In this document: positions 1 through 51,495 of the stretch, piece after piece | How positions within the stretch are numbered: the stretch's first letter is position 1 | Layout: every line of letters begins with the position of its first letter | Source of the DNA: Magnetococcales bacterium | Lineage (GTDB): Bacteria > Pseudomonadota > Magnetococcia > Magnetococcales > JADFZT01 | Direction: 5' to 3' | NCBI GenBank assembly: GCA_015232395.1 | Contig: JADFZT010000029.1 | Span: forward strand, 1-51,495 | Length of the DNA: 51,495 bases | The notes under the pieces: generated by a model | Databases searched by the model: none | Seen by the model: only the letters and a program-made list of their open reading frames with translations | Told to the model about the DNA's origin: nothing | Translations under genes and position numbers: made by a program

Positions 1-174
1 GGGCCTACCCATGCTGGCATGGTACAAATCCGCAAACTGACTCTCCGGTATCATCCTCAATACCTGGGTGCGAAAAATGTGCGCCCAACTCCGCTCCAAC
101 TCTCCCAGGTGTTTCTCCGGCATCCAAAAGTGCGCCTCATCCATACTGATCTGCGGATCCATCGGTCGAAACAT
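1..174 (-). CDS. IS1182-family transposase, N-terminal fragment (runs off left edge)
   Basis: Reading the minus strand from the ATG at 174 gives 58 uninterrupted codons to the window edge. The product begins MFRPMDPQISMDEAHF and continues through a WAHIFR and FADLYH region. This is the typical start of IS1182/IS5-superfamily DDE transposases, which open with a short helical segment ending in a SMGRP-like motif just before the window edge. The catalytic domain lies outside the window, so whether the gene is intact cannot be judged. It points away from the IS66 remnant beside it. Family assignment rests on pattern recognition of the N-terminus only. Confidence 0.6.
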   Translation of the reverse strand, partial: MFRPMDPQISMDEAHFWMPEKHLGELERSWAHIFRTQVLRMIPESQFADLYHASMGRP

Positions 175-241
175 GGCATTCTATCCATTTGATATGATTA
201 GAAAATTTCTGAAAAATCATACCATAAATCCAGGATCCAGG

Positions 242-991
242 CACGGCATCACGTTTCCAAAAGAGCGACTTTTTGCGGGAGACTCATTCCGGGTCAACAA
301 GAAAAACCACTGGATACATGTCTATTCCGCTGGCGGATTTACGTTGAAGCGATTACATCGAAAACGAGGATTGGAAGCCATCGAAGCGATCAATATCATT
401 CCTCGCTATCAGGGTGCCATTGTCCATGATTGCTGGGCCTCCTATCTTTCGTATGACCATTGTGACCATGGTTTATGCGGTTCGCACCTGCTGAGGGAGC
501 TGACCTTCATCATCGAGTCCAACAACTACCGCTGGGCCAAAAACATGAAACGCTTGCTCAAAGAGATCAGCCGGAAAGTGGCGAAACGTGACGCAAAACG
601 TCTGAACGACGACGAACTGGCCAATCTGCAAAAGCGCTACCGCAACATCATGACACGCGGAGAAAAAGAGCTGCCCCCAATCCCCCAAAAACCCAAAGGA
701 AAACGGGGGAAAATGGCCAAATCGGATGCCCATAACCTCTGGGAGCGCATGAAAAAGAATGAAGCGGCCGTCTTGCTCTTTGCGCGCGACCCCCATGTGG
801 CATTCACAAATAATCGCGCCGAACGTGACCTCAGAATGGCCAAAGTGAAACAGAAAATCTCAGGCTGCTTCCGAACAGAGCAATATGCTCATGCCTATTG
901 TCGGATCTCAAGTTACCTGCAAACCATGAGTCAACAGGGAGTCAACCCATTGATCGCCATTCAAATCGCTTTGGCTGGCAAAATCAAATAG
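242..991 (+). pseudogene. IS66-family transposase, 5'-truncated
   Basis: About 250 residues match the C-terminal half of IS66-type transposases (full length roughly 500 residues). Recognisable parts are the second catalytic Asp region VHDCWASY, the following HLLRELTFI helix, the NNRAERDLRMAKVKQKISGC block carrying the catalytic Glu, and a C-terminal ending in NPLIAIQIAL. The region that normally reads DETGxRV reads AGDSFRV instead, so the first catalytic Asp appears lost. The N-terminal zinc-finger and leucine-zipper parts are absent. The reading frame stays open to about position 68, but that extension is antisense to the IS1182 gene and is not IS66-like. An inactive remnant is the best call. 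Confidence 0.75.
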
Positions 992-1033
992 GGGGAGAGC
1001 AGTTACCTTTTTTTGAAAGCTTGCCTGGAGGGG

Positions 1034-2074
1034 TTACTCTCCTTGAATTTTCGGGGAAAGAGAAACTGGAATTTCACTGACACGATTCCCCCCCACAGGC
1101 ACGCTATCGTAGGCCTCCCGAGCCAGCTCAAACTCCGGATCAAAGTGGATCGCCTTGAAAAAAGCTTCCCTGGCCTCCTCGAAACGATCTTTGCTCAGAT
1201 ATTCCAACCCCAAAGCAAACGCCGCATAGGCGTCCCAATTTTTGGTGTGGATTTTTTTGACCGATTTGGGGAAGGTTTTGATCTCCAGATCGGCCAATAT
1301 TTCGTAGACAATCTCCTTTTCCAGCTCATAAAATTTAAGCAACCCTCCCACCGCTTCCTGCACCCCACGCACCTCTTCTGCGATGACATCCGCCACCACC
1401 GTGTTGATGGCATATTCGCTATCGGTATAGTCGCTGCCGGAAACAAACGTACTCACCTGACCCGTCACCACATGGCCCGCTCCCATGATCCGCCCCACTC
1501 TCAAACGGGTGGCCGGATCCGTCAGGCCTGAGCTGGAGAGGGCTAGCTCATCCAGCAAAAATTGCATCTTATCCCGCTCAACGATCTGCAACTCCGGCAC
1601 CCGGGAAAGATCCGCCATCACGAACGCAGCCAGCGCCTGGTTGAATGGCTTCGGCTTGCTTGCCCCCCCGAACGCAGCAGAAGTAAAAATGTTGCTGAAG
1701 GGTAATACGGCAATGACCCGGGCATTGGGTGGGGTGTTGCTGAGGTTTTTTTCCGAGGCGGCGGCTTCCCGGGCGTAGCGTTTGGCCTCTTCCCTTCTGA
1801 GGAGGGTCAGCCAACCCCGCAGATGAGGGGCGATGGGGTGGTTGGTGAGTTGTGGCAGTATCTCTTGCCAGGCAGCAATTGTTCCGGGCAAATCCCCTTT
1901 GGCAAGCTGCTTTTCCCCTTGTTGATATCGCTCTGAAACCGATGCTGGCAGCGGTGGAATTTTTTCAAGGGGGAGGGGGGGTGGTGCTTCGACGCTTTTG
2001 CACGCAACCAGTATGATCGTCAGCAATCCGATCACGCCAACCTGAACGATGGTTTTCATCACGATGGCTTTCAT
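1034..2074 (-). CDS. CsgG/FlgO-like outer-membrane lipoprotein with TPR tail
   Basis: A 346-residue protein. The N-terminus has a hydrophobic signal and a lipobox ending ILVAC (Cys about residue 25), so it should be a lipoprotein. Residues about 115-250 form a CsgG-type domain: a VIAVLPFSN strand, a helix with FVMADLSRV, an LQIVERDKM strand and a VGRIMGAGHVVTGQVS segment. The C-terminal part (WDAYAAFALGLEYLSKDRF onward) looks like one TPR hairpin. Family members act in secretion pores or in outer-membrane assembly and flagellar-associated roles; which applies is not visible here. No curli genes are adjacent. A second Met six residues in (2059) is an equally plausible start. Confidence 0.7.
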   Translation of the reverse strand: MKAIVMKTIVQVGVIGLLTIILVACKSVEAPPPLPLEKIPPLPASVSERYQQGEKQLAKGDLPGTIAAWQEILPQLTNHPIAPHLRGWLTLLRREEAKRYAREAAASEKNLSNTPPNARVIAVLPFSNIFTSAAFGGASKPKPFNQALAAFVMADLSRVPELQIVERDKMQFLLDELALSSSGLTDPATRLRVGRIMGAGHVVTGQVSTFVSGSDYTDSEYAINTVVADVIAEEVRGVQEAVGGLLKFYELEKEIVYEILADLEIKTFPKSVKKIHTKNWDAYAAFALGLEYLSKDRFEEAREAFFKAIHFDPEFELAREAYDSVPVGGNRVSEIPVSLSPKIQGE

Positions 2075-2150
2075 AAAGAGTGCCCTCTATCGGGTTTTGC
2101 CGGGTTGGATGAATTTACCCGGAATCATCTTTTCATCCCCTCTCTCCATT

Positions 2151-3692
2151 TCATTTCTTCCGCCAAACTCTCCTCACCAGACGATATCCCTCATAAAGGG
2201 CGACCATCGCCAGAATATGGAGAAGGGGCTTCAAGGGGATGGCGTAGCGGGGCAGGGGGAGGGTCACCATGTGCAGGGCAGTAACATACATCAGTAGCAG
2301 GCTCATCAAGCGGGGGGCGATCAACCTTTCTGCCACGTTTTGCTTTTGAACTTCAGTTCCTGCTTGATGCTGATCCTGCATTCCTGCCGGATCCTGAGCT
2401 TCTCTCCAAACCATGAAACCCGACGGCAGCCAGACAATCAGGAGCCCCACCCCTCCCAAAATCACCAGGGGCCAATGGAGGAGGTGCATCAGCTGATGGC
2501 TGGCCTTGAAAAAAGGCTCGGTAGCATAGGGGGTGCGGGTGACGGGATAGATGAGGGCATCCCCAGCCCCTTGCACCATGTTCCACGACCAGAGCTGAAT
2601 AGGCTTGCCGATAAAAAACCAGTAACCATGCCGTGCCGGTTCGTTTGAAAAGCGCCGTTGGATCTCCCCAAGCACCGCCCCCATATCCCCTTCCAGGCGG
2701 GGATAGTCTGGATCAAAGTGATAGGGATAGCCAAAGGTTTGAGGGTTTTCCTGATACATCATGCCAGGATAGATGCCGTGGGCCATGTGTCGGGTGAGGG
2801 CAGCTGCCCGGGAGTGGCCCAAATCATGATATTTATTGCGGGCGATCCAAGGTGCAAAAAGCAAAACAATACCCAACAGCAGGATCAAGCCTCGGCGCTT
2901 TCTGGTGCCTGCATCAAAGAGCAACCACACCATACCAACCACAGGAACGCCATAAAGAAGCATCTCCGGGCGCACCAGGGTGGTGAAGCCCAAAAGAAGG
3001 CCACTTAAAAAAAACCACCCCCAACCACGGCTGGATTTCAGGCGACTGGCGACCCAAAAAAAGAGCACCAATAAAAAAGTAAACAGCGATTCTGTCAAAA
3101 GATAGTGATTGCCGGTCACCAGATGGGGGGAGAGGGCGGTGAGGAGAGCGGCGGCCAGAGCGGGCAGCGGGGGAGTGAAACGCAAGCAGGTAAAATAGAC
3201 CAGCACCACGGCCAGGGCAGAGAGGAGCGCCTGGGCGAAGGTGATGTGTAAAAGTTGAGAGTTGATGGTGGGCAGGTCCAGAAAGGGATAGAGAAAAAGA
3301 GGGTATCCCGGTGAGCGGTGGGCGTCGGGTGGAGGTGGGGAGGCCGGATCGATCACCTCTCCTTCACCAGGGGGTGGAATGCCCAGACGGCGCAGATTGT
3401 GACCAGCCAGATATCGACCCAGGGGATCGGCAAAAAATTGATTTAAAAAGGCCTCGCCGCTCTCTGCACTTTTGGGTCGCTGCCCCACCCGACTCGAATA
3501 GATATCATGGTATTTGAGATTATAGGCGGAGAGATAATATTGCAGGGCATCCTTACGCAGAGGTGCAGAAACATCGGTTTTGAACACCGCGCCCAGACGC
3601 AGATGCAGGCCGATGGCGGTGATGGCAACGAGGGCCAGAATGAGCAACAAGCGGGTTGGGCAGTTTGACCTGGAGGGTGTGGGGTGACTCAT
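2151..3692 (-). CDS. GT39/ArnT-like membrane glycosyltransferase
   Basis: A 513-residue polytopic membrane protein. It opens with one TM helix followed by a periplasmic loop holding an acidic KDALQYY motif, as in dolichyl/undecaprenyl-phosphate-sugar glycosyltransferases where the first loop carries a catalytic Asp. A RSPGYPLFLYPF motif follows, then about ten hydrophobic segments and a late LPRYAIPLKP motif, all typical of the GT39/PMT_2 and ArnT superfamily. Such enzymes move a sugar from a polyprenyl phosphate to protein, lipid A or glycan on the periplasmic face. The donor and acceptor cannot be told from sequence. It starts 13 bp after the radical SAM gene stop, so the two are probably co-transcribed. 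Confidence 0.7.
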   Translation of the reverse strand: MSHPTPSRSNCPTRLLLILALVAITAIGLHLRLGAVFKTDVSAPLRKDALQYYLSAYNLKYHDIYSSRVGQRPKSAESGEAFLNQFFADPLGRYLAGHNLRRLGIPPPGEGEVIDPASPPPPDAHRSPGYPLFLYPFLDLPTINSQLLHITFAQALLSALAVVLVYFTCLRFTPPLPALAAALLTALSPHLVTGNHYLLTESLFTFLLVLFFWVASRLKSSRGWGWFFLSGLLLGFTTLVRPEMLLYGVPVVGMVWLLFDAGTRKRRGLILLLGIVLLFAPWIARNKYHDLGHSRAAALTRHMAHGIYPGMMYQENPQTFGYPYHFDPDYPRLEGDMGAVLGEIQRRFSNEPARHGYWFFIGKPIQLWSWNMVQGAGDALIYPVTRTPYATEPFFKASHQLMHLLHWPLVILGGVGLLIVWLPSGFMVWREAQDPAGMQDQHQAGTEVQKQNVAERLIAPRLMSLLLMYVTALHMVTLPLPRYAIPLKPLLHILAMVALYEGYRLVRRVWRKK

Positions 3693-3705
3693 GGTGGGCC
3701 TCCAC

Positions 3706-4878
3706 TCATTTGGGGCTGTCGCCTTGGGCCTTGAGTTTGAGATAGCGTTTCAGGCCATCCAGGTTGGAGCGAAAACCGAGCCGGGGGGAGAAGCGGATGT
3801 TTTCTTCTCCAAAACAATTAAGCCAGCAGCCGGGGCACTCTCCAGCCACCATCTGTTGTCGGGTGTTGCGGGCTGCTTTGGAAAACCAGATCTCATCGAT
3901 GGATTGTTGAAACACATTACCGTAGGGCTTGGTGTGGTGACAAAAAAAAGTATCGCCGTTGATGGCGATGTTGGCCCGTAAAAATCCCACCCGACAGGGG
4001 AGAGGAAAATATTTATCGGTGAGATAATAGTCCGGAATCCGCTTGAGATATTCCACCGAGCTTTTAATGTGGGCATGGCTCTTCTTGAGCTGAATTATCT
4101 CCCCGATGCGTTCTTGAAGGATTCCTTCCCGGGCCAGGCGTTGCAATTCGTTTTGAATGGCCTCCTCTTCCTGAAAAAAGGCCTCATAGGCGGTAAAACG
4201 GACTTCGACGCCCTGTTCCCGGGTGAAGTGGACCATTTCGGTCAGCTGATCGAGATTGGCTGGCAGGATCACCGCGCCGAGACCGATATTATGGTATCCC
4301 GCCTCTTGAAGGTGGGAGATCGCCTTTTTGATTTTGCTGGCCCCTTTGGGCACGCCTCGGATCTCCTGATAGGTTTCGTCCCGGATGGAGTCGATGCCGA
4401 TGGAGATGGAGAGAGGTTGGATCTCTTGGGCCACGAAGGTGGCCCAGCTGGGATTCGACAGGGCCAAGGCGTTGGTGTTGAGGATGATCTCAAAGCCTTT
4501 TTTCTTGGTATAACTCAGGATTTCCCGAATTTCCGGATGGGTGAAGATTTCTCCTGCTGCCACATAGTTGATCAGAGTAACGTTCCAGTTGACCAGATCG
4601 TCCAGCAGAGGGCGCAGGCGCTCAAAGGAAAAACGTTCGCCACTGGTTCGCCAGCAGTCACACATGTTGCATTGCGAATTGCAATTTTCGGTCAGATCAA
4701 TGGAAATCGATACGGGTTTGAAGGGAGACCATCCGGAAGGCCCCAGAAGGGGAACGGAGAGGGTTCGGATGATTTCTTTTAAAATATTCATGGCTTTATA
4801 AAAAAACACCCGGGTTTGCGAAAGGGGGGCGATTGTTGGAGGATCCTGGGGTTTTGCATTTTGCCACCTCAGGGTCAC
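3706..4878 (-). CDS. Radical SAM/SPASM-domain protein
   Basis: A 390-residue protein from a GTG at 4878; a later ATG at 4791 (start MNILKEIIRTL) would give 361 residues and may be the true start. The radical SAM cluster motif is CNSQCNMC (CxxxCxxC), after a ISIDLTENC strand. Downstream are the usual TIM-barrel strands. The C-terminal region has spaced cysteines (CRVGFLRANIAINGDTFFC, ECPGCWLNC) that fit a SPASM auxiliary Fe-S domain. SPASM enzymes modify peptides or proteins, or act in cofactor and glycan pathways. It lies directly upstream of a membrane glycosyltransferase on the same strand, which hints at envelope glycan or lipid work. No precursor peptide is visible nearby. No good ribosome-binding site distinguishes the two starts. 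Confidence 0.75.
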   Translation of the reverse strand: MTLRWQNAKPQDPPTIAPLSQTRVFFYKAMNILKEIIRTLSVPLLGPSGWSPFKPVSISIDLTENCNSQCNMCDCWRTSGERFSFERLRPLLDDLVNWNVTLINYVAAGEIFTHPEIREILSYTKKKGFEIILNTNALALSNPSWATFVAQEIQPLSISIGIDSIRDETYQEIRGVPKGASKIKKAISHLQEAGYHNIGLGAVILPANLDQLTEMVHFTREQGVEVRFTAYEAFFQEEEAIQNELQRLAREGILQERIGEIIQLKKSHAHIKSSVEYLKRIPDYYLTDKYFPLPCRVGFLRANIAINGDTFFCHHTKPYGNVFQQSIDEIWFSKAARNTRQQMVAGECPGCWLNCFGEENIRFSPRLGFRSNLDGLKRYLKLKAQGDSPK

Positions 4879-5335
4879 GCCACTTTAAATCAACATGCAC
4901 CATTTCCCGGAGGGAGGCAATCCCGGAGGCGAGAGGGTTTCGGGGTGATTGTGTTGCAATTTATTACAAAATAATCCTTTATGGAAACATCTCTGAAACG
5001 TCAGTTCCTTATATTTTTCAGTAACATTTCTCTCTTGATCCCAAGGGGGTTCAATCCCAAGACCCCCGGCGCCAGCGGCTAGCCAACTCTCATCCCCCCC
5101 GATGGGCAGCCGCTGGCGTTTTTTTTGCACTTTTCCAGAAAATATGTTGGATTGAATGGCAGGGTCTTGATCCCTGGCAGTTGCGTTGCCCAGACACAAT
5201 CCGTGCCTCAGCTGGTTGGACCGTTCTCTGGGCAGAGACGGGCCTGGAGGGTATCGTTGGGCTGTTTTCAGCAGGCATGGGTCTGGCCCTGTTGGTTGAC
5301 AGTGTGTTGAAAAAACTGAAGAAAGATGGATTGAT
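4879..5335. other. Gene-free interval with two hairpins
   Basis: This 457 bp separates the divergent radical SAM and hydrolase genes. The part nearest the SAM gene (4950-5030) is AT-rich and suits promoters. A small hairpin at about 5046-5067 (GGGGGT paired with ACCCCC) is followed at once by the strong hairpin with T-tract described separately. From 5127 to 5335 I see nothing distinctive apart from the region just ahead of the hydrolase start. Confidence 0.5.
5070..5126 (+). terminator. Orphan intrinsic terminator upstream of hydrolase gene
   Basis: A perfect 11-bp inverted repeat, CGCCAGCGGCT (5070-5080) and AGCCGCTGGCG (5108-5118), is followed immediately by eight T residues (5119-5126). 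It therefore terminates plus-strand transcripts. No plus-strand gene lies upstream until the IS remnant 4 kb away. It should either end a small RNA or act as an attenuator in the leader of the hydrolase gene that starts at 5336. Confidence 0.75.
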
Positions 5336-6187
5336 ATGAATTTTTTGCGTGGCTGGGAAGAAAAACGCCGCTTGCGCTCTTTGAGTGCCTTTCTCAACAT
5401 GCCCCTCAAGGAGACCACCTTTGAGGAAGTGTGGATCGACCAACTCGACGGCCCTCGGGTCTATGCCCATCTCCATCGTCCCAAGGAGGCCGGAAACTAT
5501 CCCGGGGTGATCATGATTCCCGGTGGTGGCAGCGCTGGTACGGATTATGACCGGGGAGCCTTTATCCGGGCCAGTGAGTTGGCGGCTCTTGGGTTTCTCA
5601 CCCTTCACTATGACCCGTCCGGCCGGGGTCTGACCGGTGGCGAGGAGGGCCATTGGGGGGTTGCCCACCAGCGAGAGTTGAGTCGGATGATTGACCATCT
5701 CAGCACTCATCCAGAGCTTTCCCGGGCCGGCATCTCTCTCTTTTCCATCTCCATCGGCATCACCATCGCCACTGGCTGCCTCTCCCGGTTTCCCAACCCT
5801 CTGGTAAAATGTCTCTTCGACTGGGAAGGCCCCTCCAACCGCACTATCACCACCAAAAACGACAGTCACCCGCCATTGCAAGATTATCCCTGCAAAAACA
5901 ATGAATTTTGGGGTGAACGGGAGGCTGTGCGTTATATTGGTGACCTCTCCTGTGGCTATTTCCGCTATCAGGCTGAGCTGGATCATGTGCAGGGGGAATC
6001 CAAAGAGCATGCCGTAGAGTTGATCAATGGTGCCCTCGATGGAAAAGCCCTCTGGACCCGCTGCAACGACAACCCCGAAGGGATTCGGTTGGACTCTTCC
6101 CGATTGAGCGATTATCGCTGGGTATCCCGGAAAGACAATCATAACGGAATGATTCTTAAGTATTTTCTTGAAGCTCAGGCCAGATGA
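5336..6187 (+). CDS. Alpha/beta hydrolase family protein
   Basis: A 283-residue cytoplasmic protein with the alpha/beta-hydrolase layout. There is an early strand and oxyanion region VIMIPGGGSAGTDYDRG (about residue 60), a LHYDPSGRG strand-turn, and a nucleophile-elbow position at FSISIGITIATG (about residue 138), where the sequence is SxSxG in place of GxSxG. The C-terminal SRKDNHNGMIL segment supplies the likely catalytic His. The first Gly of the elbow is replaced by Ser, which occurs in some active members. The substrate is unknown; the architecture is like dienelactone hydrolase or peptidase-type esterases. The gene stands alone behind an orphan terminator. Confidence 0.65.
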   Translation: MNFLRGWEEKRRLRSLSAFLNMPLKETTFEEVWIDQLDGPRVYAHLHRPKEAGNYPGVIMIPGGGSAGTDYDRGAFIRASELAALGFLTLHYDPSGRGLTGGEEGHWGVAHQRELSRMIDHLSTHPELSRAGISLFSISIGITIATGCLSRFPNPLVKCLFDWEGPSNRTITTKNDSHPPLQDYPCKNNEFWGEREAVRYIGDLSCGYFRYQAELDHVQGESKEHAVELINGALDGKALWTRCNDNPEGIRLDSSRLSDYRWVSRKDNHNGMILKYFLEAQAR

Positions 6188-6850
6188 ATGAGGAGGGGAG
6201 ATTCCTGAGGGGCTTGCAACGGGCGCTTTAGGGATCAAGAGCGCTTAGGTGTTTTACCAAAAAAAACTGTGAGCTGGCCTGCGAATCTGGTCCACGAAAG
6301 AGCGTGTTCCACCTATACTCATCAAACGCCTGTTCCGGGCACCTTCCCTGTTTTCCGCCGTATCCCTTCTTTTTTTTCGATAAATCATCACATTTATCCA
6401 GTCCGCCTCAGCCAGAGAACGGGGCATCTAGGGGATGGAGCCGCCAAAAGGTCTGTCGTTATCCTCTCTTGTCCAAAAATCCGGCAGGGACCTTCCACAG
6501 AGTCAAAAAAAAGGCCATTTTTTCCCGGTTCTGTCAAAAATGGCGGCACCTGACTGATAGGGGGGTAGCTCTGGATGGACCTCTGCTTGACTTCGGTAAA
6601 GTTTTTTCTAACGATTGGAAAGTCATGATATCTGTTTGTTTTATAGTGAAAAATTTATAATAAATTCGTTTATTCCGGTCTGCTGAAAAGGAGTTTGGAG
6701 TTGTCGTTTTGGTTTTTGGTATGAAACGTGCATTAACTTTAGGCAAGACATTATCGTTGCTTCAAAACAGTGTCCCAACCGGAACCCGAGACTCTCTCTA
6801 AGCGAGCGGACAACCGGATCAGGGAAAAAAACGAACTAAGGAGAAACGAG
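6188..6850. other. Gene-free interval
   Basis: No convincing gene was seen in 663 bp. It contains a 9-bp inverted repeat, GCCATTTTT (6514-6522) with AAAAATGGC (6536-6544), 13-nt loop, without a T-tract. It also contains an exact TATAAT at 6656-6661 on the plus strand, about 190 bp before the small gene at 6851; the matching -35 position is poor. The 6560-6760 part is AT-rich, consistent with a promoter for that gene. Confidence 0.4.
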
Positions 6851-7072
6851 ATGGAAGCTCTACATATCGATTTGCTGGAAAACGGTTATAGCCTGTATGA
6901 CCAGGAAGAAAACGACTACGTTTTTGAGGGCATCAAGGATTTTGATTTGGCCTGGGAGCTCTATGAACTCCTTCTTGGCGAAAAAGAGGCGGACGAACCC
7001 ATTCATCCTGCTGTGATGTCGCTGGGTGGATTTGGGCAAGGGGTTGAGGTTGCCACGGCCCAGGCCGCCTGA
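6851..7072 (+). CDS. Small acidic hypothetical protein
   Basis: A 73-residue protein, MEALHIDLLENGYSLYDQEE at its start, rich in Glu and Asp. The ATG at 6851 is preferred over an upstream in-frame GTG at 6770 because AAGGAG sits 7 nt before it. The composition (Leu-Tyr-Glu heptad-like stretch DLAWELYELLLGEKEADEP, then a Gly-rich tail) suggests a small helical protein. I do not recognise a family. It is followed by a run of hairpins ending in a T-tract, supporting a monocistronic transcript. Its neighbours are the FHA-domain gene and the kinase region. Confidence 0.5.
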   Translation: MEALHIDLLENGYSLYDQEENDYVFEGIKDFDLAWELYELLLGEKEADEPIHPAVMSLGGFGQGVEVATAQAA

Positions 7073-7649
7073 TAGCGGATTTGTCATTTATCTCGAACGA
7101 ACAGGCATTCGGCGACTCCTCCCACGTCTCTCCCTAGCCGAATGCCCCAAGCGCCTCCCCGTGATGGGGAGGCCATGAACACCTCCCTCTGCCCACCGGG
7201 TGCTGCATTGGCCTGGATGGGCTTTTTTTTTGGGAGATCGGTGGGAGGGTCATTTTGTTGAATATACGCCGATTGGTAGACCTTTTTTTGGCGAGATGAA
7301 AAGAGGGAATTTTGCTCTGACTGGCCCAAAGTGGGTCATTTTTGGTTTTGGCTGTATGAAGTATCAAAAAATCAGTCTATTATAGCGTTTCCGGAAGAAA
7401 TTATTTTTGGCTTTCGATGGTTTTTGCTGGGGTTGAGGAGAGCTTGACGGGGAGGAGCCGGTATTTTGGAATTGACGGTTTTTCCCGACTGTTATAAATC
7501 TTTCCTGTTGACCGCTCCCTCCAGGGTGATGAAACATCTACCCCTTCAGGGTGCGTTCCTCAAGCTTGCAACACAAACTCTCCGAGAAGGGGGGCTTGAG
7601 TCCAAGGTTCAACCCTTGTTGACCGATCGAACGAGTAGGGGGGGGGTGG
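7073..7649. other. Gene-free interval with structured RNA candidate
   Basis: The first 160 bp hold three successive hairpins ending in a T-tract (listed separately). From 7232 to 7649 no gene is evident. The region from 7360 to 7500 is AT-leaning and should hold the promoter of the FHA gene. A G-rich run directly precedes the FHA start codon and can serve as ribosome-binding site. Confidence 0.4.
7104..7231 (+). terminator. Three-hairpin structure ending in an intrinsic terminator
   Basis: Hairpin 1 pairs GGCATTCGGC (7104-7113) with GCCGAATGCC (7137-7146), a perfect 10 bp. Hairpin 2 pairs GCCTCCCC (7153-7160) with GGGGAGGC (7166-7173) around a 5-nt loop. Hairpin 3 pairs GCCCACC (7191-7197) with GGATGGGC (7215-7222, one bulge), followed by nine T residues (7223-7231). 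The last is an intrinsic terminator for the small acidic gene at 6851-7072. The two preceding perfect stems are more structure than a terminator needs and may be a processed 3' RNA. Confidence 0.6.
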
Positions 7650-8438
7650 ATGGCCAAGGTAATCATCAAATTCAAAGGGGTGATTCGGGGGGAAGTGACC
7701 CTCTCGAAAACCGCCACTGCCATTGGACGTACCCAGGAGAACGAAATCACCCTGGAAAATTTGGCAGTTTCCCGCTCCCATGCCATCATCATGCGCAAGG
7801 GAGAGCAGTTTGTGTTGGAGGATCTGGAAAGCCGTAACGGCACCTACGTCAACGGCAAACGCATCCATAACCATCCGCTTAATGATGGTGACTCCATCCT
7901 GGTCGGCAAACATAATTTGCTGTTTGTCGATAAAAGCCAGGAGGAGTTGGCGAATAGTGATACCACTCCGGCCTCCAACATTCACATCAACACCGCCGAC
8001 GATGATGTGACCTTCCGGCGGGATATGCCTGAAGATTTTGAGCCCGAGGTCGTCGAGAAATCTCCGGCACCAGCCATGCCGGAATCACCCGAGGAAGATA
8101 TATCAGCCACCAGCCCCACCCTCATGACCCAAATCGATACCCCTGAAATAGAGGCCTATCTCGCTGTGGTTAAAGGGGATCTCAGTCGTACCAAATATCA
8201 CCTCACCAACTCGGTCACCTCCATCGGCAAGGACGACAATGCCGAAATTCGATTGACCGGGCTTTTTACGCCTCGACTTGTCGGAGTGATTCATCGGCGC
8301 AAAGAGGGATATTTTTTGGCCCCCGTAGGCAGAGGGATCAAACTCAACGACGTGACCATCGCTGGCAAGCAAAAGCTGATGGATGGCAACGTCATCAAGT
8401 ATAAGGATTTTACGTTCCGTTTTAAGATCAAAGCCTGA
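7650..8438 (+). CDS. Two-domain FHA protein
   Basis: A 262-residue soluble protein. Residues 1-95 form a canonical forkhead-associated domain with the conserved GR (AIGRTQEN), SRSHA and NGTYVNGKRI motifs that bind phosphothreonine. A Pro/Glu-rich linker (about 100-160) follows. Residues about 170-262 repeat the fold in degenerate form: SIGKDDNAEIRLTG, a LVGVIHRRKEGYF strand, then a LNDVTI turn in place of NGxxVNG; the Ser-His pair is not obvious, so this copy may bind proteins without phosphate. A Ser/Thr kinase gene lies 2 kb downstream on the same strand and is a plausible source of its phosphopeptide ligand. The start follows a GGGGGTGG ribosome-binding site. Confidence 0.85.
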   Translation: MAKVIIKFKGVIRGEVTLSKTATAIGRTQENEITLENLAVSRSHAIIMRKGEQFVLEDLESRNGTYVNGKRIHNHPLNDGDSILVGKHNLLFVDKSQEELANSDTTPASNIHINTADDDVTFRRDMPEDFEPEVVEKSPAPAMPESPEEDISATSPTLMTQIDTPEIEAYLAVVKGDLSRTKYHLTNSVTSIGKDDNAEIRLTGLFTPRLVGVIHRRKEGYFLAPVGRGIKLNDVTIAGKQKLMDGNVIKYKDFTFRFKIKA

Positions 8439-8457
8439 CAGGGGATCATTCAGGGAG

Positions 8458-8498
8458 CCTGACAGGCGGAAAATTCAGGCCCACAAGCCTGTGTCAGG
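8458..8498. terminator. Bidirectional terminator-like hairpin between convergent genes
   Basis: CCTGACAGGC (8458-8467) can pair with GCCTGTGTCAGG (8487-8498) with a two-base bulge. It sits exactly between the convergent stops of the FHA gene (8438) and the rhodanese gene (8499). There is no long T-tract in either direction, so efficiency is uncertain. Confidence 0.4.
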
Positions 8499-8921
8499 TT
8501 AACACTGTACCCAGGGTAAGCCCCGAAATCGCCAACCATTGATGCTGGATCGGTGGTGATGTTGGTCCCGGTCTCCTTCAAACCCTTCCAGGACGTTGTA
8601 CACCTTCTGGAAACCGGCTTCGAGCAAAAAGTTGCCTGCATCAATGGAGCGGTGGCCCGAGCGGCAGATGAGCACAACCGGCTGATCCTTGCGGGCGGCC
8701 AGGGAGACCTCCTTGAGAAAATCGGGGTTGAGTTCAAAATCCGGGGCATCCTGCCAGGGAATATTGATAACCCCTGGGGGGTTGCCGACAAAAAAGTGTT
8801 CGATCTCAGAACGGATGTCCACAAACACCACATCTTCCCTCTGGACCAGTTTCCATGTCTCTTCAGGGTTGATTTGATGTAGATTGGGATGAATCTGGCT
8901 ATGGGGGGCCGAGGAGACCAT
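8499..8921 (-). CDS. Rhodanese-like sulfurtransferase
   Basis: A 140-residue single rhodanese domain starting MVSSAPHSQIHP at 8921. An in-frame start at 9032 would add a Cys-rich, non-homologous extension and is less likely. The fold markers are VVFVDIRSEIEHFFVGNPPGVINIPW (N-terminal CH2A-like region) and the catalytic loop VLICRSGHRS, where the Cys carries the persulfide. It ends with a VYNVLEGFEGDRDQHH motif that resembles small GlpE/YgaP-type rhodaneses, which close with a GW/WxxxG segment. Role: sulfur transfer from thiosulfate or a protein persulfide to an acceptor. It is convergent with the FHA gene, so probably unrelated in regulation. Confidence 0.85.
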   Translation of the reverse strand: MVSSAPHSQIHPNLHQINPEETWKLVQREDVVFVDIRSEIEHFFVGNPPGVINIPWQDAPDFELNPDFLKEVSLAARKDQPVVLICRSGHRSIDAGNFLLEAGFQKVYNVLEGFEGDRDQHHHRSSINGWRFRGLPWVQC

Positions 8922-9311
8922 GGAGGTGCCTTTGTTTGGGGTTGAATTAAACCTGGATCCGGCAGTTGGGCATGCACATGATCTGCATTCTCTTGATCCG
9001 TCAGGTAAATTTGGGAAAAACCTCACGACCAATCAGGTCGCCACGATTTTCCCCAATTCACGATACGAACCCATATGCGACAGCCGCTGCACAGGCCCAA
9101 CCCCCGGATCCAGGTTAAACCGAGTGGCTGAATGGTACCCCTGCCAAGAGTGGAGGCCAAGTTTAATTACAGCCTTTGACAAGTGGTTGGCTGGACTTGG
9201 AGAAGTGGCTCGTTGTAATAATGGTGGGTGGTGGAGAGGGCAGACGCAATCGGCTGCCTGGTATCCACTGAAAATTCATTCAGGAACAAACCCTCTTCCT
9301 GTTTTCCTGCG
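8922..9311. other. Gene-free interval
   Basis: This 390 bp separates the divergent rhodanese and charged-protein genes. It should contain both promoters. I saw no strong -35/-10 pair, hairpin or small gene with a ribosome-binding site. Confidence 0.4.
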
Positions 9312-9953
9312 ATGATATTGAAGAAGTCAAAAAAAGGTGTGCGTGCAGTCTCGGGTCCCAAGGTTGGTGAGGGGCGACGCCGTAGCGTCAAGTCTGGCCT
9401 CCTGGAAAATCAGAAGATTGCCAAGCGGGTCCGCAAAACACCTCTGGCAACGGCCAAAGCCCCCCGGACCACCACCAACACCAAGGAAGCTCCCCCCGCC
9501 GCCAGGCGGGCTGCAGCCCCACGCCCCACAACAGCCCCGACCTCCCGGTTCCCCTGGAACAGAGTGCTGGAAGGGGGCTTTTTCGTGGTGGCCGGGCTTG
9601 CCATGGGCGTGCAAAAAATTTTTTCGATTCTGGGGGGCTGGCTACGGGGCGGATATGAAGAGATTGAGGATCTCTGGAAGTCCCGGGGGAACACCTCCAT
9701 AGAGGAATCCGGGGAACGCATGGAGCCGGAACTGGAGATGGCAGAAGCTGAACGCCTGGAGCCGGATCTGGGGATGGAAGAGGAGGAAGAGTGGGAAGGG
9801 GGATTCGAGCCGTTGAAAGAGGATATCGAATCCGCCAAAATGGCTGTTCTGGATGAAGAGGAAGTCGGCCTGCCTCAAGAGGAGCTGGAAGATCAGGCAG
9901 CACGGCTGAGGGCCATGCTGACGGATTCACCCGATTCGGATACCCACTCCTGA
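9312..9953 (+). CDS. Hypothetical single-TM protein with basic N-terminus and acidic C-terminus
   Basis: A 213-residue protein from the ATG at 9312 (MILKKSKKGVRAV). Residues 1-80 are strongly basic and Ala/Pro/Thr-rich. Residues about 85-105 are hydrophobic with glycines (GGFFVVAGLAMGVQKIFSILGG), a probable membrane segment or amphipathic anchor. Residues 115-213 are very acidic, with Glu-rich stretches. I recognise no family. The charge segregation suggests a scaffold that could bind a basic partner or nucleic acid. It lies between the FHA and kinase genes on the same strand. A 24-bp tandem duplication straddles its stop codon. Confidence 0.5.
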   Translation: MILKKSKKGVRAVSGPKVGEGRRRSVKSGLLENQKIAKRVRKTPLATAKAPRTTTNTKEAPPAARRAAAPRPTTAPTSRFPWNRVLEGGFFVVAGLAMGVQKIFSILGGWLRGGYEEIEDLWKSRGNTSIEESGERMEPELEMAEAERLEPDLGMEEEEEWEGGFEPLKEDIESAKMAVLDEEEVGLPQEELEDQAARLRAMLTDSPDSDTHS

Positions 9954-9976
9954 CCCGATTCGGATACCCACTCCTG
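9929..9976 (+). repeat. 24-bp perfect tandem duplication across a stop codon
   Basis: Two identical 24-bp copies (9929-9952 and 9953-9976) lie back to back. The unit is a multiple of three, so the frame is preserved. The TGA stop of the upstream gene (9951-9953) is formed across the junction; in the second copy the same place reads TGT. Loss or gain of a copy would therefore move the C-terminus. Confidence 0.85.
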
Positions 9977-10401
9977 TAAGGTAGTCAGCCTGACTCCTGA
10001 AGGCCTAGGTATGTGATCCAAACTGGGGTGCCAGGGGTTGTGATCCATTGGAGCACTCGGGGTTGTGAGGTGAAACAATGTCAGGACAGGCGTTTCATTG
10101 GCCGCGTTACGAGTTGTGTTACGGGGTAGTATCTGCCGGTATACCACCCAAAATTGCCGCCAGGGTATGCTTGTGGATATCAGTAGGCTGTCAAGTAGCG
10201 TTGTTTTTTCTGTGCTGACAACGATTATCCGCCCTCCAGCGGTATTTTCCAGGTTGGCATAAAATGTGTTTCTTTTTTTGATATCAGACAAAGGGTATGG
10301 CATGGGGTGTTGGGATCTCCTGCCATCTTTTTTTTCCCCAACGAATACTTTGGCGTGGCTGCCTTCTCAGGCAATGGGCGGTACGTAGTTGATGGGATTT
10401 C
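9954..10401. other. Gene-free interval
   Basis: This 448 bp lies before the kinase gene. It holds the second copy of the 24-bp repeat at its start and otherwise nothing I can name. Several weak direct echoes of a GTTGTGATCC/GGGGTTGTGA string occur around 10010-10065. Confidence 0.35.
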
Positions 10402-12423
10402 ATGGGTTCGAATAAATATCATGAGGCCCTCCCGGCCGGATCCACACTCCTCTGGTACGAGATCCTTGACGTACTGGGAAAAGGGGGGTTTGGTATCACC
10501 TACCTGGGCCGGGACACCAACCTGAACCAAAAGGTGGCCATCAAGGAGTATCTTCCTTCCGGAATCGCCAACCGGCAGGGCGGCGCTACCGTGCGCCCAA
10601 ACTCTCCCTCCAACGCCAAAATGTTCGAATGGGGTCTGGACCGCTTCCTCAAGGAAGCCCAGATTCTGGCCCGCTTCAAACACTCCAGCATCGTCCGGGT
10701 ACAAAGCTTTTTCCGGGATTCCAATACCGCCTACATGGTGATGGAATATGAAGAGGGAGAAGCGCTGGATACGGTCTTGAAACGACGCAAGACCATGCCC
10801 GAAGAGGAAATCAAAAAAATCCTCCCCCAGCTTCTTGACGGCTTGGAAATTCTCCACAATTCCGATTATATCCACCGGGATTTGAAGCCACCGAATATTT
10901 TGATCCGTCGTAACGGCAGCGCGGTCATTCTTGATTTTGGCTCTGCCCGGCAAGCGGTGGCTGGTGCTGCTGACCAGATGACCAGTCTTTTGAGTCTCGG
11001 CTACTCTCCCTTCGAGCAATATGACTCCTCTGGCAATCGTCAGGGGCCCTGGTCGGACATCTATGCCCTGGGTGGCGTACTCTATCGGGCGGTGACCGGT
11101 CAAAAGCCGATGGATGCCGCCATTCGCATTGCCAGCCGACTGCGCAACGAACCAGACCCCATGAAAAGCGCCGAGTCTCTCAGAGAGGGGCGCTATTCCA
11201 TCGGTTTTTTGCGAGCCATCGACAGAGCCCTCATGGTGTTGGAGACCGAACGGCCCCAATCGGTTGCGGCCTGGCGACCCATGCTTGGGGGAATGGTGAG
11301 CATATCACCGTCCAAGCCCAAAGAGAAAAAAGCTCCCCCACCGGCAGAAAAGCAGCCAGAAAAGCCAGCTGAAAAACCGGCAGAAAAACCGGCCAAACCG
11401 GTCGCCAGGAAGGCCAAACCAGCAGCCAAAAAGAAGAGCCCTCGGGACAAAAAGAGCAGCTGGCGCAGCTTTATCGCCTCCATCGGAGACTTTGGGCCCC
11501 AAGGGGCACCCCCCAAAAAAGCCCAGAAGAGCAAACCCAAGCCACCGCCGAAAAAAGTCCCGGAACCCGAAAAAATACCCGAGGCCAAAGCGGTCGAACC
11601 GGCTGCTATCCCGTCAGAGACCAGCCGAAAGCGCTCCCTTCACAAGCAGGCTTCCTCCAAGGATATCCTCAACCCCAAGCTTCTGGACGCTTGGCAGGAG
11701 GGTCTGACCAAGATGGAGTTTGTCTGGGTTCCCGGGGGAACCTTCATGATGGGCAGCCCCAAAGGGGAGCCCGGGCGCAAAGCAGACGAAGGCCCCCTTC
11801 ACGAAGTAACCATAGACGGCTTTTGGATGGGCCGCTATCCCGTTACCTGGAAACAGTGGCGCCGGGTGATGGGAGACTATCCCCCGGGACTCTATGATCC
11901 CGCCAAGGATCACCACCCGGTGGAGCGGGTGCTGTGGGATGATACCCAAAAATTTTTACGGCAATATATGCGCCTCCTGGGGCCAAAATATTATTTCCGG
12001 CTCCCCACTGAGGCGGAGTGGGAATTTGCGGCACGGGCAGGCTCCAGGGCGGCATTCTTTTTTGGCTCCAGCCTGGAAGAGCTGCCTGATTATGCCTGGG
12101 TAAAGGAAAATTCTGATGGCCAAAGCCATCCCGTCGGCATGAAAGAGCCCAACGATTGGGGGCTCTATGATATGATCGGGAACGTTTGGGAGTGGACTGA
12201 GGATTGGTATTGTGAGGATTATTATACCCGCAGCCCCAAGGAAAACCCCCGGGGAGCGGCTTACGGAGATGTGAAGGTACGCCGTGGGGGAAGTTGGCGC
12301 AGCTATCCGGCTGCCTGCCGTTTGGCCCATCGTAACCGGGTCTCAGCTTCTTCAAACAGTAATGCTCTGGGGTTTCGATTGGTGCGTGCTGTGGAAAAAA
12401 CCGAAGAAGAGGGCGACGAATAG
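10402..12423 (+). CDS. Ser/Thr protein kinase fused to SUMF1/FGE-like domain
   Basis: A 673-residue protein. Residues about 20-280 are a Hanks-type kinase with a glycine loop GKGGFGITY, Lys48 in VAIKEYLP, catalytic HRDLKPPN (about 158) and DFGSAR (about 178), so it should be active. Residues about 300-420 are a Lys/Pro/Ala/Glu-rich linker containing PAEKPAEKPAEKPA-like repeats. Residues about 430-665 are a formylglycine-generating-enzyme-like (SUMF1) domain with WVPGGTFMMGS, RLPTEAEWEFAARAG, GNVWEWTEDWY and VRRGGSWR motifs. The second half of the FGE active-site cysteine pair is not seen, so this domain probably binds ligands and is not an oxidase. No membrane segment is evident. The kinase-linker-SUMF1 arrangement is known in other environmental bacteria. 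Confidence 0.85.
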   Translation: MGSNKYHEALPAGSTLLWYEILDVLGKGGFGITYLGRDTNLNQKVAIKEYLPSGIANRQGGATVRPNSPSNAKMFEWGLDRFLKEAQILARFKHSSIVRVQSFFRDSNTAYMVMEYEEGEALDTVLKRRKTMPEEEIKKILPQLLDGLEILHNSDYIHRDLKPPNILIRRNGSAVILDFGSARQAVAGAADQMTSLLSLGYSPFEQYDSSGNRQGPWSDIYALGGVLYRAVTGQKPMDAAIRIASRLRNEPDPMKSAESLREGRYSIGFLRAIDRALMVLETERPQSVAAWRPMLGGMVSISPSKPKEKKAPPPAEKQPEKPAEKPAEKPAKPVARKAKPAAKKKSPRDKKSSWRSFIASIGDFGPQGAPPKKAQKSKPKPPPKKVPEPEKIPEAKAVEPAAIPSETSRKRSLHKQASSKDILNPKLLDAWQEGLTKMEFVWVPGGTFMMGSPKGEPGRKADEGPLHEVTIDGFWMGRYPVTWKQWRRVMGDYPPGLYDPAKDHHPVERVLWDDTQKFLRQYMRLLGPKYYFRLPTEAEWEFAARAGSRAAFFFGSSLEELPDYAWVKENSDGQSHPVGMKEPNDWGLYDMIGNVWEWTEDWYCEDYYTRSPKENPRGAAYGDVKVRRGGSWRSYPAACRLAHRNRVSASSNSNALGFRLVRAVEKTEEEGDE

Positions 12424-12787
12424 CGAGTAGATTCAACCAGCTGAAGGAGGTGAGTGTGGATAGTGTCATTCCAATTTAGAAGGGCACACACTCTCTCTGC
12501 GATATACCATTTCCCCAGTGAACACGCGTAGAATATGGTGGGATGTGCGAATCGCATCAATCAAGACTTGTTGGGCTGTTTTAATCTGGAACGACTATAG
12601 ATCCAGCAGCGTAGGGCTTTTTGTAGCGTGGAGGTGATCCAATCCGTTGCAATCAGACTGAACCGAATTTTTAATAAAGTCGACTTTTTGGTGGAGATCT
12701 CTGCCTCCCAGCGGTTTATGAGCGTGCAAGCAACTATAAAATTGGCAGATATTCCGGCCCCTACAGGGTCAAGAACTGCCAGCAGCA
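12424..12787. other. Gene-free interval
   Basis: This 364 bp lies between the convergent kinase and PilZ genes. I see no gene with a ribosome-binding site and no clear terminator hairpin with a T-tract. Confidence 0.4.
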
Positions 12788-13177
12788 CTACGCCTCCTCA
12801 TCCAACTCTTCTTCCTCTTCCTCTTCCTCTTCCTCACCCTCATCCATCTCCTCCAAATCAAAATTGAGCCCCAAGCCCGCATCGGTTACCCGTGCGACAA
12901 AACAGGGGAAGGAGACGTCAAACTCCTCCTCTTGCTCTTTTTTCTTCAGTTTGATTTGGGCAACCCCCCCATCCCCGGACTGCAGGTTTTGAGGGCGACC
13001 GTCGGTGTGGAGAAAAGCTCCCCCCAAACTGACATCCGTGGTGTGACCCTGGTAGATGGTGCCGTTATCCGCGTGGAACTCCAATGCGGTGATATAGGGC
13101 ATCCGGTCTTCGCTTCGGGTGACATTGAGTTCCGGCTTGGCCATCGTGTTGGAGTCGGAACCGCTCTCCTCGGTCAT
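12788..13177 (-). CDS. PilZ-domain c-di-GMP receptor with poly-Glu tail
   Basis: A 129-residue protein. It shows both PilZ ligand motifs: RxxxR (RSEDR, about residues 21-25) and DxSxxG in TTDVSLGGAFL (about 48). The rest of the beta barrel follows (VARVTDAGLGLNFDLEEM). The last 20 residues are nearly all Glu/Asp, encoded by a TTCCTC hexamer repeat on the plus strand (12812-12835). Single-domain PilZ proteins pass c-di-GMP signals to motility, secretion or polysaccharide machinery. A diguanylate cyclase is encoded at 35105-37678. The partner is unknown. Confidence 0.85.
   Translation of the reverse strand: MTEESGSDSNTMAKPELNVTRSEDRMPYITALEFHADNGTIYQGHTTDVSLGGAFLHTDGRPQNLQSGDGGVAQIKLKKKEQEEEFDVSFPCFVARVTDAGLGLNFDLEEMDEGEEEEEEEEEELDEEA
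12812..12835 (+). repeat. Hexanucleotide repeat TTCCTC x4 inside PilZ gene
   Basis: Four exact TTCCTC copies encode part of the poly-Glu tail of the PilZ protein on the opposite strand. Slippage would change tail length by Glu pairs without shifting the frame. Confidence 0.8.
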
Positions 13178-13379
13178 GGTCCGCTACCTCTGGGTGGTGG
13201 GAAGGTGGCTGCACCATCCTCCCGGAAAAAGAAAATTGACGAGATATCTGGAACTCTAAATCTTTTTTGAGTCACCGGCAACTCTGAGAAGGGCCTGTTT
13301 GAACGGGTTTTCTTCGAAAGCGGATTTTTTTGAGAAGATTCCGCTTTGCCGGAAGATTTTACCGGATCAGGGGGGCCGC

Positions 13380-16019
13380 TTACGCCAAGCTTTTTTGGAT
13401 GATTTCCACGACCCCACGAGAGAGATTCGGCCTTTCAGAAAGCTGTTGCAACGCGGCCCTCATTCCTCGTTGACGTTGGGGTTCAAATTGTCGCCAGTTG
13501 CTGATGCTTTTGCACAGAGAGGCCGCTACCTGGGGGTTCAGGGGATCGATGGTGAGTATCTGCTCGGTGAGAAAACGATAGCCGCTACCCGAAGGGGTAT
13601 GGAAACGTACCGGATTGCCCCCACAAAAGGCCCCGATCAAGGCCCGAACCCGGTTGGGGTTTTTCAGGGTGAAGGCCGGATGGGAAAACAACGCCTGAAC
13701 CCGTTGCAACGTCCCGGCCTGAGGAGAGGTCGCCTGAATGGTAAACCATTTGTCGAGCACCAGGGGATCTGCTTGCCAGCGGTCGTGGAATACGGCAAGC
13801 CCCGCTTCCCCTTCCTGGGTGCCGTGATGCACCAGAGGGGTGAGAGCCCCCAGAGCATCGGTCATGTTATCGGCCTGTTGAAATTGGGTCATGGCCAGTT
13901 GACGAAAGGATTCATGCTCCAAAACCAGTAAAAGATCCAGACAGAGATTTTTCAGGCTGCGTTGACCGGTCAAACTGGCATCATAGCGGTAGGGTTGGGG
14001 GGTGGTGTTGGCGTGATAGCTTGCCAGCAGAGGATCGGTCAGCTGTTGGGCCAGCTGGCGGCGCACATGGTTGCGGGCCCGATGAATCGCTTCTGGATGG
14101 CCGCTACCCTCCGGCATCAGGGAGAGTAGATATTTTTCTGCTGGCAGGGTCAGTGCCAGGGCGATCAGGCTTTTGTCGAGTTGGTCATCGGTCAGGGTTC
14201 GGCCAAAGGCTTCGATGAACGCCGAAGGGATGGGGGGGAATGCCTCCCTTTCATGGTCAGAGGCCAACCCCAGCACCATCCGGGTCATGAGTTCCTGTCC
14301 CACCTCCCAGCGGTTGAAGGGGTCCGGATCCCGGGACCACAGAAAGGTCAGCTCCTCTTCGCTCAGATCGCTTTTGAGGCGTACCGGTGCGGAAAAGCCC
14401 CGTAACAGAGAGGGAACCACCGGGGTGGGAATCCCTTGGAAGGTGAAGGTTTCCCGCTCTTTGCGAAGCTCCAAAACCCGGCTGGTACCGGTCGGTTGCG
14501 CCTCTCCTTGCAGCTGTAGGGGCATGGGGGTTCCCTGGCGGTCGAGGAGCCCCATGGCCAGGGGGATGTGAAAGGAGGCCTTCTCTGGCTGGCCCGGGGT
14601 GGGGGGGCAGCTTTGATCCACTGTCAGAGTGAGGGTTTGGCTCTTGGCATCGTGCTTGGAAGAGATCTCCAGCTCCGGCGTACCTGCCTGAGAATACCAG
14701 CGGCTGAATTGATCGAGATCCCGCCCGGTGGCATCAGCCATCGCTTGCAAAAAGGCCTCCACCGTCACTGCCTGGCCGTCGTGGCGCTCAAAATAGAGAT
14801 CCATCCCCTTCCGAAATCCCTCCCAACCCAGGAGAGTCCGCACCATCCCCACCACCTCGGCCCCCTTGTTGTAGACGGTCACGGTGTAAAAATTATTGAT
14901 CTCCATGTAGGCGTCCGGGCGTACCGGATGAGCGGTGGGACCGGCATCTTCGGGAAACTGATGGCTGCGCAGAAGGCGGACATCCTCAATGCGGCCAGCG
15001 GGACCGGACGAGAGCTCCTGGGAAAAAATCTGATCCCGAAAGACGGTGAGTCCCTCCTTGAGGCTCAACTGGAACCAATCCCGGCAAGTGATGCGGTTGC
15101 CGGTCCAGTTGTGGAGATATTCGTGGGCGATGACGCTTTCGATATATTCATAATCCTTGTCGGTGGCGGTTTGGGGGTGGGCCAGGACATATTTGGCGTT
15201 AAAAACATTGAGTCCCTTGTTTTCCATCGCCCCCATGTTGAAATCATTGACCGCCACGATCATGTAGATATCAAGATCATACTCCCGACCAAACCGCTCC
15301 TCCTCCCAGGTCATCGATTTTTTCAGGCTTTCCAGGGCGTGGTCACATTTTTGATGGTTTTCAGGATCCACATAGAGGCGCAGATCCACTTGCCGTCCAG
15401 AGCGGGTGGTAAATTGATCCCGGGCACAGAAGAGATCCCCGGCTACCAGGGCAAAGAGATAGGCGGGTTTGGGGAAAGGATCTTCCCAGGTGACAAAATG
15501 GCGCTCCCCATTCAGCTCACCCTCTTCGATGGGGTTGCCGTTGGAGAGCAGAATGGGGGCGCTTTTTTTGGGAGCGATGACGGTGGTGGTGAAACGGGCC
15601 AGTACGTCTGGCCGGTCGGGATAGTAGGTGATTTTGCGAAACCCTTCCGCTTCACACTGGGTGCAGAAGAGGCCGTTGACATAATAGAGCCCCTCCAGGG
15701 AGCTGTTGCCGGCTGGGTCAATGCGGGTTTCCAATTCCAGCTCGAAAGCCTCCGGAACCCGTTGGAGGGTGAGTTGATCGGGGGTGGCGGTATAGTCTGA
15801 TGGTGAAAGCGCCCGGCCATCCATGTGAACGCTTTTCAGGTTCAGCCCACCACCGACCAGCTCCAAGGATTCGCCATCAACCCCATCCGGATTTCGCCTG
15901 AGCTTCATGCGTGCCAAAACCCGGGTTTGGCTCGGGTCCAGGTGAAAGGTGAGCGCCACCTCATCCACCAGAAAGGGAGGGGGGGTGTAATCCTTCAGAT
16001 AGGTGACGGGATGGCCCAT
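13380..16019 (-). CDS. pepN: Aminopeptidase N (M1 family)
   Basis: An 879-residue protein, close to the 870 residues of E. coli PepN. It carries the exopeptidase motif GAMEN (in FNMGAMENKGL), the zinc motif HEYLHNW (HExxH), and the distal Glu in LKEGLTVFRD. The N-terminal beta domain (LKDYTPPPFLVDEVALTF) and C-terminal alpha-helical domain are complete. It removes N-terminal residues from peptides in the cytoplasm. The start at 16019 follows the usual PepN beginning. It lies downstream of the degenerate CheB gene on the same strand, with a gap of 145 bp, so co-transcription is possible but not shown. Confidence 0.95.
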   Translation of the reverse strand: MGHPVTYLKDYTPPPFLVDEVALTFHLDPSQTRVLARMKLRRNPDGVDGESLELVGGGLNLKSVHMDGRALSPSDYTATPDQLTLQRVPEAFELELETRIDPAGNSSLEGLYYVNGLFCTQCEAEGFRKITYYPDRPDVLARFTTTVIAPKKSAPILLSNGNPIEEGELNGERHFVTWEDPFPKPAYLFALVAGDLFCARDQFTTRSGRQVDLRLYVDPENHQKCDHALESLKKSMTWEEERFGREYDLDIYMIVAVNDFNMGAMENKGLNVFNAKYVLAHPQTATDKDYEYIESVIAHEYLHNWTGNRITCRDWFQLSLKEGLTVFRDQIFSQELSSGPAGRIEDVRLLRSHQFPEDAGPTAHPVRPDAYMEINNFYTVTVYNKGAEVVGMVRTLLGWEGFRKGMDLYFERHDGQAVTVEAFLQAMADATGRDLDQFSRWYSQAGTPELEISSKHDAKSQTLTLTVDQSCPPTPGQPEKASFHIPLAMGLLDRQGTPMPLQLQGEAQPTGTSRVLELRKERETFTFQGIPTPVVPSLLRGFSAPVRLKSDLSEEELTFLWSRDPDPFNRWEVGQELMTRMVLGLASDHEREAFPPIPSAFIEAFGRTLTDDQLDKSLIALALTLPAEKYLLSLMPEGSGHPEAIHRARNHVRRQLAQQLTDPLLASYHANTTPQPYRYDASLTGQRSLKNLCLDLLLVLEHESFRQLAMTQFQQADNMTDALGALTPLVHHGTQEGEAGLAVFHDRWQADPLVLDKWFTIQATSPQAGTLQRVQALFSHPAFTLKNPNRVRALIGAFCGGNPVRFHTPSGSGYRFLTEQILTIDPLNPQVAASLCKSISNWRQFEPQRQRGMRAALQQLSERPNLSRGVVEIIQKSLA

Positions 16020-16164
16020 TGTCGGCTCCGATCATAAAAAAGGTGATTCCATGGCTATGGGGGTAGGTCATGGTGGCCATGGGATACATGGCGCCTCTGT
16101 GAAAATAGGGTATAGCTCAAGAAATACAAGGCTTGCAGAGGGGAATGGTCGTGGGAAAGGCGAG

Positions 16165-17268
16165 TCAGGTGGCCGGATGGTTGGATTTGCCCAGGAGATT
16201 TATAAAGTGGCTGATCCCTTCCACCGGCAGGCTCAAGGCTTGGGGGTGGGCGGTGAGAGCGGCTTTGGGCATGTCGTTGACAAGAGAGGTGGTGGGGGTT
16301 TGCACCAGCAGAGGAAAGCCGTTGGCATGAAAGGAGCGGGCAGCATGGGTGCCATCGGAGCCGGAACCGGAGAGCATCACCCCCACTGGGCAACAGGCCT
16401 CCATCACCGCAGATTGAAAAAGGGCATCCACTGAAGGGTGGGGGCCGAATCCGGGTTGATATTGAATGTGAAGAGCCAGATGACCACCGATGTTGCGCCG
16501 TACGATACCGCTCAGATTATCTGGAATAAAGGTGACTGTGCCCGGTTCCAGCATCATCCCCGGTTCACCCAATCTGATGGATTGGTGGGTCTGTTTTCGG
16601 AGATAGTGGACTAAATTTCCAATCCCGCCACCCGTCAGTTTTTGCGCCACAACGATGGGGAAAGGCAATCCTTCAAGCTTTCGGAGCAGCTGGGGCAAAA
16701 TGCCGAGACCACCATTTTCAGCACCGATGACCACCAGATCCACCGATTCCTCAATGGTATCGATGGCTTTGATCACAGAGTCTGAGGGGTGGGAAGAGCG
16801 GTTTTTTGCCAAGTAGGCCTGGGGGTGGGTCAGGCCGCCATTTCCGTGTTTTTTTTCCCCACTGCCAGGAAGTCCCCGCTCAGCCCAAAAGCGGACTTTA
16901 CCCGCCAACTCTGCATGCATCCCATCGGCGTCCATGGTTTTTTGTGAAAAAGGCCAAGCCAGATAATCTACGGCACCCACCTCCAGGGCTTTCATGGGAT
17001 CGGTCATATCGTTGCCTGGGAGGCTGTTGATCAACAAAATGGGGCGGGGATACATTTCGAGCAATTCACGGGTGATTCGGACGCCATCCATCTGGGGGGT
17101 GTCTATCCCCAAGGCGATGACATCGGGTTCCAACCGGGAAATCTCTTCCAGGGGAATCCTGCCATTGGCTTTCAGACTACTCACCTGGATGTCGGTTTCG
17201 AACTTGAGGAGATTGTGGGTAAAGACCCGCATATAACCAGGTCGATCAATGATCAAAAGCTTGATCAT
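16165..17268 (-). CDS. Degenerate CheB homologue (pseudo-receiver + pseudo-methylesterase)
   Basis: A 367-residue protein from the ATG at 17268; a GTG at 17334 would add 22 non-homologous residues. The architecture is that of CheB: receiver (1-110), linker, methylesterase (175-365). Key residues are replaced. The phospho-acceptor Asp is Gly54 in IALGIDTPQMDG, one acidic-pair residue is missing (IIDRP), and the conserved Lys before Pro is Trp105 (DYLAWPF). In the catalytic domain GASTGG reads GAENGG (nucleophile Ser to Glu184) and QHMP reads QKLT (His to Lys210); only the Asp of SGSGSDG (Asp305) remains. The frame is otherwise intact, so this looks like a retained non-catalytic binding protein, not a decayed gene. 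No cheR, cheA or cheW is adjacent. Confidence 0.85.
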   Translation of the reverse strand: MIKLLIIDRPGYMRVFTHNLLKFETDIQVSSLKANGRIPLEEISRLEPDVIALGIDTPQMDGVRITRELLEMYPRPILLINSLPGNDMTDPMKALEVGAVDYLAWPFSQKTMDADGMHAELAGKVRFWAERGLPGSGEKKHGNGGLTHPQAYLAKNRSSHPSDSVIKAIDTIEESVDLVVIGAENGGLGILPQLLRKLEGLPFPIVVAQKLTGGGIGNLVHYLRKQTHQSIRLGEPGMMLEPGTVTFIPDNLSGIVRRNIGGHLALHIQYQPGFGPHPSVDALFQSAVMEACCPVGVMLSGSGSDGTHAARSFHANGFPLLVQTPTTSLVNDMPKAALTAHPQALSLPVEGISHFINLLGKSNHPAT

Positions 17269-17652
17269 GGTTATTGAGAGAGAGGCCGCTTGGAATGTGT
17301 GGAGGGGTGTCTCTGCTTGGGGTTCATGGGCCACTCTCCTTCAGGTGATGGGCATTCCCACCGAAATCACCCAGCTTTCCGGGAGGAGAGTTGAGAGAGG
17401 GTGTCCGATTCAACCTGTGGTGTTTCCGGCGATAACCCGTCGTGTCGGCAGTTTGAAGTTACGGGCCGGGAGAGAAGGAAGAGGATGGGGGGAGGGGGGG
17501 ACCATCCCCTTAAGCCATCTGCTCCCAGCCCGGGGCAAATGAATGCCCCGTCAGATAAAATGTAACAACTGCTGTTCGTATCAAACATGCTCCGGTAGGA
17601 AGGTATTGGCCAGTCAAAAACCGTTATCTTCACACCGGTTTGGATTTAAGGT

Positions 17653-17725
17653 ACCAAGGGCTGGATGGTAAAAGGGGGGGGGTGCCATGCCAGCCCTTGG
17701 TGGGGACCGTAAGGATCTTACGGTC
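17653..17725. repeat. Two adjacent perfect inverted repeats
   Basis: The first pairs ACCAAGGGCTGG (17653-17664) with CCAGCCCTTGGT (17690-17701), 12 bp perfect, extended inward by ATGG/CCAT across a one-base bulge. Three bases later GACCGTAAG (17705-17713) pairs with CTTACGGTC (17717-17725), 9 bp perfect with a GAT loop. No T-tract follows on either strand, so these are not standard terminators. Confidence 0.75.
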
Positions 17726-17969
17726 GTCCTTTGGAATATCCTTGAATGTTGTGTTTCTTCCTTGAGACATCCTTGTGTGTTGTTGCTTCAACTCATCCGT
17801 GACTTGCCATAACCTATTCCAGGATTCGTGCCAAGTTTGAAGTTGCAAACAAAACCATTTAAATTCAAATAGATGTGGCTTGACAAGGAGAGCGAAGGCT
17901 TGGGAAGGGGGTGAAAAAAAATAGTCCGATTTCCCTGGGAAGGAAAGTTTTTTTTACGGAACCATCTGG

Positions 17970-18030
17970 AAAAACAAATGGATGTATGGGGGGTGGAGAA
18001 AATTTTTACACGAATGAAAAATCACCCCCC
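17970..18030 (-). terminator. Probable terminator of the sigma-54 regulator gene
   Basis: Eleven bases past the regulator stop on the minus strand, GGGGGGTG pairs with CACCCCCC (plus-strand arms 17988-17995 and 18023-18030). An inner ATTTTT/AAAAAT stem extends the hairpin. A T-tract on the minus strand (plus-strand A residues 17970-17974) follows 13 bases later. Confidence 0.45.
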
Positions 18031-18040
18031 CCCTCAGGCA

Positions 18041-19450
18041 CTATTTTTCCATTTTGCGCAATTTATAGTTGAGAGCCTGGCGGGATATCCCCAGCAGGGC
18101 GGCGGCTACGCTCTTGTTTCCTTTGGAGCGTTTGATCGCTTCTTCCACCAGGAGCCCTTCAGCTTCTTTCAAGGTGGGGAGACGCCCTTGGGAAAAATGG
18201 CACAGGGGGGCTTCGGGTTGACTGGGCAGGGATCTTTGGGCGGTGGGTTCGAGAATGGCCTCCCGAAAGGTTTTCAGGGAGAGGCTGCCGGTTTGATGCT
18301 GGGCCAGGGCATCGAAGACCAAAGCCCTCAGCTCCCGAATGTTGCCGGGAAAATCATAAACGTTCAAAAGCTGAAACAGCTCTTCAGGGAGGGGCGGGAT
18401 GGTTTTTTCCATGGTTTGGGCGGCTTCCTGGAAAAAATGATTGACCAGCAGGGGAATATCCTCCTTGCGATCCCGTAGGGGCGGGAGACGAATTTGATGG
18501 GCTGAGAGACGAAAAAAGAGATCGGGCCGAAATTGCCCTTCGTTCATCATTTTTTTTAAATCACGATTGGTGGCACAGAGGATCCGGGCATCGGTCTTTA
18601 GATAGCCATCGGCCCCAAGGGGGAAATATTTTCGTTCCTGTAAAAGCCGCAGAAGTTTTACCTGGGAGGATTGTTTGAGATCGCCGATCTCATCCAGGAA
18701 CAGGGAGCCCCCAGCCGCCTGAGCGATCAACCCCTCCCGATTTTCCGTGGCCCCGGTAAAGGCCCCTTTCCGATGGCCGAAGAGGGTGTCGGAAAACATG
18801 GTGTCGTCGAGACCAGCGACGTTGAGGGCTACCAGTTTGCCGGAGCGGCCACTCAAGGTGTGGAGGGCTTCCACCATCGACTCCTTGCCCACCCCGGTTT
18901 CCCCAAAAACCAATACCGGCTCGTTGGAACCGGCAACCGCTTCAGTATAGCGGAAGAGGGTCTTCATCCCTTGGCTCTGGGTGAGAATATTGGCAAAAGC
19001 CTCTTCATGCTCCAAGCGGTCTGAAAAGAGGCAGTCGGTGAGGGCGCCGACCTTTTTTCGCAGGGTGCGCACTTCAAGCCCCCGGGAGATGGCCGAGATA
19101 AAACGATTCTCTTCTACCGGTTTGACCAGATAGTCAAAAGCCCCGTCTTTCATGCAGCTGACAGCCATTTCCACTTCATAGGTGGCGGTCATCACGATGA
19201 CCGGCACTTCCGGAAACCGTTCCACAATCCGGGGCAGGAGTTCCGCACCGTTGATGTGGGGCATCACCAGATCGAGTACGATGGCTCCAACCTCCTTATT
19301 TTCCATCATCTCAATCAGATTGCGACCATCCTCCAACGTGATCACCGGCCCGATACCGTTGGCCCGCAATAAGAGTGCGGAGCTGAAAAGCACCTCGGCT
19401 TCATCATCTACCAAAATGACCGGGAGAGGTTTGGGTGAGCGGGACGCCAT
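18041..19450 (-). CDS. NtrC-family sigma-54-dependent response regulator
   Basis: A 469-residue protein. Residues 1-125 are a receiver with VILVDDE, phospho-acceptor Asp in VLDLVMPHING, and LVKPVE. Residues about 150-380 are an AAA+ domain with Walker A GETGVGKE, the sigma-54 contact loop GAFTGA, Walker B SLFLDEIGDL and arginine finger region FRPDLFFRLS. The C-terminus is a Fis-type helix-turn-helix (NKSVAAALLGISRQALNYKLRK). It should activate sigma-54 promoters on phosphorylation. The start codon lies 9 bp after the stop of the histidine kinase gene, which is its evident partner. I could not find a clear sigma-54 promoter in the window to name as a target. Confidence 0.92.
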   Translation of the reverse strand: MASRSPKPLPVILVDDEAEVLFSSALLLRANGIGPVITLEDGRNLIEMMENKEVGAIVLDLVMPHINGAELLPRIVERFPEVPVIVMTATYEVEMAVSCMKDGAFDYLVKPVEENRFISAISRGLEVRTLRKKVGALTDCLFSDRLEHEEAFANILTQSQGMKTLFRYTEAVAGSNEPVLVFGETGVGKESMVEALHTLSGRSGKLVALNVAGLDDTMFSDTLFGHRKGAFTGATENREGLIAQAAGGSLFLDEIGDLKQSSQVKLLRLLQERKYFPLGADGYLKTDARILCATNRDLKKMMNEGQFRPDLFFRLSAHQIRLPPLRDRKEDIPLLVNHFFQEAAQTMEKTIPPLPEELFQLLNVYDFPGNIRELRALVFDALAQHQTGSLSLKTFREAILEPTAQRSLPSQPEAPLCHFSQGRLPTLKEAEGLLVEEAIKRSKGNKSVAAALLGISRQALNYKLRKMEK

Positions 19451-19459
19451 GAAACTCTC

Positions 19460-21976
19460 CTAGGCCTCTTTGATCATCCGGGGAAGCCGGATGGTGACCG
19501 TTGTGCCACGGTTGGGCTCGGATTCAAATTTCATGGTTCCCTCATGATTACGGACAATGGTGTGGGAGATGGAAAGGCCCAGGCCGGTGCCATCGACATC
19601 GGCCTTGGTGGTGAAAAATGGATCGGTCACCTTGCGTAAATTTTCCTGGCTGATGCCTTCTCCCTGATCCTGGATGGTGACCAGAGCCATCTCGTGGGAA
19701 TCATCCATGCTGGCCGTCACCAACACCTGTCGGCTTCTATCGGGCAGGGCTTGCAGGGCATTTAAAATAACATTAATGAAAAGTTGTTCCAGCTGTAGGG
19801 CATTCCCCCGTACTTTGATGGGGCTTTCCGGGACAGTCATGACAAATTGATCAGTCCATTTGGTGATTTGATTTTGCAGAATGGAAATCGCTCCCCGGAG
19901 AACTTCCGGCAAATCCACCTCCTGATTGAGTTCCCCCTTGTCCTGGCGGCTCATATGCTTGAGGTTGCCGACGATGTGTTTGATCCGTTGGCAGCTTTTG
20001 CGGCTGCCGTCATAGAGCCTGGGGATGGTGGTGAGTGCCTCATCAGCCGGGATCCCACCCAGATAAAACATTCCCTCCTCGATCAGGGCTTTTTTCAAGA
20101 AGGGGATGACATCGTTCCACATGTCAGACAGCAGGGTCAGATTAAACTGGATGGCGTTGTTGGGGTTGTTGATTTCGTGGGCCACCCCGGCTGCCAGAAC
20201 GCCCAGGGAGGCCAGGCGGGCGTTGCGCAGGGCTTGGGCCTGAAGGATGCGTTTTTCAGTGACGTTGGTGCAGACCATCATCACTGAATCCACCTCTCCC
20301 TGATGGCTGAAGGGCACCAGCCGGGCTTCCCACCAGGCATTCTCTCCAGTGGAAAATTGGAAGGCATCCGGCTGGCCGTTGTCAAAGGCCTTTTGCACCC
20401 CCCGTTGGTAACGGCTTTGATGGACCTGTGGAAGCTCTTCCAGGGGGCATTTTTCCGGTGAGCGGTTGCGAAACAGCACCTTACCGGCCCGGTTGACGGT
20501 GGTGATGATATCCGGGGAGTGTTCAAAGAGGGTGCGTAGTTTGGCTTCGGAGGCTTTCAGGCCCAATTCGGCCTGTTTGCGTTGGGTGACGTCGTCGTAG
20601 ATGGCGACGATTTCACCGCTGGGCAGTTTGTAGACGACATTTTCCACCCACATGGCCAGACGTCCGTCCTGATAGTGGGAGGCGGGATGATAGGCGGTGG
20701 TACCGGTTTGATAAACTTGTTGAAAGACAGCCAGCAGCCCCAGTTCCCGAATCCCTGGAAAGGCCTCGGTTACCAACCGGCCCACCACCTCATCTTTGGA
20801 TGTTTGGGTGATTTTCCCCGCAGCGGCGTTAAAATCGATAAAACGAAAGTCAGCACCATCCCCGACTGATTCATAGACCGCCACGCCACTGTTGAGCGCA
20901 TCGAACAGAGCCCGGTAGCGCCGTTCGTTTTCTATGATCGCCTTTTCAGTTTTTTTCCGTTGGGTGATATCCCGGAAAATGCCCTGAATAAGCACCTGCC
21001 CCTGGAAATGGATGGCGCGGCCCTTGATATCTACGGCAATTTGATGGCCATCCTTGTGAATGACAACCCCATCCTGAAGAAACCCCTGACCGGCTTCACA
21101 GATGTTTTGAAATTCCGCAGCGGCCCGCTCCAGCTCTTCCCCTTCGGGATGGAGGTGGTGAAAGGTGAGGCTGCTAAATTCTTCCTGGCTGTAGCCCAGG
21201 AGTTTTTCAGCCTGATTGTTCGCCTCCAGCAGGTAACCGGATGGATCCGCAAGCAGAATGGCATCGGCGGAGTCGTTCATCAGGATACGATATTTTTTTT
21301 CGGACTGTTGCAGCGCCTCTTCTGATTTGAGACGTTCATCCATCTGTCCTTCCAAAATCCGATTGGTTTCGTTCAGGGTCAGGTTGGCTTTTTCGAGAAT
21401 CGCCCGATTTTCCCGTTCCTGCTGGACCAACATGGGATCCAGGGCCAACTTTTTCACCGTAAACCAGACTGCGGATCCCAAAAGGATGATGAAGATGGCA
21501 AAGATCTCTACCAGCCCCCGGGAAAGATAAGAGAGAATCCGCTCGGTGCCGGAAAGATCCAGCTGGAGATAAAGATCCAGGTAGAGCCCGTCATTGAGAT
21601 GAATGCGCTCCACAAGCCGCAACGTATTGTCAGGCTTTTTTTTCCGGGAATAGTGCATCAGTTCCGCTTGATTCCAGGAAACAGCCCTGAGAGAGGCGAT
21701 GTGTTGGTTGTGACGGGCGATGTTATTCAAAAAGACCGCAGCGGAGGAAAAATCCCCTTTAATCAGGCTTTCCCGCAGGGAAGAGCTGATCAGGTCGAGT
21801 TCGACCTGGTGGTGAAATCGGGCCTGTTTTTTCAGGAGGGATTGCTGCTGGTAATAGACCGCCCAGATGGCCAGCGAGGAGAGAATAAGGAGAATGACAA
21901 AGAGGGCCAGGGGGAATCGCCCTTGGGATTTGCTTGAGGATGGGGAAAAGGTCTCCTTTTCGTTTGGTGTGGTCAT
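19460..21976 (-). CDS. Membrane PAS sensor histidine kinase
   Basis: An 838-residue protein. A TM helix near residue 25 (LALFVILLILSSLAIWAVYY) and a second near 150-170 bracket a periplasmic domain of about 110 residues. Three PAS domains follow (YRILMNDSADAILLADPSGY; YRALFDALNSGVAVYES; LRTLFEHSPDIITTVNRAG). The H-box is GVAHEINNPNNAI, as in NtrB/AtoS-type kinases. The ATPase has an N-box NALQALP, DQGEGI and GTGLGLSIS. No receiver is attached. It is co-directional with, and 9 bp upstream of, the sigma-54 response regulator. The ligand is unknown; the last PAS has an unusual Trp-rich ENAWWEARLVPF. Confidence 0.9.
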   Translation of the reverse strand: MTTPNEKETFSPSSSKSQGRFPLALFVILLILSSLAIWAVYYQQQSLLKKQARFHHQVELDLISSSLRESLIKGDFSSAAVFLNNIARHNQHIASLRAVSWNQAELMHYSRKKKPDNTLRLVERIHLNDGLYLDLYLQLDLSGTERILSYLSRGLVEIFAIFIILLGSAVWFTVKKLALDPMLVQQERENRAILEKANLTLNETNRILEGQMDERLKSEEALQQSEKKYRILMNDSADAILLADPSGYLLEANNQAEKLLGYSQEEFSSLTFHHLHPEGEELERAAAEFQNICEAGQGFLQDGVVIHKDGHQIAVDIKGRAIHFQGQVLIQGIFRDITQRKKTEKAIIENERRYRALFDALNSGVAVYESVGDGADFRFIDFNAAAGKITQTSKDEVVGRLVTEAFPGIRELGLLAVFQQVYQTGTTAYHPASHYQDGRLAMWVENVVYKLPSGEIVAIYDDVTQRKQAELGLKASEAKLRTLFEHSPDIITTVNRAGKVLFRNRSPEKCPLEELPQVHQSRYQRGVQKAFDNGQPDAFQFSTGENAWWEARLVPFSHQGEVDSVMMVCTNVTEKRILQAQALRNARLASLGVLAAGVAHEINNPNNAIQFNLTLLSDMWNDVIPFLKKALIEEGMFYLGGIPADEALTTIPRLYDGSRKSCQRIKHIVGNLKHMSRQDKGELNQEVDLPEVLRGAISILQNQITKWTDQFVMTVPESPIKVRGNALQLEQLFINVILNALQALPDRSRQVLVTASMDDSHEMALVTIQDQGEGISQENLRKVTDPFFTTKADVDGTGLGLSISHTIVRNHEGTMKFESEPNRGTTVTIRLPRMIKEA

Positions 21977-22405
21977 GAGGCCGCTCTTTTACCCAGGGTA
22001 GAAGCCAAACGGTGGCCAAAGTGCTGCCACGGTTGGGGAAGAGTAAAATCAACAGCTGACAGGGGAGAGTGTGGAAGGAGAGGGAGGGACAGCCAGGAAG
22101 CTGGGTAGGGGGATTCCATCGAACCGGTGACGGTGGTTCGAAGTGGGCAGCTCAGATGAACGGCTGGTTTCCAGTAGTGCACGCTCCCCCCCTGGCATCC
22201 CAATCATTTCCCCTGGCTCTATTTTTAGCACATAACAAGGAATTCGGGAAGCTTCCCACCCAATTGGAATATTTGAGTGATGGGCGGCTTTAGGCCGGGA
22301 GCCGGGCGGTTTTTTTGGGAAAGAGAGGGAAATGGCTGGAAAAGAGGCGTGGAAACAGCCGGCCCCGCCGCTTTTGTTTCCACCCAAAGCATCCTTTGAT
22401 CAGAT
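21977..22405. other. Gene-free interval
   Basis: This 429 bp separates two minus-strand genes and should hold the promoter of the kinase-regulator operon. A weak stem CGGCT/AGCCG (22285-22304) lies ahead of a seven- to eight-T run at 22310 on the plus strand, where no gene needs it. Nothing else was seen. Confidence 0.35.
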
Positions 22406-25400
22406 TTAAAAAAGGATTTTTTCGATGCCTTGCTCTTTGGCCTCGGTGATAAAATTTTTCCGCCAATCGTGACCCAACAACCTTTCTGCGACCTCCACGG
22501 CCAAAAAGCGTGCTGTCACCGGCAGATCGTTGCGGTAGCGGTCCAGCCCCTGGAGGCAGGAGGGGCAGGTGGTGATGATCGGGATGGGTTGGTCGGCCTC
22601 CCCATCCTGAAGAGAAATCCCAGTCTCTCCTTGGATCTCCCCTTTATTGCCCTTGGGATTTTCGGGATTATTTTCAGCCGCCCCATCAACGGGTTGGGTC
22701 ATTTCAGCCATGCCCTGCTGGATCAGCTCGGCCTTGCCAAAACGGACCTGGCTGGCGATATCAGGCCGGGCCACGGCAAAGGTGCCCGCTTCACCACAAC
22801 AGCGGTCGGTCAAAGTGGCCTTGCCCCCGAGAAGAATTTCGGAAATTTTTTCGGGCTCGTGGCTGCGGGAGGGAGAGTGGCAGGGGTCGTGAAACAGGTG
22901 TGCCCCGCCTTTGGTGGTGTTTTTCGAAGCTTGGGATCCCATCCCCTTTTCAATCAGATATTCGTGAATATCCATCAGGCGGCAGCCAGGAAAAATTTTA
23001 TCGAATTCATACTGTTTCAGCTGGCTCAGGCAGGTGCCACAGGAGATCAGGACGGTTTTGATATCCAGATAGTTCAGATGGTTGGCGATACGATGAAACA
23101 GCACCCGATTGGCCGTGGAAATCTCCTGGCTCAAAGCTTGATTGCCGGAAGCCGCCTGGGGAAAGCCGCAGCAGAGATAGTTGGGGGGGAGGACGGTTTT
23201 GACCCCGGTATGATAGAGCAGGGCCAGGGAGGCCAGGGCAATGTCGCTGAAAAGCCGCTCACAACCGCAACCGGGAAAATAGAAGACCGTCTCCTCTGTT
23301 TCATTCTCCTTTTGGGGATCCTGGAGGATGGGAATGCGTTTATCGTCCTCGATTTCAAGCAGGGCTCGGGCTGTTTGTGACGACAGCTTGGCTGGCAGAG
23401 GCTTGTCCAGGAGATGAATGACCTGATTTTTGATGGAGGGTCGGCGGCGAGTGGCCCGGGGAGGGGCGTCCTTGCCCGGAAAGGGGAGGGCATGCAGCAT
23501 TTTGCATCCCAGCCGCTGACCGGCGTAGCCCCAGGGAATAATCGTGCCCCGGGCTGCCCGGATCACCTGGGGGTTTTTGGTGGTGAGAAAAGAGAGGGCC
23601 GACCGGCTGCCGAAACTTCCCCCTTTGTGGCCCCGGGATTTGAGAATTTCCCGCATGTGGATGGTGACCTTGCCAAAATCGATATCCACCGGGCAGGGGG
23701 TTTTGCACTTGTGACAGACGGTGCAGTGATCCGCCACGTCGGTCATCTGATCAAAATGGTGCAGGGAGAGCCCACGTCCGGTCTGCTCCTCGTAAAGGAA
23801 TGCCTCAATGATGAGACCGGCTGCGAGAATTTTATTGCGGGGGGAGTAGAGCAGATTGGCCCGGGGTACGTGGGTGGTGCAGACCGGTTTGCACTTACCA
23901 CAGCGCAGACAGTGGCGGATGGCGTCGTTTAAATCTCCCAGGGCACTGACTTGCAGGATCAGCGTTTCCTGCTGCACCAGGCGCAGGGAAGGGGTGTAGG
24001 CTTCGGCCAGACCGGAGCCTGGCAGGAGCTTGCCGCGATTAAAATGGCCGTGGGGATCGATTTTTTCCTTATAGCGAGCAAAATCAGCGATCTTTTCCGG
24101 GCTCATGTAGGCAAATTTGGTGAGGCCAATCCCGTGTTCTCCGGAGATATCCCCATCCAGTTCCCGGGCCAGATTCATGATCCGGTCCACCATCTGCTCC
24201 GCTTCCCGCAACATGGGATAGTCGTTGGAGTAGACCGGAATATTGGTGTGGACGTTGCCGTCACCGGCATGCATGTGCAGGGCGGCGAAGAGGCGGCTTG
24301 CGCGGATCACCCCGTGAATCTGGTCGAGCTTTTGGTGAATATCAGCCCATAAATCACCGCTGAAAAGATTTTTCAGGGGCCGCTCCACCTCCCGTCGGTA
24401 GGAGATGCGCAGATCCCGGCGCAGGAGCAGATGGAGAAGGGTGTCACCGCTTTTGCGTTTGGCAAAAACATAGGGTGCAATCAGGGCGCTGTTTTCATCT
24501 GCGCCCTGGTCGAGATGGTCGAGAATGTTTTGCCAATAATCCTGAACCTGGCTCAAGAGATCCAGGGCAGCGGTTTTTTTGGCGGCGATGATCTCTTCGC
24601 TCTCCTGGCTGGCCGGATAGCCGGGGGGAAGGAGGTGCCGGAATTCCGCTCCTTCGAGAAACTGACGGACCCCGGCGACGATGGCCAGTTTGTTGGAGAT
24701 GGATTGAATGATGTTGAGCCGCTCGATGCCAGCACTGTATTCAGCGAGGCGCTCCAGGGGAATGACGATATCTTCGTTGATTTTAAAGGCGTTGGTATGG
24801 GCTGCGATGGCAGCGGTGCGGCTGCGGTCGGCCCAAAACCGGGCGCGGCCCTTGGGGCTTGTGGCGATAAACCCTTCTCCCCCCCGGGCTCGGGTCCGCT
24901 CAACAATAAAAGCGACAGCTTCGGCCACTTCAGCTTCATCTTCCCCAGCCACATCTGCCAGCAACACCATCTTCGGTCGCTCCCCCCGAGGGGATTTGGC
25001 ATTGTAGCCCACGGCTTTAACGTAACGTTCATCCAGATGTTCAAGCCCCGTGCACCCTACCTTGGGGTGTTGGTCGAGATGTTTTTTGGTCTCGACAATG
25101 GCGGGAACCGCTTCGGACAGGTCGGGGTTGAAAAATTCCAGACACACCGTATGGGTGTGTTGAGGCATTCGGTGCAACACGAAAACCGCACTCGTGATGA
25201 TACCGTCACACCCTTCCTTCTGTACGCCAGGCAGCCCATCCAGATATTTGTTGGTAACATCCTTGCCCAAACCCGGCTTGCGGATGCGTTCGGAGGGAAT
25301 GGTGAGAATTTCCGGTTCTTTTTGGGGAGATGCACCATTCAGGGGCAGATGTTTCAGTTCAAAGCGAACCTCTTTGAGGTCATGAATTTTCCCCAGATTG

Positions 25401-26353
25401 TGGTCCAGGCGCGTCACTTCAAGTTCGTGGCCGTCGGGCATCACCATGCGCCAGGAGAGCAGGTTATCCAGGGTGGAGCCCCACATCACCGCCTTTTTAC
25501 CCCCCGCATTCATGGCAATATTGCCGCCGATGGTGGAGGCATTTTGGGAGGTGGGATCCACAGCAAAAACATAGCCGCTACCCTGGGCGGCTTCAGTCAC
25601 CCGGCGGGTCACCGCTCCAGCCCCTACGGCCACTGTGGGGACAGGTTCCGATACGCCTGGAATGGTCCGCAGGCGAGGGGTTTCAATGGTGTTGAGCTGT
25701 TCGGTGTTGATCACGGCGGTGTCGGCAAAGAGCGGCACCCCCGAGCCGGTATAGCCGGTTCCGCCCCCCCGGGGAATGAGGGTGAGTCCCAGGTCAATGC
25801 AGGCCTGGATGATGGGGGCTGTTTCGGCCTCATTTTCCGGTGTGATGACCACAAAGGGGTTTTCCACCCGCCAGTCGGTGGCGTCGGTCACATGGGAGAC
25901 CCGTCCCAGTCCGGAAAAATCGATATTGTCCTTACGGGTGATGCGGGAAAGTTTTTTCAGCGTCTGCTGTTTTAAGGCATCTTCCCGGGGAAAACGGGCC
26001 GCAAAGCGAGCCACTGCCTCCTGGCAGCGCGCTACCAGGGAGAGCACCAGGGCGTGATCCTTGGCTCGGGCAATGATCTGTTCCAGCCGCTGCTCCATCT
26101 CTGCGACCAGGCTGTGGAGCCTTTTGGGGTCGGCGAGAAGATTTTCCTGGATGATGGGATTGCGGGAAACCACCCAGAGATCCCCCAAAATTTCGAAAAG
26201 CATGCGGGCGGATCGGCCCGTACGTCGTTGGCCTCGCAGCTCTTCCAATACCTGCCACATGTCGTGACCCAAAAAGCGGCCTACGATCTCTCGATCAGAG
26301 AAGGAGGTGTAGTTGTAGGGGATTTCGCGGATACGTGGAGAGGCGCTTATCAT
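22406..26353 (-). CDS. DUF3683 / FAD-linked oxidase / Fe-S / CCG fusion oxidoreductase
   Basis: A 1315-residue single-chain oxidoreductase. Residues about 1-180 are the DUF3683 region (REIPYNYTSFSDREI). Residues about 190-760 are an FAD-binding-4/FAD-oxidase-C module with PRGGGTGYTGSG (196), ASTIGGNIAMNAGG and HMHAGDGNVHTN (696), as in D-lactate, glycolate and 2-hydroxyglutarate dehydrogenases. Two [4Fe-4S] motifs follow: CLRCGKCKPVC (816) and CTVCHKCKTPCP (879). Two CCG domains follow: GCGCERLF with CCGFP (1030-1064), and CHSP with CCGEAG and CPSC (1160-1264), as in GlpC/HdrD. This equals GlcD plus GlcF or Dld plus Fe-S partners in one polypeptide. It probably oxidises a 2-hydroxyacid and passes electrons to quinone. 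The full-length fusion is an established family in proteobacteria; its substrate is not known to me. Confidence 0.85.
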   Translation of the reverse strand: MISASPRIREIPYNYTSFSDREIVGRFLGHDMWQVLEELRGQRRTGRSARMLFEILGDLWVVSRNPIIQENLLADPKRLHSLVAEMEQRLEQIIARAKDHALVLSLVARCQEAVARFAARFPREDALKQQTLKKLSRITRKDNIDFSGLGRVSHVTDATDWRVENPFVVITPENEAETAPIIQACIDLGLTLIPRGGGTGYTGSGVPLFADTAVINTEQLNTIETPRLRTIPGVSEPVPTVAVGAGAVTRRVTEAAQGSGYVFAVDPTSQNASTIGGNIAMNAGGKKAVMWGSTLDNLLSWRMVMPDGHELEVTRLDHNLGKIHDLKEVRFELKHLPLNGASPQKEPEILTIPSERIRKPGLGKDVTNKYLDGLPGVQKEGCDGIITSAVFVLHRMPQHTHTVCLEFFNPDLSEAVPAIVETKKHLDQHPKVGCTGLEHLDERYVKAVGYNAKSPRGERPKMVLLADVAGEDEAEVAEAVAFIVERTRARGGEGFIATSPKGRARFWADRSRTAAIAAHTNAFKINEDIVIPLERLAEYSAGIERLNIIQSISNKLAIVAGVRQFLEGAEFRHLLPPGYPASQESEEIIAAKKTAALDLLSQVQDYWQNILDHLDQGADENSALIAPYVFAKRKSGDTLLHLLLRRDLRISYRREVERPLKNLFSGDLWADIHQKLDQIHGVIRASRLFAALHMHAGDGNVHTNIPVYSNDYPMLREAEQMVDRIMNLARELDGDISGEHGIGLTKFAYMSPEKIADFARYKEKIDPHGHFNRGKLLPGSGLAEAYTPSLRLVQQETLILQVSALGDLNDAIRHCLRCGKCKPVCTTHVPRANLLYSPRNKILAAGLIIEAFLYEEQTGRGLSLHHFDQMTDVADHCTVCHKCKTPCPVDIDFGKVTIHMREILKSRGHKGGSFGSRSALSFLTTKNPQVIRAARGTIIPWGYAGQRLGCKMLHALPFPGKDAPPRATRRRPSIKNQVIHLLDKPLPAKLSSQTARALLEIEDDKRIPILQDPQKENETEETVFYFPGCGCERLFSDIALASLALLYHTGVKTVLPPNYLCCGFPQAASGNQALSQEISTANRVLFHRIANHLNYLDIKTVLISCGTCLSQLKQYEFDKIFPGCRLMDIHEYLIEKGMGSQASKNTTKGGAHLFHDPCHSPSRSHEPEKISEILLGGKATLTDRCCGEAGTFAVARPDIASQVRFGKAELIQQGMAEMTQPVDGAAENNPENPKGNKGEIQGETGISLQDGEADQPIPIITTCPSCLQGLDRYRNDLPVTARFLAVEVAERLLGHDWRKNFITEAKEQGIEKILF

Positions 26354-26556
26354 TGGGATTTATCGAAAATAGGTTGTGCTCGCCGTTTTCAGAGGCGGCA
26401 TCGAATGGGGCCGGTGGTTGGAGACCGTTGGGTCAGGGGTGAACGGCTCTGCTTGGTTGACGAGCCAATCATCCTAACTGGAAACGGAAGCTCCTTCTGG
26501 CCCAAAAGCATGTGGACATTCACCGTCAAGCCTGCTGAAACGATCTTGAGCTGGCA

Positions 26557-26638
26557 GGAACTCTCTTTAAACCATCTGGAACTCTTTTGGCTTCCCTTGG
26601 AACTCTTTTGGCTTGAAGGAACTCTATCGAGCCTGAAA
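26557..26638 (+). repeat. Four GGAACTC-headed repeats, period 21/21/19 bp
   Basis: GGAACTC occurs at 26557, 26578, 26599 and 26618. The second and third copies share 16 identical bases (GGAACTCTTTTGGCTT). The array lies about 205-280 bp upstream of the FAD oxidase start (26353), where activator sites might be expected. Two-helix-turn spacing suits co-operative binding of a regulator. Confidence 0.6.
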
Positions 26639-27350
26639 GAGTGTGACAGCCTAGAGCCTGGAGTGGCTGGAAAGCAAGTTACTACCGAATCTCATCGGCT
26701 TCCAGAACGATCCCGGGTTTGGGTTGGGTAGGCTTGGGTGGACTTTGGAGCGGCCAGGTGAAGTGGACGAGAGTCAGGAACCACCCATATAGCGCAGAAA
26801 ATATTCATAATAATTCTCCACTTCCCTTGGTTGAGGTGAGCGTGTCTCGGTTTCTCATGCCGAAATAGAGTGGGGTTTTCCACTGCTGACACCATCCCCT
26901 GTTCTGGATTGTTTGATCCCATGTAACGGCATGGCCGATTTGTCAATCAGAATGGTGAAGGGGGAGCCCATTTTTTTCAGGTGACTCCAAAATACCCTGA
27001 TTTTCAGTCTGAACCGAAATTTTGGTGGCTCATGATTTCATCCCGAAGAAATGTTGTAGAATACATGAGAAAAAAGCTGAAATCAGGTGGATAAACGAAT
27101 GGAATTTTTGGGAAACGATGGCAAAGTGGTCTTTAAAAGATTGTCTTTCAAAGGAATAAAAATATATATCAGACAGATAAATAGGGGGCATTTTTAACTG
27201 AAAGGGCTTTCAAAATGATAATCTATTTTTAAATATAATCCAATTTGAAAGGAGACCTGTTCTATTTGTCAGAGAAATGGAGTCTATTTTTGTGTGATTG
27301 TTTGTGACATTTAAAGGGCTGGCAAGATGTCATTGATGTGTTTAGAATGC

Positions 27351-27379
27351 TTGACAATGATTCAATCTCGTAATATTTA
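27351..27379 (+). promoter_or_regulatory. Candidate sigma-70 promoter
   Basis: A consensus TTGACA (27351-27356) is separated by 17 bp from TATTTA (27374-27379). The -35 is perfect and the -10 matches at three of six positions. It would initiate near 27386, in front of the terminator at 27468-27508. Confidence 0.45.
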
Positions 27380-27385
27380 AATCAC

Positions 27386-27508
27386 TCATTGTGACAATAA
27401 AGTGGATTTGGAGATGTAACCCATCCTATTGGTAAATTGGCTGGGTCGAGAGCCCAAGGAGGGGAAGCCGGTCTGGCGTCAAATCGTCGTAGCCATAACC
27501 GGTTTTTT
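27386..27508 (+). ncRNA. Candidate small RNA upstream of acs
   Basis: A transcript of about 120 nt is predicted between the promoter at 27351-27379 and the intrinsic terminator at 27468-27508. The interval has no open reading frame of note but contains purine-rich AAGGAGGGGAAG and a GGCT/AGCC mini-hairpin. The evidence is architectural only; I recognise no family. Confidence 0.4.
27468..27508 (+). terminator. Orphan intrinsic terminator
   Basis: CCGGT and TGGC (27468-27472, 27474-27477) pair with GCCA and ACCGG (27492-27495, 27498-27502) across a small internal loop, followed by six T residues (27503-27508). No plus-strand protein gene lies upstream for 27 bp to over 1 kb, so it should serve the candidate small RNA. 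Confidence 0.6.
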
Positions 27509-27654
27509 AAGTGCTTTATCATCGCTTTTCTGGCTACACCACCCCCCTCCAAATCCGGCAGCCGTCCAGGGATTTTTTCCTGACAAGACGGATAAGCGGC
27601 TCTGATGATCGCTTCTGATCCGCCGGAAACGATCTATTATCTACCGGCCCTTGG

Positions 27655-27717
27655 GTTGCATTGTAATATTTCTGTGTTGCATTGCAATGTTTTTGTGTTG
27701 CGCTGCAACATTTATAT
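27655..27717 (+). promoter_or_regulatory. Three 21-bp iterons with TTGC-N3-GCAA core, upstream of acs
   Basis: Copies start at 27655, 27676 and 27697 with an exact 21-bp period. Each begins GTTGC and has T-rich ends. The inner core is TTGC-ATT-GTAA, TTGC-ATT-GCAA and GTTGC-GCT-GCAAC in order, so copies two and three are good dyads and copy one is degenerate. The spacing puts all three on one face of the helix. They lie about 255-315 bp before the acs start and look like operators for a dimeric regulator. Confidence 0.6.
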
Positions 27718-27970
27718 ACCGAATCATCTTTTAATTGCTGGGATGGATTCGGAATTTGAGAGCTGTGGTGCTTTGGTTTTAAGCGGCTTGTGGGATCGTT
27801 CCAACACGGTCTCACCCTCCCAAGGCAACCACAAAATGGGCTTTTGGGAAAATGAAAGCAAAAACCCGAACCAGCTCTAAATGCCAACCAGCGCGCAACC
27901 GTCAGAATCGTATCTGCTTGTGATCACCGAATGATCATGACCCGGCTGCGCAACCGTGGAGTTCATACTA

Positions 27971-29908
27971 ATGAGTGAAGCGAAAATTTATCCCGTACCC
28001 GAAGCCACCGCCAAGCGCGCCCTGATTGACAAAACCCAATATGAGGCGATGTATGCCCGGTCGGTTGAGGATCCGGAAGGGTTTTGGGCAGAGCAGGCGA
28101 ACACCTTTGTCGATTGGTTCAAACCATGGGACAAGGTGATGGACTATGACTACAACAAAGCGAACATTCGGTGGTTTGAAGGGGCCAAGGTCAACGTCGC
28201 CCACAACTGCATCGACCGCCACCTGGAAAAAAGGGCCGATCAGGTCGCCATCATCTGGGAGGGGGACGACCCCAACGTCGACAAAAAGATCACCTATCGT
28301 GAACTCCACGAGCAGGTTTCCCGATTCGCCAACGCCTTGAAGGCCCGCAACATTAAAAAAGGGGATCGGGTCTGCGTCTATATGCCGATGATTCCCGAGG
28401 CCGCCTATGCCATGCTCGCTTGTGCCCGCATCGGTGCGGTCCATTCGGTGGTCTTCGGCGGGTTTTCCCCTGACGCCTTGCGGGATCGCATTCTCGACTC
28501 GGACTGTCAGGCGGTGATCACCGCTGACGAAGGGCTGCGAGGCTCCAAGTCGATCCCCCTGCGCAAAAATGTCGATGCCGCTGTGGCGCAATGCCCCAAC
28601 GTCCATACAGTCTTTACCGTGCGCCACACTGGTGGAAACATCGCCTGGCAGGAGGGGCGGGATGTTTGGTACCACGACGCCATTGCCGCAGCGGATCCAG
28701 ACTGCCCTTGTGAGGTGATGGATGCCGAAGATCCCCTGTTTATTCTCTACACCTCCGGCTCCACGGGAACCCCCAAGGGGGTGTTGCACACCACCGGCGG
28801 TTATCTTCTCTATGCTGCGATCACCCAGAAATATATTTTTGATTGTCAGGATGGGGATATCTACTGGTGTACCGCCGATGTCGGTTGGATTACCGGCCAC
28901 ACCTACATCCTCTATGGACCCCTCGCCAATGGTGCCACCACCATCATGTTCGAAGGGGTGCCCACCTATCCCGATGCCGGTCGTTTTTGGCAGGTGATCG
29001 ATAAGCACCAGGTCAATATTTTTTACACCGCCCCCACCGCTCTGCGCTCGCTGATGGGGCAGGGGGATGAACTGGTCAAAAAAACCAGCCGCTCCTCCCT
29101 GCGCCTGCTGGGGAGTGTGGGTGAGCCCATCAATCCGGAAGCGTGGGAGTGGTATTTCCATGTGGTGGGTGAGGGGCGCTGCCCCATCGTCGATACCTGG
29201 TGGCAAACCGAGACCGGGGGCATCCTCATCACCCCGCTCCCCGGAGCCATCCCCACCAAACCAGGCTCTGCCACGCTCCCTTTCTTCGGCATCGTTCCCG
29301 AGATTGTCGATGGCGACGGCAAGGTGCTCGAAGGAGAGGCGGAGGGCATCCTCACCCTGACCCGCTCCTGGCCCGGTCAGATGCGGGGGGTCTATGGAGA
29401 TCCGAAACGTTTTTACGACACCTACTTTTCCCGCTTCCCGGGCTGTTATTTTCCGGGTGACGGCTGCCGTCGGGACAAGGACGGCTACTTTTGGATCACA
29501 GGCCGGGTGGATGATGTCATCATCGTCTCCGGCCATAACCTGGGCACCGCTGAAATAGAGAGTGCCCTGGTACTGCACAAAGATGTCGCCGAAGCGGCTG
29601 TGGTGGGTTACCCCCATAATATCAAGGGGCAGGGGCTCTATGCCTATGTCACCCTGATGACCGGGGTAGAGGCTACCGAAGCGCTGCGCAAGGAGCTGAC
29701 TTCCCTGGTGCGCAAGGAGATCGGACCCATCGCCCATGTGGATATCATCCAATGGGCTCCGGGTCTGCCGAAAACCCGTTCCGGCAAAATCATGCGGCGC
29801 ATTCTGCGCAAAATTGCTGCCAACGAACTGGAAAACATGGGGGACACCTCAACGTTGGCAGATCCATCGGTGGTGACCAATCTGGTTGATAATCGACCAA
29901 ACAAATAG
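27971..29908 (+). CDS. acs: Acetyl-CoA synthetase (AMP-forming)
   Basis: A 645-residue enzyme from the ATG at 27971, with GGAG nine bases before it; an in-frame GTG at 27956 is less likely. It carries the AMP-binding motif [12 protein letters not shown], the [17 protein letters not shown] segment, the WWQTETGG acetate-pocket motif, and the C-terminal catalytic Lys in [15 protein letters not shown], which is the site acetylated in known Acs enzymes. It converts acetate, ATP and CoA to acetyl-CoA, AMP and PPi in the cytoplasm. It heads the module with the symporter genes downstream; the gap to the next gene is 213 bp, so those may also have their own promoter. Confidence 0.96.
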
Positions 29909-30121
29909 TCATCACCGCCACTCCAGCCGGGGTGTTTGATGCTCTGCACTCCATTTTCCGACCTGTTTTTTCTGGGTCCATGACAGGGATTTGGAGCGGT
30001 TTTAATCCCGGTTTGGATATTTTTGCGAAAACGAGCCTCTTGAACGTTCAGAGGCTGGCTGAAATCAGGCTCACATTCGCCAAAGATATTCAAACCCCAC
30101 TCGGATAAAGGACTATCAACA

Positions 30122-30388
30122 ATGAGTGACCAATCATCTGGCTCTGGTGAAGCCTATTGGAAGGCCAATCTACGGCTGATGCTCGCCTGTTTGAGCGTCT
30201 GGTTTGTGGTTTCCTATGGATTCGGCATTTTGCTGGTGGATGTGCTGAACAACATACGGATTGGCGGGTTTCAGCTCGGGTTCTGGTTTGCCCAGCAGGG
30301 TTCCATCTACACATTCGTGGTCCTGATTTTCATTTATGCCATCGGCATGAATCGGATCGACCGCAAATTCAACGTCCACGAAGAGTGA
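30122..30388 (+). CDS. DUF4212 small subunit of sodium:solute symporter
   Basis: An 88-residue membrane protein with two TM helices (LMLACLSVWFVVSYGFGILLV and YTFVVLIFIYAIGMN) and a conserved FGFW/GFQLGFWFAQQGS linker. This is the small partner seen immediately upstream of ActP-like symporters of the VC_2705 type. It sits 16 bp before the large subunit start, so the two are one operon. It probably stabilises or regulates the transporter. Confidence 0.88.
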   Translation: MSDQSSGSGEAYWKANLRLMLACLSVWFVVSYGFGILLVDVLNNIRIGGFQLGFWFAQQGSIYTFVVLIFIYAIGMNRIDRKFNVHEE

Positions 30389-30404
30389 TTTGGGAGCTGA
30401 TATC

Positions 30405-32171
30405 ATGGAACTTCAAACACTGACTTATATTATAGTTGGGCTTAGTTTTGCCCTCTATATCGCCATTGCCCTCTGGTCTCGGGCCAGTACCACCGGTGAA
30501 TTTTATGTGGCGGGCAAGGGGGTCCACCCCATCGCCAACGGTATGGCTACGGCAGCTGACTGGATGTCTGCGGCCTCATTTATCTCCATGGCCGGTTTGA
30601 TCGCCTTTCTGGGCTATGGTGGTTCGGTTTATCTCATGGGTTGGACCGGGGGCTATGTGCTGCTGGCAACCCTGCTCGCTCCCTACCTGCGTAAATATGG
30701 TAAGTTTACGGTGCCTGAGTTTATCGGTGGCCGTTACTATTCCAAGACCGCGAGCCTGGTGGCGGTGATCTGCCTGATCTTTATCTCCTTCACCTATGTC
30801 GCCGGGCAGATGCGCGGTGTGGGTATCGTCTTTTCCCGCTTCCTGGAGGTGGAAATCCTGACCGGTCTTATCGTCGGTATGGGGGTGGTGTTCATCTATG
30901 CGGTGCTGGGAGGGATGAAGGGTATCACCTACACCCAGGTGGCCCAATACTGCGTGCTGATTTTTGCCTATACGGTGCCTGCGGTCTTTATCGCTCTGCA
31001 GATGACCGGTGAATTTTTGCCCCAGATCGCCTTCGGTTCCACCTTGGTAGATGGCTCCGGCTTCATGCTGGATCGCCTCAATCAAGTGGTGACTGATCTC
31101 GGCTTTGCCGAATATACCAAAGGCAACAAGTCCACCATCGACGTCTTTTTCATCACCATGGCCTTGATGGTGGGTACGGCGGGTCTTCCCCACGTGATCG
31201 TGAGATTCTTCACGGTGCCCAAGGTGCGTGACGCCCGTAGTTCTGCTGGTTGGGCCCTGCTTTTCATCGCCCTGCTCTACACCTGTGCTCCCGCCGTGGG
31301 CGCCATGGCCCGCATGAACCTGGTGGAAACCATCCAGACCGGTCCCGTGGGTGAGGTGACCAGCAACATCGAGTATGAAGCCCGACCCGAGTGGATCAAG
31401 CGTTGGGAACCGACGGGTCTGATCAAGTTTGAAGACAAAAATGACGACGGTCGCATTCAGTTTTATAACGACAAGAACCCTGAATTCGTCAAGAAGGCCG
31501 ATGAGTATGGCTGGAAGGGCAACGAGCTCAAAGTGGACCGGGATATCATGGTGCTGGCCAACCCGGAAATCGCCAATCTGCCCAACTGGGTCATCGCCCT
31601 GGTGGCAGCCGGTGGTATCGCTGCTGCTCTCTCCACGGCGGCGGGTCTGTTGCTGGTGATCTCGGCAGCCATCTCCCATGACCTGATGAAGGGGATCTTG
31701 ACCCCGAATATTTCGGAAAAAGCGGAACTGCTGGCTGGCCGTATCGCCGCAGCCGTGGCCATCGGAATCGCCGGTTATCTGGGTTACCATCCACCCGGCT
31801 TTGTGGCCCAGGTGGTGGCCTTTGCGTTCGGTCTAGCCGCTTCCTCTCTCTTCCCCGCCATCCTGATGGGCATTTTCAGCAAGCGCATCAATCGGGAAGG
31901 GGCCATTGCCGGTATGCTCACGGGTTTGATTTTCACCATGGGCTACATCATCTACTTCAAGGGCGTTTTCATCGAGCCCATGGCCGCCAACATTCCGGCC
32001 AACTGGTTCCTGGGTATCTCCCCTGAGGGGATCGGTGGCGTAGGTATGGTGCTGAACTTTGCCGTAGCCTTTGCCGTTTCCAAAGTGACCCCCCCTGTTC
32101 CCCAAGAGGTCCAGGATTTGGTGGACGACATTCGCGTTCCCCGGGGTGCCGGTTCAGCTGTGGATCACTAG
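30405..32171 (+). CDS. Sodium:solute symporter, acetate-permease type
   Basis: A 588-residue polytopic protein of the SSS family, from the ATG at 30405 with GGGAG nine bases before it. Core features are the FYVAGKGVHPIANGMATAADWMSAASF segment near TM1-2, the GG(S)VYLMGW loop, and a late VVAFAFGLAASSLFPAILMGIF helix. Between about residues 320 and 385 is a hydrophilic insert with a DKNDDGRIQFYND stretch that looks like one EF-hand-type calcium loop; the VC_2705 subgroup has a similar insert. Together with acs and the DUF4212 partner the likely substrate is acetate or another short monocarboxylate. Confidence 0.88.
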   Translation: MELQTLTYIIVGLSFALYIAIALWSRASTTGEFYVAGKGVHPIANGMATAADWMSAASFISMAGLIAFLGYGGSVYLMGWTGGYVLLATLLAPYLRKYGKFTVPEFIGGRYYSKTASLVAVICLIFISFTYVAGQMRGVGIVFSRFLEVEILTGLIVGMGVVFIYAVLGGMKGITYTQVAQYCVLIFAYTVPAVFIALQMTGEFLPQIAFGSTLVDGSGFMLDRLNQVVTDLGFAEYTKGNKSTIDVFFITMALMVGTAGLPHVIVRFFTVPKVRDARSSAGWALLFIALLYTCAPAVGAMARMNLVETIQTGPVGEVTSNIEYEARPEWIKRWEPTGLIKFEDKNDDGRIQFYNDKNPEFVKKADEYGWKGNELKVDRDIMVLANPEIANLPNWVIALVAAGGIAAALSTAAGLLLVISAAISHDLMKGILTPNISEKAELLAGRIAAAVAIGIAGYLGYHPPGFVAQVVAFAFGLAASSLFPAILMGIFSKRINREGAIAGMLTGLIFTMGYIIYFKGVFIEPMAANIPANWFLGISPEGIGGVGMVLNFAVAFAVSKVTPPVPQEVQDLVDDIRVPRGAGSAVDH

Positions 32172-32226
32172 GATGTGACAGGATGTCAGGTCAGGTGCTT
32201 CCCCTCTGATTTTGAGTAAGCTTTAA

Positions 32227-32260
32227 GAGGGGGAAGGCCACACCTTCCTCTCATCTTTTT
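32227..32260 (+). terminator. First terminator after symporter gene
   Basis: GGAAGG pairs with CCTTCC around a CCACA loop, with weaker flanking G-rich/C-rich pairs, then a CATCTTTTT tract. It is the first of two tandem candidates ending the acs-symporter transcript. Confidence 0.45.
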
Positions 32261-32271
32261 CATGCTGTTTA

Positions 32272-32312
32272 ATGAGCCCCGGCGATTTTTTGTCGGGGCT
32301 CATCTGTTTTTA
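32272..32312 (+). terminator. Second, strong terminator after symporter gene
   Basis: ATGAGCCCCG (32272-32281) pairs perfectly with CGGGGCTCAT (32294-32303), a 10-bp stem with a T-rich 12-nt loop, followed by CTGTTTTTA. It should insulate the downstream CBS/DUF294 gene from the symporter. Confidence 0.75.
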
Positions 32313-32506
32313 TCTCTGTTATTTTGTCGCTGTATTTTGATTCTGTGGCCGTTTCATTTTGAATCATGGCCCGGATTCATTGATTCTGTTTTGCAGGATG
32401 CATTCATTTTGAACCCGGGTGCTTTTATTCTCTTTTGGGATTATTCCCAGAGAACCATCGCAGTTCACCCCAGCAGTCACTTTCATTCCCCTCAGGAGTT
32501 TTCGGC

Positions 32507-34375
32507 ATGGATATCGAGCTGATTGAAATTCATGATTTTCTTTCATCCTGCCCACCATTCGACATCCTCCCTGCTGAAGTGTTGGAAGGGCTGCCCGGGC
32601 AGTTGACCATCCGCTATGTTCGGCGGGAATCTCCCGTCATGGAAGCGGGGCAGGTGTTGGATGCCCTACAGATTATTCGCACGGGTGCGGTGGAGATTTA
32701 TTTGAAGGATGGCAATCTGCTCACCCGTTTGAACGAGGGAGATATCTTCGGCGCCCAGACCCTTTTGCGGGGTCGGACCATCGTCACCAATGTTCAGGCC
32801 ATTGAGGATTGCCTGATCTACCAGATGCCGGCTGAGATTTTTTTCGATTTATGCCAACAGTTTGAGGAGTTCAAAGCCTTTTTTGGCCCTGTGGGGGCGG
32901 ATCGACTGCGGAGTGCTCTGCAGCGGACGGAAAGCGGTTTTAGTCAGCCTTTCGACTTGATGGGTGTTGGCATGGAGGTATTCCTCAGCCGCAAGCCTGT
33001 CGCTTTACCGCCGGACGCCACCATCCAGGAGGCGGCCAAGATCATGTGTGATCAACGGGTCTCCTCCCTCCTGGTGATGAAAGGGCATAGGCTGGTGGGG
33101 ATTGTCACCGATCGGGATCTGCGGGAACGGGTGATCGCCGCAGGTCGGGATACCAGCCAATCCATCAAGAAGATCATGACTGCAAAACCGGTCACGCTGG
33201 GGGTTCGTCGCACGGCATTTGATGCCCTGATGACCATGGCCCAGAACAACATCCACCATCTGCCCATCCGAAATCGGGATAAGGTGGTGGGTGTTGTCAC
33301 ACCCCGGGATCTCAATCGTAATCAATGTACCTCCGTGGTCTATCTGGTGCATCAAATTTCCCGCACCAAGGACGTTGGTGACCTACAGGAGACCTCTACC
33401 CGGACCTCGGAGCTGTTGGAACAGATGGAGTCCAACGGGGCGACGGCGGATAGCATCACCCACGCTTTGACGGTGGTGGCTGACAGCATCACCCGGCGTC
33501 TGCTGAAACAGGCGGAAGCCAAGCTCGGCCCGCCGCCAGTCCCCTATGCCTGGATGTCGGCAGGCTCCCAGGGGCGCAACGAAATGACTGTTCAGTCAGA
33601 CCAGGATAACTGTCTGCTGATTGATGACCGCTATAAAAAAGGCAAACACGGGGCCTACTTTTCCGCCCTGGCCAACTATGTCTGCGATGGTTTGAAAGCC
33701 TGTGATTATGCCTATTGTCCCGGGGATGCCATGGCGGTCAATCAGGTCTGGAGGCAGCCTTTTTCCACTTGGCGCAAGCGTTTTTTCAGTTGGATCCGGG
33801 AGCCTGATCGAAACGCCTTGATGCTGGCCAGTATCTTTTTCGACCTCAGCTTTGTGCATGGGGATGAAGCGCTTTTTTGGCAGCTGCGCTATGACGTGAT
33901 TGAGGAATCCTCGAAAAACCGGATTTTTTTGGCCCATATGGCGTCCAATGCTTTGTCCAGGCAGCCACCGTTGGGTTTTTTCCGAAATTTTGTGCTCATT
34001 CGGGGGGGAGAGCATGACGACACCCTGGATCTCAAGAAAAACGGCGTTATTCCCATCGTCGATCTGGCCCGGGTCTATGCTTTGGACAGGGGGATTCAGG
34101 CGGTAAACACCCGCAGTCGTCTGGAAGCCGCCCGGGAGGTGGGGGCACTCAGTGCATCGGGCTCCCAGGATTTGCTGGATGCCCTGGCCTTGATCAATGG
34201 TACCCGTATCCGCCACCAGGCACGCATGATTCGAGAGGGGAAAAAGCCCGATAATTTTGTCCATCCCGAGGAACTTTCCAACTTTGAACGCCAACATTTG
34301 AAAGATGCCTTTTCCATCGTCCAGACCATGCAGTCCTCTCTGGAACAGCGCTATCAGGTTTCTCGATTCATGTGA
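32507..34375 (+). CDS. cNMP-binding / CBS-pair / DUF294 nucleotidyltransferase regulator
   Basis: A 622-residue cytoplasmic protein from the ATG at 32507, preceded by AGGAG. Residues about 15-140 are a CRP-like cyclic-nucleotide-binding fold (RRESPVMEAGQVLDALQIIRTGAVEIY, GDIFGAQTLLRG). Residues about 155-275 are two CBS motifs (MCDQRVSSLLVMKGHRLVGIVTDRDLRE; MAQNNIHHLPIRNRDKVVGVVTPRDL). Residues about 330-450 are a DUF294/GlnD-like nucleotidyltransferase with GSQGRNEMTVQSDQDN. The C-terminus is the DUF294_C helical part. This protein recurs next to acetate-type symporters and a DnaQ-like exonuclease in many proteobacteria. It probably modifies or senses an adenine nucleotide state; the target is unknown. 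Confidence 0.88.
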   Translation: MDIELIEIHDFLSSCPPFDILPAEVLEGLPGQLTIRYVRRESPVMEAGQVLDALQIIRTGAVEIYLKDGNLLTRLNEGDIFGAQTLLRGRTIVTNVQAIEDCLIYQMPAEIFFDLCQQFEEFKAFFGPVGADRLRSALQRTESGFSQPFDLMGVGMEVFLSRKPVALPPDATIQEAAKIMCDQRVSSLLVMKGHRLVGIVTDRDLRERVIAAGRDTSQSIKKIMTAKPVTLGVRRTAFDALMTMAQNNIHHLPIRNRDKVVGVVTPRDLNRNQCTSVVYLVHQISRTKDVGDLQETSTRTSELLEQMESNGATADSITHALTVVADSITRRLLKQAEAKLGPPPVPYAWMSAGSQGRNEMTVQSDQDNCLLIDDRYKKGKHGAYFSALANYVCDGLKACDYAYCPGDAMAVNQVWRQPFSTWRKRFFSWIREPDRNALMLASIFFDLSFVHGDEALFWQLRYDVIEESSKNRIFLAHMASNALSRQPPLGFFRNFVLIRGGEHDDTLDLKKNGVIPIVDLARVYALDRGIQAVNTRSRLEAAREVGALSASGSQDLLDALALINGTRIRHQARMIREGKKPDNFVHPEELSNFERQHLKDAFSIVQTMQSSLEQRYQVSRFM

Positions 34376-34394
34376 TGGGAATCTCAGCTGATTT

Positions 34395-35087
34395 ATGACC
34401 AAATTGCTCCAAAAACCGGCCATTCTCGAAATGCGCAGGCGTTGGTTACTTCGACGGGTGCCACCGGGGGTGTTGCGGGATTATTTATCCATCCCGTTTC
34501 CATCGAGTTCTCAAGCGTATGAAAAGATTGATTATTTGGCTTTGGATCTGGAGACCACGGGGCTTGATCCAATCCGGGATGAAATTTTAAGCGTCGGTTT
34601 TGTGCCGATTCGGGCGTCGATGTTGCGATTGGCGGAGCGGGGTTATCACCTGGTGCGGCCCAAACAGAGTGTGCCGGAAGCCTCAGCGGTGTTGACCGGC
34701 TTGACCGACGATCACTCTGCCAAGGGAGAAGCGTTGTGCCCGGTTTTGGAAGAGGTGATCCAAACCCTCACCGGTAAGGTGCTGGTGGCCCATTTTGCCC
34801 GTCTGGAGACCGGTTTTCTCGATGCCGCCTGTCAGATCTGCTACGGCTTTTCCCTGCCGATTCCAGTGGTGGATACCCTGGCCCTGGAACACCGTTCCAT
34901 GCAGCGACGCAATCAATTCCCCAAAGCCGGAGAGCTGCGTTTGGCGGCTTTGAGAACACACTACGGTCTGCCCCGCTACAAAGCCCACAACGCCCTCTCT
35001 GATGCCCTCTCCTGTGGGGAATTGTTCCTGGCGCAAACCGCTCATCGTGCGGGTCGCGGAAAATTGCTGTTAGGTGAGTTGGTATAG
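34395..35087 (+). CDS. DnaQ-family 3'-5' exonuclease
   Basis: A 230-residue protein with an N-terminal extension of about 45 residues. The DEDDh exonuclease motifs are present: LALDLETTGLDP (DxE), HFARLETGFLD (second Asp region), and HNALSDALSCGELF (His and last Asp). It starts 19 bp after the CBS/DUF294 gene stop, so they are co-transcribed. This pairing is widely conserved next to acetate symporters, yet the shared function is not known to me; the exonuclease may act on a small nucleotide or RNA, not on replication. It converges with the diguanylate cyclase gene, whose stop is 17 bp away. Confidence 0.85.
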   Translation: MTKLLQKPAILEMRRRWLLRRVPPGVLRDYLSIPFPSSSQAYEKIDYLALDLETTGLDPIRDEILSVGFVPIRASMLRLAERGYHLVRPKQSVPEASAVLTGLTDDHSAKGEALCPVLEEVIQTLTGKVLVAHFARLETGFLDAACQICYGFSLPIPVVDTLALEHRSMQRRNQFPKAGELRLAALRTHYGLPRYKAHNALSDALSCGELFLAQTAHRAGRGKLLLGELV

Positions 35088-35104
35088 GGAAAGATCTGGA
35101 ATGG

Positions 35105-37678
35105 TTATTCTGGCACGCTCGCCTCTGCCTGAAAAATTTGAAAATCGTTGCGGCCCCGATTTTTAACCTGATACATGGCCAGATCCGCTTTTTTCAGCAG
35201 CTCTTGTGGATTTTCCCCGTGGTCGGGAAAGAGGCTGACACCGATACTGGTACCGATGTGGCAGGCATGCCCTTCCAGGTGAAACGGTGTGGAGAGGGCT
35301 TCAATAATTTTGTGGACCACCGGTACCACGGTTTCAAGATCTGAAAAACCGTTCATGATGACGGTAAATTCGTCTCCCCCCAAGCGTGCCACCACATCCG
35401 ATTCCCGCAGGCACTCCTTGATTCTTTCCGCCACCGCGATGAGCAGAAGATCGCCGATGTCGTGGCCCAGATTGTCGTTGACCGCCTTAAAACGATCCAG
35501 ATCCATGAAAAGAATCCCGAGCATCTCTTTGCCTCGCTTCGCCTGAGCGATGGAGACGGAAAGATGTTCGATAAACTGCATGCGGTTGGGTAGTCCGGTC
35601 AAAGCGTCGTGGCTTGCCATATATTGCAGGCGCTCTTCGGCTTGGCGTTTTTCGGTGATGTCGAGGCCGGTGCCGATGATGTGATGGATGGTACCGTCGC
35701 TGTTGAGGGTGGCAGAGTTATACCAGGAGATCAGCCGTGTGGAGCCATCTTTGCGCACCCAGTGATTTTCGTGCACGTGGGGAAAATGGCCAATGGTGAG
35801 ACTTTGGAATACCTCTTGAACTTGAGCAATCTGGGGGGGGGGCAGGAGGAAATCCCAAACGAAACGCCCCAGCGCTTCTTGTTCTGAATAGCCGGTCAAT
35901 TGTTGGCAGGCCTCGTTGAAAAGAATGATGTGTCCCTCCTGGTCCAGAACCACCACCAGCGCTGGCGCGGTACGCAGGATGGTGGCGCTGAATTCCTGTT
36001 CTGCCCTAAGCTTGGCTTCGGTTTGGCGGAGGTCGATGAGACCGGCCAGGGTGTTGGCGACGGCCGTCAGGAAGGCGTCTTCTTCGGGGTTGTTGGGGTG
36101 GCCTTCGGGAAGATAAAGATTGAGCACCCCCCGCACTCGATCCTTGGCCAGGATGGGTACACAATAGTGGCCATGGGGTTGAATGCCGTCATAGTGGATG
36201 TCGTGGCGGTGATCCAGGTGGGAAGAGAAGAGAATTTTACGACTTTGAGCGGCGCGACCACACAGGCAATATCCCGGTTTGATACGGGCACAGGAAATGA
36301 GGAGTCCAGCTGCCAGGCCTTTGTTGGCGTGCAAAACCAACTCCCCGGACTCTTCATCCATCAAAAAAATGGAGCCCTTGTATTGGACTGAAAGCCAGGG
36401 GACGGAGAGGATGATGTCCAGGGCTACTTGAAGTTGTTTTTCCAGGGAGAGGGGTTCCAGGCCGGTTTCGAGAAGGGCGCTGATGGAGACTCGGGATTGC
36501 AGCGCCCGGGCTTCTCTTTTTTCCAGTTCGTGAAATTCGGTGATGTCGCTTACAGTTCCGGACATCTGCAGTGGTTTGCCGTTGGCATCACGGTTTACCT
36601 GGCCGATTTCGTGTACGACCCGTTGGCTGCCATCCGGGCGGATGATTCGGTGCTGAATGTCATATTTGGTATCGACATCATTCAGACTTTTCTGCACCGC
36701 CTCCTGAACCCGTTCACGATCATCTGGATGAACGATTTCAAGAAAACCGGACAAACTGAGAGCATCCACCTCCGGTTCCATCCCGAAAATACGAAAGATC
36801 TGTTTGGACCAGATGATTTCATTGCTGGCAATGTCCCAATCCCAGTTGCCCATATGGGCAATTTGCTGGGCATGGGCCAAGCTGTCGGCATTTTTTTTGA
36901 CTCTGATTTCACTGAGATTCAATTCCCAGTGGTAGCCGATGACGATGCCAAGAATGACCAGTCCGATGGCCAGGGTGAAAAATCCAGCATCCCAGCCTAC
37001 GGGTGGAGAGTGGGTTCCGGTGAGGGGTACGAAAACCGCTGCAGCCATGGCGGTATAGTGGAGCCCACAGATGCCTCCGCCCATGAAGGCTGCACTCAGA
37101 TATTTGGTGCTGATTCGAGGAATCTCCGCCTTTTGGCCGATGTGGAAGGTAAGGGAGAGAGCGATGGCAGAGGTGGCGACAGCAACAATGATGGAGAGCA
37201 GGAAATAGTCGAGGCGGTAGTGGAGGGAAGCGGGCATGCGCATGGCATCCATACCGATATAGTGCATGGCCCCGATACCGCTCCCCATGAGGATCGAGCC
37301 CAGAATCAAATGGCGTCTGGAAAAAGTGGCCGAACTTGCCAGTCGTAGAGCCAGATAGGCACTGAGTATGGCGGCCAGCACGGAGAGCAGGGTGGTGAGG
37401 GGTTCGTAGAGCACCGGGGCGGCCATTTTCATAGCCATCATCCCCACAAAATGCATGGCCCAGATGCCACACCCCAGAGAAAAAGCCCCGAGGGTCAACA
37501 TGCGCCGGGCAGCTGGTGTGCCCCGCACCGAAGCGATACGGCTGGTGAGATCAAGGGCGGTGAGAGAGGCCAAAAAAGCCACCGCCAGGGAAAGAATCAC
37601 CAACCCCCAGTCGTGACTGGTCGTGAGCGCATTGGCAGGCAGCTCATCAAAAAGAAAAAGGTGGGTGGAAAAGTGCAT
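35105..37678 (-). CDS. MHYT-PAS-GAF-PAS-GGDEF diguanylate cyclase
   Basis: An 857-residue membrane protein. Residues about 1-250 are an MHYT domain with seven TM helices and the repeated motifs MHFVGMMAM, MHYIGMDAM and LHYTAMAAA, which may bind copper and sense gases. Next are PAS (WDWDIASNEIIWSKQIFRIFG), a GAF domain (about 390-540) and a second PAS (EFSATILRTAPALVVVLD). The C-terminal GGDEF domain has LTGLPNR, MDLDRFKAVND and an intact RLGGDEF active site. An allosteric I-site RESD lies five residues before GGDEF, so product inhibition is expected. No EAL domain is present. It makes c-di-GMP, which the PilZ protein of this window could bind. Confidence 0.93.
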   Translation of the reverse strand: MHFSTHLFLFDELPANALTTSHDWGLVILSLAVAFLASLTALDLTSRIASVRGTPAARRMLTLGAFSLGCGIWAMHFVGMMAMKMAAPVLYEPLTTLLSVLAAILSAYLALRLASSATFSRRHLILGSILMGSGIGAMHYIGMDAMRMPASLHYRLDYFLLSIIVAVATSAIALSLTFHIGQKAEIPRISTKYLSAAFMGGGICGLHYTAMAAAVFVPLTGTHSPPVGWDAGFFTLAIGLVILGIVIGYHWELNLSEIRVKKNADSLAHAQQIAHMGNWDWDIASNEIIWSKQIFRIFGMEPEVDALSLSGFLEIVHPDDRERVQEAVQKSLNDVDTKYDIQHRIIRPDGSQRVVHEIGQVNRDANGKPLQMSGTVSDITEFHELEKREARALQSRVSISALLETGLEPLSLEKQLQVALDIILSVPWLSVQYKGSIFLMDEESGELVLHANKGLAAGLLISCARIKPGYCLCGRAAQSRKILFSSHLDHRHDIHYDGIQPHGHYCVPILAKDRVRGVLNLYLPEGHPNNPEEDAFLTAVANTLAGLIDLRQTEAKLRAEQEFSATILRTAPALVVVLDQEGHIILFNEACQQLTGYSEQEALGRFVWDFLLPPPQIAQVQEVFQSLTIGHFPHVHENHWVRKDGSTRLISWYNSATLNSDGTIHHIIGTGLDITEKRQAEERLQYMASHDALTGLPNRMQFIEHLSVSIAQAKRGKEMLGILFMDLDRFKAVNDNLGHDIGDLLLIAVAERIKECLRESDVVARLGGDEFTVIMNGFSDLETVVPVVHKIIEALSTPFHLEGHACHIGTSIGVSLFPDHGENPQELLKKADLAMYQVKNRGRNDFQIFQAEASVPE

Positions 37679-38207
37679 GGGGCAGCCAATGGCAGTGTCG
37701 AAATGATCCGATTAAAAGCACCATTCTATCCAATGCCGCAGAAAAAAACCACTTCGATGGGGTTTCAGGCTCCCTGGGCGTTGCGTTGTTTTCAGCTTTT
37801 TCCTTATCCAGGCCCCTGCTGGAAGGCCATTTATATCAGAGATAGAGTCATCTGACTGTAGCGCCTTCCTCCAGCCACAGGTAGGCCTCTGATCGCCATG
37901 ATGGTGGCCTTTCCTGGATCAAAAATTTCAGGGATCACCTTGGTTCCGGTTGCCATCATTATCGTAGGTTCAGGGTAAAAGCTGGCTTTATCAATGGGCT
38001 TATCAACGGGCTGATAAGCGTTCCATCACCAATCACTTGTCAAGATTGGTTTGGATCCCGATAGCTGGATGCTTTTTGTTTTCATGGTGAAAAATCAACG
38101 CGCTCATTTGCAAAGAGGGCGTGTGGCAGGTAACGTGAAGGGGTTTATATTGACAGATTACGCAATATCATTTTATCACGGCTCCATTTTATGGTGAAGG
38201 AGGTCAG
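37679..38207. other. Divergent intergenic interval
   Basis: This 529 bp lies between the leftward cyclase and rightward solute-binding genes. It contains a tandem TTTATCAATGGGCTTATCAACGGG echo at about 37990-38010 and the candidate promoter listed below. I see no gene. Confidence 0.4.
38150..38179 (+). promoter_or_regulatory. Candidate sigma-70 promoter of the solute-binding/hybrid-kinase operon
   Basis: TTGACA (38150-38155) is followed after 18 bp by TATCAC (38174-38179). A transcript from here would start just before the AAGGAGGT ribosome-binding site at 38197-38204, leaving a very short leader. Confidence 0.35.
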
Positions 38208-39059
38208 GTGAAACCTTTGACCTATTTGTTTCAGGCCATTTTTTACCCGCTTGTTCCCAAGAATCGAATCAGACCATCCTCCCTTTTGGTGAGTACGTTC
38301 CTGGGGATTTTTTGTCTCATCTTGGGGGCTTGTTCTGCCCAGGCCGATGAACTCCAGGAACTCCCCATCGGTACTTTTGAATTTCCCCCCTACAACTATA
38401 CCGAAAACGGTATGGTGACCGGAGCCGGTACCGAAATTTTTACCGAGGTGCTGCGGCGCATGGGCTACCGCGCCAAAATCACCAGATATCCCTGGAAACG
38501 CACCCAGGCGATGGCCGAGCGGGGGGAAATTGCTGGCATGTTTACCTTTACCAGTAATCCCCAGCGGGCCGCCGTCAACCATATCACCGAGCCTTTGGGG
38601 GTGATCTACGACGTCTTTTTCAAGCGCCGGGCCGATGCAATCCATTGGGAAAAAATCGATGATCTCAAGGGCCATATCATTGGTGCCACCGATGGCTACA
38701 ACTATGCCCCGGTTTTTTTGAATCCCTTAAAATCAGGTGAGCTTAAGGTGGATCTCATCGCCTCCCAACACCCTGAATTGGTGCACCTGAAAAAATTGGC
38801 TGCAGGGCATATTGATCTGGCCATCTGTGAAATCAGCTTGTGCGGCCACATCATCCGCAAGAGTACGCCCCAATTCGATGCCATCGATTATATCGATCAT
38901 AAGATCGGTCCAATCCGGACCTTTCATGCCGGTTTTTCCAAAAAGTGGCCTGGCTCCAAAGAGCTGCATGCACGTTTTAATGAAGAGCTTGGCCAATTTG
39001 CCCGAGAGGGTGGCCGAAAGAAGATACATCAAAAGTATCACTTGACCGAAATTGATTGA
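38208..39059 (+). CDS. Family-3 extracellular solute-binding lipoprotein
   Basis: A 283-residue protein from a GTG at 38208 that follows a near-perfect AAGGAGGT site. The signal sequence is unusually long and ends in FLGIFCLILGACSAQA; LGAC is a fair lipobox, and AQA is an alternative signal-peptidase I site. The mature part has the SBP_bac_3 pattern: LPIGTFEFPPYNYTENGMVTGAGTEIFTEVLRRMG, then GMFTFTSNPQRAAVNHITEP and a HIDLAICEISLCG hinge region. There is no transporter gene nearby. It is 36 bp upstream of a hybrid kinase, so it more likely acts as a periplasmic sensor or modulator of that kinase than in uptake. Confidence 0.8.
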   Translation: MKPLTYLFQAIFYPLVPKNRIRPSSLLVSTFLGIFCLILGACSAQADELQELPIGTFEFPPYNYTENGMVTGAGTEIFTEVLRRMGYRAKITRYPWKRTQAMAERGEIAGMFTFTSNPQRAAVNHITEPLGVIYDVFFKRRADAIHWEKIDDLKGHIIGATDGYNYAPVFLNPLKSGELKVDLIASQHPELVHLKKLAAGHIDLAICEISLCGHIIRKSTPQFDAIDYIDHKIGPIRTFHAGFSKKWPGSKELHARFNEELGQFAREGGRKKIHQKYHLTEID

Positions 39060-39095
39060 GTTCCATTCCTTATTTTAAACGCGAAGGACCATTTT

Positions 39096-41876
39096 ATGAG
39101 GTGGGGATTAACTTCCTTCCGTGCGTATCGCCACAAGCAGCCACTGGCTTACCGCCAGCTGTTTTACATCCTGCTGTTCAGTTCGGCCATCACCCTGCTC
39201 AGTACGGCGATTCAGCTGTTTTTGGATTATCGATCCGATGTTGCCACCATCGAACACCGCCTCGATTTGGTACACGATACCCATCTCCACAGTATCATCG
39301 GCAGCGTTTGGGATTTGAGCGAAAGCCGCACCCAAACTTTGATGAACGGCATCCGCCAGTTTCCCGATATCGAATATTTGGAGGTCCGGGAGCCCAATGG
39401 TGCGCTTTTCGCCAGTGTTGGCCAACCGCCTCACAGCGAGGGGATTTCCAAAGCTTATGCCCTCAATCATACCAATGTATTAGGGGAAAATACCCGCCTG
39501 GGTACCCTTACCGTCACGGCGGATCTTTCCGGGGTTTATCAACGCCTACAGGACAAGGTACTGGTCATTCTTACCACCCAGGCCATCAAAACCTTCCTGG
39601 TTTCCGGATTCATTCTGTTTATCTTCCAAAGCTTGGTCACCCGTCATCTGGCGACTCTGGCCAACCATGCCCGAACCCTCAACCCCGAACGCCTGGATCC
39701 ACCCCTGGTGCTGGATCGGCCTCCCTCTCCGGAGGAAAAACGGGATGAGTTGGATCAGGTGGTGGAGGCTTTTAATGAGATGCGCCTGCGACTGAGGGAG
39801 GTGCTGGAAAAACGCGCCAACCTGGCGACAGAGCTGCGCCAGATGAATCATGAGCTACGCCTGCACTCGGATAAGTTGGAAATGGGCAACAAGCAGATCA
39901 GCGAGCAGGCGGCCCAGTTGGAGCAATATCGGCACATCGTCCAAGCCTCCGGTGATCTGATTTCCCTGCTCAATACCAGCTATACCTATATCTTGGTCAA
40001 CGATACCTATCTCCACTATCACGCCAAAACCCGGGAAGAGATTGAGGGACATACTGTCGCTGCTCTCCACGGTGAAGAGGCGTTCCAGTATATCCAACGC
40101 CAACTGGATCGCTGTCTCACCGGGGAGCAGGTGAACTATCAACGGGAGTTCCCATTTCCCGGGTTGGGTGTCCGCTGGATGGATATCTCCTACCACCCTC
40201 TCCAGGACGGTTCCGGCAGGGTGGTGGGGGTGGCGGTGATCGTGCGGGATATCACTGATCGGCGTCGGGCCGAAGAAAATCGTCTGGAAAAGGAGGCTGC
40301 CGAAGCCACCAGCCGCGCCAAAAGCGAATTTTTGGCTACCATGAGCCACGAAATTCGTACGCCTATCAATGCGGTTCAAGCATCGATCCGTCTGTTGGAA
40401 CAGATCGGCGGCCATGGAAAAGAGGCTGAAAAATATTTCGATATCATTACTTCCTCCAACAAAGCACTCCTGGCGCTCATTGATGATGTACTGGATTTTT
40501 CCCGTATCGATGGTGGCCACCTGGGCTTGAATAAAGAGGTGTTCCGGCTGGACAAGCTGATCTCTGAGGTGAAGGGGATGATTTCCGAGCTGGCCCAAGC
40601 CAAGGGATTGATGCTTGTCTGCCGGGTGGAGGAAGAGTGCCCCAAATTTCTTCGGGGAGACCCGGTTCGGGTGCGGCAGATTATCTGGAATTTGCTGCAA
40701 AATGCCATCAAATTTACTGAGCGAGGGGCGGTGCATCTGACGGTGAAGAGGGTCTCCCTCACCGAGAGCCATGTGAGCCTCTCCTTTGAGGTGGCGGACA
40801 CCGGGATCGGTATCGAACAAGAAAAACTGGTCGGATTATTCGATCCATTCGTCCAGGGGGACTCCTCCTCCTCCCGTCAGTTTCGCGGGGTGGGACTGGG
40901 GCTCGCCATCTGTAACAAGCTGGCAGGATTGATGGGGGGAGAGATTACGACGGAAAGTGTCGTTGGGGAGGGCTCTCTTTTCTGTTTTCGTGCCCGGTTC
41001 GAACACACCTCTCATCCCGAATTGACTGCCACCGGCTCATCCGTCGTTTCCCTGCTACCGTTGACGATTCTCTATGTGGATGATGAGCCGGTCAATCGAC
41101 AGGTGGTGCAAGCGGTGCTGGAAGCGGAGGGACACCGGGTGACACCTGCTGAGAGTGGTCCGGTTGCCCTGGAAAAGCTCAATGGGGCCACCTTTGATTT
41201 TATTCTCATGGATATTCGCATGCCCGGTATGGATGGCCATGAAACCGCCCGGATCATTCGTCAAAACCCCGAGCACGCCACCATTCCCATTATCGCTTTT
41301 ACCGCCGATGTCTTGAGGGGGGCTGATGGTCAGGCCAATCAGGTGGGAGAGCTGGATGGCTGGGTAGCCAAACCCCTGGATATGGATGAATTAAATCGAG
41401 TGGTGAGTCACGTGTTATCAAAACAAAAAGCCCCAGAGAAGCCCAATGGTGACGGATTAACCAACTCTTTGGGCGCCGCCGTTGAGGAAGTCGGGGTGGG
41501 GAAGAGTGAAGGGGTGGGGAAGAGTGAAGGAGAACCACCAGCCCTGTTGGATACCAGGCATCTGCGCTTTTTACAGGAAAAATTGGGCGAAGATACTTTT
41601 GCCAAAACTTTGTCCCTCTTCAAAGAGGAGGGGCCAAAGCTGTTGAATGCCCTCCTGAATCATCTCTCTTCCGGTGATCGGGTCGAGCTAAGGGAGAGTG
41701 CCCATCGGTTGAAAGGTATGGCCCGCTCCCTGGGTTTTTTCCGCTTGGCTGAAGTGGCGGGCCTGTTACAGGAGCAAGCCGAAACAGGTGAGGCGGCGGC
41801 CTTGGCGGGTCTTGTCCGGGTGGCTCAAGCCCATTTCAATCGCTCTTTGGAGGCGCTGTCGGCTTTTTTGGATTGA
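39096..41876 (+). CDS. Hybrid sensor histidine kinase with REC and HPt
   Basis: A 926-residue protein. Two TM helices (about 25-50 and 150-175) flank a Cache-like periplasmic domain (VWDLSESRTQTLMNGIRQFPDIEYLEV). A HAMP-like coiled region, a PAS domain (about 285-400, VQASGDLISLLNTSYTYILVN) and HisKA (ATMSHEIRTPINAV, His about 416) follow. The ATPase has NAIKFTERG, DTGIGI and GVGLGLAICN. The receiver (655-770) has YVDDE, ILMDIRMPGMDG and AKPLDM. The C-terminal HPt has AHRLKGMARSLGF (His about 868). All four phosphorelay stations are intact. No output regulator is adjacent, so a distant response regulator should receive the phosphate. An 18-bp tandem duplication lies in the REC-HPt linker. Confidence 0.92.
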   Translation: MRWGLTSFRAYRHKQPLAYRQLFYILLFSSAITLLSTAIQLFLDYRSDVATIEHRLDLVHDTHLHSIIGSVWDLSESRTQTLMNGIRQFPDIEYLEVREPNGALFASVGQPPHSEGISKAYALNHTNVLGENTRLGTLTVTADLSGVYQRLQDKVLVILTTQAIKTFLVSGFILFIFQSLVTRHLATLANHARTLNPERLDPPLVLDRPPSPEEKRDELDQVVEAFNEMRLRLREVLEKRANLATELRQMNHELRLHSDKLEMGNKQISEQAAQLEQYRHIVQASGDLISLLNTSYTYILVNDTYLHYHAKTREEIEGHTVAALHGEEAFQYIQRQLDRCLTGEQVNYQREFPFPGLGVRWMDISYHPLQDGSGRVVGVAVIVRDITDRRRAEENRLEKEAAEATSRAKSEFLATMSHEIRTPINAVQASIRLLEQIGGHGKEAEKYFDIITSSNKALLALIDDVLDFSRIDGGHLGLNKEVFRLDKLISEVKGMISELAQAKGLMLVCRVEEECPKFLRGDPVRVRQIIWNLLQNAIKFTERGAVHLTVKRVSLTESHVSLSFEVADTGIGIEQEKLVGLFDPFVQGDSSSSRQFRGVGLGLAICNKLAGLMGGEITTESVVGEGSLFCFRARFEHTSHPELTATGSSVVSLLPLTILYVDDEPVNRQVVQAVLEAEGHRVTPAESGPVALEKLNGATFDFILMDIRMPGMDGHETARIIRQNPEHATIPIIAFTADVLRGADGQANQVGELDGWVAKPLDMDELNRVVSHVLSKQKAPEKPNGDGLTNSLGAAVEEVGVGKSEGVGKSEGEPPALLDTRHLRFLQEKLGEDTFAKTLSLFKEEGPKLLNALLNHLSSGDRVELRESAHRLKGMARSLGFFRLAEVAGLLQEQAETGEAAALAGLVRVAQAHFNRSLEALSAFLD
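41493..41528 (+). repeat. 18-bp tandem duplication in hybrid-kinase linker
   Basis: Two exact 18-bp copies (41493-41510 and 41511-41528) encode GVGKSE twice in the flexible segment between receiver and HPt. The unit keeps the frame and simply lengthens the linker by six residues. Confidence 0.85.
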
Positions 41877-41882
41877 TCGCTT

Positions 41883-41920
41883 CTCTAACCTCTCCCCTTT
41901 TGGGGAGGGAGAGGTTAGAG
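41883..41920. terminator. Strong palindromic terminator between convergent genes
   Basis: CTCTAACCTCT (41883-41893) pairs perfectly with AGAGGTTAGAG (41910-41920), extended by CCCC/GGGG around a TTTT loop. It starts 7 bp after the hybrid-kinase stop and ends 36 bp before the chemoreceptor stop, so it serves both. No long T-tract follows, and its C/T-G/A-rich shape resembles dispersed intergenic palindromes. Confidence 0.6.
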
Positions 41921-41956
41921 GATTATCCGTGGTCAAGATCCATCCAGAGCTATGGG

Positions 41957-43987
41957 TTAAAACCGTTCGAATTCATCATCATTCCCTCCAGCAGCCTGCC
42001 AGCCTGGGTCACTGTCTTGATTGACGGCTGGGGAGGGCAGAGCTGCCCTGGAGCGTTGCGTAGGGAGAGCGCTGGCAGGAGGGGCACGCCTTGGAGAGGC
42101 ACCACCCTGGTCCCGGGTGCGGAAGAAGGTCATCACCTGTTGCAGGGTGTCTGCCTGGGTGGAAAGCTCTTCGGCGGTTGTGGCCATCTCCTCAGCGGCT
42201 CCGGCATTTTGTTGAATCACCTGATCCAGCTGGCCCATGGCTTGGTTGATCTGCCCCGCCCCTTGATTTTGTTCCGTATTGGACGCCGCAATCTCCTGGA
42301 CCAGTTCAGCGGTTTTTTGAATCTCCGGTACCAGATCGTTGATGATGCCCCCGGTTTTTTCTGCCACACCGACACTGGAGGCAGAGAGTTGACTGATCTC
42401 TCCAGCAGCGGCCTGACTGCGTTCAGCCAGTTTTCTGACTTCGGCGGCCACAACGGCAAATCCCTTGCCGTGCTCCCCGGCCCGGGCAGCCTCGATAGCG
42501 GCATTCAAGGCGAGCAGATTGGTCTGCCGGGCGATCTCCTCGATGATGGAAATCTTACTGGCGATCTCCTTCATGGCTTCCACAGCTTGCACCACCGCCT
42601 TCCCGCCATCGGCGGCATCCACCGAGGCTTTTCGGGATATCTTTTCGGTTTGCAGGGCGTTGTCGGCATTTTGCTGGATGTTGGAGGCCATCTCCTCCAC
42701 GGCTGCGGAGGTCTCCTCAATGGAGGCTGCCTGCTGGGTGGCACCCTGGGACATGCTTTGAGCGGCGCTGGCAAGCTCATTGGAGCCGGACGCGACGGAG
42801 TTTGAGGCGGTGCTGACCTGGGAGACCACCTCTTGCAGTTTGGCCACCATCTCATTCAAGGCGGTCACCAGTCGGCCTGTTTCATCCTTTTGATCGATAT
42901 CGAGGCTATGGGTCAGATCGCCCTTGGACACCTCTTGGGCAAAGGTCAGGCTGCGCAAGATAGGCTGGGTAATGGAGCGGGTGATGAATAGCGCCAGCAG
43001 GATTCCCAATATGGCAGCCGCAATGGAAATGCCAGTCACCGCAGAGCGGGTATCAATGGCCCCCTGGATCATCACTTTTTCGCTCATGATGTTGTTGTTG
43101 GAGGTATCCACCAGGGCGTGAAGATGGTGTTGCACCTCTTCTAGGTGGAGCTGGGTTTCCGTGGCAAAGATGCGCCCCACCGCCTCTTTGCCAGCCAAGG
43201 CATCACTGGCCTGTTTTTGGACCTTTTTCAGATATTTGCGTACCTGGGCCAAGGCGGTTTTGACCGGCCCCTGATAAGCCTCCCGGGCGGCGTCAAACTG
43301 CCCTTGCCGCAAGGCATCCCTGACCTGTTCTCCAGAGGCGTGCAGGTGGCGGTGGGCTGGCTCCAGCTCGGCCATGTAGGCTTTTTGTTGGGGATCCATG
43401 GCGAGCATTTTTTTGGCCCCTTCGCCATAGATAAATTGGCCCATGGAGCATTTGGTTGGATCCAGCTGTACCGTCAAATCATTCTGGTGAGCAAGAATGG
43501 CGCTCTGGACTTTTTCCGACCAAGCCAGGTGATCCGCCTCTTTTTGGGCCAAAAAGGCAGGCAAGGAGGCGTCCGCCGGTTGGTAGGATTTTTGGATTTT
43601 GTGAGCGGATGCGTGGAGCTCTTCATGGGGTTTGCCGATGGCATCCAGGATCGGTTTCAGGGCTGGGACCAGTTTTTCAGCTTGCCTGCGACCTTCACCA
43701 TAATACCATTTGCCAAAGCCACATTTGGTGTGGTCGAGCTGCACTCCAAGTTCATTGATCGTATCATCGCTGATGAAGGCACTTACCTGGTTGGCCCAGT
43801 TGAGATGGTCCACCTCCCGTTGCAGGATTTCACTGCGCAGTTGGTTGCCGCTGACCACTTCCAGGCCGTTATCGACGATCTCGGAAATTCCGGTAAAAGC
43901 CCAAAAACCGACCACACCCAACAGCAGCAGCACGCTGCCGATACCAGTGAGAATTTTTTTGCCAAGGTTCAGGTCGCGCCATCTCAT
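41957..43987 (-). CDS. Methyl-accepting chemotaxis protein with tandem periplasmic CZB domains
   Basis: A 676-residue chemoreceptor. TM1 is at about 10-33 and TM2 at about 315-340, with HAMP after it and a long cytoplasmic coiled coil whose tip contains [31 protein letters not shown]. The periplasmic part holds two chemoreceptor zinc-binding (CZB) units. Each has the ligand set HLxW, LDxTKCxxG and HxxLHASxxx: the first at about 55-130 ([25 protein letters not shown]), the second at about 150-235 ([25 protein letters not shown]). CZB domains are usually cytoplasmic and C-terminal. It ends EFERF. A palindrome lies directly upstream. An AAGGAG site precedes the start. Confidence 0.92.
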
Positions 43988-44006
43988 CAGGCCAATCTCC
44001 TTTTTG

Positions 44007-44046
44007 GAAATTTATATCCACTCATATAATAATGTATATAAATTTC
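44007..44046. promoter_or_regulatory. 11-bp inverted repeat in the chemoreceptor promoter region
   Basis: GAAATTTATAT (44007-44017) and ATATAAATTTC (44036-44046) form a perfect 11-bp dyad with an 18-bp spacer, ending only 20 bp before the start codon of the CZB chemoreceptor. The spacer is AT-rich and can supply a -10 element. It fits an operator that would block transcription when bound. Confidence 0.6.
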
Positions 44047-44157
44047 ATTCTTCAGGTCACGGATCATTTTGCTTTTTCTCCAGAAGAGGCTTGTTGATTC
44101 GGCTAGTCTGGAAGAAACCCTGGAAAGGTTGGGGCAGGGGGGATTTATGGAGAGGGT

Positions 44158-44242
44158 AAAAAGTGAACCCCCTGTCCCCCCTGTCCCCCCTGTCCCTCCT
44201 GCCCTCCCGGAAAAGACAAAGTGGTTTCCGGGGGGACAGGGG
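44158..44242 (-). terminator. Terminator with nine-base repeats after the haem chemoreceptor
   Basis: On the minus strand, CCCCTGTCCCCCC (plus 44230-44242) can pair with any of three GGACAGGGGG-type copies (plus CCCCCTGTC x3, 44168-44194). An inner CCGGAAA/TTTTCCGG stem helps, and a five-T run follows (plus A residues 44158-44162). It lies 37-120 bp beyond the stop of the upstream chemoreceptor gene. Confidence 0.5.
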
Positions 44243-44278
44243 TGTTTTAGCTGATCATGCAGAGCGGGAAAAGGGGGG

Positions 44279-46066
44279 TTAAAATTTTTCGAACTCGGAG
44301 TCGGAGCTATCGTTGCCACCCATATCCAAACTCACGCCATTTCCTTGCTGAGGTGCGGGAAGGGCTTGTCTGGCTGATTGCCCCCCTTGAATCTGCCGGG
44401 TTGGGGCTGATCTGGGGGGGCTTCGCCGTTGGGAGCTGTCGATCTTGAAGAAAGAGGTGGCCTGGATCAGGTCAGCAGATTCACTGGAAAGATCGTCCGC
44501 TGTTGCGGACATCTCTTCGGAAGCACCCGCATTTTGTTGAATCACCTGATCCAGCTCTTGCACGGCGCCGTTGATCTGTTCAGCGCCCTGGTTTTGTTCC
44601 CGGGAGCTGGCGGTGATTTCCTCGACCAGTTCAGCGGTTTTTTGAATGTCCGGGACCAGCTTGGTGAGCAGGCTTCCGGCTTTTTCAGCCACCAGCACGC
44701 TGGAGGAGGAGAGCTGATTGATCTCCCCTGCGGCTGATTGGCTGCGTTCGGCCAATTTTCTCACCTCTGCGGCCACCACCGCAAATCCCTTGCCGTGTTC
44801 TCCAGCCCGGGCTGCTTCGATGGCGGCATTCAGGGCGAGGAGGTTGGTTTGCCGGGCGATCTCCTCGATGATGGAAATTTTATCGGCGATCTCCCGCATG
44901 GCGGTGACCGCTTCGGCCACGGCTTTTCCACCCTCCTGGGCGTCGTTGGCAGCTTTGCTGGCGATCTGTTCGGTCTGGACTGCATTGTCGGTATTTTGGG
45001 CGATATTGGAGGTCATCTCCTCCATGGCAGAGCTGGTCTCTTCGATGTTGGCTGCCTGACGGGTGGCACCATCGGCAATTTTGGAGGAGCTGGCAGAAAG
45101 CTCTTCACTGCCGGTCGCGACGCTTTCAGCGGCGTTGACCACCTGCCCCATCACCTCCCGCAGTTTGGCGGCGGCTGTGTTGAGCGCTTTGCCTGCCTCA
45201 CCGATTTCATCTGTGGTGACCACCCGAACGTTGGCGGACAGATCCCCTCGGGAAAATTTAAGCAGTCCCCCGAGAATGTCGATTACCGGCCCCTGGACAT
45301 AGGTCTTGATGACGATAAAGAAGAGGAAGCCACCCACCAGGAGAGAGCCCAGAACCAGTCCCAGCACTTTCATGCCGGCAGCGGTTTTGATCTCGGCCAG
45401 TTCCGACAGGGGGGCGGAGAGGGTCAGGATGCCCACTTGATCACCTACCTGCCAATTTTCCAGATCAAAGCCAAAAACATCCTTGCTGTCACCGATGGGA
45501 TTGGTGCCAGAATGACCATGACAAACCAGGCAACCGCGCTCCGCCTTGATCTCCTTGGCAAAGATGTATTGGCCGGTTTCGGTATCTTTAATGGAGAGTT
45601 CGCTCTTACCTTCACGCTGCATCTGATCCATCAAGCGCAACTCGCCAGGGGTGGCCTGGGCCTTGGGGTCTCTGGGACGGCTGCGTTTGGCGGCTCTCAA
45701 AACAAACCCGGCCTCTTCAGCCGCTTTTATTCCCGACTTCAGCATCACGATGACTGGAATCACGCCGTGCAGTTCGGTTTGTCGGGCACAGGCGAGTCTG
45801 GCGGCGTTGGAGCTCTCCTTGCGGCATCTTTGAGCGGCTTCCCAGATTTTGTCTTTGAAAAACTTGCCTTCCCAGGCATCCCCAACGCTTTTGCGGATGA
45901 CATCCCCCTGGTTGAGGATGGCTTTGGAGACCAAAGATTTTTCATGTTTGAAATCGTTGACGATCTGAGACATCAGAACGAAGCCGACGATGGTCATGGA
46001 AATGGCAAAAACCACCGAAAACATACCGATGATTTTTTTGGAAAAACTCAAGCTCAAGAACCAGTT
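44279..46066 (-). CDS. Methyl-accepting chemotaxis protein with CxxCH haem sensor domain
   Basis: A 595-residue chemoreceptor from the ATG at 46066 ([12 protein letters not shown]), with GAGG upstream; an extension to 46108 is possible. TM1 is at about 10-32 and TM2 at about 232-255. The periplasmic domain is of the DUF3365/Tll0287-like type and contains [12 protein letters not shown] (about 180), a CxxCH c-type haem motif. A HAMP domain and the tip [31 protein letters not shown] follow. The haem suggests sensing of redox state, NO or oxygen. It ends EFEKF, matching the neighbour receptor. A GCCGATAT box at 46154-46161 (minus) resembles a sigma-28 -10, but no -35 partner is present. Confidence 0.9.
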
Positions 46067-46394
46067 CATCTTTAGCTTTTTCCTCTTCAGTCCAGTGAAT
46101 GGCAACAATCCGGTTGTTGAGGGGGGCTACATAAAAATCGGTAGAAGTTTGGTATATCGGCAGCTCTTCCCATTGATGGCGGGAAGTCTACTATATTGAA
46201 TGCGTCAAGCAAATTTTTTTTGTTTAAGATTGGAGCGATCAGGATTTCCATCAAATGAATGGAATAAATGCTGGTTGGAACGCCAGCTGGAGCCATTTTT
46301 CATGCTAAAACCGGAAAAATCAGGGAGGGGGATTTTTTTGGGAGTGGTCTTGCTGCCAAACGGATCAATCGAGATATGGACAAAGAGGTGGGGA
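46067..46394. other. Gene-free interval
   Basis: This 328 bp carries the chemoreceptor promoter region at its left. Runs of T at 46210 and G/T-rich runs at 46320-46345 are present. I see no gene and no good terminator for the OmpA-domain gene that ends at 46395. Confidence 0.35.
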
Positions 46395-47384
46395 TCAATT
46401 TTTTTCGTCGGTGGCCATGATGAAGCGCAGTTCCACCCGCCTGGAAAAGGCCTCACCCCGTTTGGATGCGGCATAACCCCCGATACGAAAGAGGGAGCGT
46501 CCTTCGGGGTTGCGAAAGTGATCCAGGGCGGGTTGGTGGGCCAAGAGATTCAGAAAGGTCTCTCGGGCGCGCTCGGCCGCCAGACGCCAATTGGCTTGAA
46601 AGCGCTTGCTTCCCGGCTCCGCAGCGATGGAATGGCCGTCGATCACCACCGTTGCCAAATGGACGGGGCTGTCCGATTTTTCACATCCTGTGGGGCTCCC
46701 CACATAGGCCGCAGATGAGACATAACAGGGTAAAATTTTGGCCAGAATATCCGCCAGTTGGCCCAGGACGGCACTCTGTTCGGGATTGAAGGTGGTTGTC
46801 CGGGGGGTAAAATCGAACACCCCCGGCAGGTAGAGCACACCGCTTTCCCGATTGGTCCAGGAGCCGATTCCAAGTAGCGCCAGTTCATTACCCAGTTGCG
46901 TGAGGAGTCGGTTCAACTGGGCGTCCACCTGCTGGGCCTGGGTTGTCCTGGGAATGTGGGCTTTGGCTACCCTTCGGGGTAGAGGCGTGGGTTGAATGGC
47001 CTGGGGTTGGATGGTGGGAGGGGTGGGCCGTTGGCTGACAGGTGGCGGTTTGATGGCCCGGGAGGGCGGTTGAACAGCTGGGCGCGCTGGGGGTTGGGGT
47101 GTGATCACGGGTGATGGTTTGGTGGCCACCTTGACTGGCTGCCGGGGGATGGGTTGGTCCGGGGCTTGGGTGACTGGATTTACCACCATCCCAGGCGGTA
47201 ATGGTGGCTGAACACTGGCTTGGCCGGAGTGGTAGGCCTGGGACACCTCCCACTCCAACTGCTGGGAGGTGTGGTGATTGGAGAGCCCCAGGCCCCATAA
47301 AAACAGAAACATGGCCATAAAGAGCAGACCCGCCACTCCAACGACGATCAGAAACACCGGAGAATTGTATTCAATCCGGATCAT
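46395..47384 (-). CDS. Inner-membrane anchored OmpA-like peptidoglycan-binding protein
   Basis: A 329-residue protein. One TM helix near the N-terminus (FLIVVGVAGLLFMAMFLFLWGLGL) has no charged residue, unlike MotB or ZorB. Residues about 50-150 are Pro/Gln/Ala/Val-rich and disordered, suitable for crossing the periplasm. Residues about 170-325 form an OmpA-like domain: FDFTPRTTTFNPEQSAVLGQLADIL, VVIDGHSIA, NWRLAAERARETFLNLL, and a FRIGGYAASKRGEAFSRRVELRF close. It should tie the inner membrane to peptidoglycan. Its start is 6 bp past the stop of the giant coiled-coil gene, so translation is probably coupled and the two proteins likely work together. Confidence 0.75.
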   Translation of the reverse strand: MIRIEYNSPVFLIVVGVAGLLFMAMFLFLWGLGLSNHHTSQQLEWEVSQAYHSGQASVQPPLPPGMVVNPVTQAPDQPIPRQPVKVATKPSPVITPQPPARPAVQPPSRAIKPPPVSQRPTPPTIQPQAIQPTPLPRRVAKAHIPRTTQAQQVDAQLNRLLTQLGNELALLGIGSWTNRESGVLYLPGVFDFTPRTTTFNPEQSAVLGQLADILAKILPCYVSSAAYVGSPTGCEKSDSPVHLATVVIDGHSIAAEPGSKRFQANWRLAAERARETFLNLLAHQPALDHFRNPEGRSLFRIGGYAASKRGEAFSRRVELRFIMATDEKN

Positions 47385-47390
47385 GATCCT

Positions 47391-50300
47391 CTACCCATCC
47401 TTTTTAGGGGGGAGGCCGGGTCTTCCGTGGGGGAAAAGTTCTCTGATTTTTGAACGCTCCTCCTGACGACGTCTTTCCAAAAAGGCTTCCACCAGTTCCG
47501 GCATGGACTTTTCATGGCGTGTCATGGGCCGGGGCGAAGGGGTGGGCTCGGAATCGGACTCGGACTCATCCTTCGGGGGGAAAGTCATCTCCTCCAGCGT
47601 GCTGCGCAGGGAGTTGGCTGTTTTCAAAAGCCCCCGGTCCAGTTCCGCCACTTTGGGAACATCCTCTTCATAGGGAACCATCAAGGCACTGATCCCCTCC
47701 CCGAAGTCCCAGATCAAGCCCACAACCCGGGGATCAGTCACGGGTGTGCCAGCCTGGAGGTGGGCAATGAGCGTTTGCAGAATATCGTTCAGGGGCGCGG
47801 CACGATAGCCGAACTGATCTTCCAGATGCATGAAGATCCGCTTTAACAGCTCCAGCAGCGTACCCCCATCAATTCCTCCCGTTGTTCCGGAAAGTTTCAG
47901 CAACATCTGCTCCAGGCTACCGGTATTCGTAGCCTGATGCTCCAGAAGCAGGGGATCTTCTGCGTCCGATACCTCTTTTGTTTCCCCAGAGGGTGTTTGG
48001 GGCTCTTCCAGGGGTTCAGTTTCGACCACTGCCGGTGGTGGCTCCACAGGTGATTCAGCCGGCTTGGTAGCCTCGGAAATGGCCGATTTGAGTCTTTCTT
48101 CCAGGGAACTCCCCAGCTCTTGGGCGGCATCCTGAAGGGCGGCGGTCACCTGCTCCTTGGAAAGTCCTTCCGGAATCCAGTCGGCCATTTCCGAAAGGGC
48201 TGAGTGGATCACCTCCTCCAGATCTTCCGATACCTGATGGGTTTCGGCCTTCACCATGGCACGCACCTGATCTTCAGTGCTCATACCCTGGCGCAGGGAT
48301 GCCATCAAACGCTCAGTCTCGGTTTTGACCACCTTTTGCACCTGATCTTCGGTGCTCATATCCTGGCGCAGGCTGGTGGCTAAACGTTCTGTTTCCGCTT
48401 TGACCGCTTTTTGCACCTGATCTTCGGTGCTCATACCCTGGCGCAGGGTTTCAGCCAGGCGGTCTGTTTCCGCTTTGACCACCTTCTGAACCTGATCTTC
48501 GGTACGTATATCCTGGCGCAGGGTTTCCGCCAAACGATCGGTTTCCCCTTTGACGGCTGCCCGCATCTCCTGCTCGGTACCAAACTCAGCTCGCAGGGTA
48601 TCCACCAGATGTTCAGTCTCCCCTTTCACCACAGCCCGAATTTGCTCCTCGGTGCCGAACTCAGCGCGCAGGGTATCCACCAGGCGCTCTGTTGCGGCGG
48701 TGATCAAGGTGTGCATTTCCGGCACGGTAGCGAACTCAGCCCGCAAGGCATCCACCAGATGGCCAGCTTCTGCCCGCACCACCGAACGCATTTGCCCTTC
48801 GGTGTTGAGGCCTGCCTTTATTTCAGCACTCAGAGGCCCGGTCTCCGCCCGTAAGGCGTCCACCAGATGGCCAGCTTCCGCCCGCACCACCGAACGTACC
48901 TGCTCTTCGGTGTTGAGGCCGGCTTTTATTTCAGCACTCAGAGATCCTGTCTCTGCCCGGAGTGCTCCTCGAACCTGTTCCTCAATGGCGAGCCCCTGAA
49001 TGACTTTATCCACCAGTCGATCGGTCTCAGCCTTCACCACCGAACGTACCTGCTCTTCCACGGCAGGCCCTCTCCCCAGGGTGGCAATCAGTCGATCGGT
49101 TTCAGCCTTCACCACCGAACGCACCTGCTCTTCCACGGCAGGCTTGGTATCCAGGGTGGCAATCAGGCGATCTGTCTCGGATTTCACCACCGAACGCATC
49201 TGCTCCTCGGTGTTGAGTCCAGACTGGATTGCAGTGCTGAGTGGAGCGGTTTCTGCCCGCACGGCGCCCCGAACCCGATCCTCAATGGCGAGGTTTTGAA
49301 CGATCTCATCCACCAGGCGATCGGTCTCGGCTTTCACCACCGAACGCATCTGCTCTTCCATGGCAGGTTCGGTGCCCAGGATGGCGATCAGTCGGTCGGT
49401 CTCGGCCTTCACGACCGAACGTACTTGTTCTTCCACACTGTGCTTGGCATCCAGCGCTGCCATCATGCGGTCGGTTTCACCCTTGACCACAGCCACAAAC
49501 GGCTCGCTGTCCGAGCTTGTCTTCAGGGTTTCAGACACTTCCCCCAAAGCCACTTCCAGGCCCCGGGTGTGGTCCAGCAGACGCTCTCCATGGAACGACA
49601 GGGTGTGATTCATTGCATCTGCCGTGGGCAGGGAGGCGAGTCCTTCGGAAATGCGATCTCCCTGGTCCTGCACCACCGAGATCAATTCCTGACGCAGAGG
49701 GGCCAGATTGAGCTGTTGGGCCAGACGTTCCCCCTCTTCCCGTACCGCTTCCAGAACCGGCTCCAGTGTCAGCCGGTCATTTAATTCACCGAGCAGACGT
49801 TTGGTGCCCGTCTGCATCACCTCTTCGAGCAATCCAGCGATGGGGCGATTCCCCAAACCATCGAACAGCCCATCTGCCTGCTGACGGACCGATTGGACGA
49901 TCTCCTTGCGGAAGCCTTCCAGATCCAACTCCCGGGTCAGTCGCTCTCCCTCTTCCCGAACAGCACTCAGCACCGGAGCCAGGCTCAACCGCTCGCTCAG
50001 CTCCGTCACCACCCGGGTGCTTTCCCGGCGGACGGCTGCGGTCAAGGCAGCCTCTGAGGGACGTTCGGCCAGCTGGTTGCTCAACCGATCGGCTTGTTGC
50101 CCAATCAGTCCCTCCACCTCTTTACGGAATGGTCCCAGGTCGAGGGCGTTGGAGAGCCGTTGGTTTTCTCCCTGAATCACTTGGGAGAGGGCTTCCACCG
50201 TGGGTTGGTCTTGAAGCTGTTGGCTTAAGCGGTCTGTCTGTTCCCGGAGAGTGGCCACCACCTCTTCCCGGAACGGCCCCAGATCCATCCGCTTGGCCAG

Positions 50301-51495
50301 ATGACGGCTCTCCTCCTTCAAGGCGCTCACGATTGGGTCCAGTGTGAGTTTGCGGCTCAGAGTTTCCCCGAGGGATTCATTTTCAGCCCGCATCAGGGTT
50401 TGCAGATGGGTGGTGGTGGGCAGGTTGGCGAGTTTGGTATTCAGACCCTGGCCATGGCGCTCCACGGTATCGATCAACACCTCCCGCAACGAGGACAGGT
50501 CAAGGTGTTTGGCCAGGCGTTCGCTTTCGGCTCGCACCATGACCCCGATGGCTTCGCTGGTGGGGCGTTGGGCCAGTTCGGCGTTGATCCGGTCGGAATG
50601 GGACTGAACAGCCTGGAGAATAGCCTCACTGGAGGCTGAGGGATCCAAGCGCGCTGCCAGCTGTTCTCCGGCTTCCGATACCACTCGCTTCAGGGTTTGT
50701 TCGGAAGGTTGTTGGGCCAGTTTGTCGCTGATCTGCTCAATCTCTCCCCGGACGCCATCGAGCACTTGCTCCTGGAGAGATTCCAGGTCTGCACGATCCA
50801 GCTGCAATCGGGCCTCTTCCACCACCTCACGCAAGAGGGTAATGGAGGGCATCTCTTCCAGTTTGCCACCGATCAGGTCGGCCTGATCCTGAACCGCACC
50901 GATCATCTCATCGCTGAAAGATTGCAGGCCTTGCCGGGAGAGACGGTCGATCTCCCCACGAATGGTCTGCTCCAGGGCTTCCAGGGAGGGGGGCTGGGAA
51001 ATTTGGTCAGAGAGACGGTCAATGCGAGCTGAGACCCCTTCGATCACCTCTTTTTGCAGGAGGGCCAAGGATTGATCGGCCAGCTGTCGGCTCTCTTCCC
51101 GGACCGCTGAAACCACCGGGGTCAGGTCGATGGCCTCGTTCAGGCGGGTTTTGAGTATTTCGTTTTCAGCCCGCACCACTTCGTTCAGGCTGGCGTCACT
51201 TAAGGTGAGGCGCTGGGTGAGGGTTTTGTGGAGCCGGTCGATCTCATTCCTGACGGTACCGATGATCTGATCGTCTGTGGAAATCCGTTGCAGCTCCCGA
51301 CCCAAGCGTTCACCCGCCCCATCCACCAAATCACGAACCGTGTGGGAGGAGGGCAGTTGGTTTAGTTGTCCGGAGAGGCTTTCAGTCTGCTCTTGTATGG
51401 CCCGGTTCAGGCGTTTGCTGGCGGAGTCCACGACCGACTGCACGGCTTCGGGTGTGAGCTGGCGGTCCAGTTTTGTGGAGAGGGTTTGCGCCTGC
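47391..51495 (-). CDS. Giant repeat coiled-coil protein (N-terminus beyond right edge)
   Basis: The frame is open from the window edge to the stop at 47391, at least 1367 codons. Almost all of it is predicted helix with few aromatics and no membrane segment. The N-terminal visible part (49509-51495) repeats every 24 residues, often as 72-residue triplets, with ExxRL and SAVREEGERL motifs. The next part (48201-49508) is an array of 25-residue units such as EEQVRSVVKAETDRLIATL. It is followed by an acidic Pro-rich linker and a folded C-terminal domain (about 47560-47890) of unknown family with FGYRAAPLNDILQTLI. The tail is basic and hydrophilic. I do not recognise the family. The adjacent OmpA-domain gene points to an envelope-associated filament or spacer. 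Confidence 0.75.
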   Translation of the reverse strand, partial: QAQTLSTKLDRQLTPEAVQSVVDSASKRLNRAIQEQTESLSGQLNQLPSSHTVRDLVDGAGERLGRELQRISTDDQIIGTVRNEIDRLHKTLTQRLTLSDASLNEVVRAENEILKTRLNEAIDLTPVVSAVREESRQLADQSLALLQKEVIEGVSARIDRLSDQISQPPSLEALEQTIRGEIDRLSRQGLQSFSDEMIGAVQDQADLIGGKLEEMPSITLLREVVEEARLQLDRADLESLQEQVLDGVRGEIEQISDKLAQQPSEQTLKRVVSEAGEQLAARLDPSASSEAILQAVQSHSDRINAELAQRPTSEAIGVMVRAESERLAKHLDLSSLREVLIDTVERHGQGLNTKLANLPTTTHLQTLMRAENESLGETLSRKLTLDPIVSALKEESRHLAKRMDLGPFREEVVATLREQTDRLSQQLQDQPTVEALSQVIQGENQRLSNALDLGPFRKEVEGLIGQQADRLSNQLAERPSEAALTAAVRRESTRVVTELSERLSLAPVLSAVREEGERLTRELDLEGFRKEIVQSVRQQADGLFDGLGNRPIAGLLEEVMQTGTKRLLGELNDRLTLEPVLEAVREEGERLAQQLNLAPLRQELISVVQDQGDRISEGLASLPTADAMNHTLSFHGERLLDHTRGLEVALGEVSETLKTSSDSEPFVAVVKGETDRMMAALDAKHSVEEQVRSVVKAETDRLIAILGTEPAMEEQMRSVVKAETDRLVDEIVQNLAIEDRVRGAVRAETAPLSTAIQSGLNTEEQMRSVVKSETDRLIATLDTKPAVEEQVRSVVKAETDRLIATLGRGPAVEEQVRSVVKAETDRLVDKVIQGLAIEEQVRGALRAETGSLSAEIKAGLNTEEQVRSVVRAEAGHLVDALRAETGPLSAEIKAGLNTEGQMRSVVRAEAGHLVDALRAEFATVPEMHTLITAATERLVDTLRAEFGTEEQIRAVVKGETEHLVDTLRAEFGTEQEMRAAVKGETDRLAETLRQDIRTEDQVQKVVKAETDRLAETLRQGMSTEDQVQKAVKAETERLATSLRQDMSTEDQVQKVVKTETERLMASLRQGMSTEDQVRAMVKAETHQVSEDLEEVIHSALSEMADWIPEGLSKEQVTAALQDAAQELGSSLEERLKSAISEATKPAESPVEPPPAVVETEPLEEPQTPSGETKEVSDAEDPLLLEHQATNTGSLEQMLLKLSGTTGGIDGGTLLELLKRIFMHLEDQFGYRAAPLNDILQTLIAHLQAGTPVTDPRVVGLIWDFGEGISALMVPYEEDVPKVAELDRGLLKTANSLRSTLEEMTFPPKDESESDSEPTPSPRPMTRHEKSMPELVEAFLERRRQEERSKIRELFPHGRPGLPPKKDG
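48201..49508 (-). repeat. 17 units of 25 residues plus one 11-residue insertion
   Basis: The array is 436 codons, exactly 17 x 25 + 11. Units align on a (E)EQVRSVVKAETDRL core. Units 2-4 and 6-8 share the order of tail sequences (PAM/PAV, LAI, LNT), which indicates duplication of a 75-residue block. Unit 9 carries the 11-residue insertion. A 25-residue period equals 7+7+11, typical of a coiled coil mixing heptads with a hendecad. Confidence 0.85.

Follow-up and report, generated by a model that had tools for sequence, protein, structure and literature searches.

ZorAB-type complexes are known from phage defence. In the type I Zorya ZorAB core (PDB 8QYD; 8VVN, Shewanella ANA-3), ZorA combines an N-terminal transmembrane (TM) domain with a long cytoplasmic tail, ZorB combines a single TM helix with a periplasmic peptidoglycan-binding domain, and the two genes are adjacent; the locus described here shares these traits, the ZorA N-terminal domain by way of a contig only putatively assigned to it. 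The critical ZorB Asp is surrounded by a ring of Ser/Thr residues (PMC11890865). How magnetosomes are held against magnetic torque in magnetotactic cocci, and how this torque reaches the cell body, are open questions. In 'Ca. Magnetaquicoccus inordinatus' UR-1, the magnetosome island carries an EH-signature / MotB / apolipoprotein-like trio, presented as unknown island genes and not named Zorya-type, and the protein linking MamK and the magnetosome in this organism is unclear (PMC6783814).

The locus lies at the right-hand end of a window, the whole 51,495-nucleotide stretch that was analysed, which comes from contig JADFZT010000029.1 (C29) of a Magnetococcales genome (GCA_015232395.1, here G000). 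With about an even chance of being right, its two reading frames can be read as the terminal part of a giant zorA-like gene with its zorB-like partner, together encoding a wall-anchored giant tether derived from a Zorya motor, here probably passive, which would serve magnetosome positioning or magnetotaxis.

The giant reading frame and its small partner

The two frames are adjacent on the same (minus) strand and 6 bp apart (Table 1). The giant frame stops at the window edge because a scaffold gap of 100 N (C29:51496-51595) lies directly beyond it. Past the gap, the repeats run on in another frame to the contig end at 53288, and the true N-terminus of the giant is therefore on another contig. 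Internal periodicity is strongest between residues 600 and 1100, where self-identity at lag 25 reaches 0.44 versus 0.08 expected (z = 28.8); residues 1-600 follow a 24-residue period, and the stretch beyond the window a 35-residue one. Since Gly, Pro and Asn are present at the repeat junctions, the periodicity does not prove an uninterrupted coiled coil. Comparison of the giant frame with Pfam, PHROGs and NCBIfam gave no useful match. The beyond-window repeat, searched in its own genome, matched only C29 itself, so the N-terminus was sought via domains instead.

Table 1. Features of the locus, in window coordinates
Feature	Position	Strand	Basis
Giant ZorA-like cytoplasmic tail, C-terminal 1367+ codons	47391..51494	-	ORF call; no stop up to window edge; collinear with the G022 and G027 giants
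24-residue-period part of tail	49695..51494	-	z ~8 at lags 24, 48 and 72
25-residue repeat block of tail, ~17 units	48225..49502	-	z = 28.8 at lag 25
Tail-tip domain, ~100 residues, C-terminal and conserved in long-tailed ZorAs of Magnetococcales	47535..47924	-	Matches to giants' tips; profile search
ZorB-like protein, 329 aa, ATG start	46395..47384	-	PADLOC ZorB1; PDB profile search; Foldseek
Predicted TM helix of ZorB-like protein, without stator acid (G/V in place of Asp/Glu)	47292..47360	-	TM prediction/alignment
OmpA/MotB-like domain; cysteines C220 and C234 nearly invariant	46401..46949	-	Alignment; model; Foldseek

The small protein consists of one TM helix (residues 10-28), a Pro-rich linker and a C-terminal OmpA-like peptidoglycan-binding domain. 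It matches PADLOC ZorB1 at 3.5e-32, and a profile of 34 ZorB-like proteins of Magnetococcales finds ZorB in the PDB (8vvn_B 1.6e-29; 8qyd_F 2.8e-17). The AlphaFold2 model of the protein has a mean pLDDT of 78, with values above 90 across the greater part of the C-terminal domain, and the top three Foldseek matches of this model are ZorB chains, with 8vvn_B and 8qyd_F leading. The OmpA-like assignment is secured by the ZorB/MotB profiles and the fold, since the Pfam OmpA match alone is sub-threshold (0.037). Judged by its profile matches and predicted fold, the protein belongs to the ZorB family. The type VI secretion protein TssL was rejected as an identity (17.8 bits versus a cut-off of 139.8).

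The front of the giant was assigned by elimination. G000 contains two long-tail ZorA N-termini, on contigs C83 and C97, and two tip domains, on C83 and C29. C83 carries one of each, as a complete paralogue in the order mamS, mamT, a 1994-aa ZorA (ZorA1 N-terminal domain, 4e-19) and a ZorB-like protein, which leaves C97 and C29 for one another. On C97, the ZorA N-terminus (ZorA1 5.5e-25) sits on a 2393-aa frame that runs off the contig. The assignment also draws on the tip match and on collinearity: the C-terminal domain of the window frame matches the C-termini of ZorAs of 3.3-4.6 kaa in genomes G022, G027, G019, G028 and G004 (4.8e-18 to 3e-9), and the repeats of this frame can be aligned collinearly with residues ~2,700-3,900 of the 4.1-kaa ZorAs of G022 and G027. 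The tree of ZorA N-terminal domains places C97 in one group with the G022, G027, G019 and G028 giants (99/99). These sequence matches mark the window frame as the probable tail end of a giant ZorA-like protein, and C97 is very probably its front, with a joined length of at least ~4,400 aa across contigs that the assembly leaves physically unjoined.

Searched against the PDB at E<=0.01, the ZorA N-terminal profile matched only ZorA-type chains (8qyy 1.5e-26), and a plain MotAB or TolQR pair was rejected on this ground; the model of the domain likewise has ZorA 8qyd_A as its best match, with TolQ/ExbB folds ranking lower. The tip domain was found in 16 of 30 near-complete Magnetococcales and elsewhere in 4 marginal matches (E > 2e-4), and thus appears lineage-specific and almost confined to this order. 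Genome G007 encodes a 287-aa tip-domain protein without a TM helix, placed in the zorA slot after mamT (L227:3187-4050). Together, the domain and this tip-only protein point to the tip as a docking module, for which the magnetosome, MamK or a chemoreceptor are candidate targets.

The initial annotation had described a giant 25-residue-repeat coiled coil of at least 1367 codons and, 6 bp on, an OmpA-type protein with a single TM helix free of the stator Asp. Both frames, the repeat, the acid-free helix and, through profiles and fold, the OmpA domain are all present; of the coiled coil, the periodicity stands and the continuity does not. Its comparison with the wall-anchored logic of MotAB and ZorAB agrees with the ZorA- and ZorB-type matches, and the channel part that it placed beyond the right edge corresponds to the N-terminus assigned to C97. 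Extension of the contig to the right did recover further repeats and, owing to the gap, no N-terminus on C29 itself. An upstream sequence of a known family with no membrane partner, such as an adhesin or a chromosome-segregation protein, had been named as the contrary outcome; this candidate was rejected, as no such match appeared and the assigned N-terminus is that of ZorA. The view of the pair as an unnamed, undescribed apparatus gave way to its placement, by sequence and predicted fold, in the ZorA/ZorB family.

Long-tailed ZorAB pairs and magnetosome gene clusters

Long-tailed ZorAB pairs are general in Magnetococcales and lie in or beside magnetosome gene clusters. The ZorA N-terminal profile matches all 30 Magnetococcales genomes of at least 90% completeness, versus 34 of the 269 genomes from elsewhere in the phylum, where every match scores 161 bits or less. 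A ZorA- or ZorB-like gene lies within 21 kb of mamQ on the same contig in 23 of 44 mamQ genomes, with ~1.2 expected by random placement when related genomes are counted as independent. Gene order is recurrent as well. G011 has mamQ-mamB-mamS-mamT-zorA (1705 aa)-zorB (286 aa), followed by a 200-aa protein and then by a protein of 1420 aa with relatives that terminate in PilZ, and the start mamS-mamT-zorA is common to G018, G023, G010, G009, G020, G004, G025 and C83 of the window's own genome. The zorA-zorB pair adjoins mamK in G008, G017, G022 and G027, the giant of G027 ending ~60 bp from it, and zorB is near mamK in G030. A search of the open-licence literature found no text that brings magnetosomes and ZorA together.

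The 51-kb window itself contains no mam genes, and around the pair lie genes for chemoreceptors and housekeeping functions. This copy is connected with magnetosomes through its family, through the G027 giant near mamK, and through a PilZ-protein gene, a recurrent zorAB neighbour in magnetosome clusters, which adjoins the presumed N-terminal half on C97. The position of the family beside magnet-organelle genes hints at an unrecognised cell-wall-anchored magnetosome machine.

Further observations were made in these neighbourhoods. The window's genome has three mamK genes (contigs C5, C36 and C49), and its C83 run mamS-mamT-zorA-zorB leads into genes that appear, by eye, to encode type II secretion/pseudopilin proteins (L041:296-7386). 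Two very long ZorB-like frames, of 2718 and 1673 aa (L045:1320-9476, L046:7641-12662), each have one N-terminal TM helix and two separate OmpA-type matches. A YcjX-like (DUF463) gene directly follows zorB or zorA at three loci (L047:9443-10882, L048:11205-12632, L112:2229-3644; Pfam on the first, phmmer homologues). A second kind of long-tail ZorAB has the canonical TM Asp, is split by CYTH-like and HDOD-like genes (named by eye; L042:8058-17009, L123) and, in the ZorA tree, branches well away from the clade of the window copy.

Loss of the transmembrane acid and the proposed tether

The initial annotation had suggested that conservation of the two genes as neighbours be checked across genomes, and such pairs do occur. 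In G020, a ZorB-like protein of 379 aa comes 7 bp after the tip-bearing half of the giant, and in G004 a ZorB-like frame begins behind the giant and is truncated; no ZorB adjoins the giants of G022, G027, G019 and G028. The ZorBs paired with giants in G004 and G020 retain the TM Asp, whereas the TM helix of the window ZorB contains no D/E at all. The acid, whose alignment column was read from the flanking letters, is present as Asp/Glu in 31 of the 34 ZorB rows. Because the orthologous pairs of G004 and G020 keep Asp and most paralogues have Glu/Asp, the loss is local to the window copy. On the ZorA side, with numbering taken from the alignment to the ZorA PDB chain, the polar-ring equivalent of T147 is Thr/Ser in all 34 rows, and at the S184 equivalent C97 has Ala and the G004 and G020 giants have Ser. 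The S184-to-Ala change lends weak support to an ion-dead reading, since Ser also varies in acid-bearing pairs. On contig C54 of the window's genome, mamB is followed by an orphan zorB-like gene that lacks a zorA beside it and encodes Glu in the TM helix (L040:10177-11478).

By homology, five ZorA N-termini (as on C97) and two ZorB TM helices would form a MotAB-like 5:2 core in the inner membrane. ZorB would grip the peptidoglycan, and the ZorA tail, with ~4,000 residues, would project deep into the cytoplasm and end in the tip domain. Such a tail could span ~0.6 micrometre if helical throughout, although Gly/Pro at the repeat junctions may break the helix. Because the ZorB acid is lost and the ZorA of C97 has Ala at one of two polar-ring positions, the window copy would most likely act as a passive wall-anchored tether or a tension sensor. 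It could position magnetosomes or the MamK scaffold, or hand torque to the envelope. The ion-binding acid is retained by most members of the family, and these may be motors.

Several other readings bear on the same evidence. The adjacent chemoreceptors could indicate a signalling machine for magnetotaxis, in which wall tension or magnetic torque would pass via ZorB and the tail to these receptors. Downstream, the same strand carries genes for two methyl-accepting chemotaxis proteins (MCPs), of which one has CZB domains. A close MCP homologue stands beside a zorB-like gene in G004 (L128), other pairs have CZB or Hpt domains in their vicinity, and the PilZ protein is a recurrent neighbour. Nevertheless, 287 bp separate the pair from the start of the first MCP, so that cotranscription is not required, the adjacency is found in two genomes only, and several MCPs are encoded in the window genome; the chemoreceptor reading is regarded as unlikely. 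A general scaffold of cell envelope or cell shape in these cocci, unrelated to magnetosomes, would suit a copy located away from known mam genes. This is considered quite unlikely, given the PilZ-protein gene beside the presumed N-terminal half and the position of the G027 giant relative to mamK. An ion-driven motor could, in principle, be restored if an acid-bearing ZorB from elsewhere, for example the Glu-bearing C54 orphan, entered a mixed ZorB dimer. The existence of this zorB without its own zorA, and of giants in G022 and G027 that likewise lack an adjacent zorB, favours such an arrangement, but the giant has a partner of its own only 6 bp away and the polar-ring Ser is replaced by Ala in C97, though with the variability already described; a mixed dimer is considered very unlikely.

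A variant or remnant of the Zorya anti-phage system, in which ZorAB would sense envelope disturbance and call an effector encoded elsewhere, is suggested by the clear ZorA and ZorB homology and by the ZorC-like gene that some magnetosome-cluster pairs retain. Such genes were seen beside ZorAB at L111:3234-4526 and ~14 similar loci. The one examined, in G003, matches ZorC in its N-terminal part only, continues with an Hpt-like domain and has no ZorD-like frame nearby. Long-tail pairs near magnetosome clusters are mostly without ZorC, and in several families their positions within mam operons are fixed. In G000, no protein matched ZorC (EH signature, PF15611) at E<=0.001. No ZorD-like frame was seen beside long-tail pairs in the neighbourhoods examined; for the window pair, the downstream genes are the MCPs and the upstream side is lost in the gap. 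Complete zorABCD exists separately in the order, in G031 (ZorB, ZorC, ZorD and ZorA all matched), and ZorC-positive Zorya-type loci also occur in G004, G020 and G021. Taken together, a defence role for the window pair seems very unlikely, and the enrichment in defence islands raised by the initial annotation found no evidence: the genome gave no ZorC match, no ZorD-like frame was seen next to the pair, and the family is linked with magnetosome clusters.

The wall-anchored tether is the preferred reading. A ZorAB-type complex inside the mam operon, equipped with a conserved tip domain, is a candidate for holding magnetosomes, and in this lineage such complexes look like organelle or housekeeping parts. 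PADLOC-type ZorA/ZorB matches alone should therefore be taken as homology and not as defence. A broader proposal, put forward tentatively and at less than even chance, is a second use of the Zorya-type motor in magnetotactic cocci: peptidoglycan-anchored ZorAB, with ZorA of up to ~4,500 residues and a tip, would hold, move or sense the magnetosome chain, the window copy being an ion-dead giant tether.

Comparison with described systems

The proposed role in magnetosome positioning resembles that of MamK, MamJ and MamY, the magnetoskeleton proteins that act in magnetosome positioning; none of these is known to be a peptidoglycan-anchored 5:2 motor-type complex. The pair shares stator logic and the MotB-like domain fold with the MotAB/PomAB flagellar stators, and is unlike them in its huge tail, in sequence matches to ZorA-type PDB chains only, and in the missing TM Asp of the window copy. 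The UR-1 genes have the domains of a ZorC-ZorB-ZorA trio and belong to the same broad family as the window pair. This branch is nevertheless distinct, with a ZorC-like gene, a shorter ZorA, the canonical TM Asp and a separate clade.

The closest described relative is the type I Zorya ZorAB core. Compared with the entire ZorA of 8QYD, which has 729 residues, the tail alone would have ~4,000 here, and it ends in a tip domain of its own. The window copy has no TM acid and its genome no ZorC match; no ZorD was seen next to it, and the family is linked with magnetosome clusters. This variant of a ZorAB-type machine stands in a setting that was not found described in the open-licence literature.
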